Assembly: GCA_012959275.1 (NCBI GenBank)
Contig: DUDM01000057.1
Location: 1 to 50,382 of the forward strand
Direction: 5' to 3'
DNA length: 50,382 bases
Origin: Candidatus Poseidoniales archaeon
GTDB taxonomy: Archaea; Thermoplasmatota; Poseidoniia; Poseidoniales; Poseidoniaceae
Shown here: in pieces, positions 1 to 50,382 of the stretch
How the letters are laid out: each line of letters begins with the position of its first letter
Position numbering within the stretch: position 1 is the stretch's first letter
Notes under the pieces: generated by a model
The model's input: the letters and a program-made list of their open reading frames with translations, nothing else
Told to the model about the DNA's origin: nothing
The model's database searches: none
Translations under genes and position numbers: made by a program

Positions 1-1
1 G

Positions 2-61
2 CGTTTGGAAAAATTCGGTCTTGCCAACCGCAATCCTGTAGCATCTTCACAAGAAGAGTGA
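2..61 (+). CDS. C-terminal end of an upstream gene (partial)
   Basis: An open frame runs in from the left edge and stops at TGA 59-61. It encodes the 19 residues RLEKFGLANRNPVASSQEE. The tail is hydrophilic and looks like a normal protein C-terminus, and a strong hairpin follows directly, as expected for the end of a transcription unit. Too little is visible to name a family. The other plus frames in this stretch are less protein-like. Confidence 0.4.
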   Translation, partial: RLEKFGLANRNPVASSQEE

Positions 62-68
62 ATATTTC

Positions 69-89
69 TCGCTCACCATAGGTGAGCGA
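69..89 (+). terminator. Perfect 9-bp hairpin followed by T-runs
   Basis: The left arm TCGCTCACC (69-77) and right arm GGTGAGCGA (81-89) pair perfectly around a 3-base loop ATA. T-runs follow at about 94-97 and 110-115. It sits 7 bases after the upstream stop and 52 bases before the next start. Archaeal termination relies mostly on T-runs, so the stem could instead be a processing or regulatory element. Confidence 0.45.
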
Positions 90-140
90 TAGCCTTTTGC
101 AGCCGTATGTTTTTTCACCCTCCCGCAGTCTGTCGAAGTT

Positions 141-3100
141 ATGAGCCGCGTCTCCGTGACCATGAACAAGCCCAAAAACGACCGAAAGACCCTGATGGCA
201 AGAGGCATCGTAGCGATGTTACTTCTATCGACATTGGTGCAGATATTGAGTCAAACACTCATCGATAATCCCGATGATATCAACGAATCAATGGAGCCCG
301 GTGGGCAAACACAATCGATGTATGCACAATCCTATGATGTTGGCAATCAGACTCGTGGTGGCTACCATCTTGTGTCTGGGGATTGGTGGGAACCACCGCG
401 TCCAATCGAAGTCACGACCTCGGATTGGGATGGAGATGGGACGTCAAACTCTCTGGACGACCGCCCACTCGATCCCTCCGTACCTATCGATACCATCAGC
501 AGTTGTACTAGAACAATCGGTAACTGCACATCGAATAACCAAGGATTTGCTGCTCGATTTGATGCCGCCACATGGGAGAGCCAAGAATCTCTCAATGCAC
601 AAGCTGTAGCCGTCGGTGATATCGATGGAGATGGCGACCTCGACCTCGCTATTGGCTTCAAGACGGCTCAAGACAAAGTCTATTTGAATGAGGACGGGGT
701 TCTATCCAGCACTCCCTATTGGGCATCACCCTCTACAAGCACGCAAGATCTAGCTTGGGGAGACATCGATGGAGACGGGGATGTTGATCTAGCCGTAGCG
801 ACAAAAACTTACAACTATATCTACCTAAACAATGGAGATAACCTCTCTTCAACAGCCGATTGGACAAGTTCTGATTCAAAGAAATCGAAGGCGATTTCTC
901 TAGGTGATATTGATGGAGATGGAGATTTGGATTTAGTAGTAGGAAACGGTGATTCTCACAGTGCTTCTACATCATGGGCCGTCAATCAAGTATTTTTCAA
1001 CAACGCTGGAACTATATCGACAACTGCAGGATGGAGTAGTTCTGACGAAAAGAGGACATTCGACATCGAACTAGGCGATATAGATGGTGATGGGACCCTT
1101 GACATGGTTGTCGCCAATTATAATGATAATCCTCAGATATTCTACAATACTGGTTCCGGCTTAAGTTCCACTGCATCTAGTAGTTGGTCTCCATCTGAGA
1201 CCGGCCATAAAGCCGTTGCTTTGGGTGATGGCGATGGAGATGGACGCCTAGATGTTGCTTTAAGCAAATCAAGCACCTCACAAATCTACTACAATTCCGC
1301 AAGTGGTCTATCAGAGAATGTCGGTTGGAGTAGTGATTCATCAACGAAACCGACTTCACTCGCATGGGGTGATGTCGATGCAGATGGTGATCTTGACCTC
1401 ATCGAAGGAAACGGTTGTTGTTCCATGCAAGAGGAAACCTCTCTGTATATCAATCGAGGCGGAGGCCTCGAAGAAACATCATCATGGACCCCAGATAATG
1501 ACGCGGTGGTAAATGACATCATTTGGGCTGATTTCAATGGAGATGGACTATTGGATCTCGTCAGAGCAAACGACAATGAACCTGTAGAAGTATACATGAA
1601 TAGAGGAAGTACTCTTGAAACGGAACCAGGTTGGGAAAGCAGCAGTGCATCTGTTTACCATACAGATTGGGGCGACGTGGATGACGATGGAGATCTCGAT
1701 CTTGCATTCGGCAATACATTCTATCTCCAAAAAGACGGCGTAATTTCATCCTCAGCTGATTGGACTGGAAGCAGTGGTGGTGGGAACGATATTGAATGGG
1801 TGGATGTAGATGATGATGGAGACCTCGATCTCGCTATGGGGAGAAATGGAGCAAATCTAATCTACTTCAATACTGGAGGGAACCTCTCAACAACCGCTGG
1901 ATGGACCAGTTCAGACAGCAAGAATACCGTATCAATTGAATTCGGTGACATCGATAATGATGGTGATCTTGACCTAGCAGTAGGAAACTACGGTGATGTG
2001 AATCAAGTATTCTTCAACAGTGGTTCAGGACTCTCCACTACGGCAGGATGGTCAAGTTCAGACAGCCAAGATACCAGAGATATCAGTTTAGGGGATTTAA
2101 ATGGAGATGGAGACCTTGATTTGGTTTCTGGCAATTATAATCAGTATACTCAAGCATTTTACGGGACCGGAACCACACTATCAACTACGGCAAGTTGGTC
2201 CACTACAACGACGACTAATGATAACACAGCCACCGTTCACATTGCAGACTTCAATAACGATGGAGACCTTGACCTCTTTGAAGGGAACTGGCTAGGTAAA
2301 GACAAAATTTATCTTAATTCTGGAAATGGCTTACCGACTACTTCATCCTTGTATGTCGGAACCGCTTCTGATCGCACCTATGGTTCCGGTATTGGAGATG
2401 TAGATAGTGATGGAGACATCGATATCTCGATTGCAATAGATATGAATCCAGATTTACTCTACATAAACGACGGTAGTGGCGACTTTAGTCTTGCCTGGGA
2501 AAGTGGTAAGACCACTGACAGCGAAGACCACACTTTCGCAGATGTGAACGGAGATTCATTACTTGACCTTACTATAGCCAACAAAAATGATCCTGTCCAG
2601 ATCTATTATGGTACATCAGATACAGATAGAGATTGGTACTCTGACTCCAATGATGATCTGGATAATGATCCTACTCAATACACCGATGTTGATGGCGATG
2701 GCCATGGGGATACTTCCAGTGGATGGAGTCCGGACGATTGTACAGGTTACTGGGGAGATTCCTGGAGAGACAGGATTGGCTGCCCTGATGAGGACGGCGA
2801 CGGTCAATCCAATCTCAATGATGACTTCTGGAGAAAGGATACCCAATGGGTGGATACTGACGGAGATGGACGTGGAGACAATTGGGGCAACAGCAGTTGG
2901 GATGCTGGCCGCTCGGGTGCATGGCCTGGCCAATACATAGCCAATGCGTATCTGCAAGACCCATATCCCTTGGATTACGACAATGATGGGTTCGAAGAGT
3001 CCACACTGTCAGGAGCCGTTGCACCATTCGATAACTGTCCCTTTGTCTATGGTCTCTCCACAGAAGACGTGAACGGCTGTCCTGATAGCGACGGAGATGG

Positions 3101-6056
3101 GTATTCAGACTTGAGTGACAGCCACTCAGGTGACCAGACCCAATGGTCGGATACTGATAATGATGGATATGGTGATAATTGGGGTGACGGAGCCTGGAAT
3201 CTATCACGGGCAGGCGGCGTTGGACAATGGGTGCAAAGTGCTTCCAGTCCCGATAACTGTCCTACGATATGGGGTAGTTCAACAGTGGATTTCTTTGGTT
3301 GCACCGATAATGATGGAGATGGATATAGCAGTTTAACCGATGTCGATGATAGCGACGGAAATGATTGGAATGACGCAGACAATGATGGCTTTGGAGACAA
3401 TGCTGATCAATGTCCATTCTCTTGGGGTAACATCACCTTACTTTTAGATAAAGGATGTCCAGATACTGACGGAGATGGTCACGCTGACCGTTCCGATGAC
3501 TTGCCGAATGATGCAACACAATGGGAAGATAGCGATGATGATGGCTTTGGTGATAGTATTACTGGAAACACCCCTGATGCTTGCAAGTTTGAAAGAGGAA
3601 CCTCGACACGAGGCGTGAGTAATGGTGCCAATACGACGAAATATGGCTGCGCTGATTCTGATTCTGATAGTTATGCAAATACAGACGACCTGTGTCCCTT
3701 CAGTTACGGCAATTCCTGGGTGGACCGTTTCGCTTGTCCGGATTCCGACCAAGATGGAATCTCTGACAATGTAGACCCATATCCTAACAATGCAACCTCT
3801 GACATAGAGGATTGGGATGACGATGGATACCTTGACCACAGTAGCGGTTCAAACACCGATGCCTTCCCTGCAGATAATACCCAGAATACTGATACTGATG
3901 GCGACGGGCATGGAGACAACGCCAATGGTAATTCAGGAGATCAATTCCTCAACGTGTTCACTCAATGGCAGGACTCAGATGGTGATGGCTATGGAGACAA
4001 TCAAGCCCCTGGGGCGTTTGAACCAGATAGATGTCCAACCACAAGTGGAACCTCAACAACGGACCGATTCGGATGCACAGATTCAGATGGAGATGGATAT
4101 TCTGATTCCACACCTGGTTACTTTGCCCACCCACAAGGTCAAGCAGACAGTCATCCAAACAATGTAAGTCAATATCGAGACAACGATGGTGATGGATATG
4201 GTGATAATCCCACAGGAGAATATCCTGATTCATGTGATAACAATCCTGGAACCTCCACACGTAGAGTAATATCGCCAAGTGGAGCAAATCAAACATGGTA
4301 TGGCTGCCCAGATGCGGATGGAGACTCATACGAGGACCAATCTGACCCGTGCAAGAATCAATACGGCAACTCTTGGGTCGATAGAATGGGTTGTCCAGAC
4401 AGCGACCAAGATGGTATCTCAGATGGCAACGACCCATATCCAGAAGATGCCACATCCTCTATTCATGACTACGATGGCGACGGTGTAGCGAACGATGCGG
4501 ATGATTTCCCTGCTGATCGGACCCAATCACAGGATTCCGATGGTGATGGCTATGGAGATGACCCGAACGGGGACTCACCTGACGCGTTCCCTGATGATAT
4601 CAGCCAATGGCAAGACTCCGATAACGACGGTTATGGGGACAATATGGACGGAGAGGAACCGGATGAATGCATCTACGAAGCGGGTAATTCAACCGACCCT
4701 GTTTTTGGTTGCATTGACACAGATGGCGACGGTGCTGCAGACGACTACGATGATTTCCCACGAGACCCTACGCAGCAACTTGACAGTGATGGCGACGGTT
4801 ACGGTGATGATGGCGATGCCAACCAGAAAGATGATTGTCCATATGAAATGGGAGATTCAACACTAGGCAAGGTTGGCTGTCCTGATTCAGATGGGGACGG
4901 CTGGTCCGACGATGATGATGAATGCCCTGATCAGTACGGAAATTCTGGAGAACCATTCACTGGTTGCCTCGATCGAGACGGTGATAATGTAGCCGATATT
5001 GTTGATATTTTTCCTGATGATTCAAACGAATCCACCGATTACGATGCAGATGGATTTGGAGATAATAACGATACCTGTTTTTCGATAGATGCGAATGCTA
5101 CTGTAGATTGCACTGATGATAGAGATAACGACGGCTTTAACGATTCAAGCGATGTATTCCCTGATGATGCATCTGAGTGGTCTGACCAAGATGGCGACGG
5201 ATATGGCGATAATAGCGATGTTTGGCCGAGTCAACCCGAGATTTGGTCCGATGGAGATGGAGATGGATGGGCCGACCAGTATGGCCATATTCTAACCGAT
5301 GATTGTCCAAGTATTCCTGGTCGCAGTTCAAAATTCATGATGGGGTGTTCAGATATCGATGATGATGGAATGCCAGATTTACTCGACCCAGATATCGATG
5401 GTGATGGAATCACCAATGACAATGAGATGGATGCGTCAACTTCAGATATGGAATATGACCCGTTTGATGCTAATTCAACACCTCCAGATATGGATGGAGA
5501 TAGCATCCCCGATGTGATGGACAAGGATACCGATGGAGATGGCTTCCCTGATGACATGGAGAAGGAAAGAGGCAGCGACCATGAGGATACAAATAAAACT
5601 CCTTTCAACATTTATGGAGACCAAGATACTGGACTCTTTTACGTACCAGGTGAGGGATTCAAGTCTCAATATGACCCCAATGGTATGGAAATTTCTGTAT
5701 CAGTGGTGTTGGATATGGTTACCAGTGAATTCCTAATTCCAATGCTAATTCTACCATTAACCATGTTTGCATTGCTTGCAAAGGGGCGACGCTACAAGAA
5801 GATGAAGAAGCGACTTGAAGCATGTAAGGATGCTGATATTTTATCAGAGTTTGAGAAAGATATTGATACTTTGATTATGAAAAAGAAGGTGAGGGTTGAC
5901 CATGGCATGCTGCTCAGAAATCTATTCGAACGAATCCGAGACAAGATGAGTGAAGCCAAGGACAAACCCAGCATCCCCCAGCGAAGTGGTGACAGTGGAG
6001 GACCAAGTCAAGGGCGTGGAAGGCCAACGCCTGCTCCAAAAGAGCGGAGTTGGTGA
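141..6056 (+). CDS. Giant surface protein: 14 FG-GAP blades, TSP3 calcium stalk, C-terminal membrane anchor
   Basis: A 1971-residue exported protein. A basic N-terminus and hydrophobic segment (about residues 20-38) form a signal peptide; ATG 162 is an alternative start. Residues about 150-822 hold 14 FG-GAP/VCBS repeats with calcium motifs of the type GDIDGDGDLDL, suggesting beta-propellers. Residues about 826-1820 are thrombospondin type 3-like DxDxDG repeats containing 14 Cys-paired loops, expected to form a calcium-stabilised rod. A membrane helix at about 1861-1883 (SEFLIPMLILPLTMFALLAK) is followed by a basic cytoplasmic tail of about 88 residues with a helical core and a Gly/Pro-rich end. 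The next gene is a full-length paralogue. A role in adhesion or ligand sensing at the cell surface is inferred; no catalytic motif is seen. Confidence 0.9.
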   Translation: MSRVSVTMNKPKNDRKTLMARGIVAMLLLSTLVQILSQTLIDNPDDINESMEPGGQTQSMYAQSYDVGNQTRGGYHLVSGDWWEPPRPIEVTTSDWDGDGTSNSLDDRPLDPSVPIDTISSCTRTIGNCTSNNQGFAARFDAATWESQESLNAQAVAVGDIDGDGDLDLAIGFKTAQDKVYLNEDGVLSSTPYWASPSTSTQDLAWGDIDGDGDVDLAVATKTYNYIYLNNGDNLSSTADWTSSDSKKSKAISLGDIDGDGDLDLVVGNGDSHSASTSWAVNQVFFNNAGTISTTAGWSSSDEKRTFDIELGDIDGDGTLDMVVANYNDNPQIFYNTGSGLSSTASSSWSPSETGHKAVALGDGDGDGRLDVALSKSSTSQIYYNSASGLSENVGWSSDSSTKPTSLAWGDVDADGDLDLIEGNGCCSMQEETSLYINRGGGLEETSSWTPDNDAVVNDIIWADFNGDGLLDLVRANDNEPVEVYMNRGSTLETEPGWESSSASVYHTDWGDVDDDGDLDLAFGNTFYLQKDGVISSSADWTGSSGGGNDIEWVDVDDDGDLDLAMGRNGANLIYFNTGGNLSTTAGWTSSDSKNTVSIEFGDIDNDGDLDLAVGNYGDVNQVFFNSGSGLSTTAGWSSSDSQDTRDISLGDLNGDGDLDLVSGNYNQYTQAFYGTGTTLSTTASWSTTTTTNDNTATVHIADFNNDGDLDLFEGNWLGKDKIYLNSGNGLPTTSSLYVGTASDRTYGSGIGDVDSDGDIDISIAIDMNPDLLYINDGSGDFSLAWESGKTTDSEDHTFADVNGDSLLDLTIANKNDPVQIYYGTSDTDRDWYSDSNDDLDNDPTQYTDVDGDGHGDTSSGWSPDDCTGYWGDSWRDRIGCPDEDGDGQSNLNDDFWRKDTQWVDTDGDGRGDNWGNSSWDAGRSGAWPGQYIANAYLQDPYPLDYDNDGFEESTLSGAVAPFDNCPFVYGLSTEDVNGCPDSDGDGYSDLSDSHSGDQTQWSDTDNDGYGDNWGDGAWNLSRAGGVGQWVQSASSPDNCPTIWGSSTVDFFGCTDNDGDGYSSLTDVDDSDGNDWNDADNDGFGDNADQCPFSWGNITLLLDKGCPDTDGDGHADRSDDLPNDATQWEDSDDDGFGDSITGNTPDACKFERGTSTRGVSNGANTTKYGCADSDSDSYANTDDLCPFSYGNSWVDRFACPDSDQDGISDNVDPYPNNATSDIEDWDDDGYLDHSSGSNTDAFPADNTQNTDTDGDGHGDNANGNSGDQFLNVFTQWQDSDGDGYGDNQAPGAFEPDRCPTTSGTSTTDRFGCTDSDGDGYSDSTPGYFAHPQGQADSHPNNVSQYRDNDGDGYGDNPTGEYPDSCDNNPGTSTRRVISPSGANQTWYGCPDADGDSYEDQSDPCKNQYGNSWVDRMGCPDSDQDGISDGNDPYPEDATSSIHDYDGDGVANDADDFPADRTQSQDSDGDGYGDDPNGDSPDAFPDDISQWQDSDNDGYGDNMDGEEPDECIYEAGNSTDPVFGCIDTDGDGAADDYDDFPRDPTQQLDSDGDGYGDDGDANQKDDCPYEMGDSTLGKVGCPDSDGDGWSDDDDECPDQYGNSGEPFTGCLDRDGDNVADIVDIFPDDSNESTDYDADGFGDNNDTCFSIDANATVDCTDDRDNDGFNDSSDVFPDDASEWSDQDGDGYGDNSDVWPSQPEIWSDGDGDGWADQYGHILTDDCPSIPGRSSKFMMGCSDIDDDGMPDLLDPDIDGDGITNDNEMDASTSDMEYDPFDANSTPPDMDGDSIPDVMDKDTDGDGFPDDMEKERGSDHEDTNKTPFNIYGDQDTGLFYVPGEGFKSQYDPNGMEISVSVVLDMVTSEFLIPMLILPLTMFALLAKGRRYKKMKKRLEACKDADILSEFEKDIDTLIMKKKVRVDHGMLLRNLFERIRDKMSEAKDKPSIPQRSGDSGGPSQGRGRPTPAPKERSW
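600..2610 (+). repeat. Fourteen FG-GAP/VCBS repeats (coding)
   Basis: About 14 units of roughly 45-50 codons each carry a D-x-[DN]-x-D-G-x-x-D-[LIV] calcium loop, beginning with VGDIDGDGDLDLAIG and ending with FADVNGDSLLDLTIA. Between loops most units also carry a Y-[LIF]-N-x-G strand and a Trp-containing S/T-rich linker. Fourteen fits two seven-bladed propellers; the fold itself is inferred. Confidence 0.8.
2620..5600 (+). repeat. Thrombospondin type 3-like calcium stalk repeats (coding)
   Basis: Runs of DxDGDGxxD are interrupted by 14 loops, most of them with the pattern D-x-C-P-x(3-6)-G-x-S-x(4-20)-G-C-x-D. Each has two cysteines that can pair. The DNA is strongly repetitive (GATGGAGATGG-like), which makes many spurious frames on both strands. 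The paralogue at 6138-10625 has only five such Cys-paired loops. Confidence 0.8.
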
Positions 6057-6137
6057 ATAACCTAATCGCCGATTGGGTCTCAATTAGCGGTATTGCCGGC
6101 GCACCCCTCATGTAGGAGTCCGCGACTTGGCGAGGTG

Positions 6138-9100
6138 ATGACGAGCCTTGCCCATGACCCTAACGCCCGGAATAAACTCCCCATCGCCGCATTGATTCTC
6201 ACTCTGATAATTGTGTTGGGCCCTTTTTTATCGATAGCAAATGAATCCGATGAGAGCATTGATTCATTACTCACGGAGACTGTTGATGAACAATCGAAAT
6301 ATTTCAGTCAAAGCAGTAATCAGTCCAAAGACAACTTTGAAGTCGGGGGATATCACAAAGTAACCAATGCCTGGTGGGAGCCAACAAACCCGTTCATCCC
6401 CACTGCAGATGATCCAGATGCTGATGGAATAAACAGTCCAATTGATTCTCATCCATGGAACCCTCATCAACCTGTACTGAATCCACAGGATTGTAGTATA
6501 AGTTGTGAAGCAGAACCAGTGTTCTCCATATCTGATAACGGGGAAATATTGCCATTTTCAGAGTCCTTCATTACCTATTCCAATATTATGGATGGAGCAC
6601 TCGGCGACTTGGATAACGATGGCGATCTTGACCTAGCGCTGACTGCAGGGAATTATGTTGAATTCTCTGAAAATGTGATGGGAGAATTCCAAAATCCGGC
6701 TGATGAATCAAGATTTATTTCCACCATGAGCACAGATTTCAATATTGGTACACCCAAAAAAGTCCACGCTGTAGACTTGGACAACGATGGGGACCTTGAT
6801 TTTATTATTGGAGGGACGGGTGGAGTAGGAATCATCGAAATGGACGGCTTTAATGTAATCAGCAGAGTGGAACTGGTCAACTCAACGAACAATAATGATG
6901 CAGGAGATTGGTTTGGGCTTTCAATTGGTGATGTGAACAACGATGGATTACCGGATATCGTAGTTTCTTCAAAATACTTCTCAATTACGGTCAGAGAGCG
7001 CATCAACGTTTTCACGAATCAGTATCAAGATTCTGGAATAGCTTTTAGCAAGACTTGGAGCAGGGATGTAGGGCTGGCAACGGCTGTTGAATTAGCCGAT
7101 ATCAATGGCGATGGATACGATGACTTGATTTATTCTGGAATACAAGAGGACGCAACTGGAATGGCACTGAACTACCCAGATATCCATATCCACCAATCTG
7201 ATTCCAATGGGCCAAGTACCGAACCTTCCGCTGATTGGAGTTTTGACGGGCATAGTTGGATTGGATATGTATGGGGAATTGAAGCGGGAGACCTGAACAA
7301 TGATGGTAACTTAGATTTGATAATCTCCGCTACATTCACCTCATTCTTCCTGTTCAATGATGGAACAGGGGGGCTGGATGTTTTTCCTGAGACCTATTCC
7401 AGTTCAAACGCATATACTTTTGAACTCTGTGATGAAAACAACCACGTGTGCAATGTGGAGGTTCCAGTTGATGCTGTCGTTGATCTGAATAAAGATGGGT
7501 TGAATGATGTACTTTGGGGCAATGAAATATTACTTAATCAAGGCTCTACCGATTCTGGTACCACTAATAAGTTCTCGACATTGAAAAAATTAGAAGGAGA
7601 CCTATTGTTGGCAGGAGACCTCACTGGCAATAAAGTTCATGATTTCGTTTCAATAACAATTGGGGGACCGATTGCAATCTTCAATCAAGGAGGATCCATT
7701 CTTGACAATGTAGTAGGTAGTACTCTATTTTCACCTGGCGCTCCTACTCAACCATCCAACTCAGTAGGGACAGTTGCTGACCTGAATGGTGATGGATATC
7801 CGGACATTATCACTGCCTCAGTTAGCAATAGAATAGGACTTCACCTCAATGATGGAACTGGTGCTTTCTCCCCGTCCCCAAATTATGTATTGACAACTAG
7901 TTACAACCCTCGCTCAATTGATGTTGGCGATATCAATCATGATGGATTGAAAGATATCGTGATTGGAAGCGGTCAGGCGCTGGAGATTTTCTGGGCCAAT
8001 TCTACATCATTTTTCAATAATACGAACATGAAAACGATTGAGGCGCCGGGAGGTTCCGACTATCCGTGGTATGATTCAGTACTAATCGACGATTTCGATG
8101 ATGATGGAGAAATGGAGATCTCCTTTGAAGTCTTGGATAATACTGACACCAATACTGGAAATGTCGCTAGAATAATCGAATATTACGAAAACTCTGATGT
8201 TTTCGGAGTGGCTTGGACTTCTGCAACTGTAAATGCTTATGCTTCTAGCTTAACTAAATTTGTTGATTTGGATGGAGATGGAGATAAGGAATTCGTTAGA
8301 TGTTTGGCAACAACGGTCGAGATTTACAATGCTTCTGGAGCATATTTCAGTTCTACTCCATGGATTGTGAACAGCAATGGTAAAGGCTGTATTTTCTATG
8401 ATGCAACTCTTGACGGGACTTTGGATATGCTTTCAATTGATGGAAATGTCATCAGCCTTTACCTAGGTCCGAATTTCCAATATGTCGTAACATCAAAAAC
8501 CGTCTATGCTGCGAATTCTTTCGACCTACATGATATCGATCAAGATGGATTTGTCGAGTTGGTGGTTGGAACCAGTGCAAACAAGAAAATGCGAGTACAT
8601 GATGTCGATACTAGTGGAATTGTAGGGTTGATATGGGAGGCAGGAGACTACAAAGACAACAGGGATTTCCGAATTTCAGATTTCAATGGAGATGGATCTG
8701 CAGATATTCTACAGATGAATTTTGCTTCCCAATGGGATATTATTTACGGAGTTCAGGATACAGATTATGATACAGTTCCTGATAGAGATGACAATTACAT
8801 CCTTGATCCAACTCAAACAACTGACTCCGACAATGATGGTTTTGGAGACAATGCTAACGGACGATTATCCGATAATTGCCCATATTACTGGGGTGACTCG
8901 GTTGAGGACCGTCGCGGATGTCCAGACCAAGATGGAGATGGGTGGTCCGATCTTGGTGATGACTTTTGGAGAGAGCCAACTCAATGGAAGGATACTGATG
9001 GAGATGGTTTTGGAGATAACTATGATGCTACTGATGAACGACTACCCCACTGGCCGGGCATATTCATTGAAGGTGCCATGAATTCTGACCCTTCACCTCT

Positions 9101-10625
9101 TGATTTTGACAATGACGGATTCGAAGATGATGGATTAAGCCCAGTTGGTTTTGATGACTGCCCCAAGCAATTTGGGTGGTCATATGAAGATAGAATGGGT
9201 TGTATTGACACCGATTGGGATGGTTGGTCAAACAATGATGGCTTATGGAATCAAGGCGACATTTTTCCGAATGACATTAGTCAATGGGCAGATACTGATG
9301 GAGATGGTTTTGGAGACAATTTGAATGGTACAAATGGTGATGAATTTCCGAATGACCAATGTGCTGCACATGATATGGACCAAGATGGAATGCCTGATTT
9401 CATCAAACCAAATTGTGAAACCACACTGGTTAAGGATGAGGACACTGATGGCGATGGGTTCAATAATTCCATGGAAAATCTGTTGGGTACCAATCCTAAC
9501 AACCCCGAATCCAAACCGCTAGATTACGATGGAGATGGCGCTGCAGATGTAGTCGATGCCTTCCCTGAAGATCCATCAGAACGCAAAGATACGGATAAAG
9601 ATGGTATTGGAGATAATGCTGATTTCTGCGTGGGAGTGGGGACAAATGGTAGTTTTGTTGATTGTACCAGAGACAGAGACAACGATGGGGTCAATGATTC
9701 AATCGACCAATTTCCAACAGATGATAATGAATGGATTGACTCGGATGGAGATGGGGTTGGTGACAACAGCGATGGCTGGCCCACCGATTCTGACATCTGG
9801 TCAGATGCTGACGGAGATGGCTGGGCTGATCAATTTGGACATGTATTAACAGATGATTGCCCGAGTATTCCTGGAACAAGTTCGAGATTTATGATGGGTT
9901 GTTCCGACTTAGATGAAGATGGAATGCCAGATATTCTCGATCCTGATATCGATGGGGATGGCATAACAAATGATAATGAAATGGATGCTTCATCTGGAAA
10001 CCTTCAATTCGATATCTTCGATGCTGATTCGAGTCCTTCGGACATCGATGGAGATTCTATCCCCGATGTATTGGACGAGGATAGAGATGGGGATGGCTTC
10101 CCTGATGACATGGAAAAGCAGCGTGGTAGTGATTACAAGGATGTGAACAAAACACCATTCAATATCTATGGAAATCAGGATACAGGGTTGTTCTATGTTC
10201 CAGGTGAAGGGTTCAAGTCTCAATATGACCCCGAAGGAATGGAGATTTCTGTATCCGTGGTTATCGATCTAATAACCAGCGAATTATTACTTCCAATCTC
10301 AATGATTCCTCTTTCAATCTTGCTTTCGACGAGAAAGCGCAGGCGCTATAATAAATTGAAGCGCAAGTTAGGTGACTGTAAGGACATCGATATATTGAAA
10401 GAATACGAAAAAGATATTGACGAAGCGGTTATCCACAAGAAGGTGAAGGTAGAACACGGTATGTTGTTGAGGAATATGTTTGAGAGAATACGAGACGAAT
10501 TTGAAGATAAAGAGCAAGTTCGCCTACTGGGAGGAAAGCCCCAAGGTGACTCAGGTGGAATGGGCGGAGGGCCATCATTGCCAGGCTCGCGCGGACCTTC
10601 ACCACAACAACGTGGTCGTTATTGA
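6138..10625 (+). CDS. Paralogous giant surface protein: 14 FG-GAP blades, shorter TSP3 stalk, membrane anchor
   Basis: A 1495-residue protein from ATG 6138; the frame is open upstream only to a TTG, and the ATG puts the signal segment (LPIAALILTLIIVLGPFLSI) near the start. Residues about 150-868 contain 14 FG-GAP-like units, 12 good and two degenerate. Residues about 870-1338 are TSP3-like repeats with five Cys-paired loops. A membrane helix lies at about 1380-1402, then a basic helical tail ending in Gly/Pro/Ser. From the last TSP3 loops onward it matches the preceding gene closely, including the shared YVPGEGFKSQYDP segment. The post-signal motif GGYHxVxxxWWEP is also shared. This is a tandem duplication that diverged most in the propeller. 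Confidence 0.9.
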   Translation: MTSLAHDPNARNKLPIAALILTLIIVLGPFLSIANESDESIDSLLTETVDEQSKYFSQSSNQSKDNFEVGGYHKVTNAWWEPTNPFIPTADDPDADGINSPIDSHPWNPHQPVLNPQDCSISCEAEPVFSISDNGEILPFSESFITYSNIMDGALGDLDNDGDLDLALTAGNYVEFSENVMGEFQNPADESRFISTMSTDFNIGTPKKVHAVDLDNDGDLDFIIGGTGGVGIIEMDGFNVISRVELVNSTNNNDAGDWFGLSIGDVNNDGLPDIVVSSKYFSITVRERINVFTNQYQDSGIAFSKTWSRDVGLATAVELADINGDGYDDLIYSGIQEDATGMALNYPDIHIHQSDSNGPSTEPSADWSFDGHSWIGYVWGIEAGDLNNDGNLDLIISATFTSFFLFNDGTGGLDVFPETYSSSNAYTFELCDENNHVCNVEVPVDAVVDLNKDGLNDVLWGNEILLNQGSTDSGTTNKFSTLKKLEGDLLLAGDLTGNKVHDFVSITIGGPIAIFNQGGSILDNVVGSTLFSPGAPTQPSNSVGTVADLNGDGYPDIITASVSNRIGLHLNDGTGAFSPSPNYVLTTSYNPRSIDVGDINHDGLKDIVIGSGQALEIFWANSTSFFNNTNMKTIEAPGGSDYPWYDSVLIDDFDDDGEMEISFEVLDNTDTNTGNVARIIEYYENSDVFGVAWTSATVNAYASSLTKFVDLDGDGDKEFVRCLATTVEIYNASGAYFSSTPWIVNSNGKGCIFYDATLDGTLDMLSIDGNVISLYLGPNFQYVVTSKTVYAANSFDLHDIDQDGFVELVVGTSANKKMRVHDVDTSGIVGLIWEAGDYKDNRDFRISDFNGDGSADILQMNFASQWDIIYGVQDTDYDTVPDRDDNYILDPTQTTDSDNDGFGDNANGRLSDNCPYYWGDSVEDRRGCPDQDGDGWSDLGDDFWREPTQWKDTDGDGFGDNYDATDERLPHWPGIFIEGAMNSDPSPLDFDNDGFEDDGLSPVGFDDCPKQFGWSYEDRMGCIDTDWDGWSNNDGLWNQGDIFPNDISQWADTDGDGFGDNLNGTNGDEFPNDQCAAHDMDQDGMPDFIKPNCETTLVKDEDTDGDGFNNSMENLLGTNPNNPESKPLDYDGDGAADVVDAFPEDPSERKDTDKDGIGDNADFCVGVGTNGSFVDCTRDRDNDGVNDSIDQFPTDDNEWIDSDGDGVGDNSDGWPTDSDIWSDADGDGWADQFGHVLTDDCPSIPGTSSRFMMGCSDLDEDGMPDILDPDIDGDGITNDNEMDASSGNLQFDIFDADSSPSDIDGDSIPDVLDEDRDGDGFPDDMEKQRGSDYKDVNKTPFNIYGNQDTGLFYVPGEGFKSQYDPEGMEISVSVVIDLITSELLLPISMIPLSILLSTRKRRRYNKLKRKLGDCKDIDILKEYEKDIDEAVIHKKVKVEHGMLLRNMFERIRDEFEDKEQVRLLGGKPQGDSGGMGGGPSLPGSRGPSPQQRGRY

Positions 10626-10716
10626 TAACCGTCATACTGCGACTATATTTGCCTATTTTTACAAGGCGTAAGCATCAAAAAGGGAATGCGAGTCGACTGC
10701 ATTGTAGGGATACATC

Positions 10717-10950
10717 ATGCCTGAAGCATTCATCTTATTCAAAACCCAACCTTCACACGAAAGAGAAGTTTATTCCGCTCTCGATAGCCATTCAAATGTA
10801 GCAGAATTACACGTCCTATATGGCGAATATGATTTACTGGCAAGAGTTACCGCAAAAGATTCCAAGGAACTTACATCCTATTTGATGCAAGATTTCAGAC
10901 AAATTGAGGGTGTTCGCGATACCCAGACTCTAATCGCAGTTGATTACTAA
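10717..10950 (+). CDS. Stand-alone Lrp/AsnC ligand-binding (RAM) domain protein
   Basis: A 77-residue protein equal to the C-terminal RAM domain of Lrp/AsnC regulators, with no helix-turn-helix. The order is beta strand AFILFKTQP, helix, strand, the motif YGEYDLLARV, helix, then a final VRDTQTLIAV strand, giving the beta-alpha-beta-beta-alpha-beta fold. GEYDLxARV marks the usual amino-acid-binding edge. Such proteins oligomerise and can sense amino acids or act as partners of full-length Lrp proteins. AGGG lies shortly before ATG. It is followed 10 bases later by a second, related RAM gene. Confidence 0.85.
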   Translation: MPEAFILFKTQPSHEREVYSALDSHSNVAELHVLYGEYDLLARVTAKDSKELTSYLMQDFRQIEGVRDTQTLIAVDY

Positions 10951-10960
10951 GGTGAATGAA

Positions 10961-11194
10961 ATGGCAATAGGATTCGTATTAATTACAACTTCAGCAGGCT
11001 TTGAACACGATATTCGAGCAGCGCTAGATGAAATCGAACTGGTTACTGACCGTTGGATGCTTTTTGGCGAATATGACTTAATCGCTCGAATTCAAACCGA
11101 TGACGAAGCATCCTTAACTCGCTGTATTGTCGAAGAGGTTCGTACCATCAAGGGTATCAAAGATACCAAAACTCTGATTGGCGCAGAACTCTAA
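10961..11194 (+). CDS. Second stand-alone Lrp/AsnC RAM domain protein
   Basis: A 77-residue RAM-domain protein from ATG 10961, preceded by AAGGTGA with good spacing; an upstream in-frame TTG at 10940 is unlikely. It has the same layout as its neighbour, with motifs FGEYDLIARI and IKGIKDTKTLIG, and differs mostly on the surface and in helix 1. The 10-base gap implies co-transcription, and the two proteins may form mixed dimers or larger rings. Neither has a DNA-binding domain, so they would sense a ligand or pair with another regulator. That role is inferred. Confidence 0.85.
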   Translation: MAIGFVLITTSAGFEHDIRAALDEIELVTDRWMLFGEYDLIARIQTDDEASLTRCIVEEVRTIKGIKDTKTLIGAEL

Positions 11195-11247
11195 ACTGCA
11201 CATAACGGGGTTCCTTTAACAGACAAGAGGCGCACGCCTTATCACAT

Positions 11248-14200
11248 ATGAAGCAGTTTACAAGGTCCAGTTGGGTGGTTTTTACCCTGCTTTTATTGAC
11301 TCTAGTTCCTTGGGCTCAAACTCTACCTTCTTTAGAATTTCAAACTAAAGAAACCCAGTCTCGAGCCACTACCACTTGGAGTGGAAATGTTTGGCTCAAC
11401 TCTTCTTATCATGTATCTTCATCAGATTCACTCATAATAACTGACTGCACCCAAATTTGGATGGCAACGAATATCAGAATTGTAGTTGATGGAAGATTAA
11501 CGATACAAGGTACAACATCTTGTCCGGTTATTTTACACAGCCAAGGAGCAGGAGATCATGATGGTGTTCAGTTCAATTCTAGTTCCCGTAACCGTGGTAG
11601 TATTATTGATAATCTTACCATCGAAGACGCTGAATATGGAATAACAATCTACAACAGTAATCCAGGTCTAAACAATGTCCATATTGAAAATGCGGATTTT
11701 GTTGCAATAGACCTTTACGACTCAGCATCTCCGATAATCCGAAGTCTCTCAATTCAAGGTGGTGGTCAAGATATTTCCAACGCGTTGACATGGAGGCAGG
11801 GCATCGGACTATCTGTTGGCAATTTCTCTACTCCCATAATAGATGGATTCACAGCTGACGGGCTTGAAACAAGAGCAGTAAATATTTGGGGAAATTCCGG
11901 TGGATTGTATCGGAATCTAAGTTTGACTGATATTGGAGGCGCTGTACTTGTTGCATCAGCAGCAATTTGGGTTGAAGATTCCCAAATGCTGTTTGAAGAT
12001 ATTTACATCGATGAATGTGATAATGGTGTGATTATTCGCCATATCAGCGACGGCTCAATTACTAGAGCAGTTATGCGCAGAGTTGTCATCGAGGATAGTC
12101 AATTCCGCGGCTTATTGGTGGACAAGGAAAATCATCTAAATTATACAAATTATCAAGCCGCTGTCATTGAAGGATTGGAAGTTCGAGGAACTGGAGGCTC
12201 TGGAGCAGCAGCCCAAGGTTGGTCTGAAGCAGCGGTGGAAATCAATGCCAGCGGAGCGTGGATTGAAGATGCGCTCATTGAGGATAACGTAGCCCCAGGG
12301 ATAAGACTCTATTTTACAGACTCATTTACTACTTTCAAGGATACAACAGTGTTGAATTCAGGAAACCCCAACAAAGGCTCTCACAAGGCCAGCATTCACA
12401 ACAGAGCAGCCTTCTTTGCTCCTGAATTTCATAATCTAACAGTCAAGGATTCACCCGGCCCTGGGATTTGGAGTGAAGCAGGTGGAGCCATGCTAGGAAG
12501 CGATTGGACTTTGGAAAACAATACCGAGCAAGGTCTGTGGGTTGACGGTTCGTCTTTAGTTGTCGATGGCCTAAACCTCATCAGTAATGGACTATCTGGA
12601 GCCAGAGTATTCGATTCTCGTAAAGTAGAATTTACCAATCTAACAACTGATGGCAATGGCCACGCATCCAGCGGCCCTTCAGATGGTGCTGGATTAGTAT
12701 TCATAGAAGCCAATGATGTTGAATCCAATAGTGGTGATGTAGCATGTAATAATTGTCTCTTGAGAAATGATGCATGGGGTGGAGTATATGCGGAAGATAG
12801 TGTGGACTTATGGCTGAGCAATGTCAGTATCCATGACCCTCAAAATGGCACTCCCGCAATCGATGTTGATAATGGTGGCCTGACCTTATCTCATCAAGGC
12901 GGACGCTTTCAGTTTCATGCAGTTCGTAGTTTCGTCAATCGCAGTGGTCCTGCCATCGATTTGAAGGAAGCAGCGGGCGTAATCGATGGATTGGAGATGC
13001 ATGGCTCGCATAATGGCTTGTCTTGGGATGCTGACCACAATGGAGTATGGACCAGTGAATTATCCAACGCAGTTCTTCGTGGAAGCGACTGCTTAAGACT
13101 TACTAATCATCCTTACTTAATCGGCCATGGTATGAATATCAGCAGTGATTGCAGCGGTACTGTAGAATTACAAAATGTAAATGCAAATTGGTCGAACACC
13201 TATGATGAGAGTGGGGCTCATGTCATCTCTTTGGATGTATCATCTACACTTAGATTGCATAAACCAGATAATATCGATATGAATCAAGCAGTTATTGCCA
13301 ATGGAGCATTCATCGACTTAGCATGGGACATGAGAATATGGGTTCACAACCAAAGAGGAAATGGAATCCCGAGAGCCGATATGGAGGCCACATTCGACCA
13401 ATATTCAACTGATTTCGACTATGTTAGCGGTTGGTATGGCTTCGATGACTTCCCTAATTTCATTGGACAAAGATGGGATGCAAGTGGGGCTTCTGCTTTT
13501 TCCCAAGTAGATATTCAATGCTCATATGATAATACAACAAATACCACAACATTCACCCTTGATAGTGATAAAATCATTTATTGTATTCTTGACCTGACAA
13601 ATCAACCACCATTCATTATTTGGTCTACTCCTATCGACCAAGATATATTCGCAAGTGGTTCTGCTGTCATCTTCAACGCAACGGATTCTTGGGATTTGGA
13701 TGATGATTCACTTAGTGCAACTTGGACCAGCAGCATTGATGGTGATTTGGTTGATGCTTGTACTGGAGGCCAAAGCTGGGGAAGTAGTGATTCTCACCTA
13801 TATTTGGCAACCAATGTGGTGAATTGGGGCGGAAGCGGGTGGACCTGCCCTCTTTCTGACGGAGTTCATGACATAACTCTCGAAGTTTGGGATAGTGCCG
13901 GAAATAATGCTACAGAAACTCGCACTATCGAATTGGTAAACTTGCCACCGACTATCAGTATCACTACATCTCCAACTCCAGATGCAGACAATGTATTGCG
14001 AGTTCCATGGACCTCAACTGTCTCCTTTGATACTTTTTCAACCAGTGACCCTGAAGGTGATGAACTAACCAGAAGAGTTTGGGCATCATATTGGTCCTCT
14101 TCCCAATACTGCACAGGAACTGATTGCGAAGGAGAATGGAATCAGAGTTTTGCCGATTCACCTCAAGCAAATTTTACAGTGGAAATAGGCTTCAGCGATA

Positions 14201-15996
14201 GCATCAATCCAGAAGTAGTTTGGAGCATAGAAGTCCACTTATTCAATGAATTACCAACTCCTGACCTCGTAGTAACAAGAGATGCAAATACCTCTGATCA
14301 AATGGTAACTTTAGATTCTACAGCCTCCTATGACCCTGAAGGTGATGAAATGGGTATTCGCTGGCTCTCAGATATAGATGGCTTACTAGGTGGTTCCAAT
14401 ACCAGCATCAGTTTATTCTCTTGGCAAGGACACCTTTCTCGTGGAAGGCATACCATAACGGTGCAAATCTGGGATGATGAACCTGACCATTTCGGGCAAG
14501 TAGTTGAAGTTTCAACAATTGTAGAGGTGGAAAACAGCATACCTGTTACCTTGATTGAATCCCCCGTAGATGGTTTGACTGTGGACAGTTCAACCCTAAT
14601 CGAATTCAGTGCTGAAGGTTCGGGCGATTGGGATTCATGGTGTCCGACTTATGTTGCAGCAGGGATTTGGTTATGCTCAAGTTCTGAAAACCCATTAGGT
14701 TCAGATTGGCTAAGTGTTGACTGGAGTTCAAACCTCACTGGGACATTAACTCCTGATGGTGAGGATTGGCTGAGATGGTTTGGCCGCCTTACAACAGGCA
14801 GCCATACGATTACCCTGACATTGGATGACCTGCGTGGAGGAGTTAATTCCACTTCTTTCACTATTGAAGTAGAGGAATCCGCTCCTGTACTCGGGCTAAT
14901 CACACCTTCAGATGGTCAAGGATTCCTTTCCAGTGATACAATATGGATCGATGCATCTTACTCCATAGATTATGATGGGGATTCCTACAACATGAGTTTG
15001 AACAGCGACCATCCATTAGTCGATGAAGCCTTATTGGAAGACGTGGACCCTGCAATGACCTATGCAATCAACTTACCATCCGGAACTCATATCTTGACAT
15101 TTACTTTGAAAGATGCTACCGGTCGAATTAGCAATGAAAGCATCACCTTAGTCGTAGCAGATTCTGCTCCAGTGGCAGTTGTAGATGCTCCAGAGGTAGA
15201 ACCTGGTGTTAGCAAAAGAATGAGCCCAGCCCAAAGCATCACCCTCTCAGGAAACTCTTCTCATGATGCCGATGGAGATATCTCTAGTCATGAATGGTTC
15301 GAGAATATAAATGACCAATGGGTTTCAATTCTCAACGGTAAATGGGGAGAAGTTCAATTAAGCCCTGGGAATCATCATCTAAAGTTGGTTGTTGAAGATA
15401 CCCGCAGAGTCTCAGATGAATTCCACTTCAACCTTACACTCAGTGAATCATGGCCATCATTGAGTGACTTGATAGTTTCAAAGGATTCTTTCCAAGCCGG
15501 TGTTAAATCAACTATCAAAGTTTCAGTTCAACTAAGTGATGCTGATGGAAGTACCGAAGAAGTTGAAGCAGCCATCAATCATGGAATCCAAAAATGGACC
15601 TTCCAATTGGTCGACCAAGGTGATGGATTGTGGACGGGTAGTTTGGAATTCACTCCAGAAGAAGCGGGTAGACCTCAATTGAAGGTTGTAGCAACTGACC
15701 ATAGTGGTGATGATGTGGTGACCTCAACTCTTTCCCATGACTTGTTGGTCAATGAAGCGTTAACAGAAACTAACTGGGGCTATGTCGGAGGTGGAATTGG
15801 TAGCGGCGCATTTGTCATCCTGATTCTTGTTTTCTTGGCAACTCGACGCCGCAAGAAACTCAGCAAAATGGATATTGTAGAATCATGGTCATCATTCGAT
15901 ACTACTGTTCAGGATAGCCTTGCTTCAGATTTGGATCAGGCTGCTCTTGTGGAGGAACAGCATCAGGAAGATGCCCCTTCAATGATTGACCTCTAA
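11248..15996 (+). CDS. Large surface protein: parallel beta-helix plus PKD/Ig-like domains, C-terminal anchor
   Basis: A 1582-residue protein. The signal peptide is at about residues 8-28 (VVFTLLLLTLVPWAQT). Residues about 45-680 look like a right-handed parallel beta-helix, with repeats such as GITIYNSNPGLNNVHIENA and many Asn/Gly turns. Residues about 780-1500 hold several PKD- or Ig-like domains recognisable by SxDPEGDEL, SYDPEGDEM and SSHDADGDI motifs. A membrane helix lies at about 1510-1535 and is followed by RRRKK and an acidic tail. Beta-helices often bind or cleave polysaccharides, but I see no catalytic triad. The 3' end overlaps the convergent gene by 18 bases. Confidence 0.85.
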   Translation: MKQFTRSSWVVFTLLLLTLVPWAQTLPSLEFQTKETQSRATTTWSGNVWLNSSYHVSSSDSLIITDCTQIWMATNIRIVVDGRLTIQGTTSCPVILHSQGAGDHDGVQFNSSSRNRGSIIDNLTIEDAEYGITIYNSNPGLNNVHIENADFVAIDLYDSASPIIRSLSIQGGGQDISNALTWRQGIGLSVGNFSTPIIDGFTADGLETRAVNIWGNSGGLYRNLSLTDIGGAVLVASAAIWVEDSQMLFEDIYIDECDNGVIIRHISDGSITRAVMRRVVIEDSQFRGLLVDKENHLNYTNYQAAVIEGLEVRGTGGSGAAAQGWSEAAVEINASGAWIEDALIEDNVAPGIRLYFTDSFTTFKDTTVLNSGNPNKGSHKASIHNRAAFFAPEFHNLTVKDSPGPGIWSEAGGAMLGSDWTLENNTEQGLWVDGSSLVVDGLNLISNGLSGARVFDSRKVEFTNLTTDGNGHASSGPSDGAGLVFIEANDVESNSGDVACNNCLLRNDAWGGVYAEDSVDLWLSNVSIHDPQNGTPAIDVDNGGLTLSHQGGRFQFHAVRSFVNRSGPAIDLKEAAGVIDGLEMHGSHNGLSWDADHNGVWTSELSNAVLRGSDCLRLTNHPYLIGHGMNISSDCSGTVELQNVNANWSNTYDESGAHVISLDVSSTLRLHKPDNIDMNQAVIANGAFIDLAWDMRIWVHNQRGNGIPRADMEATFDQYSTDFDYVSGWYGFDDFPNFIGQRWDASGASAFSQVDIQCSYDNTTNTTTFTLDSDKIIYCILDLTNQPPFIIWSTPIDQDIFASGSAVIFNATDSWDLDDDSLSATWTSSIDGDLVDACTGGQSWGSSDSHLYLATNVVNWGGSGWTCPLSDGVHDITLEVWDSAGNNATETRTIELVNLPPTISITTSPTPDADNVLRVPWTSTVSFDTFSTSDPEGDELTRRVWASYWSSSQYCTGTDCEGEWNQSFADSPQANFTVEIGFSDSINPEVVWSIEVHLFNELPTPDLVVTRDANTSDQMVTLDSTASYDPEGDEMGIRWLSDIDGLLGGSNTSISLFSWQGHLSRGRHTITVQIWDDEPDHFGQVVEVSTIVEVENSIPVTLIESPVDGLTVDSSTLIEFSAEGSGDWDSWCPTYVAAGIWLCSSSENPLGSDWLSVDWSSNLTGTLTPDGEDWLRWFGRLTTGSHTITLTLDDLRGGVNSTSFTIEVEESAPVLGLITPSDGQGFLSSDTIWIDASYSIDYDGDSYNMSLNSDHPLVDEALLEDVDPAMTYAINLPSGTHILTFTLKDATGRISNESITLVVADSAPVAVVDAPEVEPGVSKRMSPAQSITLSGNSSHDADGDISSHEWFENINDQWVSILNGKWGEVQLSPGNHHLKLVVEDTRRVSDEFHFNLTLSESWPSLSDLIVSKDSFQAGVKSTIKVSVQLSDADGSTEEVEAAINHGIQKWTFQLVDQGDGLWTGSLEFTPEEAGRPQLKVVATDHSGDDVVTSTLSHDLLVNEALTETNWGYVGGGIGSGAFVILILVFLATRRRKKLSKMDIVESWSSFDTTVQDSLASDLDQAALVEEQHQEDAPSMIDL

Positions 15997-16824
15997 TTCT
16001 TCCTTGTTAACCCCTAATTCTTTCTTGGTAGGGAATAAGAACCATATTATTGGAATGAACAACAAATACTGGAGTGCCCCTGCTGAATCGATGTTAAGAT
16101 TTCCATCAAAGGCGATTCTACTATCATGGTCTGGAGTTCCAATAACTGGCTCATCAGCCCTTACAGCACTTCGATTTGGACCAGGAATCAAACCCATATC
16201 ATAACCTGCCCATTCAAATTCCACATCAAATTCAAGACCACGGTAATACCATTCCATATCGCCACTTGTATGGGCAAAATCAGTTGATGGGGGTTCCTCT
16301 ACTCCCGAAACTCCTCCGTCCGCCATATCGTAGGCAATTGAAATTGGCACCGCCACCAACATACAAAGGACGGTTGCTACCCAAAAGAAGAGCCTGATTG
16401 CCTTCAAAGGTATCCCTCGCTTGGCAAGTAGCAATAATTCACAAAGTAATAAGCCAAAAGTAAGAGCGAAGAACACCTCCCTTGTCGTATCAAGTCGCCA
16501 ATTTTCACTATCTCCTTTTTCATCAGGGTCTGGAATCTCAACATCTTTATCGGTGAGACTATCGAGAGATTTTCGAGTTCGCAGCCAATGATTGAAAGCA
16601 GTAAAACCATCGATATGGATTGATGCCTTTTCGATTTCATCATCCACGATATATTGTGCATTGATGCTTGCAGCATTGGGAGGCCCTGCTGGAAGCCCAT
16701 CCGTATATGTCATATCAAATTCGACGACGAACCAAGTTGATGCCGTACTTGCCGTTATCAGAATAAGCATCAATGAAAATCGGACTAACTGCCCTGAGTT
16801 AGTAGCAGCCGGGCGAGGTAGCAT
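15979..16824 (-). CDS. Membrane protein of unknown function, about four helices
   Basis: A 281-residue protein. ATG 16824 is chosen because AGGCGGTG lies 9 bases upstream; the frame is open to a TTG at 16863. Hydrophobic segments are near residues 13-36, then EVFFALTFGLLLCELLLLA, then LFFWVATVLCMLVAVPISIA, and a last one close to the C-terminus (ALQYLLFIPIIWFLF). The loops between helices 1 and 2 and between 3 and 4 are acidic and probably extracellular. I do not recognise a family. It lies 48 bases after the upstream gene on the same strand and may be co-transcribed with that surface protein. Confidence 0.7.
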   Translation of the reverse strand: MLPRPAATNSGQLVRFSLMLILITASTASTWFVVEFDMTYTDGLPAGPPNAASINAQYIVDDEIEKASIHIDGFTAFNHWLRTRKSLDSLTDKDVEIPDPDEKGDSENWRLDTTREVFFALTFGLLLCELLLLAKRGIPLKAIRLFFWVATVLCMLVAVPISIAYDMADGGVSGVEEPPSTDFAHTSGDMEWYYRGLEFDVEFEWAGYDMGLIPGPNRSAVRADEPVIGTPDHDSRIAFDGNLNIDSAGALQYLLFIPIIWFLFPTKKELGVNKEELEVNH

Positions 16825-16872
16825 GTTGGCTGCCACCGCCTTTTGTGGTTCAATACTACGCAAATGGTTTCT

Positions 16873-19005
16873 TCATGCAAATGGTTTGTCGCGCTTGCGG
16901 CTAATTGCCAAACCTGCCAAGGCGATTATTCCGATTGTTGCTAGAGGTGAGACGAATGGAACAAAGCCACCTTCAGATGCTAACTTTTCTGCATCTCCTG
17001 CTGATTCATTGGAATCGTCCTTTTCATCTGGAATGGTTGTATCATCTGTTTCATTTCCTGGGACTACTACTTCCTCTTCCTCTTCTTCAACCGGAATGTC
17101 TACTCCAGCGCCTCTCAGTGCATCGTTAACATCAGTAACATCGTGAACGCTCTCATCCACCAAATCATCCAAACTATCCTCTGACTCCATCAGAATAATT
17201 TCATCCTCGGCAGTTGAACCACCAATAATATATTCTATTGAAGTTGATATTGGAGCCTGATTATACACATCTGATTCTGGCCCTACAAGGGTGTACCAAT
17301 ATTCATCTTCATCAGCGACGATGATTTGGAATCCAACACACTTACCAAGTTCTTCTGACCACAATAAGCGGGCATTTGCATCAACATAGGCTAAATCTTC
17401 CTCATAGTTTGAGAGGCGGTCTTCTAAGTTATCACCGAATGCTTCCATTGTTGATTCGATTGTTGATTCGCTGAAAGCAGTGATTATCGTTTCAAGGCGC
17501 TCGCTGATATCAGGGCCTTCGCCCTCATCATCGCAAGGTTCCATATTACCATTTTCATCGTAGCAATCTTCTCCTCCTCCTTCGCCCTCGTCTACGCCTT
17601 CGTCTGAACCATCTTCACAGTCTTCATAGCCGTTATTCACATACTCTCTTGGGATTTCTTCACCATTATCACAAGTGTATGTATCGTCATCTCCTCCCTC
17701 GCCCTCGTCTACGCCTTCGTCTGAACCATCTGCACAGTCCTCAAAGCCATCATTGACCCAATGGCTCGGAATTTCTTCACCATTATCACAGATGTATGTA
17801 CCTTCTTCCTCTTCCGCTTCTCCTCCATCAATGTCATCTAGGAATTCGAGTTCATCTACAATAGCATCCCACATAGTTGGCGAAGTACCGCTTCCCATCA
17901 CCGCATTCATTGTGCTGTAGGCGACAACAGAGGGCATAGTAATGGAGAATGGGGCGCCAAACATCTCGACTGCCAGAACTTCTGTTCCAGTCTCATCAAT
18001 AATTACATCTTGCAGGAAATCTCCAAATCCAATATAGCCTTCGAATTCTATTTCATCTTCATCGAAATGGCCATTATCACTAAATTGGTCAGCGATGGAA
18101 ATATCGAGTTCATCGGCTTCCATACCCACATCTTCTGCAGGGATTCCACTTAGAGCAAGGGAATAATGACTGCTGGTTGAATAATCGCCGGTAAATGAAT
18201 CACAGTTATCTCTAACCCGTACATCTTCCCATTCCATTTGAACACTCGAATCCATATTGTCATTTCCACATTCCCATTCGACTTCAGCATAGTCTGAAGA
18301 CACATAGTTGTGAATTGGGCTTGGCTCTCCAAGTCTGACTTCACTCGTCAAGGAGTCGATTTCGTAATTTACCATCGCATCTAACTGGATATTGAAGGGA
18401 AGGGTTGCATCATCTCCACCGATTTCTCCCAAGAAGTCGATCTCCAAGGTCTGCTGGCTATTCATCGATAATTGCAAGTCCATTCCATAGAGAAGGCCAT
18501 CAGCATCGATATACTCTACATATTCTACATCGAGGGTGTACAATTGTTGAGAATCGATTGAATAAATCAAATCCCAGTTTGCTCTGTCATCTGACCACGA
18601 GGTAATGACGGCAGTATCAACAAGGATTCCATGGCGTACAAAGACATCTGTGTGAGACATTGTTAGGTCAACACTTGTACCATCGACATCCCATGTGGTG
18701 CTATCACCATCATATTGTTCGATTATTACAGAGGAGGAACCGCTTGTGACTTCAGCCAAAACAAGTTCAATTCCCGAGTCAGTGGCTGCTTTCATAACAT
18801 CAACCAAAATATTTTCAAGAGAAATTCCAGTTAATGCATTGATGTCATTATCATAATTTGACCATTCATATCCAATTCCAAAAAGCACCGATTCAGGGGC
18901 TTCTGTGGGTACTGCTTGGGCTTGGGCAATTGGAGCAACTGCACTTCCAATCAGCATCATGGCAGTCAAAATTAGGCTCAGAGATGTGGCTCTCACTCGG
19001 CTCAT
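16873..19005 (-). CDS. Exported surface protein with two-cysteine LDLa-like repeats and a C-terminal anchor
   Basis: A 710-residue protein with a clear signal peptide (residues 1-29, ending APIAQAQA). Residues about 30-395 are an acidic beta-rich ectodomain I do not recognise. At about 403-436 and 441-474 are two near-identical units CDNGEEIP...VNxGxEDCxDGSDE, resembling the calcium-binding half of an LDL-receptor class A module but with only two cysteines. A third Cys pair follows (CYDENGNMEPCDDE). A further domain at about 500-650 ends in an acidic Glu/Asp-rich stretch, then PFVSPLATIGIIALAGLAIS and a basic RKRDK end. That end recalls PGF-CTERM-type processed anchors, but this is only a resemblance. 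Confidence 0.8.
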   Translation of the reverse strand: MSRVRATSLSLILTAMMLIGSAVAPIAQAQAVPTEAPESVLFGIGYEWSNYDNDINALTGISLENILVDVMKAATDSGIELVLAEVTSGSSSVIIEQYDGDSTTWDVDGTSVDLTMSHTDVFVRHGILVDTAVITSWSDDRANWDLIYSIDSQQLYTLDVEYVEYIDADGLLYGMDLQLSMNSQQTLEIDFLGEIGGDDATLPFNIQLDAMVNYEIDSLTSEVRLGEPSPIHNYVSSDYAEVEWECGNDNMDSSVQMEWEDVRVRDNCDSFTGDYSTSSHYSLALSGIPAEDVGMEADELDISIADQFSDNGHFDEDEIEFEGYIGFGDFLQDVIIDETGTEVLAVEMFGAPFSITMPSVVAYSTMNAVMGSGTSPTMWDAIVDELEFLDDIDGGEAEEEEGTYICDNGEEIPSHWVNDGFEDCADGSDEGVDEGEGGDDDTYTCDNGEEIPREYVNNGYEDCEDGSDEGVDEGEGGGEDCYDENGNMEPCDDEGEGPDISERLETIITAFSESTIESTMEAFGDNLEDRLSNYEEDLAYVDANARLLWSEELGKCVGFQIIVADEDEYWYTLVGPESDVYNQAPISTSIEYIIGGSTAEDEIILMESEDSLDDLVDESVHDVTDVNDALRGAGVDIPVEEEEEEVVVPGNETDDTTIPDEKDDSNESAGDAEKLASEGGFVPFVSPLATIGIIALAGLAISRKRDKPFA
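17584..17799 (-). repeat. Tandem 117-bp direct repeat encoding LDLa-like units
   Basis: Two copies with a 117-base period (39 codons) begin at 17584 and 17701. They share long identical stretches such as GCCCTCGTCTACGCCTTCGT (plus-strand reading). Each encodes one CDNGEEIP...DGSDEGVDEGEGG unit. DNA-level conservation implies a recent duplication or gene conversion. Confidence 0.8.
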
Positions 19006-19070
19006 AGACGAGGGTAGACCTTGTCTGCCAAATACTTATTGCAGGATGGGCACTACAGAATTAGTCGCTT

Positions 19071-19838
19071 TTACTTGGTGTCATCACCTTTCATGGAATC
19101 CTTGCTATCCTCAAGGTGGCCCCATGGGGTTCTTGTTCGATTCAATCCTATTCGCTTGAAATATAGGAATCTCAAATTCTTCCAGCCATCTCCCCAGGTA
19201 TGGATGACTGCTTCCCCAACTCTCTCTCGGTAGGGTACAGCAATCTCAATTGCCTTCTTTTTACCTAGTACTTTTCTTGCTAAGATTTTCATTTCTTGAG
19301 ACAGGGGCATACCATCATTTGTAGGTCTCATTTTGGGGTTGTCCATGATTGATTTACGGAATACCCACATTCCAGATTGGGAATCTTTGATACCATACCA
19401 ATAAAGCATCCTTGCGGTGAAGGATAAAACCCAATTCCCAAAACCGTGTAAGCCTGACATCGAGCCGTCTTCGGCCTTGGTTAGACGGTCGCATGTAATG
19501 AAGTCCAAATCTTCATCGAGAAGTTTCCTTACGAGGTCTGGAACAACTTCTGCTGGGTAAGTGCAATCAGCATCCATTGTAATGATGTAATCACCTTTAG
19601 CGATATCAAATGCTGTTCGGTATGCTCTGCCGTATCCTTTACGAGGCTCGATATGAACTCGTGCTCCCTTTTCAAGAGCTATTTCACGAGTTTTGTCGGT
19701 TGAATTTCCATCCACGATTAGAATTTCCATCTCGTCGCACCAACCAGTAGGAATAGAGTCTATTGTCAAGCCAACTGCGGCCTCCTCATTGTAGGTTGGG
19801 AGAATAACAGTAACTGATATCGGGAGTGGGTCAGTCAT
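19071..19838 (-). CDS. Family 2 glycosyltransferase (dolichyl-phosphate sugar synthase-like)
   Basis: A 255-residue GT-A enzyme. VTVILPTYNEE, VDGNSTDKT, KGYGRAYRTAFDIAKG and MDADCTYP (the metal-binding DxD-type motif) are all present in the first 115 residues. QSGMWVFRK and the basic C-terminal half complete the fold. No membrane helix is evident, so it would work at the cytoplasmic face, moving a sugar from a nucleotide donor to a lipid carrier for surface glycosylation. ATG 19838 gives a typical N-terminus. A GTG at 19856 with AAAGGAG 8 bases upstream is a real alternative start. It lies upstream of the surface-protein gene on the same strand. Confidence 0.85.
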   Translation of the reverse strand: MTDPLPISVTVILPTYNEEAAVGLTIDSIPTGWCDEMEILIVDGNSTDKTREIALEKGARVHIEPRKGYGRAYRTAFDIAKGDYIITMDADCTYPAEVVPDLVRKLLDEDLDFITCDRLTKAEDGSMSGLHGFGNWVLSFTARMLYWYGIKDSQSGMWVFRKSIMDNPKMRPTNDGMPLSQEMKILARKVLGKKKAIEIAVPYRERVGEAVIHTWGDGWKNLRFLYFKRIGLNRTRTPWGHLEDSKDSMKGDDTK

Positions 19839-19961
19839 AGACAACGTGCCACGCACTCGGCCTTCTCCTTTCAATTCTATTGCTAGATGTAATCAAGGCT
19901 GAATAAGGTATTTTGCTTAACCGCTTGGAGAATCGTTGAAGGTCTATTCACCATCGGATAA

Positions 19962-21236
19962 ATGAGAAACGTGCATATCGCCATGCTTTCAGGAGAATAT
20001 CCGCCCCGCTGGGGAGGGATGGGGTCAGTGGTTTACCATTTGGCTGGACACTTGGCAAAAAATGGCCATCGAGTCAGTGTAATCACCCGTAGTAATGGTG
20101 GAAAGGCTATTCCAACTCAACTTGGGGTCGAAATAATTGAGGTCGGATGGGCGCCTATTCCCATGCAATTTACTCGTTCATACGGACGTACTGCCTTACG
20201 CGCACTGGAAAAACTTCACAGGAGGAGTACTGTTGATGTCATCCACCTTCATTTGCCACTTATTAGTTGGACAAAGAAGCAATATTTGAGGGCGCAGAAA
20301 AATGTTGCACCGATAGTTTCCAGCCTACATGGTTCTTGGTTGGGTGAGAGAGATGGTATGCGCCTTGCTGCCAAACACAAAGAGGCTGCAACTTGGAAAA
20401 ATCCCAATGACCTTGCTATCCTCCTCAGCGGGGGGTGGTTCGCTCGCTTTGAAAGAGCAGGTATTTTATCGAGTAAGATTTGTGTTGCAAATTCAAATGC
20501 TACAAAAGAGGACTTTCTAAGTCGATATAAGCCGGAGAATGATTGGCGCTGTGAAGTCATCCATTGGGGAGTTGACGAAGCGGTATTTCATCCTCTGGAT
20601 AGGGATGATGAAGATAGTCAATTGAATCATGAAAAGGTACGCATGAAGTATGGGGCTGATGATGAGGCTGCACTTTCTGGAGAACCTGATACCAAGACTC
20701 CTTTATTGTTAGCAGTAGGGCGTTTAGTTGCTCGAAAAGGGAATCGCTTACTATTGCATTCCATGCCTCATATTCTTGACAAAAACCCGCAGGCTAAACT
20801 AGTCATTGTGGGCCGAGGGCATATGCGAAAATTCTTGTTGAAGCAAGCAAAAAAACTTGGTATTGAAGGGGCAGTTTCGATTGAATCCAGTCTATCATTC
20901 GAGGAATTAGCACAATTATACAGGAGTTCTGATTTGGTAGTCTATCCTTCTTATTACGAAGGGCAGGGATTGATTCCCTTGGAAGCCATGTCAAGTGGTA
21001 CAGCAGTGGTTACTGTAGACCATGGACCGCTTCCTGAGATGGTTGATTCACAGGTTGGTTCTTTGTTTAAACTCGGTGATGCAGAAGATTTAGCAGCCAA
21101 GGTCAATGCTGAACTGGCTGAACCACAACAACGTAGAGTGAAAGGGTTAACCGGTCGAGATAAGGTCCTAGACCTCTTCACATATGCAAAAAATGCTGCT
21201 GATTTTGAAAAATTATACGAAGAATCTAGGATTTGA
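19962..21236 (+). CDS. Family 4 glycosyltransferase
   Basis: A 424-residue GT-B enzyme. The N-terminal domain starts with SGEYPPRWGGMGSVVYHLA, the usual glycine-rich acceptor-side loop. The C-terminal domain has AVGRLVARKGNRLLL, then LVIVGRGHMR, and the nucleotide-sugar motif YPSYYEGQGLIPLEAMSSG with the E-x7-E pattern typical of GT4. Transfer from a nucleotide sugar to a glycan, with retention, is expected of the family; the substrate is unknown. It is divergent from the GT2 gene, with a 123-base gap, and its 3' end overlaps uvrC by 11 bases. Confidence 0.88.
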   Translation: MRNVHIAMLSGEYPPRWGGMGSVVYHLAGHLAKNGHRVSVITRSNGGKAIPTQLGVEIIEVGWAPIPMQFTRSYGRTALRALEKLHRRSTVDVIHLHLPLISWTKKQYLRAQKNVAPIVSSLHGSWLGERDGMRLAAKHKEAATWKNPNDLAILLSGGWFARFERAGILSSKICVANSNATKEDFLSRYKPENDWRCEVIHWGVDEAVFHPLDRDDEDSQLNHEKVRMKYGADDEAALSGEPDTKTPLLLAVGRLVARKGNRLLLHSMPHILDKNPQAKLVIVGRGHMRKFLLKQAKKLGIEGAVSIESSLSFEELAQLYRSSDLVVYPSYYEGQGLIPLEAMSSGTAVVTVDHGPLPEMVDSQVGSLFKLGDAEDLAAKVNAELAEPQQRRVKGLTGRDKVLDLFTYAKNAADFEKLYEESRI

Positions 21237-22977
21237 ATGACTCTAAAATCCTGATCGCAAGGGCAGGTCCGATTCCAGGAACTTGTAGTAATTGTTCTCG
21301 ACTTGCGTGCTTGATTTCTTTACGACCTCCGAAATGGCGTAATAATGCTTGCAACTTTTTCGCACCCATGCCTTCCACTTTCTCTAGAGGGTCACGTAAG
21401 GTTCTACGGCCGCGCCTTTTGCGATGATAGGAATTTGCGAAACGGTGGGCTTCATCTCGTGCATGCACGATTACCCTACCAATTCTATCGAGAATAAGCG
21501 GTTCTTGTTCTAAGCGATGGAGAGTTTCTTCCCGCTTTGCCAATGCTGCTACTGGAAACCTCTCTGATAAGCCATGTTTTGACAACATCTTGTTAATTGT
21601 TGAAAGGTGAGTTTCTCCACCATCGAGAAGCAGTAAGTCTGGCCATTCATCTTGCCTTTTCAGCCAGCGTTCTACCACCTCGCTCATCATTCTCAAATCA
21701 TCCATTGCATCTTGTTTGATAATGTAGGTGCGATATTCCTTCTTTGAAGGTCTACCATTTCGTAAAACTACACTTGCTCCAACCCTTTCGGAACCTTGTA
21801 ATTGGGACATGTCAAAACATACAATATGGTCTAGTGATTCTTGTTTTAGTAACAGAGCGCCATCATCTGCCGCCCTCTGTTCAAGACTTCCTGCATGTTT
21901 CCGTAACTGTCTTTCGACCTGTAAATCAGCATTCTGGTCAGCCAATTTTCTCAAAGTAGCAAGGTCTCCTCTATGTGGTATGCGAACTTCGACTTGGCTT
22001 CCACGTCGTTCATCTAGCCAAGCAGATACCGTCTCAGGCAGCGGAGTGGGAAGGAGAATTAGGCGAGGTGGAGATCTGGCTGCATAATGATCTGAGATGA
22101 AACGGGCAATGCTTTCACCAATGTCACCCCGATGAATCAAAAGCCACTTTTCCTGTGATTGAACTATACCCTCCTTGGCATGCATGACAACAACCATTGC
22201 CAAGTCACCTCGACTAGCGAAACCAATAGCATCACAGTCTCGATAAAACCGGCTGCTGATTACCTGTTGACTAAGAGTTCGTTGTACTGAGGCGATTAAA
22301 TCCCTTACTTTTGCAGCCTGCTCAAAGCGTTTTTCATCTGAATTCTGCTGCATTTCTGATACTAATTCACTCAACAAAACCTTAGCATCTCCATTCAAAA
22401 CACCAGCAGCTGCATCTACATTATCCTGATAATTGCCGGCTTCGATACAAGGTCCAGAACATAAGCCAATATGCATCGACAGGCAACCTTGAGGTAACAA
22501 TTCCTTACAATCACGAATACCAAATTGTCGACGCAATAACTGAACCATTCTTTTGGCTGCTCCAGCATCAGGAAATGGCCCCCAATGACGTGAATCAGAA
22601 GGAGGATGTCTGGTGTAAAGTATGCGAGGAAATTGATGATTTGTAAAGGCAAGGTAAGGGTAAGATTTGTCATCTTTTAACATAGAATTGTAGCGTGGTT
22701 TATGCTCCCTAATTAATTGCCTTTCCAAGACCAAGGCTTCACTTGGGTTATTGGTAACTATGAATGAAATCTCATCTGATTTTTCAACTAATTCTGGTAT
22801 CATTGCTCTGTCTGGGTTTTTGGCAAAATAAGAGCGGGTCCGGCTTCGAAGATTGGTAGCCTTGCCAACATAGAGTACCCTTCCAGCCTTATTCTTGAAC
22901 AAATAAACCCCCGGTGAATCGGGTAAGTCAAGACTGCTGGATGAAACAGGCACATCTGCACGACTAAGGGTAGGCAC
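21226..22977 (-). CDS. uvrC: UvrABC excinuclease subunit C
   Basis: A nucleotide-excision-repair endonuclease that makes the two cuts on either side of UvrB-bound damage. The order is: GIY-YIG nuclease domain (PGVYLFKNKAGRVLYVGKAT), UVR motif for UvrB contact (DEKRFEQAAKVRDLI), RNase H-like nuclease domain (VCFDMSQLQGSERVGASVV; LLLDGG; HARDEAHRFA), and a C-terminal double helix-hairpin-helix (VEGMGAKKLQALL; VPGIGPALAIRILE). Its length fits the family. No ATG precedes the core; GTG 22977 is preferred, with GTG 23013 and 22953 as options. The 23013 start would overlap the divergent gene. UvrC is a bacterial-type protein found in some mesophilic archaea. Confidence 0.92.
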   Translation of the reverse strand: MPTLSRADVPVSSSSLDLPDSPGVYLFKNKAGRVLYVGKATNLRSRTRSYFAKNPDRAMIPELVEKSDEISFIVTNNPSEALVLERQLIREHKPRYNSMLKDDKSYPYLAFTNHQFPRILYTRHPPSDSRHWGPFPDAGAAKRMVQLLRRQFGIRDCKELLPQGCLSMHIGLCSGPCIEAGNYQDNVDAAAGVLNGDAKVLLSELVSEMQQNSDEKRFEQAAKVRDLIASVQRTLSQQVISSRFYRDCDAIGFASRGDLAMVVVMHAKEGIVQSQEKWLLIHRGDIGESIARFISDHYAARSPPRLILLPTPLPETVSAWLDERRGSQVEVRIPHRGDLATLRKLADQNADLQVERQLRKHAGSLEQRAADDGALLLKQESLDHIVCFDMSQLQGSERVGASVVLRNGRPSKKEYRTYIIKQDAMDDLRMMSEVVERWLKRQDEWPDLLLLDGGETHLSTINKMLSKHGLSERFPVAALAKREETLHRLEQEPLILDRIGRVIVHARDEAHRFANSYHRKRRGRRTLRDPLEKVEGMGAKKLQALLRHFGGRKEIKHASREQLLQVPGIGPALAIRILESFKS

Positions 22978-23005
22978 AAAGAACCATGCGCACCTCAGGG
23001 CTACT

Positions 23006-25132
23006 ATGCTCACTCCCTCGCAGACTCGTCTGTTGCGTTGGTTGGGAAAATTTTCTAAAGAATTAGTCGATTCTTGGGATGTTCCAAGAGAACTCTCTTT
23101 GCCTGGGCTATCCGAAGCACTTGGAGTGGTCAGGTCAGCCTTGCATTCACCCCTGAATGCATTGATGGAGGAGGGTTTGGTGGAATTCCGTTTGGCTCAT
23201 GTAATAGGTGGAGGTTCCCGCCGGAGGAACGTCTACCATCTAACAGAAGCAGGAAGGATAGAACTTGCAAACTTACCAGAGCAAGAAAAAGAAGAAGCGC
23301 CTACTCGAAAATCTTCACTTAAGGGCGAGCCACCTGGACTAAGCGAATTGAAGGGAAGGGAAGAAATCCTTGAACGATTATCACAAATAAAACCTATCTC
23401 GATGACAATTGTTGGAATTGCAGGAATTGGAAAGACCTCTTTGGTTAGGAAATTAGTTGAAGACCTCCTCAAAAACAAAAAAAGTTGCAGGTGGGTTAGA
23501 GCAAATATCTACGATGATTCATCATCACTTGCAGCAAGAGCACTGGATGGCCAAGAAGCCCCCGAAGAGCCAAGAGCAGTAGCAAATTGGCTTAGTGAGA
23601 AATGTAATGAAGAAGTCATAATTATAGATGACTTGCAAGATATTCACGATAGACACCTCAAGGGTATCATCAAAATGATTCAAGATTTAGATAAGAAAGG
23701 GCAGCAGTTAATCCTCATCTCAAGAGCACCTTCACCAATTGAAATCGCCGAAGTTATCAGCATCGAAGAAGTCTCGGATGATGCTGCAATGGAAATCCTT
23801 GGAGATGATATCGATGAACAACAACGCCTTAATGCAGTTGAACACCTTGGGGGTCACCCATTAGCCTTGCACATGTGGAACCCAGAACAGCCTCTTGCAG
23901 GGGCTCATATTCGTAGATTCGTTGAAGATACTGTTCTGACTCAACTTCCCGATGAATTGCTTCCAATGCTCGATGGAATTGCCGTTCTTCCTGTTCCGGT
24001 TCAAGCGGAAATTCTTGGTGGAGATGATGGCATGGAAACCCTCGATGAACATGCCTTGATGCGATGGTCTGAAGGAGACCTAGTTGAATTACAACATCTG
24101 GTTAGAAATGTTCGAAGAGAAAGTTGGAGCCAAGAAGAATCAGAAAAGGTACACGCAATAGCAGCCCAGCGTTGGGCTGAAGTTTCAGGTCAACAGGCAA
24201 GACTATTGGAATTGCATATGAGAATAAACGGAGCGGATGAAAACTTACAAGAACACCTTGAATTACATGGAGAAGGGCTTATTCTTCATGATAGTGCGGC
24301 GATGGCGACTCTAATTGACGATGCTTGTAAACGATGGCCAGAAGCCGATGCTTTGCGCCACCTTTCTGTATGTATCGCTTTAGACCGAGGCGAAACAAGT
24401 CATGCAGAATCGGAAATAAAAAATATGAAAAATCCGCCTTTGGAATTGCAGGCAAGGCTATCTCGCCAACAAGGAAAAGTGGAGGAGGCACTCACATTGG
24501 TTGAACAAGCGATGGCCAGTATTAGCGGTCTTGAAAAAGTAAAATTGCAAATTTCAGAAGCAACGAGAATGATAGATGACCGCCTTCCGGACGACGAAGA
24601 AATGCAAGGTCTTGAAGGTGTAGAAGAAATGATTCAAGAGATAGCCGTGAAAGAATTACAAAGTGACCAAAGAAAGAAAGTTCTCGTTGCTCTTGCTTCC
24701 CTAAGACATACTATCAAACTGAAAATGAATGACTCAGAGGCTGCAACTGCGATTAGAAAGAGTTTAGAATCTACAACTTCAAGTGAAGATCCACTGATAG
24801 TAGATATGAAAAATCGAGAAGATATCAAATTTTCAGGATTGATTTGTGTTGAATCTTCGAATCTATTGAGGGCACTTTCCCTCAAATTACTCTCAATAAA
24901 TAATATGAATGAAGAACAGAGAATAGATGCTCTTCAGGAAGTTGTACTTGATGAGATAATCAGCACACGTCTTGGTCGCCGACTTGCAGCGGACTTGTGG
25001 ACGTTGAGAGGAATTCACCAGTCTGCTGATAGATTGATATGTTGGCGAGAAGCGATTCATCTCTATACTGCTGCGGAATGTCCTGCGGCTGCTAAGGCTT
25101 TGACGCTGAGGATGCATTCATTGTTGCGTTGA
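23006..25132 (+). CDS. Winged-helix STAND-type ATPase, probable regulator
   Basis: A 708-residue protein. Residues about 1-85 form a MarR-like winged helix (LSLPGLSEALGVVRSALHSP, then wing and VYHLTEAG). Residues about 115-330 form a STAND/AAA-type ATPase with P-loop GIAGIGKTS (G137-S145), Walker B EVIIIDD and a sensor strand QLILISRA. Later come LGGHPLALHMW, typical of NB-ARC/MalT relatives, and a helical C-terminal half likely made of TPR-like repeats (alternating A/L/E helices, about residues 380-700). Such proteins are ATP-driven switches, here possibly a transcription regulator. It is divergent from uvrC with a very short shared start region. The target is unknown. Confidence 0.8.
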   Translation: MLTPSQTRLLRWLGKFSKELVDSWDVPRELSLPGLSEALGVVRSALHSPLNALMEEGLVEFRLAHVIGGGSRRRNVYHLTEAGRIELANLPEQEKEEAPTRKSSLKGEPPGLSELKGREEILERLSQIKPISMTIVGIAGIGKTSLVRKLVEDLLKNKKSCRWVRANIYDDSSSLAARALDGQEAPEEPRAVANWLSEKCNEEVIIIDDLQDIHDRHLKGIIKMIQDLDKKGQQLILISRAPSPIEIAEVISIEEVSDDAAMEILGDDIDEQQRLNAVEHLGGHPLALHMWNPEQPLAGAHIRRFVEDTVLTQLPDELLPMLDGIAVLPVPVQAEILGGDDGMETLDEHALMRWSEGDLVELQHLVRNVRRESWSQEESEKVHAIAAQRWAEVSGQQARLLELHMRINGADENLQEHLELHGEGLILHDSAAMATLIDDACKRWPEADALRHLSVCIALDRGETSHAESEIKNMKNPPLELQARLSRQQGKVEEALTLVEQAMASISGLEKVKLQISEATRMIDDRLPDDEEMQGLEGVEEMIQEIAVKELQSDQRKKVLVALASLRHTIKLKMNDSEAATAIRKSLESTTSSEDPLIVDMKNREDIKFSGLICVESSNLLRALSLKLLSINNMNEEQRIDALQEVVLDEIISTRLGRRLAADLWTLRGIHQSADRLICWREAIHLYTAAECPAAAKALTLRMHSLLR

Positions 25133-25174
25133 AACTTAACCAACAAGTTGTTCAGCGCCTGACGGAAGGGTGAA

Positions 25175-28100
25175 TCAGGAATTCCAAGAAGCATCTTCGA
25201 AGAAATCATCGCCACCAGCGTTTCCACCAAAACCAGAACCTGGAGCGGGTGGTGCACCACCTGCTGCATCATCTCCCCAACCTCCCATCGCCGCAAATTG
25301 GCGTTCGGAAACTCTTGTCTTGTTCTTGCTGGTGAATTCATTCTCCAATTTGTCTAACTTTAGACTACGCTTGCGCTTACGGCGTCTCCAAAGTAAGCCG
25401 ATTCCCAAAAGGCTGACTGCACCATAGCCCCATGCTTCCTGCAAAAGGAAAGCCCAACCGATAACGAAAGTTATGGAGAGGGTATCTGTTTCACCAGCTT
25501 TTGGCATTGTGTAAGTGACTTGTTGGCGGCCATCTACTTCGGTGGTTGAACTACCACCATTTGCAGATTCAAAAGTACCGAATGAGAGACCGGCTGGTAA
25601 GCCAAGAATCAAGGTGACTGCTGGCATGATATCTCCCATGTCATCACCAAAATCTGCTCCTTCAATTTCTAATTCAAATGCTTCACCCGTCTCAGGGTCA
25701 GTGACCACATATCCACTGCCGTCACTTCCTGCCGCATTCATTAGGCTATTTCCTCTGAGGAGGTCTGCAAATGTGTTGAAGAATGGCATAAATGGAGAAG
25801 CAATACTGGTTGTAGTCAAGGAAAAATCTTGCTCTCCTTCCCAAGCAATTGTCAAAGTTGTACTCTTAATTTCAATACTAATTTCAATTGGTTTTGTATC
25901 ACCAACACTGGTACTTGATGGAGGTTCTAAATTGCTGACCGAAGTAACAATTTCTATTTGAGAAAAGTCAACATCCTGTCCTGTTTCGCTCTTCATATCT
26001 CTGCCGGCTTGGTGAATCGTGTCAGTGAGGGTATTTCCCAATTCAGCAGCAAAATTCTTTATTCCTTGGCGCGTGAAAACAAGGTAAAGTTCGTCATCCA
26101 TCAATGGTACTGTCGTGTTATATGGTTCATCCATTCTACTACCAATATCGATCATTAAACGAACAAGGTCGGCTGGTACGACAGGCATATCCAAAGTAGC
26201 ATCTTGAGTAGACAGCATATCTCTTGCCTTGTCTGGCAATCCTAATCTGTAAAGTTTGAATGTCGCTCCACCGCTAAATTCCAACTCAGCTTTTTGAGTC
26301 CATTCATGTAAGGCAAAACTGGAAATGTCTAGTTCTACTTCAAAGGATGCACAGGTCTGTTCGTTGGCTGCACAAACAGTTGTATCTCCTTCTTTGATTG
26401 GGTTACGCCAATCATATGGGTTGGTGCCAGTTATTCCCAACACAGCACTGGTCTTTGAGAAGATCACCTCACCTGTTCCATCAGGAGTACTAACCCAATC
26501 AGGTAGAATTAATGTGACTTCCACCTTTGTTGGAGGTAGATTATCTGGAATCATGTCTGAGACGAATCCATCTCCCATGTCGGTTTCAATCGATAATCCA
26601 GCATTTAATATGGTCTGTAAATCAGAATTAGTGATGACTTCCAAATCAAAGCCTGTATCATTGAGGTCGATGTAGGACTTTGCCATATCGAGTAATGAGA
26701 ATTGGAAGGTGTTACTACTGGATTCAAGCAGAACTGGGTATGTATCTGACATGGCGTTTTGTCCTGCAATACAATAACGGTCGTGGTCATCGCTCGGGGG
26801 ATTGGCTTCACCGCATGTAGAACCTGCAATATGATGGAATCCAAGGCCCCCTACACCGCTGATATTTCGCCAACTCGGTGATTCCATGGTTACCTTTCCT
26901 TCACCGACGATTGCGCTAATTCCTTCAGCGATTGCATCAACTGGGAAATTATCCGTGAAATTATCCATTGCCACAAGGCCATTGGCTTCAGCCATGCGAA
27001 TACCGTCAGCCGTTACCCATGGAATAGTCGCACCTGAACTATTGTCAACCATGCTTATTCCCCATTCTGTCATAGTATCAGAATCGATGTAATTCAATTG
27101 AATATCAACATCTAAACTAGCAGCATCTTCATTTGACATATCAAGAACTACTGAAATATCAACAGCAATATCATTCACGGTATCGATTACCACTGGGATG
27201 GTTGAGGTTGTTCTGCGACCAATGGTTAAAGTAACATTGCGCTCAAGAGTTGAATCGGTATTACTAGCGCCGCGATTATCGATAGTCCAGCGTCCAACAT
27301 TGTAGGAATATTGTCCATCTGAGCGAGAAGGCGTTGAACCTCCTTGACCAGTTACTCCGTTGATTGTTGCATAGGATGGAGGTTCTATTTCGAAGGTATT
27401 CTGGTGACCAACCATTGCGAATAAAGTGAAGGGGGTGGAAATTTCAGAGCCCATTGTCAATAATCCTTGATAGGAACGTTCAAGGTCAAGTTTTGGTGAA
27501 TCCGCCAATTGGAATTTGCTTGTTGAAAGGTCGATAACTGCCGAAATTGAAATGCAAATAGGTGGGTTATAGGGGTCGTCTGCATATGCCCCTTCGCTTA
27601 AAGAATCAAGGCTACCGTCCTGGAGGCAATGGTCTGATGTGCCTTTCGAGCCTCTTTCAAGATACTCTACATTTAGAGAAGCGATTTCTCCAAAACCACT
27701 GTTTAACATGTCGCTGACTGCGGATTCAGTTTGATTCAGAATCATCTCATCCACTGTCATCGATTGACCCATATTAACTCCAAAGAAATTTCTCAAATAA
27801 TCCGCCGGTAGGCCATTTTGGGTAAATAAATCCAGAGCAGCGGCTGGCATATCGGGGAATAGTTCTGTCATACCACCTACTTTGTCATCATCGAATTCAT
27901 ACATTGCCCATTCCATTGACAAACCAATTTGAGAAGTAGAAATCATGTCGAAAGTGTAGTCTCCTTCAATCCATTCTTTAGATGTTGGAGTCAAATCTGT
28001 TGCTGGATTCAATTCATCACATTCACCACCAGGTGTAAAATCAGTATCACAAATAGCTGAGAACCCATGGCTAGAGAACGATTTTTCCTCTTCAGAAGCC

Positions 28101-28186
28101 AGCGGAAGGCCCGCAAATTGAATTGAAAGTAGCATAATAATTGCTACAAATAGCGTTGAACGACGTCCGATAATTGCACTGCGCAT
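25175..28186 (-). CDS. Large exported membrane-anchored protein of unknown function
   Basis: A 1003-residue protein with a signal peptide (residues about 9-31, LFVAIIMLLSIQFAGLPLAS). Its long, beta-rich Ser/Thr/Asp ectodomain matches no family I recognise. Cysteines are few (for example ICDTDFTPGGEC and GSTCGEANPP), suggesting some disulfides. A membrane helix lies at about 905-930, followed by RRRKRKRS, a short helical stretch and a Gly/Ala/Pro-rich tail ending GGDDFFEDASWNS. The plan matches the other surface proteins here. It converges with the STAND gene with a 42-base gap, the only convergent pair here that does not overlap. Confidence 0.75.
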   Translation of the reverse strand: MRSAIIGRRSTLFVAIIMLLSIQFAGLPLASEEEKSFSSHGFSAICDTDFTPGGECDELNPATDLTPTSKEWIEGDYTFDMISTSQIGLSMEWAMYEFDDDKVGGMTELFPDMPAAALDLFTQNGLPADYLRNFFGVNMGQSMTVDEMILNQTESAVSDMLNSGFGEIASLNVEYLERGSKGTSDHCLQDGSLDSLSEGAYADDPYNPPICISISAVIDLSTSKFQLADSPKLDLERSYQGLLTMGSEISTPFTLFAMVGHQNTFEIEPPSYATINGVTGQGGSTPSRSDGQYSYNVGRWTIDNRGASNTDSTLERNVTLTIGRRTTSTIPVVIDTVNDIAVDISVVLDMSNEDAASLDVDIQLNYIDSDTMTEWGISMVDNSSGATIPWVTADGIRMAEANGLVAMDNFTDNFPVDAIAEGISAIVGEGKVTMESPSWRNISGVGGLGFHHIAGSTCGEANPPSDDHDRYCIAGQNAMSDTYPVLLESSSNTFQFSLLDMAKSYIDLNDTGFDLEVITNSDLQTILNAGLSIETDMGDGFVSDMIPDNLPPTKVEVTLILPDWVSTPDGTGEVIFSKTSAVLGITGTNPYDWRNPIKEGDTTVCAANEQTCASFEVELDISSFALHEWTQKAELEFSGGATFKLYRLGLPDKARDMLSTQDATLDMPVVPADLVRLMIDIGSRMDEPYNTTVPLMDDELYLVFTRQGIKNFAAELGNTLTDTIHQAGRDMKSETGQDVDFSQIEIVTSVSNLEPPSSTSVGDTKPIEISIEIKSTTLTIAWEGEQDFSLTTTSIASPFMPFFNTFADLLRGNSLMNAAGSDGSGYVVTDPETGEAFELEIEGADFGDDMGDIMPAVTLILGLPAGLSFGTFESANGGSSTTEVDGRQQVTYTMPKAGETDTLSITFVIGWAFLLQEAWGYGAVSLLGIGLLWRRRKRKRSLKLDKLENEFTSKNKTRVSERQFAAMGGWGDDAAGGAPPAPGSGFGGNAGGDDFFEDASWNS

Positions 28187-28188
28187 GG

Positions 28189-28206
28189 CCTTCCCCGAGG
28201 GGGAGG
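28189..28206 (+). other. Inverted repeat in divergent start region
   Basis: Arms CCTTCCCC and GGGGGAGG pair around a 2-base GA centre, with one G-T pair. It lies just downstream of the divergent surface-protein start at 28186. It could be an operator or the leader of the taw2 transcript; no function is shown. Confidence 0.35.
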
Positions 28207-28240
28207 ATGCACTGCTGACATATAACAGAATATACGACAG

Positions 28241-28257
28241 GCCCCCCGTAGGGGGGC
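28241..28257 (+). promoter_or_regulatory. G/C hairpin just before the taw2 start
   Basis: GCCCCCC and GGGGGGC form a perfect 7-bp stem with loop GTA, ending 5 bases before ATG 28263. The right arm also contains the purine-rich stretch that would serve as ribosome binding site. The stem could therefore hide or present the start. Candidate TATA-like sequence CATATAAC lies near 28219-28226. Confidence 0.4.
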
Positions 28258-28262
28258 AGAGA

Positions 28263-29276
28263 ATGGAAAGAAAGGTAGGTTGGGAGGTACCATCTGACGA
28301 GGCAGAAAGAGCCCGAAGAATCGCCCTTAATGCCGGCGTTCTGGACTACGGATTCCATCCAATTCACCAACAAGGAAAGGTGATTTGGCCACTAAATGAA
28401 ATGGTAAATGTGCTATTCGGTGAAATCATCCAATCGAATTTCGAAGCCCGAATAGAATTGAACCCCCACCAAAGACTAGCAGTGGAGTTACCAGATGTAG
28501 AATTACCAACAAAGTGGGAATTATTAGACGACTTGGTCTTACTTCCTTCTGATTCCTTTCCCAATGGAAATGACGATACTTGGAAAGCAGTATGCAGGGC
28601 TTTGAAGGTTGAACGAGTTGGGCGAGGCGCAGAAATTGATTCGGGACCAATGCGCCAAAGTCGCGCTGAAATTTTGCTTGGAAGCCACGGTTGGGTAAAT
28701 CATAAAGAAAATGGAATCCGCTATGTTTTCGATGCTAGTAAAGTCATGTTCAGCAGCGGCAATATTACCGAGCGAAGAAGAATGGGTGATATCAATGCTG
28801 CAGGCGATGTAGTGGTCGACCTATTCGCCGGTATCGGCTACTACACCTTGCCGATTCTAGTCAATGCTGGAGCATTGGTTGTACATGCCTGCGAGATGAA
28901 CCCCGACAGTATCGATGGCCTAACCAAAGGGCTCGTTGCTAATATGGTGATGTCGAGATGCCATATTCACCAAGGAGATAATCGTCAAACTGCGTCAAAA
29001 CTTGAAGGCATTGCAGATAGGGTATTGCTGGGATTATTGCCATCCTCAACTTATGCTTGGGAATTAGCTTTCAATTGCTTGAAAGAAGAAGGAATCATCC
29101 ATGTTCACATGAATGTGGAGCAGCAGGAATTGGATGATGGAACGTTTGTGAAAGAGACTTTGAAATCATTTGAAGAGATGGGAAGTGAGGTGAAACTATT
29201 GCACCTTGAGGATGTAAAATCCTATGCGCCGCGGGTTAGGCATGTGGTGCTTGATATTGAGGTTAGGAAGTTGTAA
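28263..29276 (+). CDS. taw2: tRNA wyosine aminocarboxypropyltransferase (Taw2/TYW2 family)
   Basis: A 337-residue class I SAM-fold enzyme of the Trm5/TYW2 family. The signature FSSGNITERRRMGD precedes the SAM-binding motif VVDLFAGIGYYTLP (Asp near residue 186) and the acidic HACEMNPDS strand end. The catalytic-region motif LGLLPSS is that of TYW2, whereas Trm5 has NPP[YF]-type motifs. Taw2 moves the 3-amino-3-carboxypropyl group of SAM to 4-demethylwyosine at position 37 of tRNA-Phe. ATG 28263 is chosen because of the adjacent G-rich ribosome site; ATG 28185 would share four bases with the divergent gene start. taw1 lies at the window end. Confidence 0.85.
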   Translation: MERKVGWEVPSDEAERARRIALNAGVLDYGFHPIHQQGKVIWPLNEMVNVLFGEIIQSNFEARIELNPHQRLAVELPDVELPTKWELLDDLVLLPSDSFPNGNDDTWKAVCRALKVERVGRGAEIDSGPMRQSRAEILLGSHGWVNHKENGIRYVFDASKVMFSSGNITERRRMGDINAAGDVVVDLFAGIGYYTLPILVNAGALVVHACEMNPDSIDGLTKGLVANMVMSRCHIHQGDNRQTASKLEGIADRVLLGLLPSSTYAWELAFNCLKEEGIIHVHMNVEQQELDDGTFVKETLKSFEEMGSEVKLLHLEDVKSYAPRVRHVVLDIEVRKL

Positions 29277-32200
29277 AACTAGTCACATTCGACCAAGTTT
29301 CACCATTACTATTTTCTCCAAAAACCCTGAAATAATAGGTGTTTTGTGATAATAATCCACTTATCGAATGTTTATCATGACCCACATTTGAGACTCCATA
29401 TGAGGCACAATTATCCCATAAGTTTCGGTTATTTCCTGCATCCAAAAGACCCCAACAGATTGTTATGTTTGTATTACTACCGTTGTCATAAACATCCCAT
29501 TCCAAATCTGCAGAAGTTGAGGAGACATTAGCCGCACTATTATTTCTAAACTGAATATCATACTCATAAACCCAAGTTCTCAAAGGGTCGTCCACCCAAA
29601 CTGGCAAATGCAATAAATCATCTTTAGTTTCTTGACTTAGAGGAAATCCCCATGCTTCATGATATGGCGCTAAGTTATAGCCGGTTTGAAGTGATAATTC
29701 GATAACCCACCGATTAAATTCTTCATCATCACCACTCGGTGAATCAGCCATGGTGTAATATTCTGTTAGGGCTGCAGTGACTGGCCCCCACCCAAACTCT
29801 TCCTTGATTTGTACAAATGTCTCAAGAGCGGTCCAAACGCTCCATGAAGAAATCTGGGCGCCATTTTGGAAATAAGTTTCAGTTCTGCTCTTGCGGCTAC
29901 TATCACTCATCGCACCATGACCTTGCCCCATGTCTAAGCCGACTAAGTCTTCCATCAAACGAACTGAATAGAGGTTACAAGTAGTCTCGGTATTTCCTGG
30001 TAATGTTGATGCCATCCACTGATGATTATGCCCTAACTCATGGAACATTCCCCAGTCACCTTGGCTCCACATTTGTGAAGAGTTTAACACTCCTTGAGAA
30101 GAGGCAGTATGGGCCATGAATGGATAGCCGCTATGCATCCAACCGGCGCTGATCTGTACGTCGAAGGTAGCCCTCTCAACCCTTGGCCATGGAGTAAATC
30201 CAGAGAGGTTATGTTCCATCGATAATGCTTGGTCCCAGAAATCCATGGTCAAATCAGGCGTGTCTAATGTGCGTAGGTCGGCTGATGGAACGCTGAGAAT
30301 AAAGAACTCTGATTCGACTTCTGCCCACGGCGCTGGGTAATCTCTGATTGTACTATTCCACAAGTTTTGGTCGGTCTCTCCTTGAACCCAATATGGTGCT
30401 AGTACTGCATTATCGATACTGACATTGAATGACCCAAGTGTTGAACCTGCTGGAATACGAATGTAGATGGTGCCGCCGAAAGCACAGCCAACCTGAATGG
30501 CTGTACTGGTTGCACTAAACGTTCGGTAAATGATAGGATGGCGAGATAATGTATCCTTGCCCCAGAGGTTATCAGTATGGGCACCGATTAGAATATCGAC
30601 TCCCGTTCCTACGATATTGTTCGGGAATGTCACGTTCAAAACTTCACCTGCTGCCGCATATAATCCAGTGCTCATCCTTCCTGCTGAGCGTGCCCCTGAA
30701 TAGCCAAAACTACTCGGTAGGCCGGCAAAAGTTCCGTTGATTTCTACTGTTCTGCTAACTCTACTTGCGTTGGCTGGCACATCTCCTGGAAATTCCTTGG
30801 TGCTTGGATGATAGGGGATTTGGTCTACCGGTAATAAATGGAGCAACCTGTCTTGAATTTTCAAATTCAAGCGTTCGATTGGGTCTGCATTTGCTAGACT
30901 GAAAGTATTGGATGGGGAAATCATTATCCAACCAGATTCATTGGTCATTTTGCGAACTGGAGCCCACACGAAATCGAAGTCCAATGGTAAGTTATCGACT
31001 GCTCGTTCTACTGTGGAGGCTGCAATTCCTTTTTCATAGACTGATAATGTCTGTCCAGCAAGGTGTGATTCTACTGAAGTAAGAGCGGTGTGCAATCTGA
31101 AGTTCGCAGAAGGTGGATTTCCAGTTAAGTCAAGACTTACAGAACCTGAAGAGGAGGAGACAAATAATCCAGTTGTATTCATTACTTTATTGCCTGGATA
31201 ATTATGGGCAACATCGCTATTTGAATAGGACCAATACCAAGCATGACCGCCGAAAATAGCACCTTTTCCACTCAAGATAAAAGATTCAAGATTGTTGTTT
31301 TCCGTGTTGGAATAACTATTCCAAAAGTCGCCGATAAAACAATCGAAGGAGGATAAATCATCTGGCCAAGCATTGCTGATTACATTGTATCCTTCTACCG
31401 TCAATTCATCTTCAAAGTGACTGTAATCAGATTGCACTCCTATTGTCTTGCTTGTCCCTCCACAAGCCCATTTTATGGCGTTAAGTGACATTGTAGTTTC
31501 ATTGCTGCCGCCTTGTTTGGCAACGAATCCTTCGTGTCCATAACCAACAACTCTACCTTTTCCAGAATGGCCTGCTGAGATAATTGGCCTATCATTCCAA
31601 TCCAATCCAACAGGGAATGTCCACCTTCCTACTGGAACGATAAGAGAGGGCCATGATGAGCCATAATCTAGAGTTCCAACCCCATCTACCAAGTCCAACC
31701 AATCTGCATCTAGGTCGTGTACTGCGATGCTGAGGTTTACCTCAAGTGTGCCGCCAGTGTTGTTGGCCCAGAGATGATAAGTTCTCCAAGCAGTTCGTTC
31801 AATTGGAGTGCCATTGATACTACCATTATTCAGTAATTCTAATCCTAATGGTAAGGCTGGTTCAACCTCCCAAGAATCAATTTCTGGACCTTCATTATAG
31901 GCCTCAATGATGATGCTTTCATTAGATGCCAAAGTAATGATAGATGAATTATCCCAAGAAATATTCATTGGCGTCATATCAGCAATTCTCAAACGGATTT
32001 CTGCGGAAGAGGAGCCACCGGTATTATTGGCCCAAATTGTATGATTTGTCCATTCGTACAGAGTATCTGCTGAACCATATATTCTGCCTTCATCAAAACT
32101 TAAACCGGTCGGCAATGAGGGTTCTAGCGTCCAGTCAACCACTGCCCCCCCAGAATGTGTAGGTGAAATATCAATACTTTCTCTTAACCATGCTAAATCA

Positions 32201-33264
32201 ATTTCTTCTAATCCATATGAAAGGTTAACGACCGGCTCATCTATGATTATTATTTCAACTGAAGTTGAAGATGAACCCCCGCTATTTGATGCAGTAATTT
32301 GATGAATACTTGAAGCCACCAAATTTGGTGAAGAACCTAAAATCCAACCTGTTGAGTTATCGAATTCCATTCCAATTGGCAAATCTGGATTTATCTCCCA
32401 GTTTACAGGCTCCCCACCATCTATCCAAGGAGCCAATGGTCCAATACTTGTGTTGACAGTGAAAGTGTGAGGAGCAGCCGGATAAAACAAGCCGAATGGA
32501 GATTGGTCATCAACGCACATGGTCAAAGTTCTATTTGTCCAACCACCGGAGTTTGAAGCATTTATTGTATATGTTGAACAAGGGATAATGGTTTGAGGTG
32601 TGCCAGAAATGACGCCATCAGTTGAGATAACCAATCCCGAAGGTAAGCCGTTTTCAAGACTCCAAGTTACTACTTCTCCCCCGCCATCCAAGGTGGGATT
32701 CAATGATAATATCGAAACTCCAACGACGAAGGAAAAGAAATGAGTTGGGTAATCCAAACCGGCAGGTGCCCTATCAAGAACTTCGAGAATCAATGTACTG
32801 CGATTCATTCCAGCAAGATTTGAGGCTATGATAACAAATTCTGAAACTTCTGGGATTTCAAGAATTGTACCACTAATTTCACCGCTATCGCGATTCAAGT
32901 GAATGCTTGATGGCAGTTCAGGAATGACTGACCAAGCATCCGGTCCATCACCATCAAAAGATGGAATCCAATGAATAGAATCTCCTAAAGAGATATTTGA
33001 GTCGATGTTGTATTGAAGATTTGAAGGTGGCTGAAGCGGCCTACATCCTTCCTCTACTTCAACCTCTAAGGGAGTGCAGTCCTCATGAATAGGTGGAAAT
33101 ATTTCTTCAATAATACATTCACCATCAACTTTTATTTCATCATCAGCGCAGATGGTAATGGCCTCAGGTTGATTCATCTGTTGAGTATAGATGACTGCTC
33201 CACTGGCTGTCAACAACCCAACCAAAATGATGGCTGCAGTTGCGGTGCCTTTGCTCTGTGCCAT
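29263..33264 (-). CDS. Exported M60-type metallopeptidase with Ig-like and FN3 domains
   Basis: A 1333-residue protein with an N-terminal signal or anchor (residues 8-27, ATAAIILVGLLTASGAVIYT). Residues about 70-520 hold tandem putative Ig-like units, each with WxxxPxLPxGLxF-type cores. A middle region (about 540-780) resembles the glutamine-amidotransferase-like part of M60 proteins. The zinc site HELGHNHQ (H1075, E1076, H1079) with a Glu about 15-20 residues later is the M60/enhancin pattern. A fibronectin type 3 domain closes the protein (NTYYFRVFGENSNGETWSNV). M60 enzymes cut glycoproteins such as mucins. It starts directly after the cyclophilin stop (TAG then ATG), so the two are an operon. 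Confidence 0.85.
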   Translation of the reverse strand: MAQSKGTATAAIILVGLLTASGAVIYTQQMNQPEAITICADDEIKVDGECIIEEIFPPIHEDCTPLEVEVEEGCRPLQPPSNLQYNIDSNISLGDSIHWIPSFDGDGPDAWSVIPELPSSIHLNRDSGEISGTILEIPEVSEFVIIASNLAGMNRSTLILEVLDRAPAGLDYPTHFFSFVVGVSILSLNPTLDGGGEVVTWSLENGLPSGLVISTDGVISGTPQTIIPCSTYTINASNSGGWTNRTLTMCVDDQSPFGLFYPAAPHTFTVNTSIGPLAPWIDGGEPVNWEINPDLPIGMEFDNSTGWILGSSPNLVASSIHQITASNSGGSSSTSVEIIIIDEPVVNLSYGLEEIDLAWLRESIDISPTHSGGAVVDWTLEPSLPTGLSFDEGRIYGSADTLYEWTNHTIWANNTGGSSSAEIRLRIADMTPMNISWDNSSIITLASNESIIIEAYNEGPEIDSWEVEPALPLGLELLNNGSINGTPIERTAWRTYHLWANNTGGTLEVNLSIAVHDLDADWLDLVDGVGTLDYGSSWPSLIVPVGRWTFPVGLDWNDRPIISAGHSGKGRVVGYGHEGFVAKQGGSNETTMSLNAIKWACGGTSKTIGVQSDYSHFEDELTVEGYNVISNAWPDDLSSFDCFIGDFWNSYSNTENNNLESFILSGKGAIFGGHAWYWSYSNSDVAHNYPGNKVMNTTGLFVSSSSGSVSLDLTGNPPSANFRLHTALTSVESHLAGQTLSVYEKGIAASTVERAVDNLPLDFDFVWAPVRKMTNESGWIMISPSNTFSLANADPIERLNLKIQDRLLHLLPVDQIPYHPSTKEFPGDVPANASRVSRTVEINGTFAGLPSSFGYSGARSAGRMSTGLYAAAGEVLNVTFPNNIVGTGVDILIGAHTDNLWGKDTLSRHPIIYRTFSATSTAIQVGCAFGGTIYIRIPAGSTLGSFNVSIDNAVLAPYWVQGETDQNLWNSTIRDYPAPWAEVESEFFILSVPSADLRTLDTPDLTMDFWDQALSMEHNLSGFTPWPRVERATFDVQISAGWMHSGYPFMAHTASSQGVLNSSQMWSQGDWGMFHELGHNHQWMASTLPGNTETTCNLYSVRLMEDLVGLDMGQGHGAMSDSSRKSRTETYFQNGAQISSWSVWTALETFVQIKEEFGWGPVTAALTEYYTMADSPSGDDEEFNRWVIELSLQTGYNLAPYHEAWGFPLSQETKDDLLHLPVWVDDPLRTWVYEYDIQFRNNSAANVSSTSADLEWDVYDNGSNTNITICWGLLDAGNNRNLWDNCASYGVSNVGHDKHSISGLLSQNTYYFRVFGENSNGETWSNVTSFTTS

Positions 33265-34236
33265 CTACTCACCTAAGTCAGAATCCTCGGTTATCTCTAG
33301 TTCCACTGGCTCGATAATTCGGCCTGCCCTCAAAGCCAAAGCGGTTAGTAAAACTAGTATTCCTAAAACCACCCAAGGCGTAAATGCCTCCAAGGAATTA
33401 CTTTCTTCACTCTGAGTTGCTATGGGTGGTGGGTCTTCGATTGTAGTATTATTCAAGATGACACCAAGCATGGAAATTTCATTTATTCTAACTTCATAGA
33501 CTGGACGACCTGCAGATGAGGCGGGGTTCTGTAAGGACTCAAGGCCAGTTGGGTCATCAGAAGTTGGTACCAAGGCGATAGCGCGTACATGCATCATGCC
33601 ATCCCTAACAACTCCAAAGGTTGCGTAGCCCTCATCGTTCTGTCTATTTTCAGGGTCTAAATTGTGAGCCTCAGTTTCTGCGATATACCATTGAGAATCT
33701 GCAGAATCGGGGTCGGTATCTCGGGCCATGCCAATAGCGCCATCGACATGACTTAGATTATCATTCAATTCTAAGGGGATTGAATTTCCAGTGCCACCAC
33801 TTCCACAACTTAGGCTAGTGGCAGGATAGACTCCAGAAGTTTTGCAAGTTGGATCGCCTGCTTGAGTAACGAAATCATCTATCACCCGATGGAAAAATGT
33901 ACCATCATAGATGTGATTCTCTACATGAACAACCATATTGTCAACTGTGATAGGAGCCCATTCCTCAAATAATTCAATGACTATTGAACCATCTACATTT
34001 GATTGAAAATGCCCAGGTTGGTATGAGACATTGATGATTATTACAGGGTCGTTTGGTCTTGGCTCATCCATTGGTGAGCCTTCTAATTCCGGCCCATCAG
34101 TCCAATCAGCAGGGTCGACTGTTCGATTACGCCAGTCTTCGTCATCTGTCGAGGACTGAACCTGACCTTGCGTACTGGAGGCTGGAGCCCAAACTGCGAA
34201 CAATAAGAGAAGTACGACAATCCTCGCGCCTCTCAT
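33265..34236 (-). CDS. Exported membrane-anchored cyclophilin-type peptidyl-prolyl isomerase
   Basis: A 323-residue protein from ATG 34236; the frame is open to a TTG further up. The signal peptide (IVVLLLLFAVWAPAS) is followed by a cyclophilin domain at about residues 60-245. It has the catalytic FFHRVIDDFVTQAGDP segment (HR, F and Q of the active site), GAIGMARDTDPDSADSQWYI and YATFGVVRDGM. A membrane helix (about 283-303, WVVLGILVLLTALALRAG) and an acidic tail anchor it with the enzyme outside. It should speed folding of exported proteins. Its stop codon abuts the M60 peptidase start, which suggests coupled expression. Confidence 0.9.
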   Translation of the reverse strand: MRGARIVVLLLLFAVWAPASSTQGQVQSSTDDEDWRNRTVDPADWTDGPELEGSPMDEPRPNDPVIIINVSYQPGHFQSNVDGSIVIELFEEWAPITVDNMVVHVENHIYDGTFFHRVIDDFVTQAGDPTCKTSGVYPATSLSCGSGGTGNSIPLELNDNLSHVDGAIGMARDTDPDSADSQWYIAETEAHNLDPENRQNDEGYATFGVVRDGMMHVRAIALVPTSDDPTGLESLQNPASSAGRPVYEVRINEISMLGVILNNTTIEDPPPIATQSEESNSLEAFTPWVVLGILVLLTALALRAGRIIEPVELEITEDSDLGE

Positions 34237-34325
34237 GGTGATGCTGGGCCGGCTCTCAGTAATCAAGGCAATTATTCACGGTTTTTCCGATTGCTTCATC
34301 ACCTCAAGCCCTCTGAAACAATCTG

Positions 34326-34730
34326 ATGAGCGAAAACGAGAGCCAAGCAAACCTCAATTTACTAAAGTGGTCGATGATTCTAACTGGAGTTTCATTGGCG
34401 CTAATTATCTGGCAGGGAATGTCAGGAATCGGACAACTAGGATATACATTTGAAGGCTGGTTATTAGAAGATTACCATGCTAGCGCTGGAGAAATTGGTT
34501 TAGTAATTTCATTAATTGGCCTAAGCTTATTCTTGGCATCAAAGCATGAAGATAAGAAATTGAAGGGTATGCAAATGGGCTATGCAACCATGTGGCTTTT
34601 GCAAATTGGGCTTGCTCATGCTATTTCTGGAACTCCTTGGATTGGCATGATTCATGTATTGATTGCCTTCATGATGTTTGGTCATGGTTTGATGATGATG
34701 CCCAAGTTCAAAGATGCATTGACAAAATGA
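34326..34730 (+). CDS. Small four-helix membrane protein
   Basis: A 134-residue protein with hydrophobic helices near residues 14-34, 56-72, 84-101 and 104-124. It has a hydrophilic N-terminus and a short basic C-terminus (KFKDALTK). The last helix is Met-rich (MMFGHGLMMM). I do not recognise a family. It is divergent from the cyclophilin gene with 89 bases between them, and 71 bases separate it from the following lipoprotein gene. Confidence 0.65.
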   Translation: MSENESQANLNLLKWSMILTGVSLALIIWQGMSGIGQLGYTFEGWLLEDYHASAGEIGLVISLIGLSLFLASKHEDKKLKGMQMGYATMWLLQIGLAHAISGTPWIGMIHVLIAFMMFGHGLMMMPKFKDALTK

Positions 34731-34801
34731 ATGGTATAACAGATTGAAAGTTTGTATTCTAATTGCTTTGTATTCATATATGGGGTCGGCAAGGAACAGC
34801 C

Positions 34802-36907
34802 ATGCCCCGAGTAACAACCATGTCTCGTATTTTGTTTGTTACGATGCTGATGGTGTTGATGCCTCTCAGTGGTTGTTTTTCTTCTGACCCTGAAACCGTC
34901 GCTGTAAATGATACAGATGAGGGGGAAGAGGATGAGGTGAATACTGTCATAGATAATGAACCGCAATTGGTTTTGTGGAATTCAAGTATGCTATGGAATG
35001 GTAGTCAACCAATAATCCGTGGAGCAGTATTCGATGAAGACATCTCTAATCTCACAATAACCTACGAACTTCTAGATTCGCAGAGCTTTGAGAGTATTTC
35101 AGGGCCATACATCGTTATTGCAAACAGCGATGGTACATTCTCCATCAATAGTCCATTCGTTAATCCAGGCTCTTGGATTGTCAAAGTAAATGCGAATGAT
35201 GGAAATCATAGTACTGAAATGACTGCAGAAATTCAGATTATTCCTCCGAATGAAGCGATGGCAGAAATCTCGTTTGTATGGATTCAGCCCGCCGAGAATA
35301 GCAGCATTGGAAGCCTTCTTGGAAATGTCAACCATTATTTCCTTGAAACTTGTATTGTCGGCTATGACCCAATTGGTTCAGCAACAATAATGTTAGCAGA
35401 ACTAAATTATTCAACTGGTTCAATGGAACTGGAAATCAATACTGATGAAGTCCTTCTCGAAGGCGATATCACCGCGGCCTGCGGTAAATTCAGTTATACT
35501 GAAAAAATCATTCATGTAATCTTAGAACATGATTCCAAAGTAGATTCTGATGGCGACGGTATTGAAGATGAAGAAGACCTTTGCGACTCAACTCCTGAGG
35601 GCGAGGCAGTATATTCCGATGGTTGCTCAGATAGTGAAAGGGATTCTGATAATGATGGAGTTTCAGATGCTGAAGACCAATGCCCAGACACTCCAATTGG
35701 AGAACAACCAGATGTCCAAGGTTGTTCAGACAGCCAAAAAGACAGCGATTCAGATGGTGTAAATGATGCAGAAGACCAATGCCCCAACACAACAGAAGGA
35801 ACCTTGGTTGATACTGTAGGATGTGAAATAATCAGTTGGGGAGTAGAAGATACTTGGGTATGTCAAGATGGTGGTATTGGACCTGTCTATGACCTGAATG
35901 AGCAATATGGGTATCAGGCTAATTCCAATGACCCATTCACTTGTATCACAGTAGTTACGATAGATGAAGCAGGGGGGGAAATTCAAGTCGCTGCAAATGG
36001 AATTCCAAATCATGATTTTACCTCAACCAAAGGGTGTTGTACAAATGAAGAAGATTATGATTGGATTTTCCCAATAACAGCAGTCGAAGATAGCGATGGC
36101 TCTTACGAATATGGGCCTGCCCGTGGAGCAGTAGCAGTTGCTGTTAATGGGGTGCCAATGTTTGGACCTGAAGATGGACCTGGAGGTGATGCTGTAGCAT
36201 TACATCACAAATATTACCATGAAGATAGACAACAGATTGACCTCGGAATCTGCGGTGGCCATTCGGCTGGCTCAACCTACCACTATCACTGGGATGCAAA
36301 TTGTATTCTTTGGCAACCCGGAGATGGTGAAGACATCAGCGATTATGACTGGACTAAAATCAATTCAAGCATCCATTCAGGCATCATCGGCTGGTCATTT
36401 GATGGTTATCCGATATACGGCTTATATGGTTGGAACGAGGTTGGTGATGTAGTGCAGGTGAAATCATCATATCAACTGAAAGCAAGTGGTCAAGATGGAT
36501 ATGATGGAACAGATGATTGGGAATATATCGAAGGTCTGGGGGACCTTGATGAATGCAATGGCATGTTTGGGCCAACCCCCGAATATCCCGATGGAATCTA
36601 TCACTATGTTAGCACACCAATATCTGGTTCAAGTAATACTCATGTCGATACTGACGGCAGCACTGTGGAAATGATTGGATTTCCTTACTTTCTGATGTGC
36701 TACCACGGTGAGGCAACGGGGGGACCAAAAGGCGGGAATTCACAACCACCACCCCCTGGAATCGTCCATCCCTCTGGAATCCTTGCTGGAATAGATGGCC
36801 TTTCAGAGTCATGGATTGGTCAAAATATTCGGCAGGTTTCAGGAGCAATATTGATTCTTATTGCATTGGCAGTGGGCCTACTGCGCAAGCGTCAGCCTGA
36901 AACATGA
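34802..36907 (+). CDS. Lipoprotein with TSP3 repeats and YHYH domain
   Basis: A 701-residue protein from ATG 34802, with AAGGA 6 bases upstream; ATG 34820 is possible. The signal ends in a lipobox-like LSGC (Cys 25), suggesting a lipid anchor. An Ig-like domain follows, then three TSP3-type calcium loops (about residues 245-343, each with a Cys pair). At about 347-640 lies a YHYH domain with HHKYYHED and CGGHSAGSTYHYHWD, a histidine-rich family whose function is unsettled and which may bind metal. A C-terminal helix (about 675-697) provides a second anchor. Only 18 bases separate it from the S15-type hydrolase gene. Confidence 0.85.
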   Translation: MPRVTTMSRILFVTMLMVLMPLSGCFSSDPETVAVNDTDEGEEDEVNTVIDNEPQLVLWNSSMLWNGSQPIIRGAVFDEDISNLTITYELLDSQSFESISGPYIVIANSDGTFSINSPFVNPGSWIVKVNANDGNHSTEMTAEIQIIPPNEAMAEISFVWIQPAENSSIGSLLGNVNHYFLETCIVGYDPIGSATIMLAELNYSTGSMELEINTDEVLLEGDITAACGKFSYTEKIIHVILEHDSKVDSDGDGIEDEEDLCDSTPEGEAVYSDGCSDSERDSDNDGVSDAEDQCPDTPIGEQPDVQGCSDSQKDSDSDGVNDAEDQCPNTTEGTLVDTVGCEIISWGVEDTWVCQDGGIGPVYDLNEQYGYQANSNDPFTCITVVTIDEAGGEIQVAANGIPNHDFTSTKGCCTNEEDYDWIFPITAVEDSDGSYEYGPARGAVAVAVNGVPMFGPEDGPGGDAVALHHKYYHEDRQQIDLGICGGHSAGSTYHYHWDANCILWQPGDGEDISDYDWTKINSSIHSGIIGWSFDGYPIYGLYGWNEVGDVVQVKSSYQLKASGQDGYDGTDDWEYIEGLGDLDECNGMFGPTPEYPDGIYHYVSTPISGSSNTHVDTDGSTVEMIGFPYFLMCYHGEATGGPKGGNSQPPPPGIVHPSGILAGIDGLSESWIGQNIRQVSGAILILIALAVGLLRKRQPET

Positions 36908-36925
36908 GAGGGGCCTGCAAGTTCC

Positions 36926-38782
36926 ATGTCCGAGCCGTTAATGGCAGAATTGGTGGAAGTCGCAGAGCCGACTTCTCGCCGCCCATTGGACTTTGCTTTA
37001 GCCTCGACATTGGCAATTTCAATCGTCTTCATCATCCTTGCATCTACCCTTGCAAGCCATGCAACCTCAGACCTCAACAGCGGCGCTGAAAGTGTGAATT
37101 GGTGGGAAGTTTCAATTCAAGACCGCTGGCAAATGGACTTGGTCAACAACTCATCGAGAAGTCAATTGCCAATAGAGGATAAATTCGAAATCCTGCCAAT
37201 GACCGAACATTATGTCGAAGTCGAATTACCACCTGAAGAGCAAGATGCAGGCTTCCCTGAACAAGCAAAAATGCACCTTTCACTTTGGCTTCCTGATGTT
37301 CCAGATGGCGTCAAAGTACCCGTAATTTCAACAATTCATCCCTACTATGACTTTGGGGCACCTGGGGATAAATCCAACCCAAACACCATCCCAGACAGAG
37401 GAGTCGGGCAATGGGTCTACGAGGAATTTGTACCACAAGGTTACGCTCTTGCCCAAGTCTCAACTTTTGGCACTGGAAAATCAACTCATTGCCAAGATGT
37501 CAAAGGGCGTGGTGAGCAAATAGGAATCGATGCAGCTGTGCGTTGGCTTGGTGAGCAGGACTGGTCTAATGGCAATGTAGCGGTAATGGGCAAATCATAT
37601 GCTGGCACAACAAATTGGGAGGCTGCTCAATTCGACAATCCATATCTGAAAACTATCGTTCCAATTAGTGGTAGTATTGGAGTGCAACAAATGTTTTATC
37701 GAAATGGCTCAAGTGAAACAAGGGCTCTTCTCTATGACGTCTTGTACGAAGGTGCAACTATTGATGGCGATTCTAGCGACCTTCGAATGTGTAGTGATGA
37801 CTTGGTTGGGCCAGCCAGTCCATTCACCACTTATACAGCAGCAGAATTAGGTGGAGATAGGTGGAATGATTATTGGGCAGAAAGGTATCACCTCCCTGAT
37901 GTTCTATCCAATTATCGAGGAAGTGTCTACATCGTCTGGGGAATGCAGGATTGGAATGTCGATGCCTATCATTTCTCCCCAACTTACCAGATGTTGAGAG
38001 ACCGCGGTATAAATGTTAGAGGGATTTTTGGCCAATGGGGGCATAATTATCCTGACCAAATCGTAGTGCATAGCGGCATTGGCAGTGGCTATGGTGCCGA
38101 GGCTTTTCCAAATATGACGAGGATGGATTGGGCTGTGGAATTATTCGGCTGGTTTGAGTATTATCTGAAGGATATCGGCTCGGAACCTGTTAGCCTTGTT
38201 CAGATGCAACGAAACGATGGCGCATGGCATTTGGAAGAAACTTGGCCACCAAAAGATGTAGAATGGCTTGAGATGGGCTTGGACCAATTCCAAGCAATTG
38301 GAGGACAACGAGTTTCAACAACCAATAGCCTTACCCTCGAGAGCGAAGTTTTCGAAAATGAAACTCACATTTCTGGCCTTCCAACCTTGCACTTAGATGT
38401 ACAGGCCCTTTGTAAAGGCGGCCAAATATTCGCCACCATGAAAGATGCAACCACCGGATTACGCCTCGGCCATGCAGTGATGGATTTGCGCTACCGAGAT
38501 GGCGGTTATGATGCTAAGATTACAGTGCCATTCCTCTCTTACACGATGAAAATGGAATTCAATCCAATGGATGTAGTAATACCTGCTGGACATAGCATTG
38601 CCATCGAATTAACTGAGACCGGCGAAGATTACCTTCCTTCACCAGATTGTGCGGCCATTGGAATGAATGTTGATACTACTTCATCTTCAGTTCTCAGTTT
38701 ACCGTTAATCGACAGGGCAGAGGAAGATGTTCGTTGGTTCAAAGTAATCGAACCTGCTGACCCTGCAGATGCTGAATCATAA
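36926..38782 (+). CDS. Exported S15/CocE-type alpha/beta hydrolase (X-Pro dipeptidyl-peptidase-like)
   Basis: A 618-residue protein with an N-terminal signal-anchor at about residues 23-44 (FALASTLAISIVFIILAST), so the enzyme faces outward. The alpha/beta-hydrolase domain has the nucleophile motif GKSYAG (S224), an acid in WGMQDWNVD (D342) and the histidine in GQWGHNYPD (H373). The C-terminal jelly-roll domain (about 430-600) is typical of X-Pro dipeptidyl-peptidase, CocE and glutaryl-acylase relatives. Substrate cannot be told from sequence: peptides with Pro at position two, or esters or amides. It lies 18 bases after the YHYH gene and 12 before the receiver-like gene. Confidence 0.87.
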   Translation: MSEPLMAELVEVAEPTSRRPLDFALASTLAISIVFIILASTLASHATSDLNSGAESVNWWEVSIQDRWQMDLVNNSSRSQLPIEDKFEILPMTEHYVEVELPPEEQDAGFPEQAKMHLSLWLPDVPDGVKVPVISTIHPYYDFGAPGDKSNPNTIPDRGVGQWVYEEFVPQGYALAQVSTFGTGKSTHCQDVKGRGEQIGIDAAVRWLGEQDWSNGNVAVMGKSYAGTTNWEAAQFDNPYLKTIVPISGSIGVQQMFYRNGSSETRALLYDVLYEGATIDGDSSDLRMCSDDLVGPASPFTTYTAAELGGDRWNDYWAERYHLPDVLSNYRGSVYIVWGMQDWNVDAYHFSPTYQMLRDRGINVRGIFGQWGHNYPDQIVVHSGIGSGYGAEAFPNMTRMDWAVELFGWFEYYLKDIGSEPVSLVQMQRNDGAWHLEETWPPKDVEWLEMGLDQFQAIGGQRVSTTNSLTLESEVFENETHISGLPTLHLDVQALCKGGQIFATMKDATTGLRLGHAVMDLRYRDGGYDAKITVPFLSYTMKMEFNPMDVVIPAGHSIAIELTETGEDYLPSPDCAAIGMNVDTTSSSVLSLPLIDRAEEDVRWFKVIEPADPADAES

Positions 38783-38794
38783 TTAGGTGGTTGA

Positions 38795-39160
38795 ATGAAG
38801 GTCCTTGCTTTTGAGGATTCTTTTGACATTGAAGCATTATTGATATCAGGTAATGTGAAGATGGAAAAAATTGAGTTCCTGCAAAAGTGGAATACTTCAG
38901 AATGGCTAAACGACATTAATGAATTCAAACCCGATGTATTGTTATTAGATCATTTTATTCCACCAACCAAGGGTCTTGAAGTCTTACAATTATTGAATGT
39001 AGAAGTACATCATCATCGCCTGAATAGGCCAACTACGATTATTGGCATTAGTTCTTCAAGCATGGCAAATCAGCGGATGTTGCAATTCGGCGCTGATTTA
39101 GGGATTATCAAAATGGAGTTGGCCTCACTAGACATCTGGAAAAGGCCAACCATAGGGTAA
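38795..39160 (+). CDS. Stand-alone receiver-like (CheY-type) domain protein
   Basis: A 121-residue protein resembling a response-regulator receiver domain. An acidic pair (ED) follows strand 1 (MKVLAF), the likely phospho-acceptor Asp is in DVLLLDHFIPP, a Ser-rich strand-4 end (IGISSSS) follows, and the invariant-type Lys is in GADLGIIKME. It has no output domain. The helix-4 region is short and strand 1 is not canonical, so it may be degenerate. AGGTGG lies 5 bases before ATG. It is the last gene of the YHYH-hydrolase run and overlaps the convergent JAMM gene by 33 bases. No histidine kinase is present in the window. Confidence 0.65.
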   Translation: MKVLAFEDSFDIEALLISGNVKMEKIEFLQKWNTSEWLNDINEFKPDVLLLDHFIPPTKGLEVLQLLNVEVHHHRLNRPTTIIGISSSSMANQRMLQFGADLGIIKMELASLDIWKRPTIG

Positions 39161-39877
39161 ATTATTTTCATCAACGAATAGAATATTTACTCCAACTCCA
39201 CTACGATGAAAGGCAATTAACTCGATTCCATGAATCGAATGACCTGTCTTCGCTCTTCCCAAAACGGGCCTCTTTTCTCTTGCCATCCTTTGCCTAAACC
39301 AACTCTGACCTTTCTCACCTTCTGGTCGTTTATTCCCTGCAACCATTCGCCTTTCACCTTCGACTCCATCCACCCACGGAGCACCCCAAGCGGGCGAGAA
39401 TTCAACTCCAAGTATGAGGTCAACACCTTCTGTCCATTGCGCCGCAGCAGCATCAGGGCCGGAAGGTATTGCGGGTGCGTTTGGGTGAGTATGCAACCAA
39501 TGCGTAAAACGGCCACCTCTTGGACCGCGTTCTGCTCCAAAAATCTCATCAGTCCATTCTTCAGGTAGATGATGTACAGTCATCGAATTTCCTCGATTAA
39601 CAACTTGAGCCTCGGAAATAGTATATCCTTGTCCAGCGAATAAATCATCTCTCGATTCTAGGCCAGCGAATGCCTGTGATACTTCTTTTCTCACTTGCCG
39701 TTCTGAAGAAATATCGAGGCCAACTAGAATTTCATCAGGCAAGGCTTCCAAACACCATTGAATCAGATTTCCAAGCAATTTTCCTGGCATCTGTAAAATC
39801 GCGGGATAGGCTTCTCGTGCATCATATGAGGCTTGGTTATACTGCTTCATTGCAGATTCTAGCCACTCTTCTACCAC
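39128..39877 (-). CDS. JAB1/MPN (JAMM) metalloprotease-like protein
   Basis: A 249-residue protein with a full JAMM zinc motif H129-x-H131-x7-S139-x2-D142 inside WLHTHPNAPAIPSGPD. The preceding segment (about residues 50-125) fits the MPN core. A roughly 40-residue helical N-terminus and a C-terminal extension with Arg/Lys-rich middle (about 170-205) are extra. Archaeal JAMM enzymes remove ubiquitin-like SAMP proteins or process sulfur carriers; which substrate applies here is unknown. The start is a GTG (39877) with GAGGGG upstream; ATG 39850 is the next option. It overlaps the convergent receiver gene by 33 bases. Confidence 0.75.
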   Translation of the reverse strand: MVEEWLESAMKQYNQASYDAREAYPAILQMPGKLLGNLIQWCLEALPDEILVGLDISSERQVRKEVSQAFAGLESRDDLFAGQGYTISEAQVVNRGNSMTVHHLPEEWTDEIFGAERGPRGGRFTHWLHTHPNAPAIPSGPDAAAAQWTEGVDLILGVEFSPAWGAPWVDGVEGERRMVAGNKRPEGEKGQSWFRQRMAREKRPVLGRAKTGHSIHGIELIAFHRSGVGVNILFVDENNLPYGWPFPDV

Positions 39878-39965
39878 CTCTTCCAGCCCCTCTCTGTAGC
39901 GACCATGCCGGCAGCATACTCATAAGTGGTTGACCATCACTCAGTTACCCGAAGGGGGAGCATTG

Positions 39966-40694
39966 ATGGCCAAGAAGAAGGGCTTCGGCAAATTCATGGG
40001 TGCCTTAACAGGCTCGCCCTATGAGAAACTCCTCAAGCAGATTGAGAAGGGGGTAAAAGAGTTTGATGGTGATGACCGCTCGATGTCTCGGTTGGTCAAA
40101 AAAATGGTTAGAGAGATTCAGCAAACCTATTCTGATGAGGGTATTGATGAGGAAGAACATGACTTGTTAATGGAAGAGTTGGAAGATATTGATCCTGAAG
40201 AAAGAGAACTTCCAAAGGTTGGAGGAGATGATGATGACTACTTCGATAGCGACATGCCAGATGCTCCTAAATTAACATCTAAAGCCGTTGATTTAGATGA
40301 TTTATTGTCTTCCAAAGGTGATTCATTCACCAGCAGTTATGGCAAGGATGAATTCGAGGAATTCCGCCAAAAAATGTCTCAAGATTTCTATGCTGAATCA
40401 GATGAGGCTGTCGCTGCTGGAGATCATGAAAAGGATATACGTACAGTTCACCGAACTTTCGTCGATGACGATGCAGACTTGGCTGCTGTAAAGAAATTAA
40501 TTTCTGAAGAAAGCGGTTTGAAGACCGACGATATGCAACGTCAAGAAGATGAAGAAGCGGCTGCGGCTACTCAAGCATTAGCTGACAATACCTACAGCGT
40601 TGACGAAGATGGTACAGAATGGTGGCAGGATGATGATGGCTACTGGTGGTTTAGACCAGAAGGCGAAAACGATTGGCTTCCTTATGACGAATGA
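39966..40694 (+). CDS. Acidic hypothetical protein with Trp-rich C-terminus
   Basis: A 242-residue cytoplasmic protein from ATG 39966, with AGGGGGAG upstream at good spacing. The N-terminus is basic (MAKKKGFGKFMGALTG), followed by helical segments that include EEEHDLLMEELEDIDPEE, a low-complexity acidic linker, and a C-terminal motif with WWQDDDGYWWF and a final ENDWLPYDE. The aromatic tail resembles short W-x-D-x-x-G-x-W-W repeats that bind partners. I do not recognise a family. It overlaps the convergent oxidoreductase gene by 13 bases. Confidence 0.65.
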   Translation: MAKKKGFGKFMGALTGSPYEKLLKQIEKGVKEFDGDDRSMSRLVKKMVREIQQTYSDEGIDEEEHDLLMEELEDIDPEERELPKVGGDDDDYFDSDMPDAPKLTSKAVDLDDLLSSKGDSFTSSYGKDEFEEFRQKMSQDFYAESDEAVAAGDHEKDIRTVHRTFVDDDADLAAVKKLISEESGLKTDDMQRQEDEEAAAATQALADNTYSVDEDGTEWWQDDDGYWWFRPEGENDWLPYDE

Positions 40695-42604
40695 GCCCAT
40701 CCTCGTAAATTATAATATTCTGAAAGACAAGCAGATTCATCTGCATCATCAACAAATGACACCATCCCCGCAGCAGGACCATCTGGTAATGCATCTCTCC
40801 TGAGACGATATGATAGCAAATCCTGTTGTCTTGCATCTACACCAATTTTCAACCAATGCTCAACATTCCATTGACGGGCGGCATCCCATTGCTTATTTGC
40901 CCGAAAGTGCAAGTCTTCGATACTTGCATTATCCCCTGTTATTCCATTGAAGGCATTGACCAGAACATCATCAGGTGTTGCACCACTTGCAAAAGCACAA
41001 AGAATCATCGAATCTCGAATGACGCTTTCATTCTGACTATGAATCAATTCAGGAATCAAATCAAGAGCGGATGAATTCGGAATTCCTGTTGGGTTCTTGT
41101 AGCCTGCTCGCATATGATTCGCCCCCACATTACAAGTCATATATGCCATGGCATTACCGCGTTTTCCTCTTGGATCCCAAGCCGGTAAATCTAGGCCTTT
41201 ACAGTGTGCAGTCAATCTGGTTGCACGGTGTCCCGTTTCTTGTTCTACCCATCTTGAACATGCAACTGCACCACCTGCAAGTATGGTGAACATGCCGCTT
41301 GGATTTGCCAATCTTTCCAATGCTAAGGGGGGGAGTTTTGGATTGCCAAATTCCCATGCAATTAATTCCCCTTCAAGGCTAATGAAAGCAGGAATTCCAT
41401 TTATTTCTCCTTCGGCCCATCCTTCAGGGAACCACCCTCGTTGTGCTAATTCGCAAACTAATGAGATTAGTGCGCCTGAAGAAATCGTATCTACTCCAAA
41501 TTGATTGCAAGCATCGTTGCCGTCCATCACATCGAGAGATGAATCAATACCAAGGTTTGAGCCTAACATAGCCAAAGTTTCGTACTCTGGTCTTTCTGTT
41601 CTTGGAATATGTAGTGGCTTTCCTTTGGAGGGTCGGTGGCTGGCTTCGCAGGCTATTGGGCAGGGGCGGCAGCAGCCGGATTGTTTGGCTTCAGGCATTG
41701 ATTGGTGCCAATATTCTCCAGATAATTTTAGCGTGTCTAGTTGCTTAACTTTCTGCCCATTTTGAAAAATGGCGCCAGTTGCTGAAGTATAATTGATGGT
41801 TGGCATTCTCGCCATTTGAGCAGCATATATCGGACCTCTACTTGTACCAAAACGGTAGAATGGGTCGCCAACTCGACGATTTTCTCCCATCTTTTGTCGC
41901 TGCTTTTTGACTGCTCCAAGATATTGAGTATCATCAGCAACACGGGCTGTTCCCGTGTTGGTGACTGAAATTGCTTTCAAATTCTTAGCGCCAAATGATG
42001 CGCCTGTTCCTCCACGACCTGCAGCACGGCGACCTGCCGTTATTGGACTGGCAATACGAACTAATGATTCCCCAGCAGGTCCTATCGAAAATACATCATC
42101 TGCATCGATTGCTTTCTCGCATTGCCAAGTCGTCATGCCTCGTAGTGATTCTGCGTCTTGCAGCGAAACCTGCATGTCTTCAATTTCCAACCGTACCATC
42201 GAATCGCTGCGACCATGTATGAACAAACCATCCCAACCAGCAAGTCGCAGGTCGTGGCCAAAATCACCACCGATGTAAGTGTCGATGAAGATATTCGTTA
42301 ACGGCGAGCGAGTGCAGACAACAGCCCGTCCTGATGAGCCTACTTTACTACCCTGAAATGGACCAGTCATCAACAAAAGTGGGGTTGAGGGATGCATCGA
42401 TGGGTCTGCATCGCCGGTAATTGGATGTAGCAAGTCATAGGCTTCGTCATCGGTAGTATCGCGTGTTGTCAACAAATGCGTGGCAAGACCCTTGCCACCC
42501 ATATTGCTCAGTAAAGTCTGCTTATCGAGTTGGACCTCCTTCAAACTACCACTCGATAAGCAGACATCGAGGTAGCGCCCTGGGTATCCATCAAAGCGCC
42601 ACAT
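40682..42604 (-). CDS. Aldehyde ferredoxin oxidoreductase family (tungstopterin) enzyme
   Basis: A 640-residue AOR-family enzyme that would oxidise aldehydes to acids with ferredoxin as acceptor, using a tungsten-pterin and one [4Fe-4S] cluster. The N-terminal pterin-binding domain includes NMGGKGLATHLL, SSGRAVVCTRSPLT, IGPAGE and AGRRAAGRGGTGASFGAKNLK, the classic glycine-rich stretch. Three cluster cysteines lie near residue 310 in CCRPCPIAC (C-x2-C-x3-C), and a fourth is probably in MILCAFASG. Length is a little above the typical 600-620. It is the last gene of a long minus-strand run, 26 bases after the DUF1499 gene. The exact aldehyde is unknown. Confidence 0.9.
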   Translation of the reverse strand: MWRFDGYPGRYLDVCLSSGSLKEVQLDKQTLLSNMGGKGLATHLLTTRDTTDDEAYDLLHPITGDADPSMHPSTPLLLMTGPFQGSKVGSSGRAVVCTRSPLTNIFIDTYIGGDFGHDLRLAGWDGLFIHGRSDSMVRLEIEDMQVSLQDAESLRGMTTWQCEKAIDADDVFSIGPAGESLVRIASPITAGRRAAGRGGTGASFGAKNLKAISVTNTGTARVADDTQYLGAVKKQRQKMGENRRVGDPFYRFGTSRGPIYAAQMARMPTINYTSATGAIFQNGQKVKQLDTLKLSGEYWHQSMPEAKQSGCCRPCPIACEASHRPSKGKPLHIPRTERPEYETLAMLGSNLGIDSSLDVMDGNDACNQFGVDTISSGALISLVCELAQRGWFPEGWAEGEINGIPAFISLEGELIAWEFGNPKLPPLALERLANPSGMFTILAGGAVACSRWVEQETGHRATRLTAHCKGLDLPAWDPRGKRGNAMAYMTCNVGANHMRAGYKNPTGIPNSSALDLIPELIHSQNESVIRDSMILCAFASGATPDDVLVNAFNGITGDNASIEDLHFRANKQWDAARQWNVEHWLKIGVDARQQDLLSYRLRRDALPDGPAAGMVSFVDDADESACLSEYYNLRGWAHSS

Positions 42605-42630
42605 GGAATGGCCAAGCCAAGCCTAACACA

Positions 42631-43167
42631 TCATCCTTCGCAAGCCGAATCCGACCACTTAACAGCAGTCATATCAGCATGAAAACCAGTCATCCTACGC
42701 AAATTCTCACCCAAATCGCTCTTCCCAAGACGCGATTGACTATGCAAGGTCAACTCCACCTGACCCCCATTACATTCCATCGAAATAAAAACATCATCAG
42801 CAAAAAACCAAAATTCTGTATGAACTACACCGTGAATAACAATCTTCTCCTCTCCTTCAACAGAAACAACAGAACTAAGAAATCCCTCATCAAACCAATT
42901 TTCTACAACAATCTGAGCCTCGTCTAAAGTTGCATTGAACTTAAGAGCAGCCAAATCTCCAGAAGCATATGATGTCCCATCATGAGCAAGTCGAAAACAA
43001 TTCATGCTATCTTCATCACATTCAGTGGGCATAGACGAAGTTGCACTCATCGAATTCATCAATTGAATCAGTAAAATGAGAACAATCCACCCGGCAATAA
43101 TCGCCGCGGGCCATTTCACATAAGGAGGTGAAGATTTCCATTTTCCTAACATGCTATCTTCAGACAT
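42631..43167 (-). CDS. Membrane-anchored DUF1499 domain protein
   Basis: A 178-residue protein from ATG 43167, placed a few bases after the phosphoglycerate mutase stop; ATG 43194 would overlap that gene by 23 bases. One membrane helix is near residues 22-44 (AAIIAGWIVLILLIQLM). The rest fits DUF1499: a Cys-containing start (NCFRLAH), a middle VVSVEGEEKIVIH-type strand, FFADDVFISME, and the family hallmark SQSRLGKSDLGENLRRM. DUF1499 has no established function. Confidence 0.75.
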   Translation of the reverse strand: MSEDSMLGKWKSSPPYVKWPAAIIAGWIVLILLIQLMNSMSATSSMPTECDEDSMNCFRLAHDGTSYASGDLAALKFNATLDEAQIVVENWFDEGFLSSVVSVEGEEKIVIHGVVHTEFWFFADDVFISMECNGGQVELTLHSQSRLGKSDLGENLRRMTGFHADMTAVKWSDSACEG

Positions 43168-43171
43168 TTCA

Positions 43172-43867
43172 TCACTTTCTCTGAAGTTTCCCATCTACCA
43201 TTTCATAGATGATTGGCTGGCCTGTTGGTACTTCCAATGAAAGGACCTCTTCTCTCGATAAGCCATCTAAATGCATGATCATACTGCGAAGACTATTACC
43301 ATGGGCAGTAATAAAAATACAATTTCCATCACTTAAACTTGGCATGATGACCTCCTGAAGATATGGGATTGTACGAGCAGCAGTCAACTCCAAACTCTCT
43401 CCTTCTGGAGGAGGAGTATCATAGGAGCGGCGCCAAATATGGATTTGCTCATCTCCCCATTTTGCTCGGCTCTCAGTTTTGTTTAAGCCTTGCAGGTTAC
43501 CATACATGCGTTCATTCAATTTCCACGAAACATAGACCGGCACAATCTCTTCAACATCGCCGCGTATTTGCGCCCAGTCATTCATTTTCTGTTGGTTTTC
43601 ATCGCCACCAGCTGAATCATATTGGAAAACAGGTGTCGCAGCACTTGAATGCTGCGCCATAACTATCATTGCAGTCATTTGAGCACGAATCAAAGTTGAG
43701 GTATGGATTTCATCAATTTGCATTTCACTGATTTCAGTACCACTTGAAATCGCCTCTTCAATTCCTTTCTTTGAAAGTGGAACATCGACCCATCCAGTGA
43801 ACAAGTCAGCGGCATTCCACATCGATTGACCGTGGCGCATTAGGATGAGGTGGACCATATCTCTCAT
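43172..43867 (-). CDS. gpmA: 2,3-bisphosphoglycerate-dependent phosphoglycerate mutase
   Basis: A 231-residue histidine phosphatase-fold enzyme that interconverts 3- and 2-phosphoglycerate. The phospho-acceptor His is in LMRHGQSMWN (H12). Next come LFTGWVDVPLSKKG, the STLIRAQMTA loop, KLNERMYGNLQGLNKTE and the second catalytic His in TAHGNSLR. All are features of the dPGM (GpmA) subgroup rather than of general phosphatases. Archaea more often use the cofactor-independent enzyme, so this looks bacterial in origin (inferred). ATG 43858 is an alternative start. It lies in a minus-strand gene run, 43 bases after the polytopic membrane protein gene. Confidence 0.9.
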   Translation of the reverse strand: MRDMVHLILMRHGQSMWNAADLFTGWVDVPLSKKGIEEAISSGTEISEMQIDEIHTSTLIRAQMTAMIVMAQHSSAATPVFQYDSAGGDENQQKMNDWAQIRGDVEEIVPVYVSWKLNERMYGNLQGLNKTESRAKWGDEQIHIWRRSYDTPPPEGESLELTAARTIPYLQEVIMPSLSDGNCIFITAHGNSLRSMIMHLDGLSREEVLSLEVPTGQPIIYEMVDGKLQRK

Positions 43868-43910
43868 CCCTGCGGCGATGGCTAATGCACATCAACCTGC
43901 TCATCTAAAC

Positions 43911-44675
43911 TTATGTCACAATAGTTGGAATCAATGTCAATATTAACAGTGGCCCTGCGGACATGGCAATGTCTCTCAATAATATCATAATCAAGTTTTG
44001 ATTATACTCAGCAACAGCGGTTTCAAATTTATTCTCAATCGTTGAATCCACCTTATCAACCAAAGCAGTTGCACCACGTCGTACCGCCTCTGTGGCAATT
44101 CCTGCAACTGCTCCAATTATTCCTTTGTTGACTACTTTTCCGGCTTTTTCACCATCCATTGCTGCATCTGTGAATGACTTCACTTCTTCGTCAGGGCCGC
44201 GTCCGAACTTCATCAAACCCTTTCTCAATCCAAGAGCGAAACTAGCGCGTTTCTGTAATTTTTTAATGTCCTTTTCGAGAACACCATTCAGCATATTTCG
44301 AACCCTGAAAACCCTGAGCAAGTCGAAATATACCCACATTAAGAATGCTGCCAACAGCAAGGCCATGCCAGTGATATTGACATCAGACCAATTCTGCCAC
44401 CCCAATGGGTCGACCATCAAGCGTATGAGAATGGCTAGTAGAGGTGGTAGGCAAAATGCAAGCACTTCATTGAACAACAAAAGACCGATACCTTTGACTG
44501 GTAAATCCTTGATCTGTTTAATCGCCCAACCACTATGTGGGGCAAAGACCTTGATCACTTTAGTTAGTGGTTTACTTACCAAGATGACTCTGAAAATAAA
44601 TGGCAAGAACGCAATGTACCAAATATAAGCCTGCCAAGGACTGGCGGGCGGGAAGTCGGGTAGAATCAGTTCCAT
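43911..44675 (-). CDS. Polytopic membrane protein of unknown function
   Basis: A 254-residue protein with membrane helices near residues 16-33, 62-88, 101-121 and 228-252. Between helices 3 and 4 lies a long basic-then-amphipathic cytoplasmic segment (about 125-225). It includes the Gly/Ala-rich stretch GKVVNKGIIGAVAGIATEAV, with spacing like that in the 94-residue protein encoded at the start of the same run. I recognise no family. It follows a cassette of four small genes, with 34 bases between it and the last of them. Confidence 0.7.
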   Translation of the reverse strand: MELILPDFPPASPWQAYIWYIAFLPFIFRVILVSKPLTKVIKVFAPHSGWAIKQIKDLPVKGIGLLLFNEVLAFCLPPLLAILIRLMVDPLGWQNWSDVNITGMALLLAAFLMWVYFDLLRVFRVRNMLNGVLEKDIKKLQKRASFALGLRKGLMKFGRGPDEEVKSFTDAAMDGEKAGKVVNKGIIGAVAGIATEAVRRGATALVDKVDSTIENKFETAVAEYNQNLIMILLRDIAMSAGPLLILTLIPTIVT

Positions 44676-44709
44676 GAAGCACCCGAGAAGCGCTATTGCT
44701 CATAGGTTT

Positions 44710-44880
44710 TCACTGTAGCTCAGGATCGTCGATGAATGATGCATCGACGTCGTAGATATGGCCGACCCATGGTCCTGGAGCGGCTCGCTCGAGGCGGGCT
44801 CGCTTATCATCGACGATTGAAATCACCAAGCCTCCGAGAAGGAAACCGATGGTAAATGGTAGAATCAGACGACCTAACAT
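44710..44880 (-). CDS. Small single-pass membrane protein (56 residues)
   Basis: A 56-residue ORF, ATG 44880 to TGA 44710-44712. It starts with a hydrophobic helix (LILPFTIGFLLGGLVISIV, residues 5-23) and continues as a charged tail (DDKRARLERA) with an acidic end (DVDASFIDDPELQ). It begins 5 bases after the stop of the preceding small gene on the same strand, with no better use of that space. Position and the membrane-helix pattern shared with its neighbours argue that it is real. Confidence 0.6.
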   Translation of the reverse strand: MLGRLILPFTIGFLLGGLVISIVDDKRARLERAAPGPWVGHIYDVDASFIDDPELQ

Positions 44881-44885
44881 TAAGT

Positions 44886-45077
44886 TCACTCGGCCTTCAT
44901 TGATTTTGCTTTCAAACCATCAAATACTCGTTCTTCAACTCTGTCTAAAACCTGACAAGCTCTTCGACCATATTTTCTTCCAAGGCCGTATCCCATGCCT
45001 GCAGTTCCAGCAATTGCTAAAACCTCAACTGATGCTACGATTATCCCAAATGTGCTTCCAAATAGTGCAGGAAGCAT
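44886..45077 (-). CDS. Small single-pass membrane protein (63 residues)
   Basis: A 63-residue ORF from ATG 45077; its ATG shares one base with the preceding stop (TGATG), a classic sign of translational coupling. Residues about 8-33 form a Gly/Ala-rich membrane helix (IIVASVEVLAIAGTAGMGYG), followed by a basic amphipathic helix (RKYGRRACQVLDRVEERVF). No family is recognised. The order and overlap tie it to the small genes on each side. Confidence 0.65.
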   Translation of the reverse strand: MLPALFGSTFGIIVASVEVLAIAGTAGMGYGLGRKYGRRACQVLDRVEERVFDGLKAKSMKAE

Positions 45078-45262
45078 CACTTCTTCCCCCCGCGCTTCTT
45101 AGGTTCATCATTAACAATTGACACTTTTTGGATTGATCCATTATTCATATCTTCATCTTCTGCATATTTCTCATAGTAGTGTTTGAAACCGCTGTGTGCC
45201 ACTCCAATTACGAATGTGGCAGCCACGATTCCGACTACTCCTATCAACATCTTTCCTATCAT
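45077..45262 (-). CDS. Small single-pass membrane protein (61 residues)
   Basis: A 61-residue ORF with the strongest ribosome site in the cassette: AAGGAGG 8 bases before ATG 45262, lying inside the end of the preceding gene. Residues about 5-22 form a membrane helix (MLIGVVGIVAATFVIGVA). The tail is first acidic (YAEDEDMNN) and ends strongly basic (EPKKRGGKK). Its stop overlaps the next start as TGATG. No family is recognised. Confidence 0.7.
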   Translation of the reverse strand: MIGKMLIGVVGIVAATFVIGVAHSGFKHYYEKYAEDEDMNNGSIQKVSIVNDEPKKRGGKK

Positions 45263-45265
45263 TTT

Positions 45266-45550
45266 TCATTCCTCCTTATTTTCTTCATTTTCTTCTTCTT
45301 TACCCAGCCCAATCGCCCTAGTAACTCCACCAGCCACCGAACCCGCCACATTACCAACGGTCTCGACACCTACCTTAGTGACTTCTCCTGCAGCATTGAT
45401 AACTGCAGTTATTGCTCTTCCAGAACCAACCGCCAAATGGACAACAGTCTCTTCACCAGCGTTAACCAGTTCTTTGACAGCGGCTGTGAAATCATCAATC
45501 AGTGAACCAAGACCCTTGGCCACCTTGTCAACTGATTCTTTGCCGGACAT
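45266..45550 (-). CDS. Gly/Ala-rich amphipathic small protein (94 residues)
   Basis: A 94-residue protein with no long hydrophobic helix. An N-terminal amphipathic helix (about 5-35) is followed by a Gly/Ala/Val-rich stretch with regular small-residue spacing (AGEVTKVGVETVGNVAGSV) and a very acidic end (EEENEENKEE). The pattern suggests helix packing or membrane-surface association, like phasins or glycine-zipper proteins, but that is only a resemblance. It is the first gene of the run; its stop lies 3 bases before the next ATG. Confidence 0.65.
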   Translation of the reverse strand: MSGKESVDKVAKGLGSLIDDFTAAVKELVNAGEETVVHLAVGSGRAITAVINAAGEVTKVGVETVGNVAGSVAGGVTRAIGLGKEEENEENKEE

Positions 45551-45597
45551 GATTATCGCATGGGCCTAGAGCATATTAGGAGATGATGTTATTTTTA

Positions 45598-45612
45598 CCG
45601 GTTTTAAACACC
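45598..45612 (-). promoter_or_regulatory. Candidate TATA element for the small-protein cassette
   Basis: GTTTTAAAC at 45601-45609 is an AT-rich palindromic core about 50-55 bases before ATG 45550, in the only sizeable gap (71 bases) upstream of the minus-strand run. It fits an archaeal TATA box with a short leader. There is no experimental support. Confidence 0.3.
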
Positions 45613-45621
45613 CGCTATAAT

Positions 45622-45969
45622 CTAATCTGAAGGTAAGTAGAAAAAATGTTCAGGATAGTATCCCATATCAATTCCTAACTGTATAAATCGCCCAATATCA
45701 CCGCGCAATAATTTACCAGTTTCTGTAATATTATAATGCACTATTTGATGACCACCTCGTCCTTTTTCCCCACTGCTTATAGGCTCTAAGTACTCCTTTT
45801 GAACTAGTGAATCCAAATGGATTTTCAATTCTTTTCGCTCAACACCAACAGCTCTTTCTATGCGCATCATTCGTCTTGTAGATGATTCTGCTTTCTGCTT
45901 TCTACTGAGATATAGAAGAATTCGATAAAGGGTGGTCGACAGGTCTCGACGCTTTCGTAGTTTCTCCAT
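45622..45969 (-). CDS. Small winged-helix transcription regulator
   Basis: A 115-residue protein from ATG 45969; the upstream frame offers only a TTG. A basic N-terminal helix is followed by TLYRILLYLSRKQ, a helix-turn-helix (MRIERAVGVERKELKIHLDSL), and a wing ending in HQIVHYNITETGKLLRGD. This is the winged-helix layout common in archaeal regulators. It faces the cupin gene across an 80-base gap and lies upstream of the small-protein cassette on the same strand. It may control either; no operator palindrome stands out. Confidence 0.75.
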   Translation of the reverse strand: MEKLRKRRDLSTTLYRILLYLSRKQKAESSTRRMMRIERAVGVERKELKIHLDSLVQKEYLEPISSGEKGRGGHQIVHYNITETGKLLRGDIGRFIQLGIDMGYYPEHFFYLPSD

Positions 45970-46049
45970 TATTGGGGGAGAATGGACCGCATACTTTAGG
46001 AATTTGGTCAATCAAAGATATCATCACCTGTAACTGCTTGGCGCAATTC

Positions 46050-46412
46050 ATGCCCTTCTGTGAGGACCTTAGCCCTTGGTTGAGTTGGAATGTTGACCGC
46101 GACTGGATAGATGAGAATGTCAAGTGGCGAGATTTTGGAACTGGAGTTCGGCTTGGTAAGTTGGCCAAAGAGGGCAATACTAGCCTAGTTCTCTACGATG
46201 TAGTTTCAGATGTTGATATCGAGGCCTTCATGCCACATAGTCATCCAGGTGGAGAAACCTATCTTGTTCTCGAAGGGGAAGTCTATGATGAGGATGGGAC
46301 ATATCCGCCTGGCTCGATAGTTTGGATGGACCCTGGCTCTACTCATACTCCAAAAACAAAGGGTCAAACCCTGATTTTGGTTTTATGGCCAGATGGCGTC
46401 AAGGCAGCCTGA
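46050..46412 (+). CDS. ChrR-like cupin domain protein
   Basis: A 120-residue single-domain cupin from ATG 46050; the frame is open 78 bases upstream only to a TTG. Motif 1 is MPHSHPGGETYLVLEGE with metal-type His residues and Glu; motif 2 includes PPGSIVWMDPGSTHTP. This HSHPGGE...LVLEGxxxDExGxYPPGS...HTP pattern is that of the ChrR cupin domain found in anti-sigma factors and in small oxidative-stress or enzyme cupins. The sigma-binding domain of ChrR is absent, as expected in an archaeon. Metal binding is likely; the ligand or reaction is unknown. It overlaps alkB by 14 bases at the 3' ends. Confidence 0.82.
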   Translation: MPFCEDLSPWLSWNVDRDWIDENVKWRDFGTGVRLGKLAKEGNTSLVLYDVVSDVDIEAFMPHSHPGGETYLVLEGEVYDEDGTYPPGSIVWMDPGSTHTPKTKGQTLILVLWPDGVKAA

Positions 46413-47394
46413 GCATTTCTTCTGGAATTCTATTCTTCATTAGACGTTTCCAAATTGGTGGTATTAGACAAGGCCAAAAACAGGCATAATAACCACTTGG
46501 CAAAGTTGGTGAACCTTCGATTGGTTGCAATTTCCAAAACGGCAAACTAGCCTTCATATGATGTGAAGGGTGCCTTGTCAACTCCATCAATGTCCATCGG
46601 CTCCACCTCGCTTCTGTCTGCCAAGAATGCATGTGAGTTTGCCTTTCTCCTTCACTTCTCCTCAGGCCATAGTGACGGATATAATTAACATATTCAAGCA
46701 TTATTATTGAGACCGCACTGAAACCTATCCAAACTATTAGTAACCACCAATTTAGCAATAATCCCATGCTAATGATTGCTATAATTTGAAGAAATAATCC
46801 GCGTAATGCTCGGTTTTGTCTAACTCCCAAGTCTGTCTTTACTGCGGACATGAATTGCCAAGGAACTGTTATCAGAAAATGCAAGTACAATCCTCTACTG
46901 GCTGGAGCGCTTGCTGCATCGCTTGGGGTTGCGACGTCCTTGTGGTGATTGTGATTATGCTCGATTGTGAAATGCGTGTAATTACAAAGGAATAGGGTTA
47001 ATCTTCCTAATCTCCATTTGAATGTGCCAGGTTTTCTATGCCCTAATTCATGAGCTGATACGATCCCTGATGCTCCACCAACAATTCCCGCTGAAAAAGT
47101 CCCTAGAAAAATTTGCCATGTAGGCCCATCTATCACTGCTCTCCACAATAATACAATCAGGACCAAGGGAATAAACAAAGCATGTAAAACAAGAATTGCC
47201 TCCATCCCTCTCCCTGATTCTGGGGCAGGCTTTGGCTCATCGTCTTCACCAAGAATATAATCCAGTATTGGCCCTAATATAAGGAATAACACAAGGCCGA
47301 TACTCATCCACCAAGTTCCGACATAAAGTGTGATCAACACTGAAACTGGAATGATAAAACCGAGCAGGTACTTTGACCAATGCTCGGACTTCAT
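46399..47394 (-). CDS. alkB: AlkB-type integral-membrane di-iron monooxygenase (alkane hydroxylase family)
   Basis: A 331-residue membrane enzyme. Paired hydrophobic helices near residues 9-48, 66-110 and 180-240 surround the histidine boxes H115-E-L-G-H119, E145-H-N-H-N-H-H151 followed by KDVATPSDAASAP, and R-H275-P-S-H-H279. The spacing, VATP-x-D-x-A-S and NYIRHYGLRR match AlkB-type alkane or omega-hydroxylases better than ordinary desaturases. It would use O2 and electrons, usually from a rubredoxin, to hydroxylate a hydrocarbon or fatty-acyl chain; no rubredoxin gene is nearby. It starts 16 bases after a small ORF with AGGG upstream, suggesting an operon. Horizontal acquisition is likely (inferred). 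Confidence 0.88.
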   Translation of the reverse strand: MKSEHWSKYLLGFIIPVSVLITLYVGTWWMSIGLVLFLILGPILDYILGEDDEPKPAPESGRGMEAILVLHALFIPLVLIVLLWRAVIDGPTWQIFLGTFSAGIVGGASGIVSAHELGHRKPGTFKWRLGRLTLFLCNYTHFTIEHNHNHHKDVATPSDAASAPASRGLYLHFLITVPWQFMSAVKTDLGVRQNRALRGLFLQIIAIISMGLLLNWWLLIVWIGFSAVSIIMLEYVNYIRHYGLRRSEGERQTHMHSWQTEARWSRWTLMELTRHPSHHMKASLPFWKLQPIEGSPTLPSGYYACFWPCLIPPIWKRLMKNRIPEEMLRLP

Positions 47395-47410
47395 GCTGCC
47401 CTGTAGGGGT

Positions 47411-47539
47411 TCAAGACTTTAGACGTCGCCTACTTAGAGAAAGGAAAATATCTTTCAAAGAACGCCTAGCGAAAATCCCGTTTCGGTATTGTTGAGATTC
47501 TAATAATTGAACTATGTAAGTATCGAGATAGTCATCCAT
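47411..47539 (-). CDS. Small basic ORF before alkB (42 residues)
   Basis: A 42-residue ORF beginning at ATG 47539 with a strong ribosome site (GGAGGG, 7-8 bases upstream) and overlapping the preceding stop as TAATG. The product has an amphipathic helix (MDDYLDTYIVQLLESQQY) and a very basic end (SLSRRRLKS). alkB starts 16 bases after its stop. No family is recognised; it could be a leader peptide or a small AlkB partner. Confidence 0.5.
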   Translation of the reverse strand: MDDYLDTYIVQLLESQQYRNGIFARRSLKDIFLSLSRRRLKS

Positions 47540-47712
47540 TAGGATTCCCTCCTGTTGAGATTTGTTGTAGTTCTAAACCGACTGCTACTGATATTTCCTC
47601 TACACAAGGTGATGCCATCCATCCAATATTCTTTCACCTTGCTAATCAAGCCTGTTTTAGTCGCTTCTTGTTCTTGCATCTTAACACCTAAGCCGCTACG
47701 CTCGTTATCCAT
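47539..47712 (-). CDS. Small ORF, first of the alkB run (57 residues)
   Basis: A 57-residue ORF from ATG 47712 whose TAA overlaps the next ATG (TAATG). The product is hydrophilic, with a helical middle (LISKVKEYWMDGITL) and a Ser/Arg/Thr/Asn-rich end (SSSRFRTTTNLNRRES) that also carries the ribosome site of the next ORF. It has one cysteine, so it is not a rubredoxin. The overlap and strand argue for a real gene, but composition alone does not prove it. Confidence 0.4.
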   Translation of the reverse strand: MDNERSGLGVKMQEQEATKTGLISKVKEYWMDGITLCRGNISSSRFRTTTNLNRRES

Positions 47713-47760
47713 TGTGTGTCCAGTCCTATATGTAAGAAGGAGTGAAGGCACACACACTCG

Positions 47761-47787
47761 GGTGTTTTTATTACATCAGGTGTTTTT
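47761..47787 (-). promoter_or_regulatory. Direct repeat with TATA-like core upstream of the alkB run
   Basis: On the plus strand GGTGTTTTT occurs twice, at 47761-47769 and 47779-47787, an 18-base period. On the minus strand this reads AAAAACACC twice around an AATAAAAA core about 55 bases before ATG 47712. It fits a TATA region with a repeated flanking element. The T-runs could instead end plus-strand transcription. Confidence 0.3.
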
Positions 47788-47795
47788 GAATGCAC

Positions 47796-49886
47796 CTAAT
47801 TAGTAACGATTGGAAGGAAGGCGTTTGCGGCCTTTTCTGCGGCATTTGCTACGTCATCAAGTCTTTGCAATACACGATACATGTGCATTGCACCAAGTGG
47901 GTCATCATCACCTTCTGAGAATACGAATGCTGCTGCTTCTCGCTCTGCTTCATCTGCTTTATGTTCTAACTCATTGACTACCTTGATCATCTCCATCAAA
48001 GTGTGTTGCTCTTTCTTTGAGAAAGCAGAGTATGCTAGGTCCTTGAGAATCTCAACTGTGTCTTCGTATACCTTGACGGTTTCCGCGACCTTTTCAGCAT
48101 GGATTTGAACCAGTTCTCTGGCCTTATCATTATCGTAAAGAGGCCGGAATGAAAGTTGCTCTGCAACATTTTGTGCATAGTCTGCAATTCTATCTTGTCG
48201 GGAAATCATGTGTAAGAAAGTCTCCTTACTGAATGCCATGCGTACACCTGCCATCGATTCACGAGTCTTTGTCTTCAATTTGTCCGCCTTCAATTCAGCA
48301 TCTTGCGTAGCTTTGATTTCCTTTGATGGGTCTTCTCCCTTTACTGCCTTAGAGACTGCTGCCAACATGTGGTTGACTGTTTCCTCGACCGCAGCAGCAT
48401 GCCCGTGGAAGAGGTCAAGGATGCCTCTACCTTCTCCGTCCTCTCCAACAGGGGTCTCATCCTGCACGATTGGTACTGGTTCTGCTGCTGGCTCATCACG
48501 GCGCATCACGTAAATGACGCCTACTGCCGAGAGTATCAAAACGATAACAACGTTGACCCCTGAACCTGCAAAAAGAACGTATAGAATAACTGCACCAATT
48601 CCTGCAAATGGTAAACTGGCAACCCAACTACCTGCTATCTTAGCGAAGACCTTGAAGTCAACAGCCGAAGCACCTCCTGCAAGGCCAACACCTACTACTG
48701 CACCAACAAGGGTGTGAGTGGTCGAGATTGGTACAGCCAAGAATGGCATCGAGAAAATGAGAACTGTTGTTGCTGCTCCGAATTCGGCTGCGAATCCACG
48801 TGAAGGAGTAATATGGGTGATTTTCTTTCCAATGGTATCCATTACTTTGTAGCCCCAAGTTGCTACGCCAATGGTGATTCCAATCCCACCCAAAATCAGC
48901 AAACCTATTGGAACATCGACACCATCTTTAGACAATGTACCATCTGCTGAAGTTGAGATATCCCAAATGGCCGCCATTGGCCCTATTGCGTTAGCAACAT
49001 CGTTTGCACCGTGTGCAAAAGCAACATAACAAGCAGTGATTATTTGCAACCAAATGAAGACTCTCTCCATCCCTGCATAACCCTCTTCTTTGAACTGATA
49101 GCGGCGTATTGCAGCAGCCATTACCATACTTGCTACAATTCCTATTGCAATCGCAACAAAAATACTATTCAAAGGAATCCAAGCAGAATCCGCCATCGGG
49201 TTGAAGGAACCATTATCCTTTGCTGGCAACCAATTTGTAGAATCAATAATTCCTCGGGAGTCGAGATTATTGAAAAATCCCTTTAGGGCCTTGAATTGAA
49301 GCGCAAGACCAAGGACAAAAAAGGTCGGAAATGCTAAGATTGGAGCGAGTAGTTTGGTGCGTTGAAGTGGGTATTCATGTTCCATTATCAATTTCTTAAT
49401 TGCATAGAATGAAAGGAATGCAAGAACTGCACCCAATAATGGTGAAATCACCCAACTTAGAATGATTTCGGAAACCTTTCCCCAATTGACTGAAGATGGT
49501 TGAATGAATAAACCAACGCCAATGACTCCTCCAACAATACTGTGAGTTGTTGAAACTGGTAAACCCATCTTGGTTGCTACTGTCAACCAAATGGCTGCAG
49601 CCAACAATGCAGCCATGAATCCATACATCAATTTCTGACTCAAATCATAACCGAAGTCGCCATCGCCGAAATCCAAGACACCCTTGCGGATGGTATCGGT
49701 TACGTGACTGCCAAAGAGAACTGCTCCAAGGAATTCGAAGATTGCTGCAACAAGAATTGCGCGCTTCAATGTTAGAGCCCCAGAACCAACACTGGTACCC
49801 ATAGCATTAGCAACATCGTTAGCCCCGATGTTCCACGCCATATAGGCGGCAATCACCATGGCTGCGATGAGAACCAGTTCCCACAT
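47796..49886 (-). CDS. pit: PiT-family phosphate transporter fused to a DUF47/PhoU-like domain
   Basis: A 696-residue protein from ATG 49886. The frame is open 42 codons further, but that part does not look coding. Residues about 1-470 form a PiT permease with the two family signatures GANDVANAMGTSVGSG (near residue 21) and AHGANDVANAIGP, and VSTTHSIVGG and ISTTHTLVGA, one in each half. A charged linker (about 485-510) leads to a C-terminal DUF47 helical domain (about 510-696) related to PhoU, with KADKLKTKTRESM, HMISRQDRIADYAQNVAE and LQRLDDVANAAEKAA. PiT proteins bring in phosphate by ion symport; DUF47 proteins are usually separate and thought to regulate them. Confidence 0.92.
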   Translation of the reverse strand: MWELVLIAAMVIAAYMAWNIGANDVANAMGTSVGSGALTLKRAILVAAIFEFLGAVLFGSHVTDTIRKGVLDFGDGDFGYDLSQKLMYGFMAALLAAAIWLTVATKMGLPVSTTHSIVGGVIGVGLFIQPSSVNWGKVSEIILSWVISPLLGAVLAFLSFYAIKKLIMEHEYPLQRTKLLAPILAFPTFFVLGLALQFKALKGFFNNLDSRGIIDSTNWLPAKDNGSFNPMADSAWIPLNSIFVAIAIGIVASMVMAAAIRRYQFKEEGYAGMERVFIWLQIITACYVAFAHGANDVANAIGPMAAIWDISTSADGTLSKDGVDVPIGLLILGGIGITIGVATWGYKVMDTIGKKITHITPSRGFAAEFGAATTVLIFSMPFLAVPISTTHTLVGAVVGVGLAGGASAVDFKVFAKIAGSWVASLPFAGIGAVILYVLFAGSGVNVVIVLILSAVGVIYVMRRDEPAAEPVPIVQDETPVGEDGEGRGILDLFHGHAAAVEETVNHMLAAVSKAVKGEDPSKEIKATQDAELKADKLKTKTRESMAGVRMAFSKETFLHMISRQDRIADYAQNVAEQLSFRPLYDNDKARELVQIHAEKVAETVKVYEDTVEILKDLAYSAFSKKEQHTLMEMIKVVNELEHKADEAEREAAAFVFSEGDDDPLGAMHMYRVLQRLDDVANAAEKAANAFLPIVTN

Positions 49887-49904
49887 GTTTCGCGCTACAG
49901 CAAT

Positions 49905-49915
49905 TAGTATATCAC
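49905..49915 (-). promoter_or_regulatory. Candidate TATA box for the phosphate transporter
   Basis: TATAT at 49908-49912 (ATATA on the coding strand) is centred about 24 bases before ATG 49886, the distance expected for a leaderless archaeal transcript. A second AT-rich site (AATTTAATTT, 49951-49960) would give a leader of about 40 bases. Confidence 0.3.
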
Positions 49916-50065
49916 TATGAAGGGCAATGAATTGGGTGCTCTTTAACTGAAATTTAATTTGATTCTTGTTAATTATTGAATCGGCGCATTGAAAACCAAA
50001 TCTAAAATCCACAATCTATCCCGAGCCAGCCCCCCTGAGGAATCTGGACTCAAGGACGTGAAAAT

Positions 50066-50382
50066 ATGGGAATGGATCCATTATTGAAAGCAACTTTACA
50101 GAAACAACGTTACCACATCGTCGGCGAACACGGCGGAGTCAAAACTTGCCATTGGACCAAGGAAAGTTTACTTCGTGATAGACAATGTTACAAGGGTAAA
50201 TTCTACGGTATCGCAAGCCATAGTTGTTTACAAATGAGTCCTGTTGTCGACCAATGCAACCTTGCCTGCACATATTGTTGGCGTGAACCACACATGGATA
50301 GCCTCGAGTTAGCGGACCAAGACCCATTGGATATGCTCTACGAAAGTGTGAGGGCACAGAGAAGGTTGCTTACAGGATATGG
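50066..50382 (+). CDS. taw1: tRNA 4-demethylwyosine synthase Taw1 (5' part, cut by window end)
   Basis: The first 105 residues of a radical SAM enzyme that condenses N1-methylguanosine-37 of tRNA-Phe with pyruvate carbons to make 4-demethylwyosine. The radical SAM cluster motif is C64-x3-C68-x2-C71-W, and the second cluster cysteines are C28, C41 and C54, in GVKTCHWT, RQCYKGKFYGI and SHSCLQMSP. All six have the spacing of archaeal TYW1. ATG 50072 (third codon) is a possible start and would shorten the N-terminus by two. It is divergent from the phosphate transporter with about 180 bases between them. The product of taw2 in this window acts on its product. Confidence 0.9.
   Translation, partial: MGMDPLLKATLQKQRYHIVGEHGGVKTCHWTKESLLRDRQCYKGKFYGIASHSCLQMSPVVDQCNLACTYCWREPHMDSLELADQDPLDMLYESVRAQRRLLTGY

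Follow-up and report, generated by a model that had tools for sequence, protein, structure and literature searches.

A candidate membrane-surface operon with its own putative regulator in the archaeal order Poseidoniales

The window analysed here, a stretch of 50,382 nt from contig DUDM01000057.1 of a Candidatus Poseidoniales archaeon (Marine Group II; GCA_012959275.1), contains a cassette of six genes in the order F-A-B-C-D-E, all on the minus strand. Our preferred reading, held tentatively and at a little under an even chance, is that this is one instance of an optional, self-regulated operon, F-A-B-C-(X)-E, whose products would build a membrane assembly on the cytoplasmic face and serve as a module responsive to stress or viruses. 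The anatomy of the cassette is well supported, and we infer its function from gene content and exchange; a membrane stress or defence role fits best. A limited search of the open-access literature found no description of the cassette. The Poseidoniales are the most abundant planktonic archaea of the surface ocean and are without cultured representatives (PMC6461757).

Anatomy, distribution and constraint of the cassette

All five minus-strand ORFs that an earlier note had described in this DNA (94, 61, 63, 56 and 254 residues; A to E in Table 1) are present at the sizes claimed, and its gaps of 3, -1 and 5 bases (A/B, B/C and C/D) are reproduced with ATG starts; a GTG start for C gives a 4 nt overlap with B. 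The strong AAGGAGG site that it pointed out lies 5' of B, and its three small proteins with one N-terminal membrane helix are B, C and D, each with a single such helix near residues 5-23. The five-gene cassette of that note is real as far as it goes, but a sixth gene, the putative upstream regulator F, was overlooked. Synteny and translational coupling bear out its view of the genes as one conserved membrane unit, as do purifying selection and a shared promoter with a candidate operator. The cassette has a divergent cupin gene as its 5' neighbour and a phosphoglycerate-mutase-like gene (pgm) as its 3' neighbour, and no Rfam elements were found at the locus. Beyond pgm the window encodes a DUF1499 protein (PF07386, E 3.5e-10; 42631-43194, minus strand), which stays close to pgm in many relatives.

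Table 1. Positions of the cassette genes and putative control elements in the window.
Feature	Position	Strand	Description
F	45622..45969	-	115 aa from ATG 45969; alternative TTG 46011 gives 129 aa; first cassette gene
Operator GCGGGTGTTTAAAACCGGTA	45596..45615	-	Palindromic, between F and A; proposed F site
TATA-like box TAATATG	45572..45578	-	22-28 nt 5' of A ATG; read from sequence
A	45266..45550	-	94 aa; seven predicted 11-residue repeats, acidic tail
B	45077..45262	-	61 aa; single membrane helix and charged tail; cassette profile family
C	44886..45080	-	63 aa (ATG 45077) or 64 aa (GTG 45080); overlaps B
D	44710..44889	-	56-59 aa (56-aa form 44710-44880); one membrane helix
E	43911..44675	-	254 aa; four membrane helices

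Scanning roughly 85,000 species genomes yielded 46 loci. E lies downstream of A on the same strand in 41 of the 41 loci with enough downstream sequence, in both families of Ca. Poseidoniales, and F is present in 40 of 41 informative loci. Within the order, 39 of 293 genomes carry A, spanning 12 of 22 genera and both families; A gave a single weak match beyond the Poseidoniales and was absent from the phage records and IMG/VR viral contigs searched. F was detected in 22 of 145 relatives, every one of which carries A, and is found only together with A; it had no match in IMG/VR. E was present in 46 of 59 relatives, is confined to the class Poseidoniia among 293 genomes sampled from the phylum, and had no match among the plasmids searched. 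Most of the genomes are incomplete MAGs, and these absences are therefore soft.

An automatic tally placed F-A-C-E together in 36 of 41 loci. Among the five exceptions, B' and C' replace B and C at L102 and L103 (see below); F is there at L105 and L110, hidden by the tiling of ORFs; and at L123 F is truly missing and E is interrupted by frame changes, for which reason this cassette looks decayed or misassembled. The tiling also overlooked B in L131, L140 and L141, where it is present. Two records labelled as bacterial, L102 (Deltaproteobacteria, AH-558-G13) and L114 (Opitutia), bear an archaeal cassette; since both cassettes group among those of Poseidoniales, the records are probably mislabelled or contaminated. 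Near-identical cassettes, with F, A, B and C identical, were seen on two contigs of the MAG NAT68 (L106 and L108), reflecting either a duplication or two strains.

Protein-level constraint, which the earlier note had proposed as a check, is present as judged by omega from Nei-Gojobori counts between close relatives. For the closest relatives omega is 0.02-0.05 for F, 0.03-0.10 for A, 0.10 for C, 0-0.15 for D and 0.07-0.11 for E; for B it is 0.24 against L034, the nearest pair having too few changes (2 synonymous, 4 non-synonymous), and for the replacement genes B' and C' it is 0.07 and 0.23. The cassette genes are under purifying selection, and A is the most conserved part, with 61-67% identity between genera. 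Chance ORFs or an assembly artefact are ruled out by recurrence at the same place in many relatives together with omega. D, which the earlier note counted as a member of the cassette, is present and constrained, but by profile it occurs only in the window's genus, and one further genus has a look-alike (L113 and L115); D occupies a variable slot between C and E.

Putative regulation and the predicted membrane proteins

Weak matches of F to MarR_2 (E 0.002-0.04, under the cut-off) suggest that it is a winged-helix regulator; a PDB profile search with F gave nothing. An inverted repeat, GGT-N5-7-ACC, is found in 41 of 44 F-A gaps, where shuffled sequences give about 1 (at most 5), and begins 2 to 20 nt past the F stop codon; a site of this kind also stands directly before F in 22 of 44 loci, with about 1 expected. 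A TATA-like string occurs some 27-30 nt 5' of the A ATG in nearly all relatives, consistent with a leaderless promoter for A whose TATA-like box lies downstream of the palindrome. Such a repeat precedes just one of 28 standalone E genes. The window genome has a single copy of a long form of the operator, as do 5 of 39 genomes, always 5' of A; the pattern used was fitted to the window type and is hence blind to other operator types. Because the palindrome lies between F and A and is followed by the TATA-like box before A, F probably controls transcription of A to E, and often of F itself, via this palindrome; we infer that F would bind it and act by activation or repression.

The amphipathic character that had been ascribed to A is strongly supported and can be refined to seven 11-residue repeats. 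Across residues 4-80 the hydrophobicity has a period of 11 (z 6.8; the runner-up, period 18, has z 3.0), and the angle of the hydrophobic moment is 98.5-99 degrees per residue in nine of nine members, a moment matched by none of 2000 shuffles. It is well supported by this periodicity that the seven repeats would form one 11/3 amphipathic helix; the register would suit a hendecad coiled coil as well. Bulky residues are scarce in the helix, an acidic tail follows it, and A is without a membrane helix. The spacing of A had also been said to be echoed in the loop of E. This likeness proved to be compositional only, with a profile comparison probability of 0.5% and differing helix angles (98.5 degrees in A, about 92 in E), and A/E homology was dismissed on the profile comparison.

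C has a conserved GYGLGRKYGR core and an amphipathic tail. Of 35 homologous loci, 32 have a 4 nt overlap between the genes of B and C and the other three an overlap of 1 nt; mutual homology of B and C was dismissed. E has membrane helices at residues 16-34, 66-84, 105-123 and 228-246, with a long cytoplasmic helical segment (approximately 135-225) between helices three and four. The structure model of E is of low confidence (pLDDT 68), and its comparison with solved folds by Foldseek returned only non-significant hits (BAR domains, MotA, and ZorA at E 1.6). There was no credible match for A to E in Pfam, NCBIfam, PADLOC or PHROGs, and PDB profile searches of A and E gave nothing; on this lack of a match, A, B, C and E appear to be four protein families without known relatives. 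Matches to TOBE, GrpE and SRPRB were weak, fell below the cut-off and were dismissed as noise.

Exchange, replacement and nuclease genes

F-A-B-C is an optional insert 5' of a Poseidoniia-wide E. In family f1 the neighbourhood reads cupin-[F-A-B-C-X]-E-pgm, and f1 genomes without F-A-B-C-X have cupin-E, mostly followed by pgm. Family f2 has other flanks, and there E stands alone in genome G052 at the place where G100 has F-A-B-C-HNH-E. One MAG (G062) holds both versions, on a contig with cupin-E-pgm and a contig with cupin-F-A-B-C-E; the two have 172 bp in common at 97.7%, diverge 44 bp before F and differ in their E genes, and they likely derive from two related strains binned together. E is mostly a standalone gene, and as most genomes that lack F-A-B-C keep it by itself, it has another role too. 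A second type of cassette, with two tandem and strongly divergent E copies (E1-E2), was seen in L113, L114, L115, L124, L125, L127, L130, L135 and L143. The E tree has long branches, and no claim is based on it.

A tree of F and A rejects a single clade for genus g11 (p 3e-43) and genus g10 (p 0.004), both chosen for the monophyly test after the tree was viewed, and this rejection of genus monophyly indicates that the module has been exchanged between lineages. Within the window's genus, the B-C pair has been replaced as a unit. The small ORFs, whose possible absence from close relatives the earlier note had raised against its own reading, are not absent, but in two of the four cassette-bearing congeners (G002 and G004) a pair B'-C' exactly replaces B-C. 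B' is not detectably B, and C' is weakly C. Identity between the window and G002 is 0.39-0.58 across B-C and mostly 0.85-0.99 on both flanks. The F+A tree pairs G005 (B-C) with G002 (B'-C') and G003 (B-C) with G004 (B'-C'), so that the type of the pair disagrees with the tree. Compared with G005, the window shows a mosaic of synonymous divergence, at 0.05 for B, 0.96 for C, 0.15 for D, 0.38 for E and 0.21 for pgm.

Eight of 41 loci carry an extra nuclease, which is HNH, HEPN-like or, in L135, both; the other 33, the window's among them, have no recognisable nuclease. The HNH protein is encoded between C and E in five loci (L118, L121, L135, L140 and L141) and has an N-terminal membrane helix ahead of a conserved HNH core, in which GYTEWHHIIS...NPGN[VI]VELCKxCH is conserved in all five proteins; matches to PF01844 are over the cut-off for L135, L118 and L140 and just under it for L121. 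Full-length relatives were found only in cassettes, and relatives of the HNH domain stand alone elsewhere in the order and also on viral contigs. In several Poseidoniales (L178-L184, e.g. L178 1522-2391 and L182 1501-2091), HNH genes sharing this core motif stand by themselves next to housekeeping genes such as those for ribosomal proteins and an elongation factor; these HNH genes look mobile and are possibly the source of the cassette HNH. Eighteen IMG/VR contigs (L189-L206) encode HNH domains that are 44-61% identical to it.

The HEPN-like protein occurs in four loci, in the C-E slot of L123 and L135 and the A-B slot of L127 and L130, and among 293 genomes the family is found only in cassettes. 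Its genes were mostly seen with the E1-E2 cassette type. RNxxxH is invariant in all four proteins and lies at the end of helix 100-117 in a structure model with a confident core. The motif rule of the HEPN superfamily is Rx4-6H, with a polar residue after R, at a helix end (PMC3710099), and the cassette proteins conform to Rx4-6H in both sequence and model. Their match to Pfam HEPN_RiboL-PSP (E 8.5e-4) is below the cut-off, HEPN structures top the Foldseek list for the model non-significantly, and a PDB sequence search gave no hit; based on the motif and these weak matches, we call the family HEPN-like.

Possible functions and comparison with known systems

In our preferred reading, F, as a dedicated regulator, would act at the palindrome before the A promoter, and often before F itself. 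A would lie along the membrane, where it may read or stabilise disturbed lipid packing, and B, C and E would form a membrane complex and set specificity, with the variable slot (C-E or A-B) holding a membrane-anchored HNH protein, a HEPN-like RNase or, as with D, small proteins. The trigger would be an envelope perturbation, most likely virus entry; some lineages would use tethered nucleases as effectors, and in the others the membrane proteins would do the work. The conserved order, the presence of F only with A, the operator and TATA-like box, the periodicity of A and purifying selection would all favour this explanation, as would the exact replacement of B-C, the HNH and HEPN-like genes, the rejection of F+A monophyly and the occupied and empty locus in one MAG. 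Optional HNH and HEPN genes, B-C swaps within a genus, and patchiness combined with a rejection of genus monophyly are features more typical of conflict (defence) systems. Against defence stand the 33 of 41 loci without a nuclease, the housekeeping surroundings with no defence island, and the blank PADLOC result for the core; against the explanation as a whole stand the retention of E alone in most genomes and a HEPN assignment drawn from a motif and weak matches.

If true, this reading would add a membrane module of a kind not yet described, with a regulator of its own and families A, B, C and E as its basis, and a concrete candidate for how Poseidoniales protect the membrane against viruses. 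A bolder form of it, possible but on balance doubtful, would make the cassette an immune system of a new class at the archaeal membrane surface, with an A coat on disturbed membrane that F switches on, recognition by a swappable B-C pair and E, and membrane-tethered DNases or RNases as plug-in effectors of some lineages.

The operon of the phage-shock (Psp) response unites a regulator with an amphipathic protein that binds membranes and with small single-pass proteins. The main rival explanation, unlikely in our judgement, is a Psp-like homeostasis of envelope stress, in which F would sense the stress or be released, A would bind damaged membrane by its amphipathic helix, B, C and E would stabilise the bilayer or control ion leak, and the nucleases would be passengers. 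The same types of part are united in one operon in the cassette and stand in Psp order (regulator, amphipathic protein, two small single-pass proteins), most loci are without nucleases, and E is kept alone in most genomes. However, PspA, PspB and PspC gave no match in Pfam or NCBIfam, and the within-genus replacement of B-C, the exchange between genera and the recruitment of optional nucleases would be unusual for a housekeeping stress system and set the cassette apart from Psp. The envelope-stress or membrane-shaping role suggested in the earlier note may still hold, but by itself it leaves the optional nucleases, the B-C swap and the patchy exchange unexplained.

A peptide toxin/immunity system, with A, B and C membrane-active against kin, E as the immunity protein and B-C pairs as allotypes, would suit the replacement of B-C as a unit, the Gly-rich membrane segments and the polytopic E. 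We consider it improbable: the operon is without a leader peptide, processing site, protease or exporter gene, A is its most conserved part, unlike toxins, and E occurs without A-C in most genomes. Also improbable is a role at the surface of lipid bodies or vesicles, where A would form a coat like perilipin or phasin and B, C and E would anchor or shape the budding membrane; an 11/3 helix with few bulky residues is found in perilipin 4 (PMC8064757), but no lipid-storage genes lie within or adjoining the cassette, and the nucleases and exchange would be left unexplained. A selfish homing cassette, whose HNH would cut the empty allele for repair to copy the cassette in, would account for a fixed site with empty and occupied versions and for related free-standing HNH genes elsewhere in the order, but is very improbable given HNH in five of 41 loci only, a membrane helix that would keep it off most of the chromosome, a dedicated regulator and protein-level constraint on all parts.

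Among known proteins, A is most readily compared with the synucleins and perilipins, whose helices of 11-residue repeats rest on lipid surfaces (PMC5889406, PMC8064757). It resembles them in its 11-residue repeats, predicted 11/3 helix and weakly hydrophobic face, and its acidic tail resembles that of alpha-synuclein, whereas A is archaeal and operon-encoded and has no sequence relationship to them in Pfam and PDB searches. Even if the cassette served stress homeostasis only, A would be an archaeal protein on the synuclein plan (11-residue repeats and an acidic tail) in a defined operon.

For our preferred reading, two bacterial systems offer the closest parallels to the nuclease-bearing cassettes. 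Zorya II recruits an HNH nickase (ZorE) to a membrane complex with ZorA and ZorB, and like the cassette it pairs a polytopic with a single-pass membrane protein and has an HNH nuclease placed at the membrane (PMC11890865). In contrast to Zorya II, the cassette is archaeal, its HNH protein is itself membrane-anchored and found in few loci, and it has the extra protein A and a dedicated regulator; with no PADLOC match to ZorA (MotA-like), ZorB (MotB-like) or ZorE among A-E, it does not qualify as a Zorya system. SNIPE is a membrane-bound bacterial antiphage nuclease that acts on incoming DNA, and its nuclease domain, which faces the cytoplasm, lies behind an N-terminal membrane helix, as in the cassette HNH (PMC13190303). 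SNIPE is one protein with DUF4041 and GIY-YIG domains, whereas the cassette nuclease is a small HNH protein (PF01844) in a multigene operon; it shares the membrane helix but has no DUF4041 match in Pfam, and is not a SNIPE. Neither system is related to the cassette, and we would regard both as precedents for membrane-tethered antiviral nucleases.
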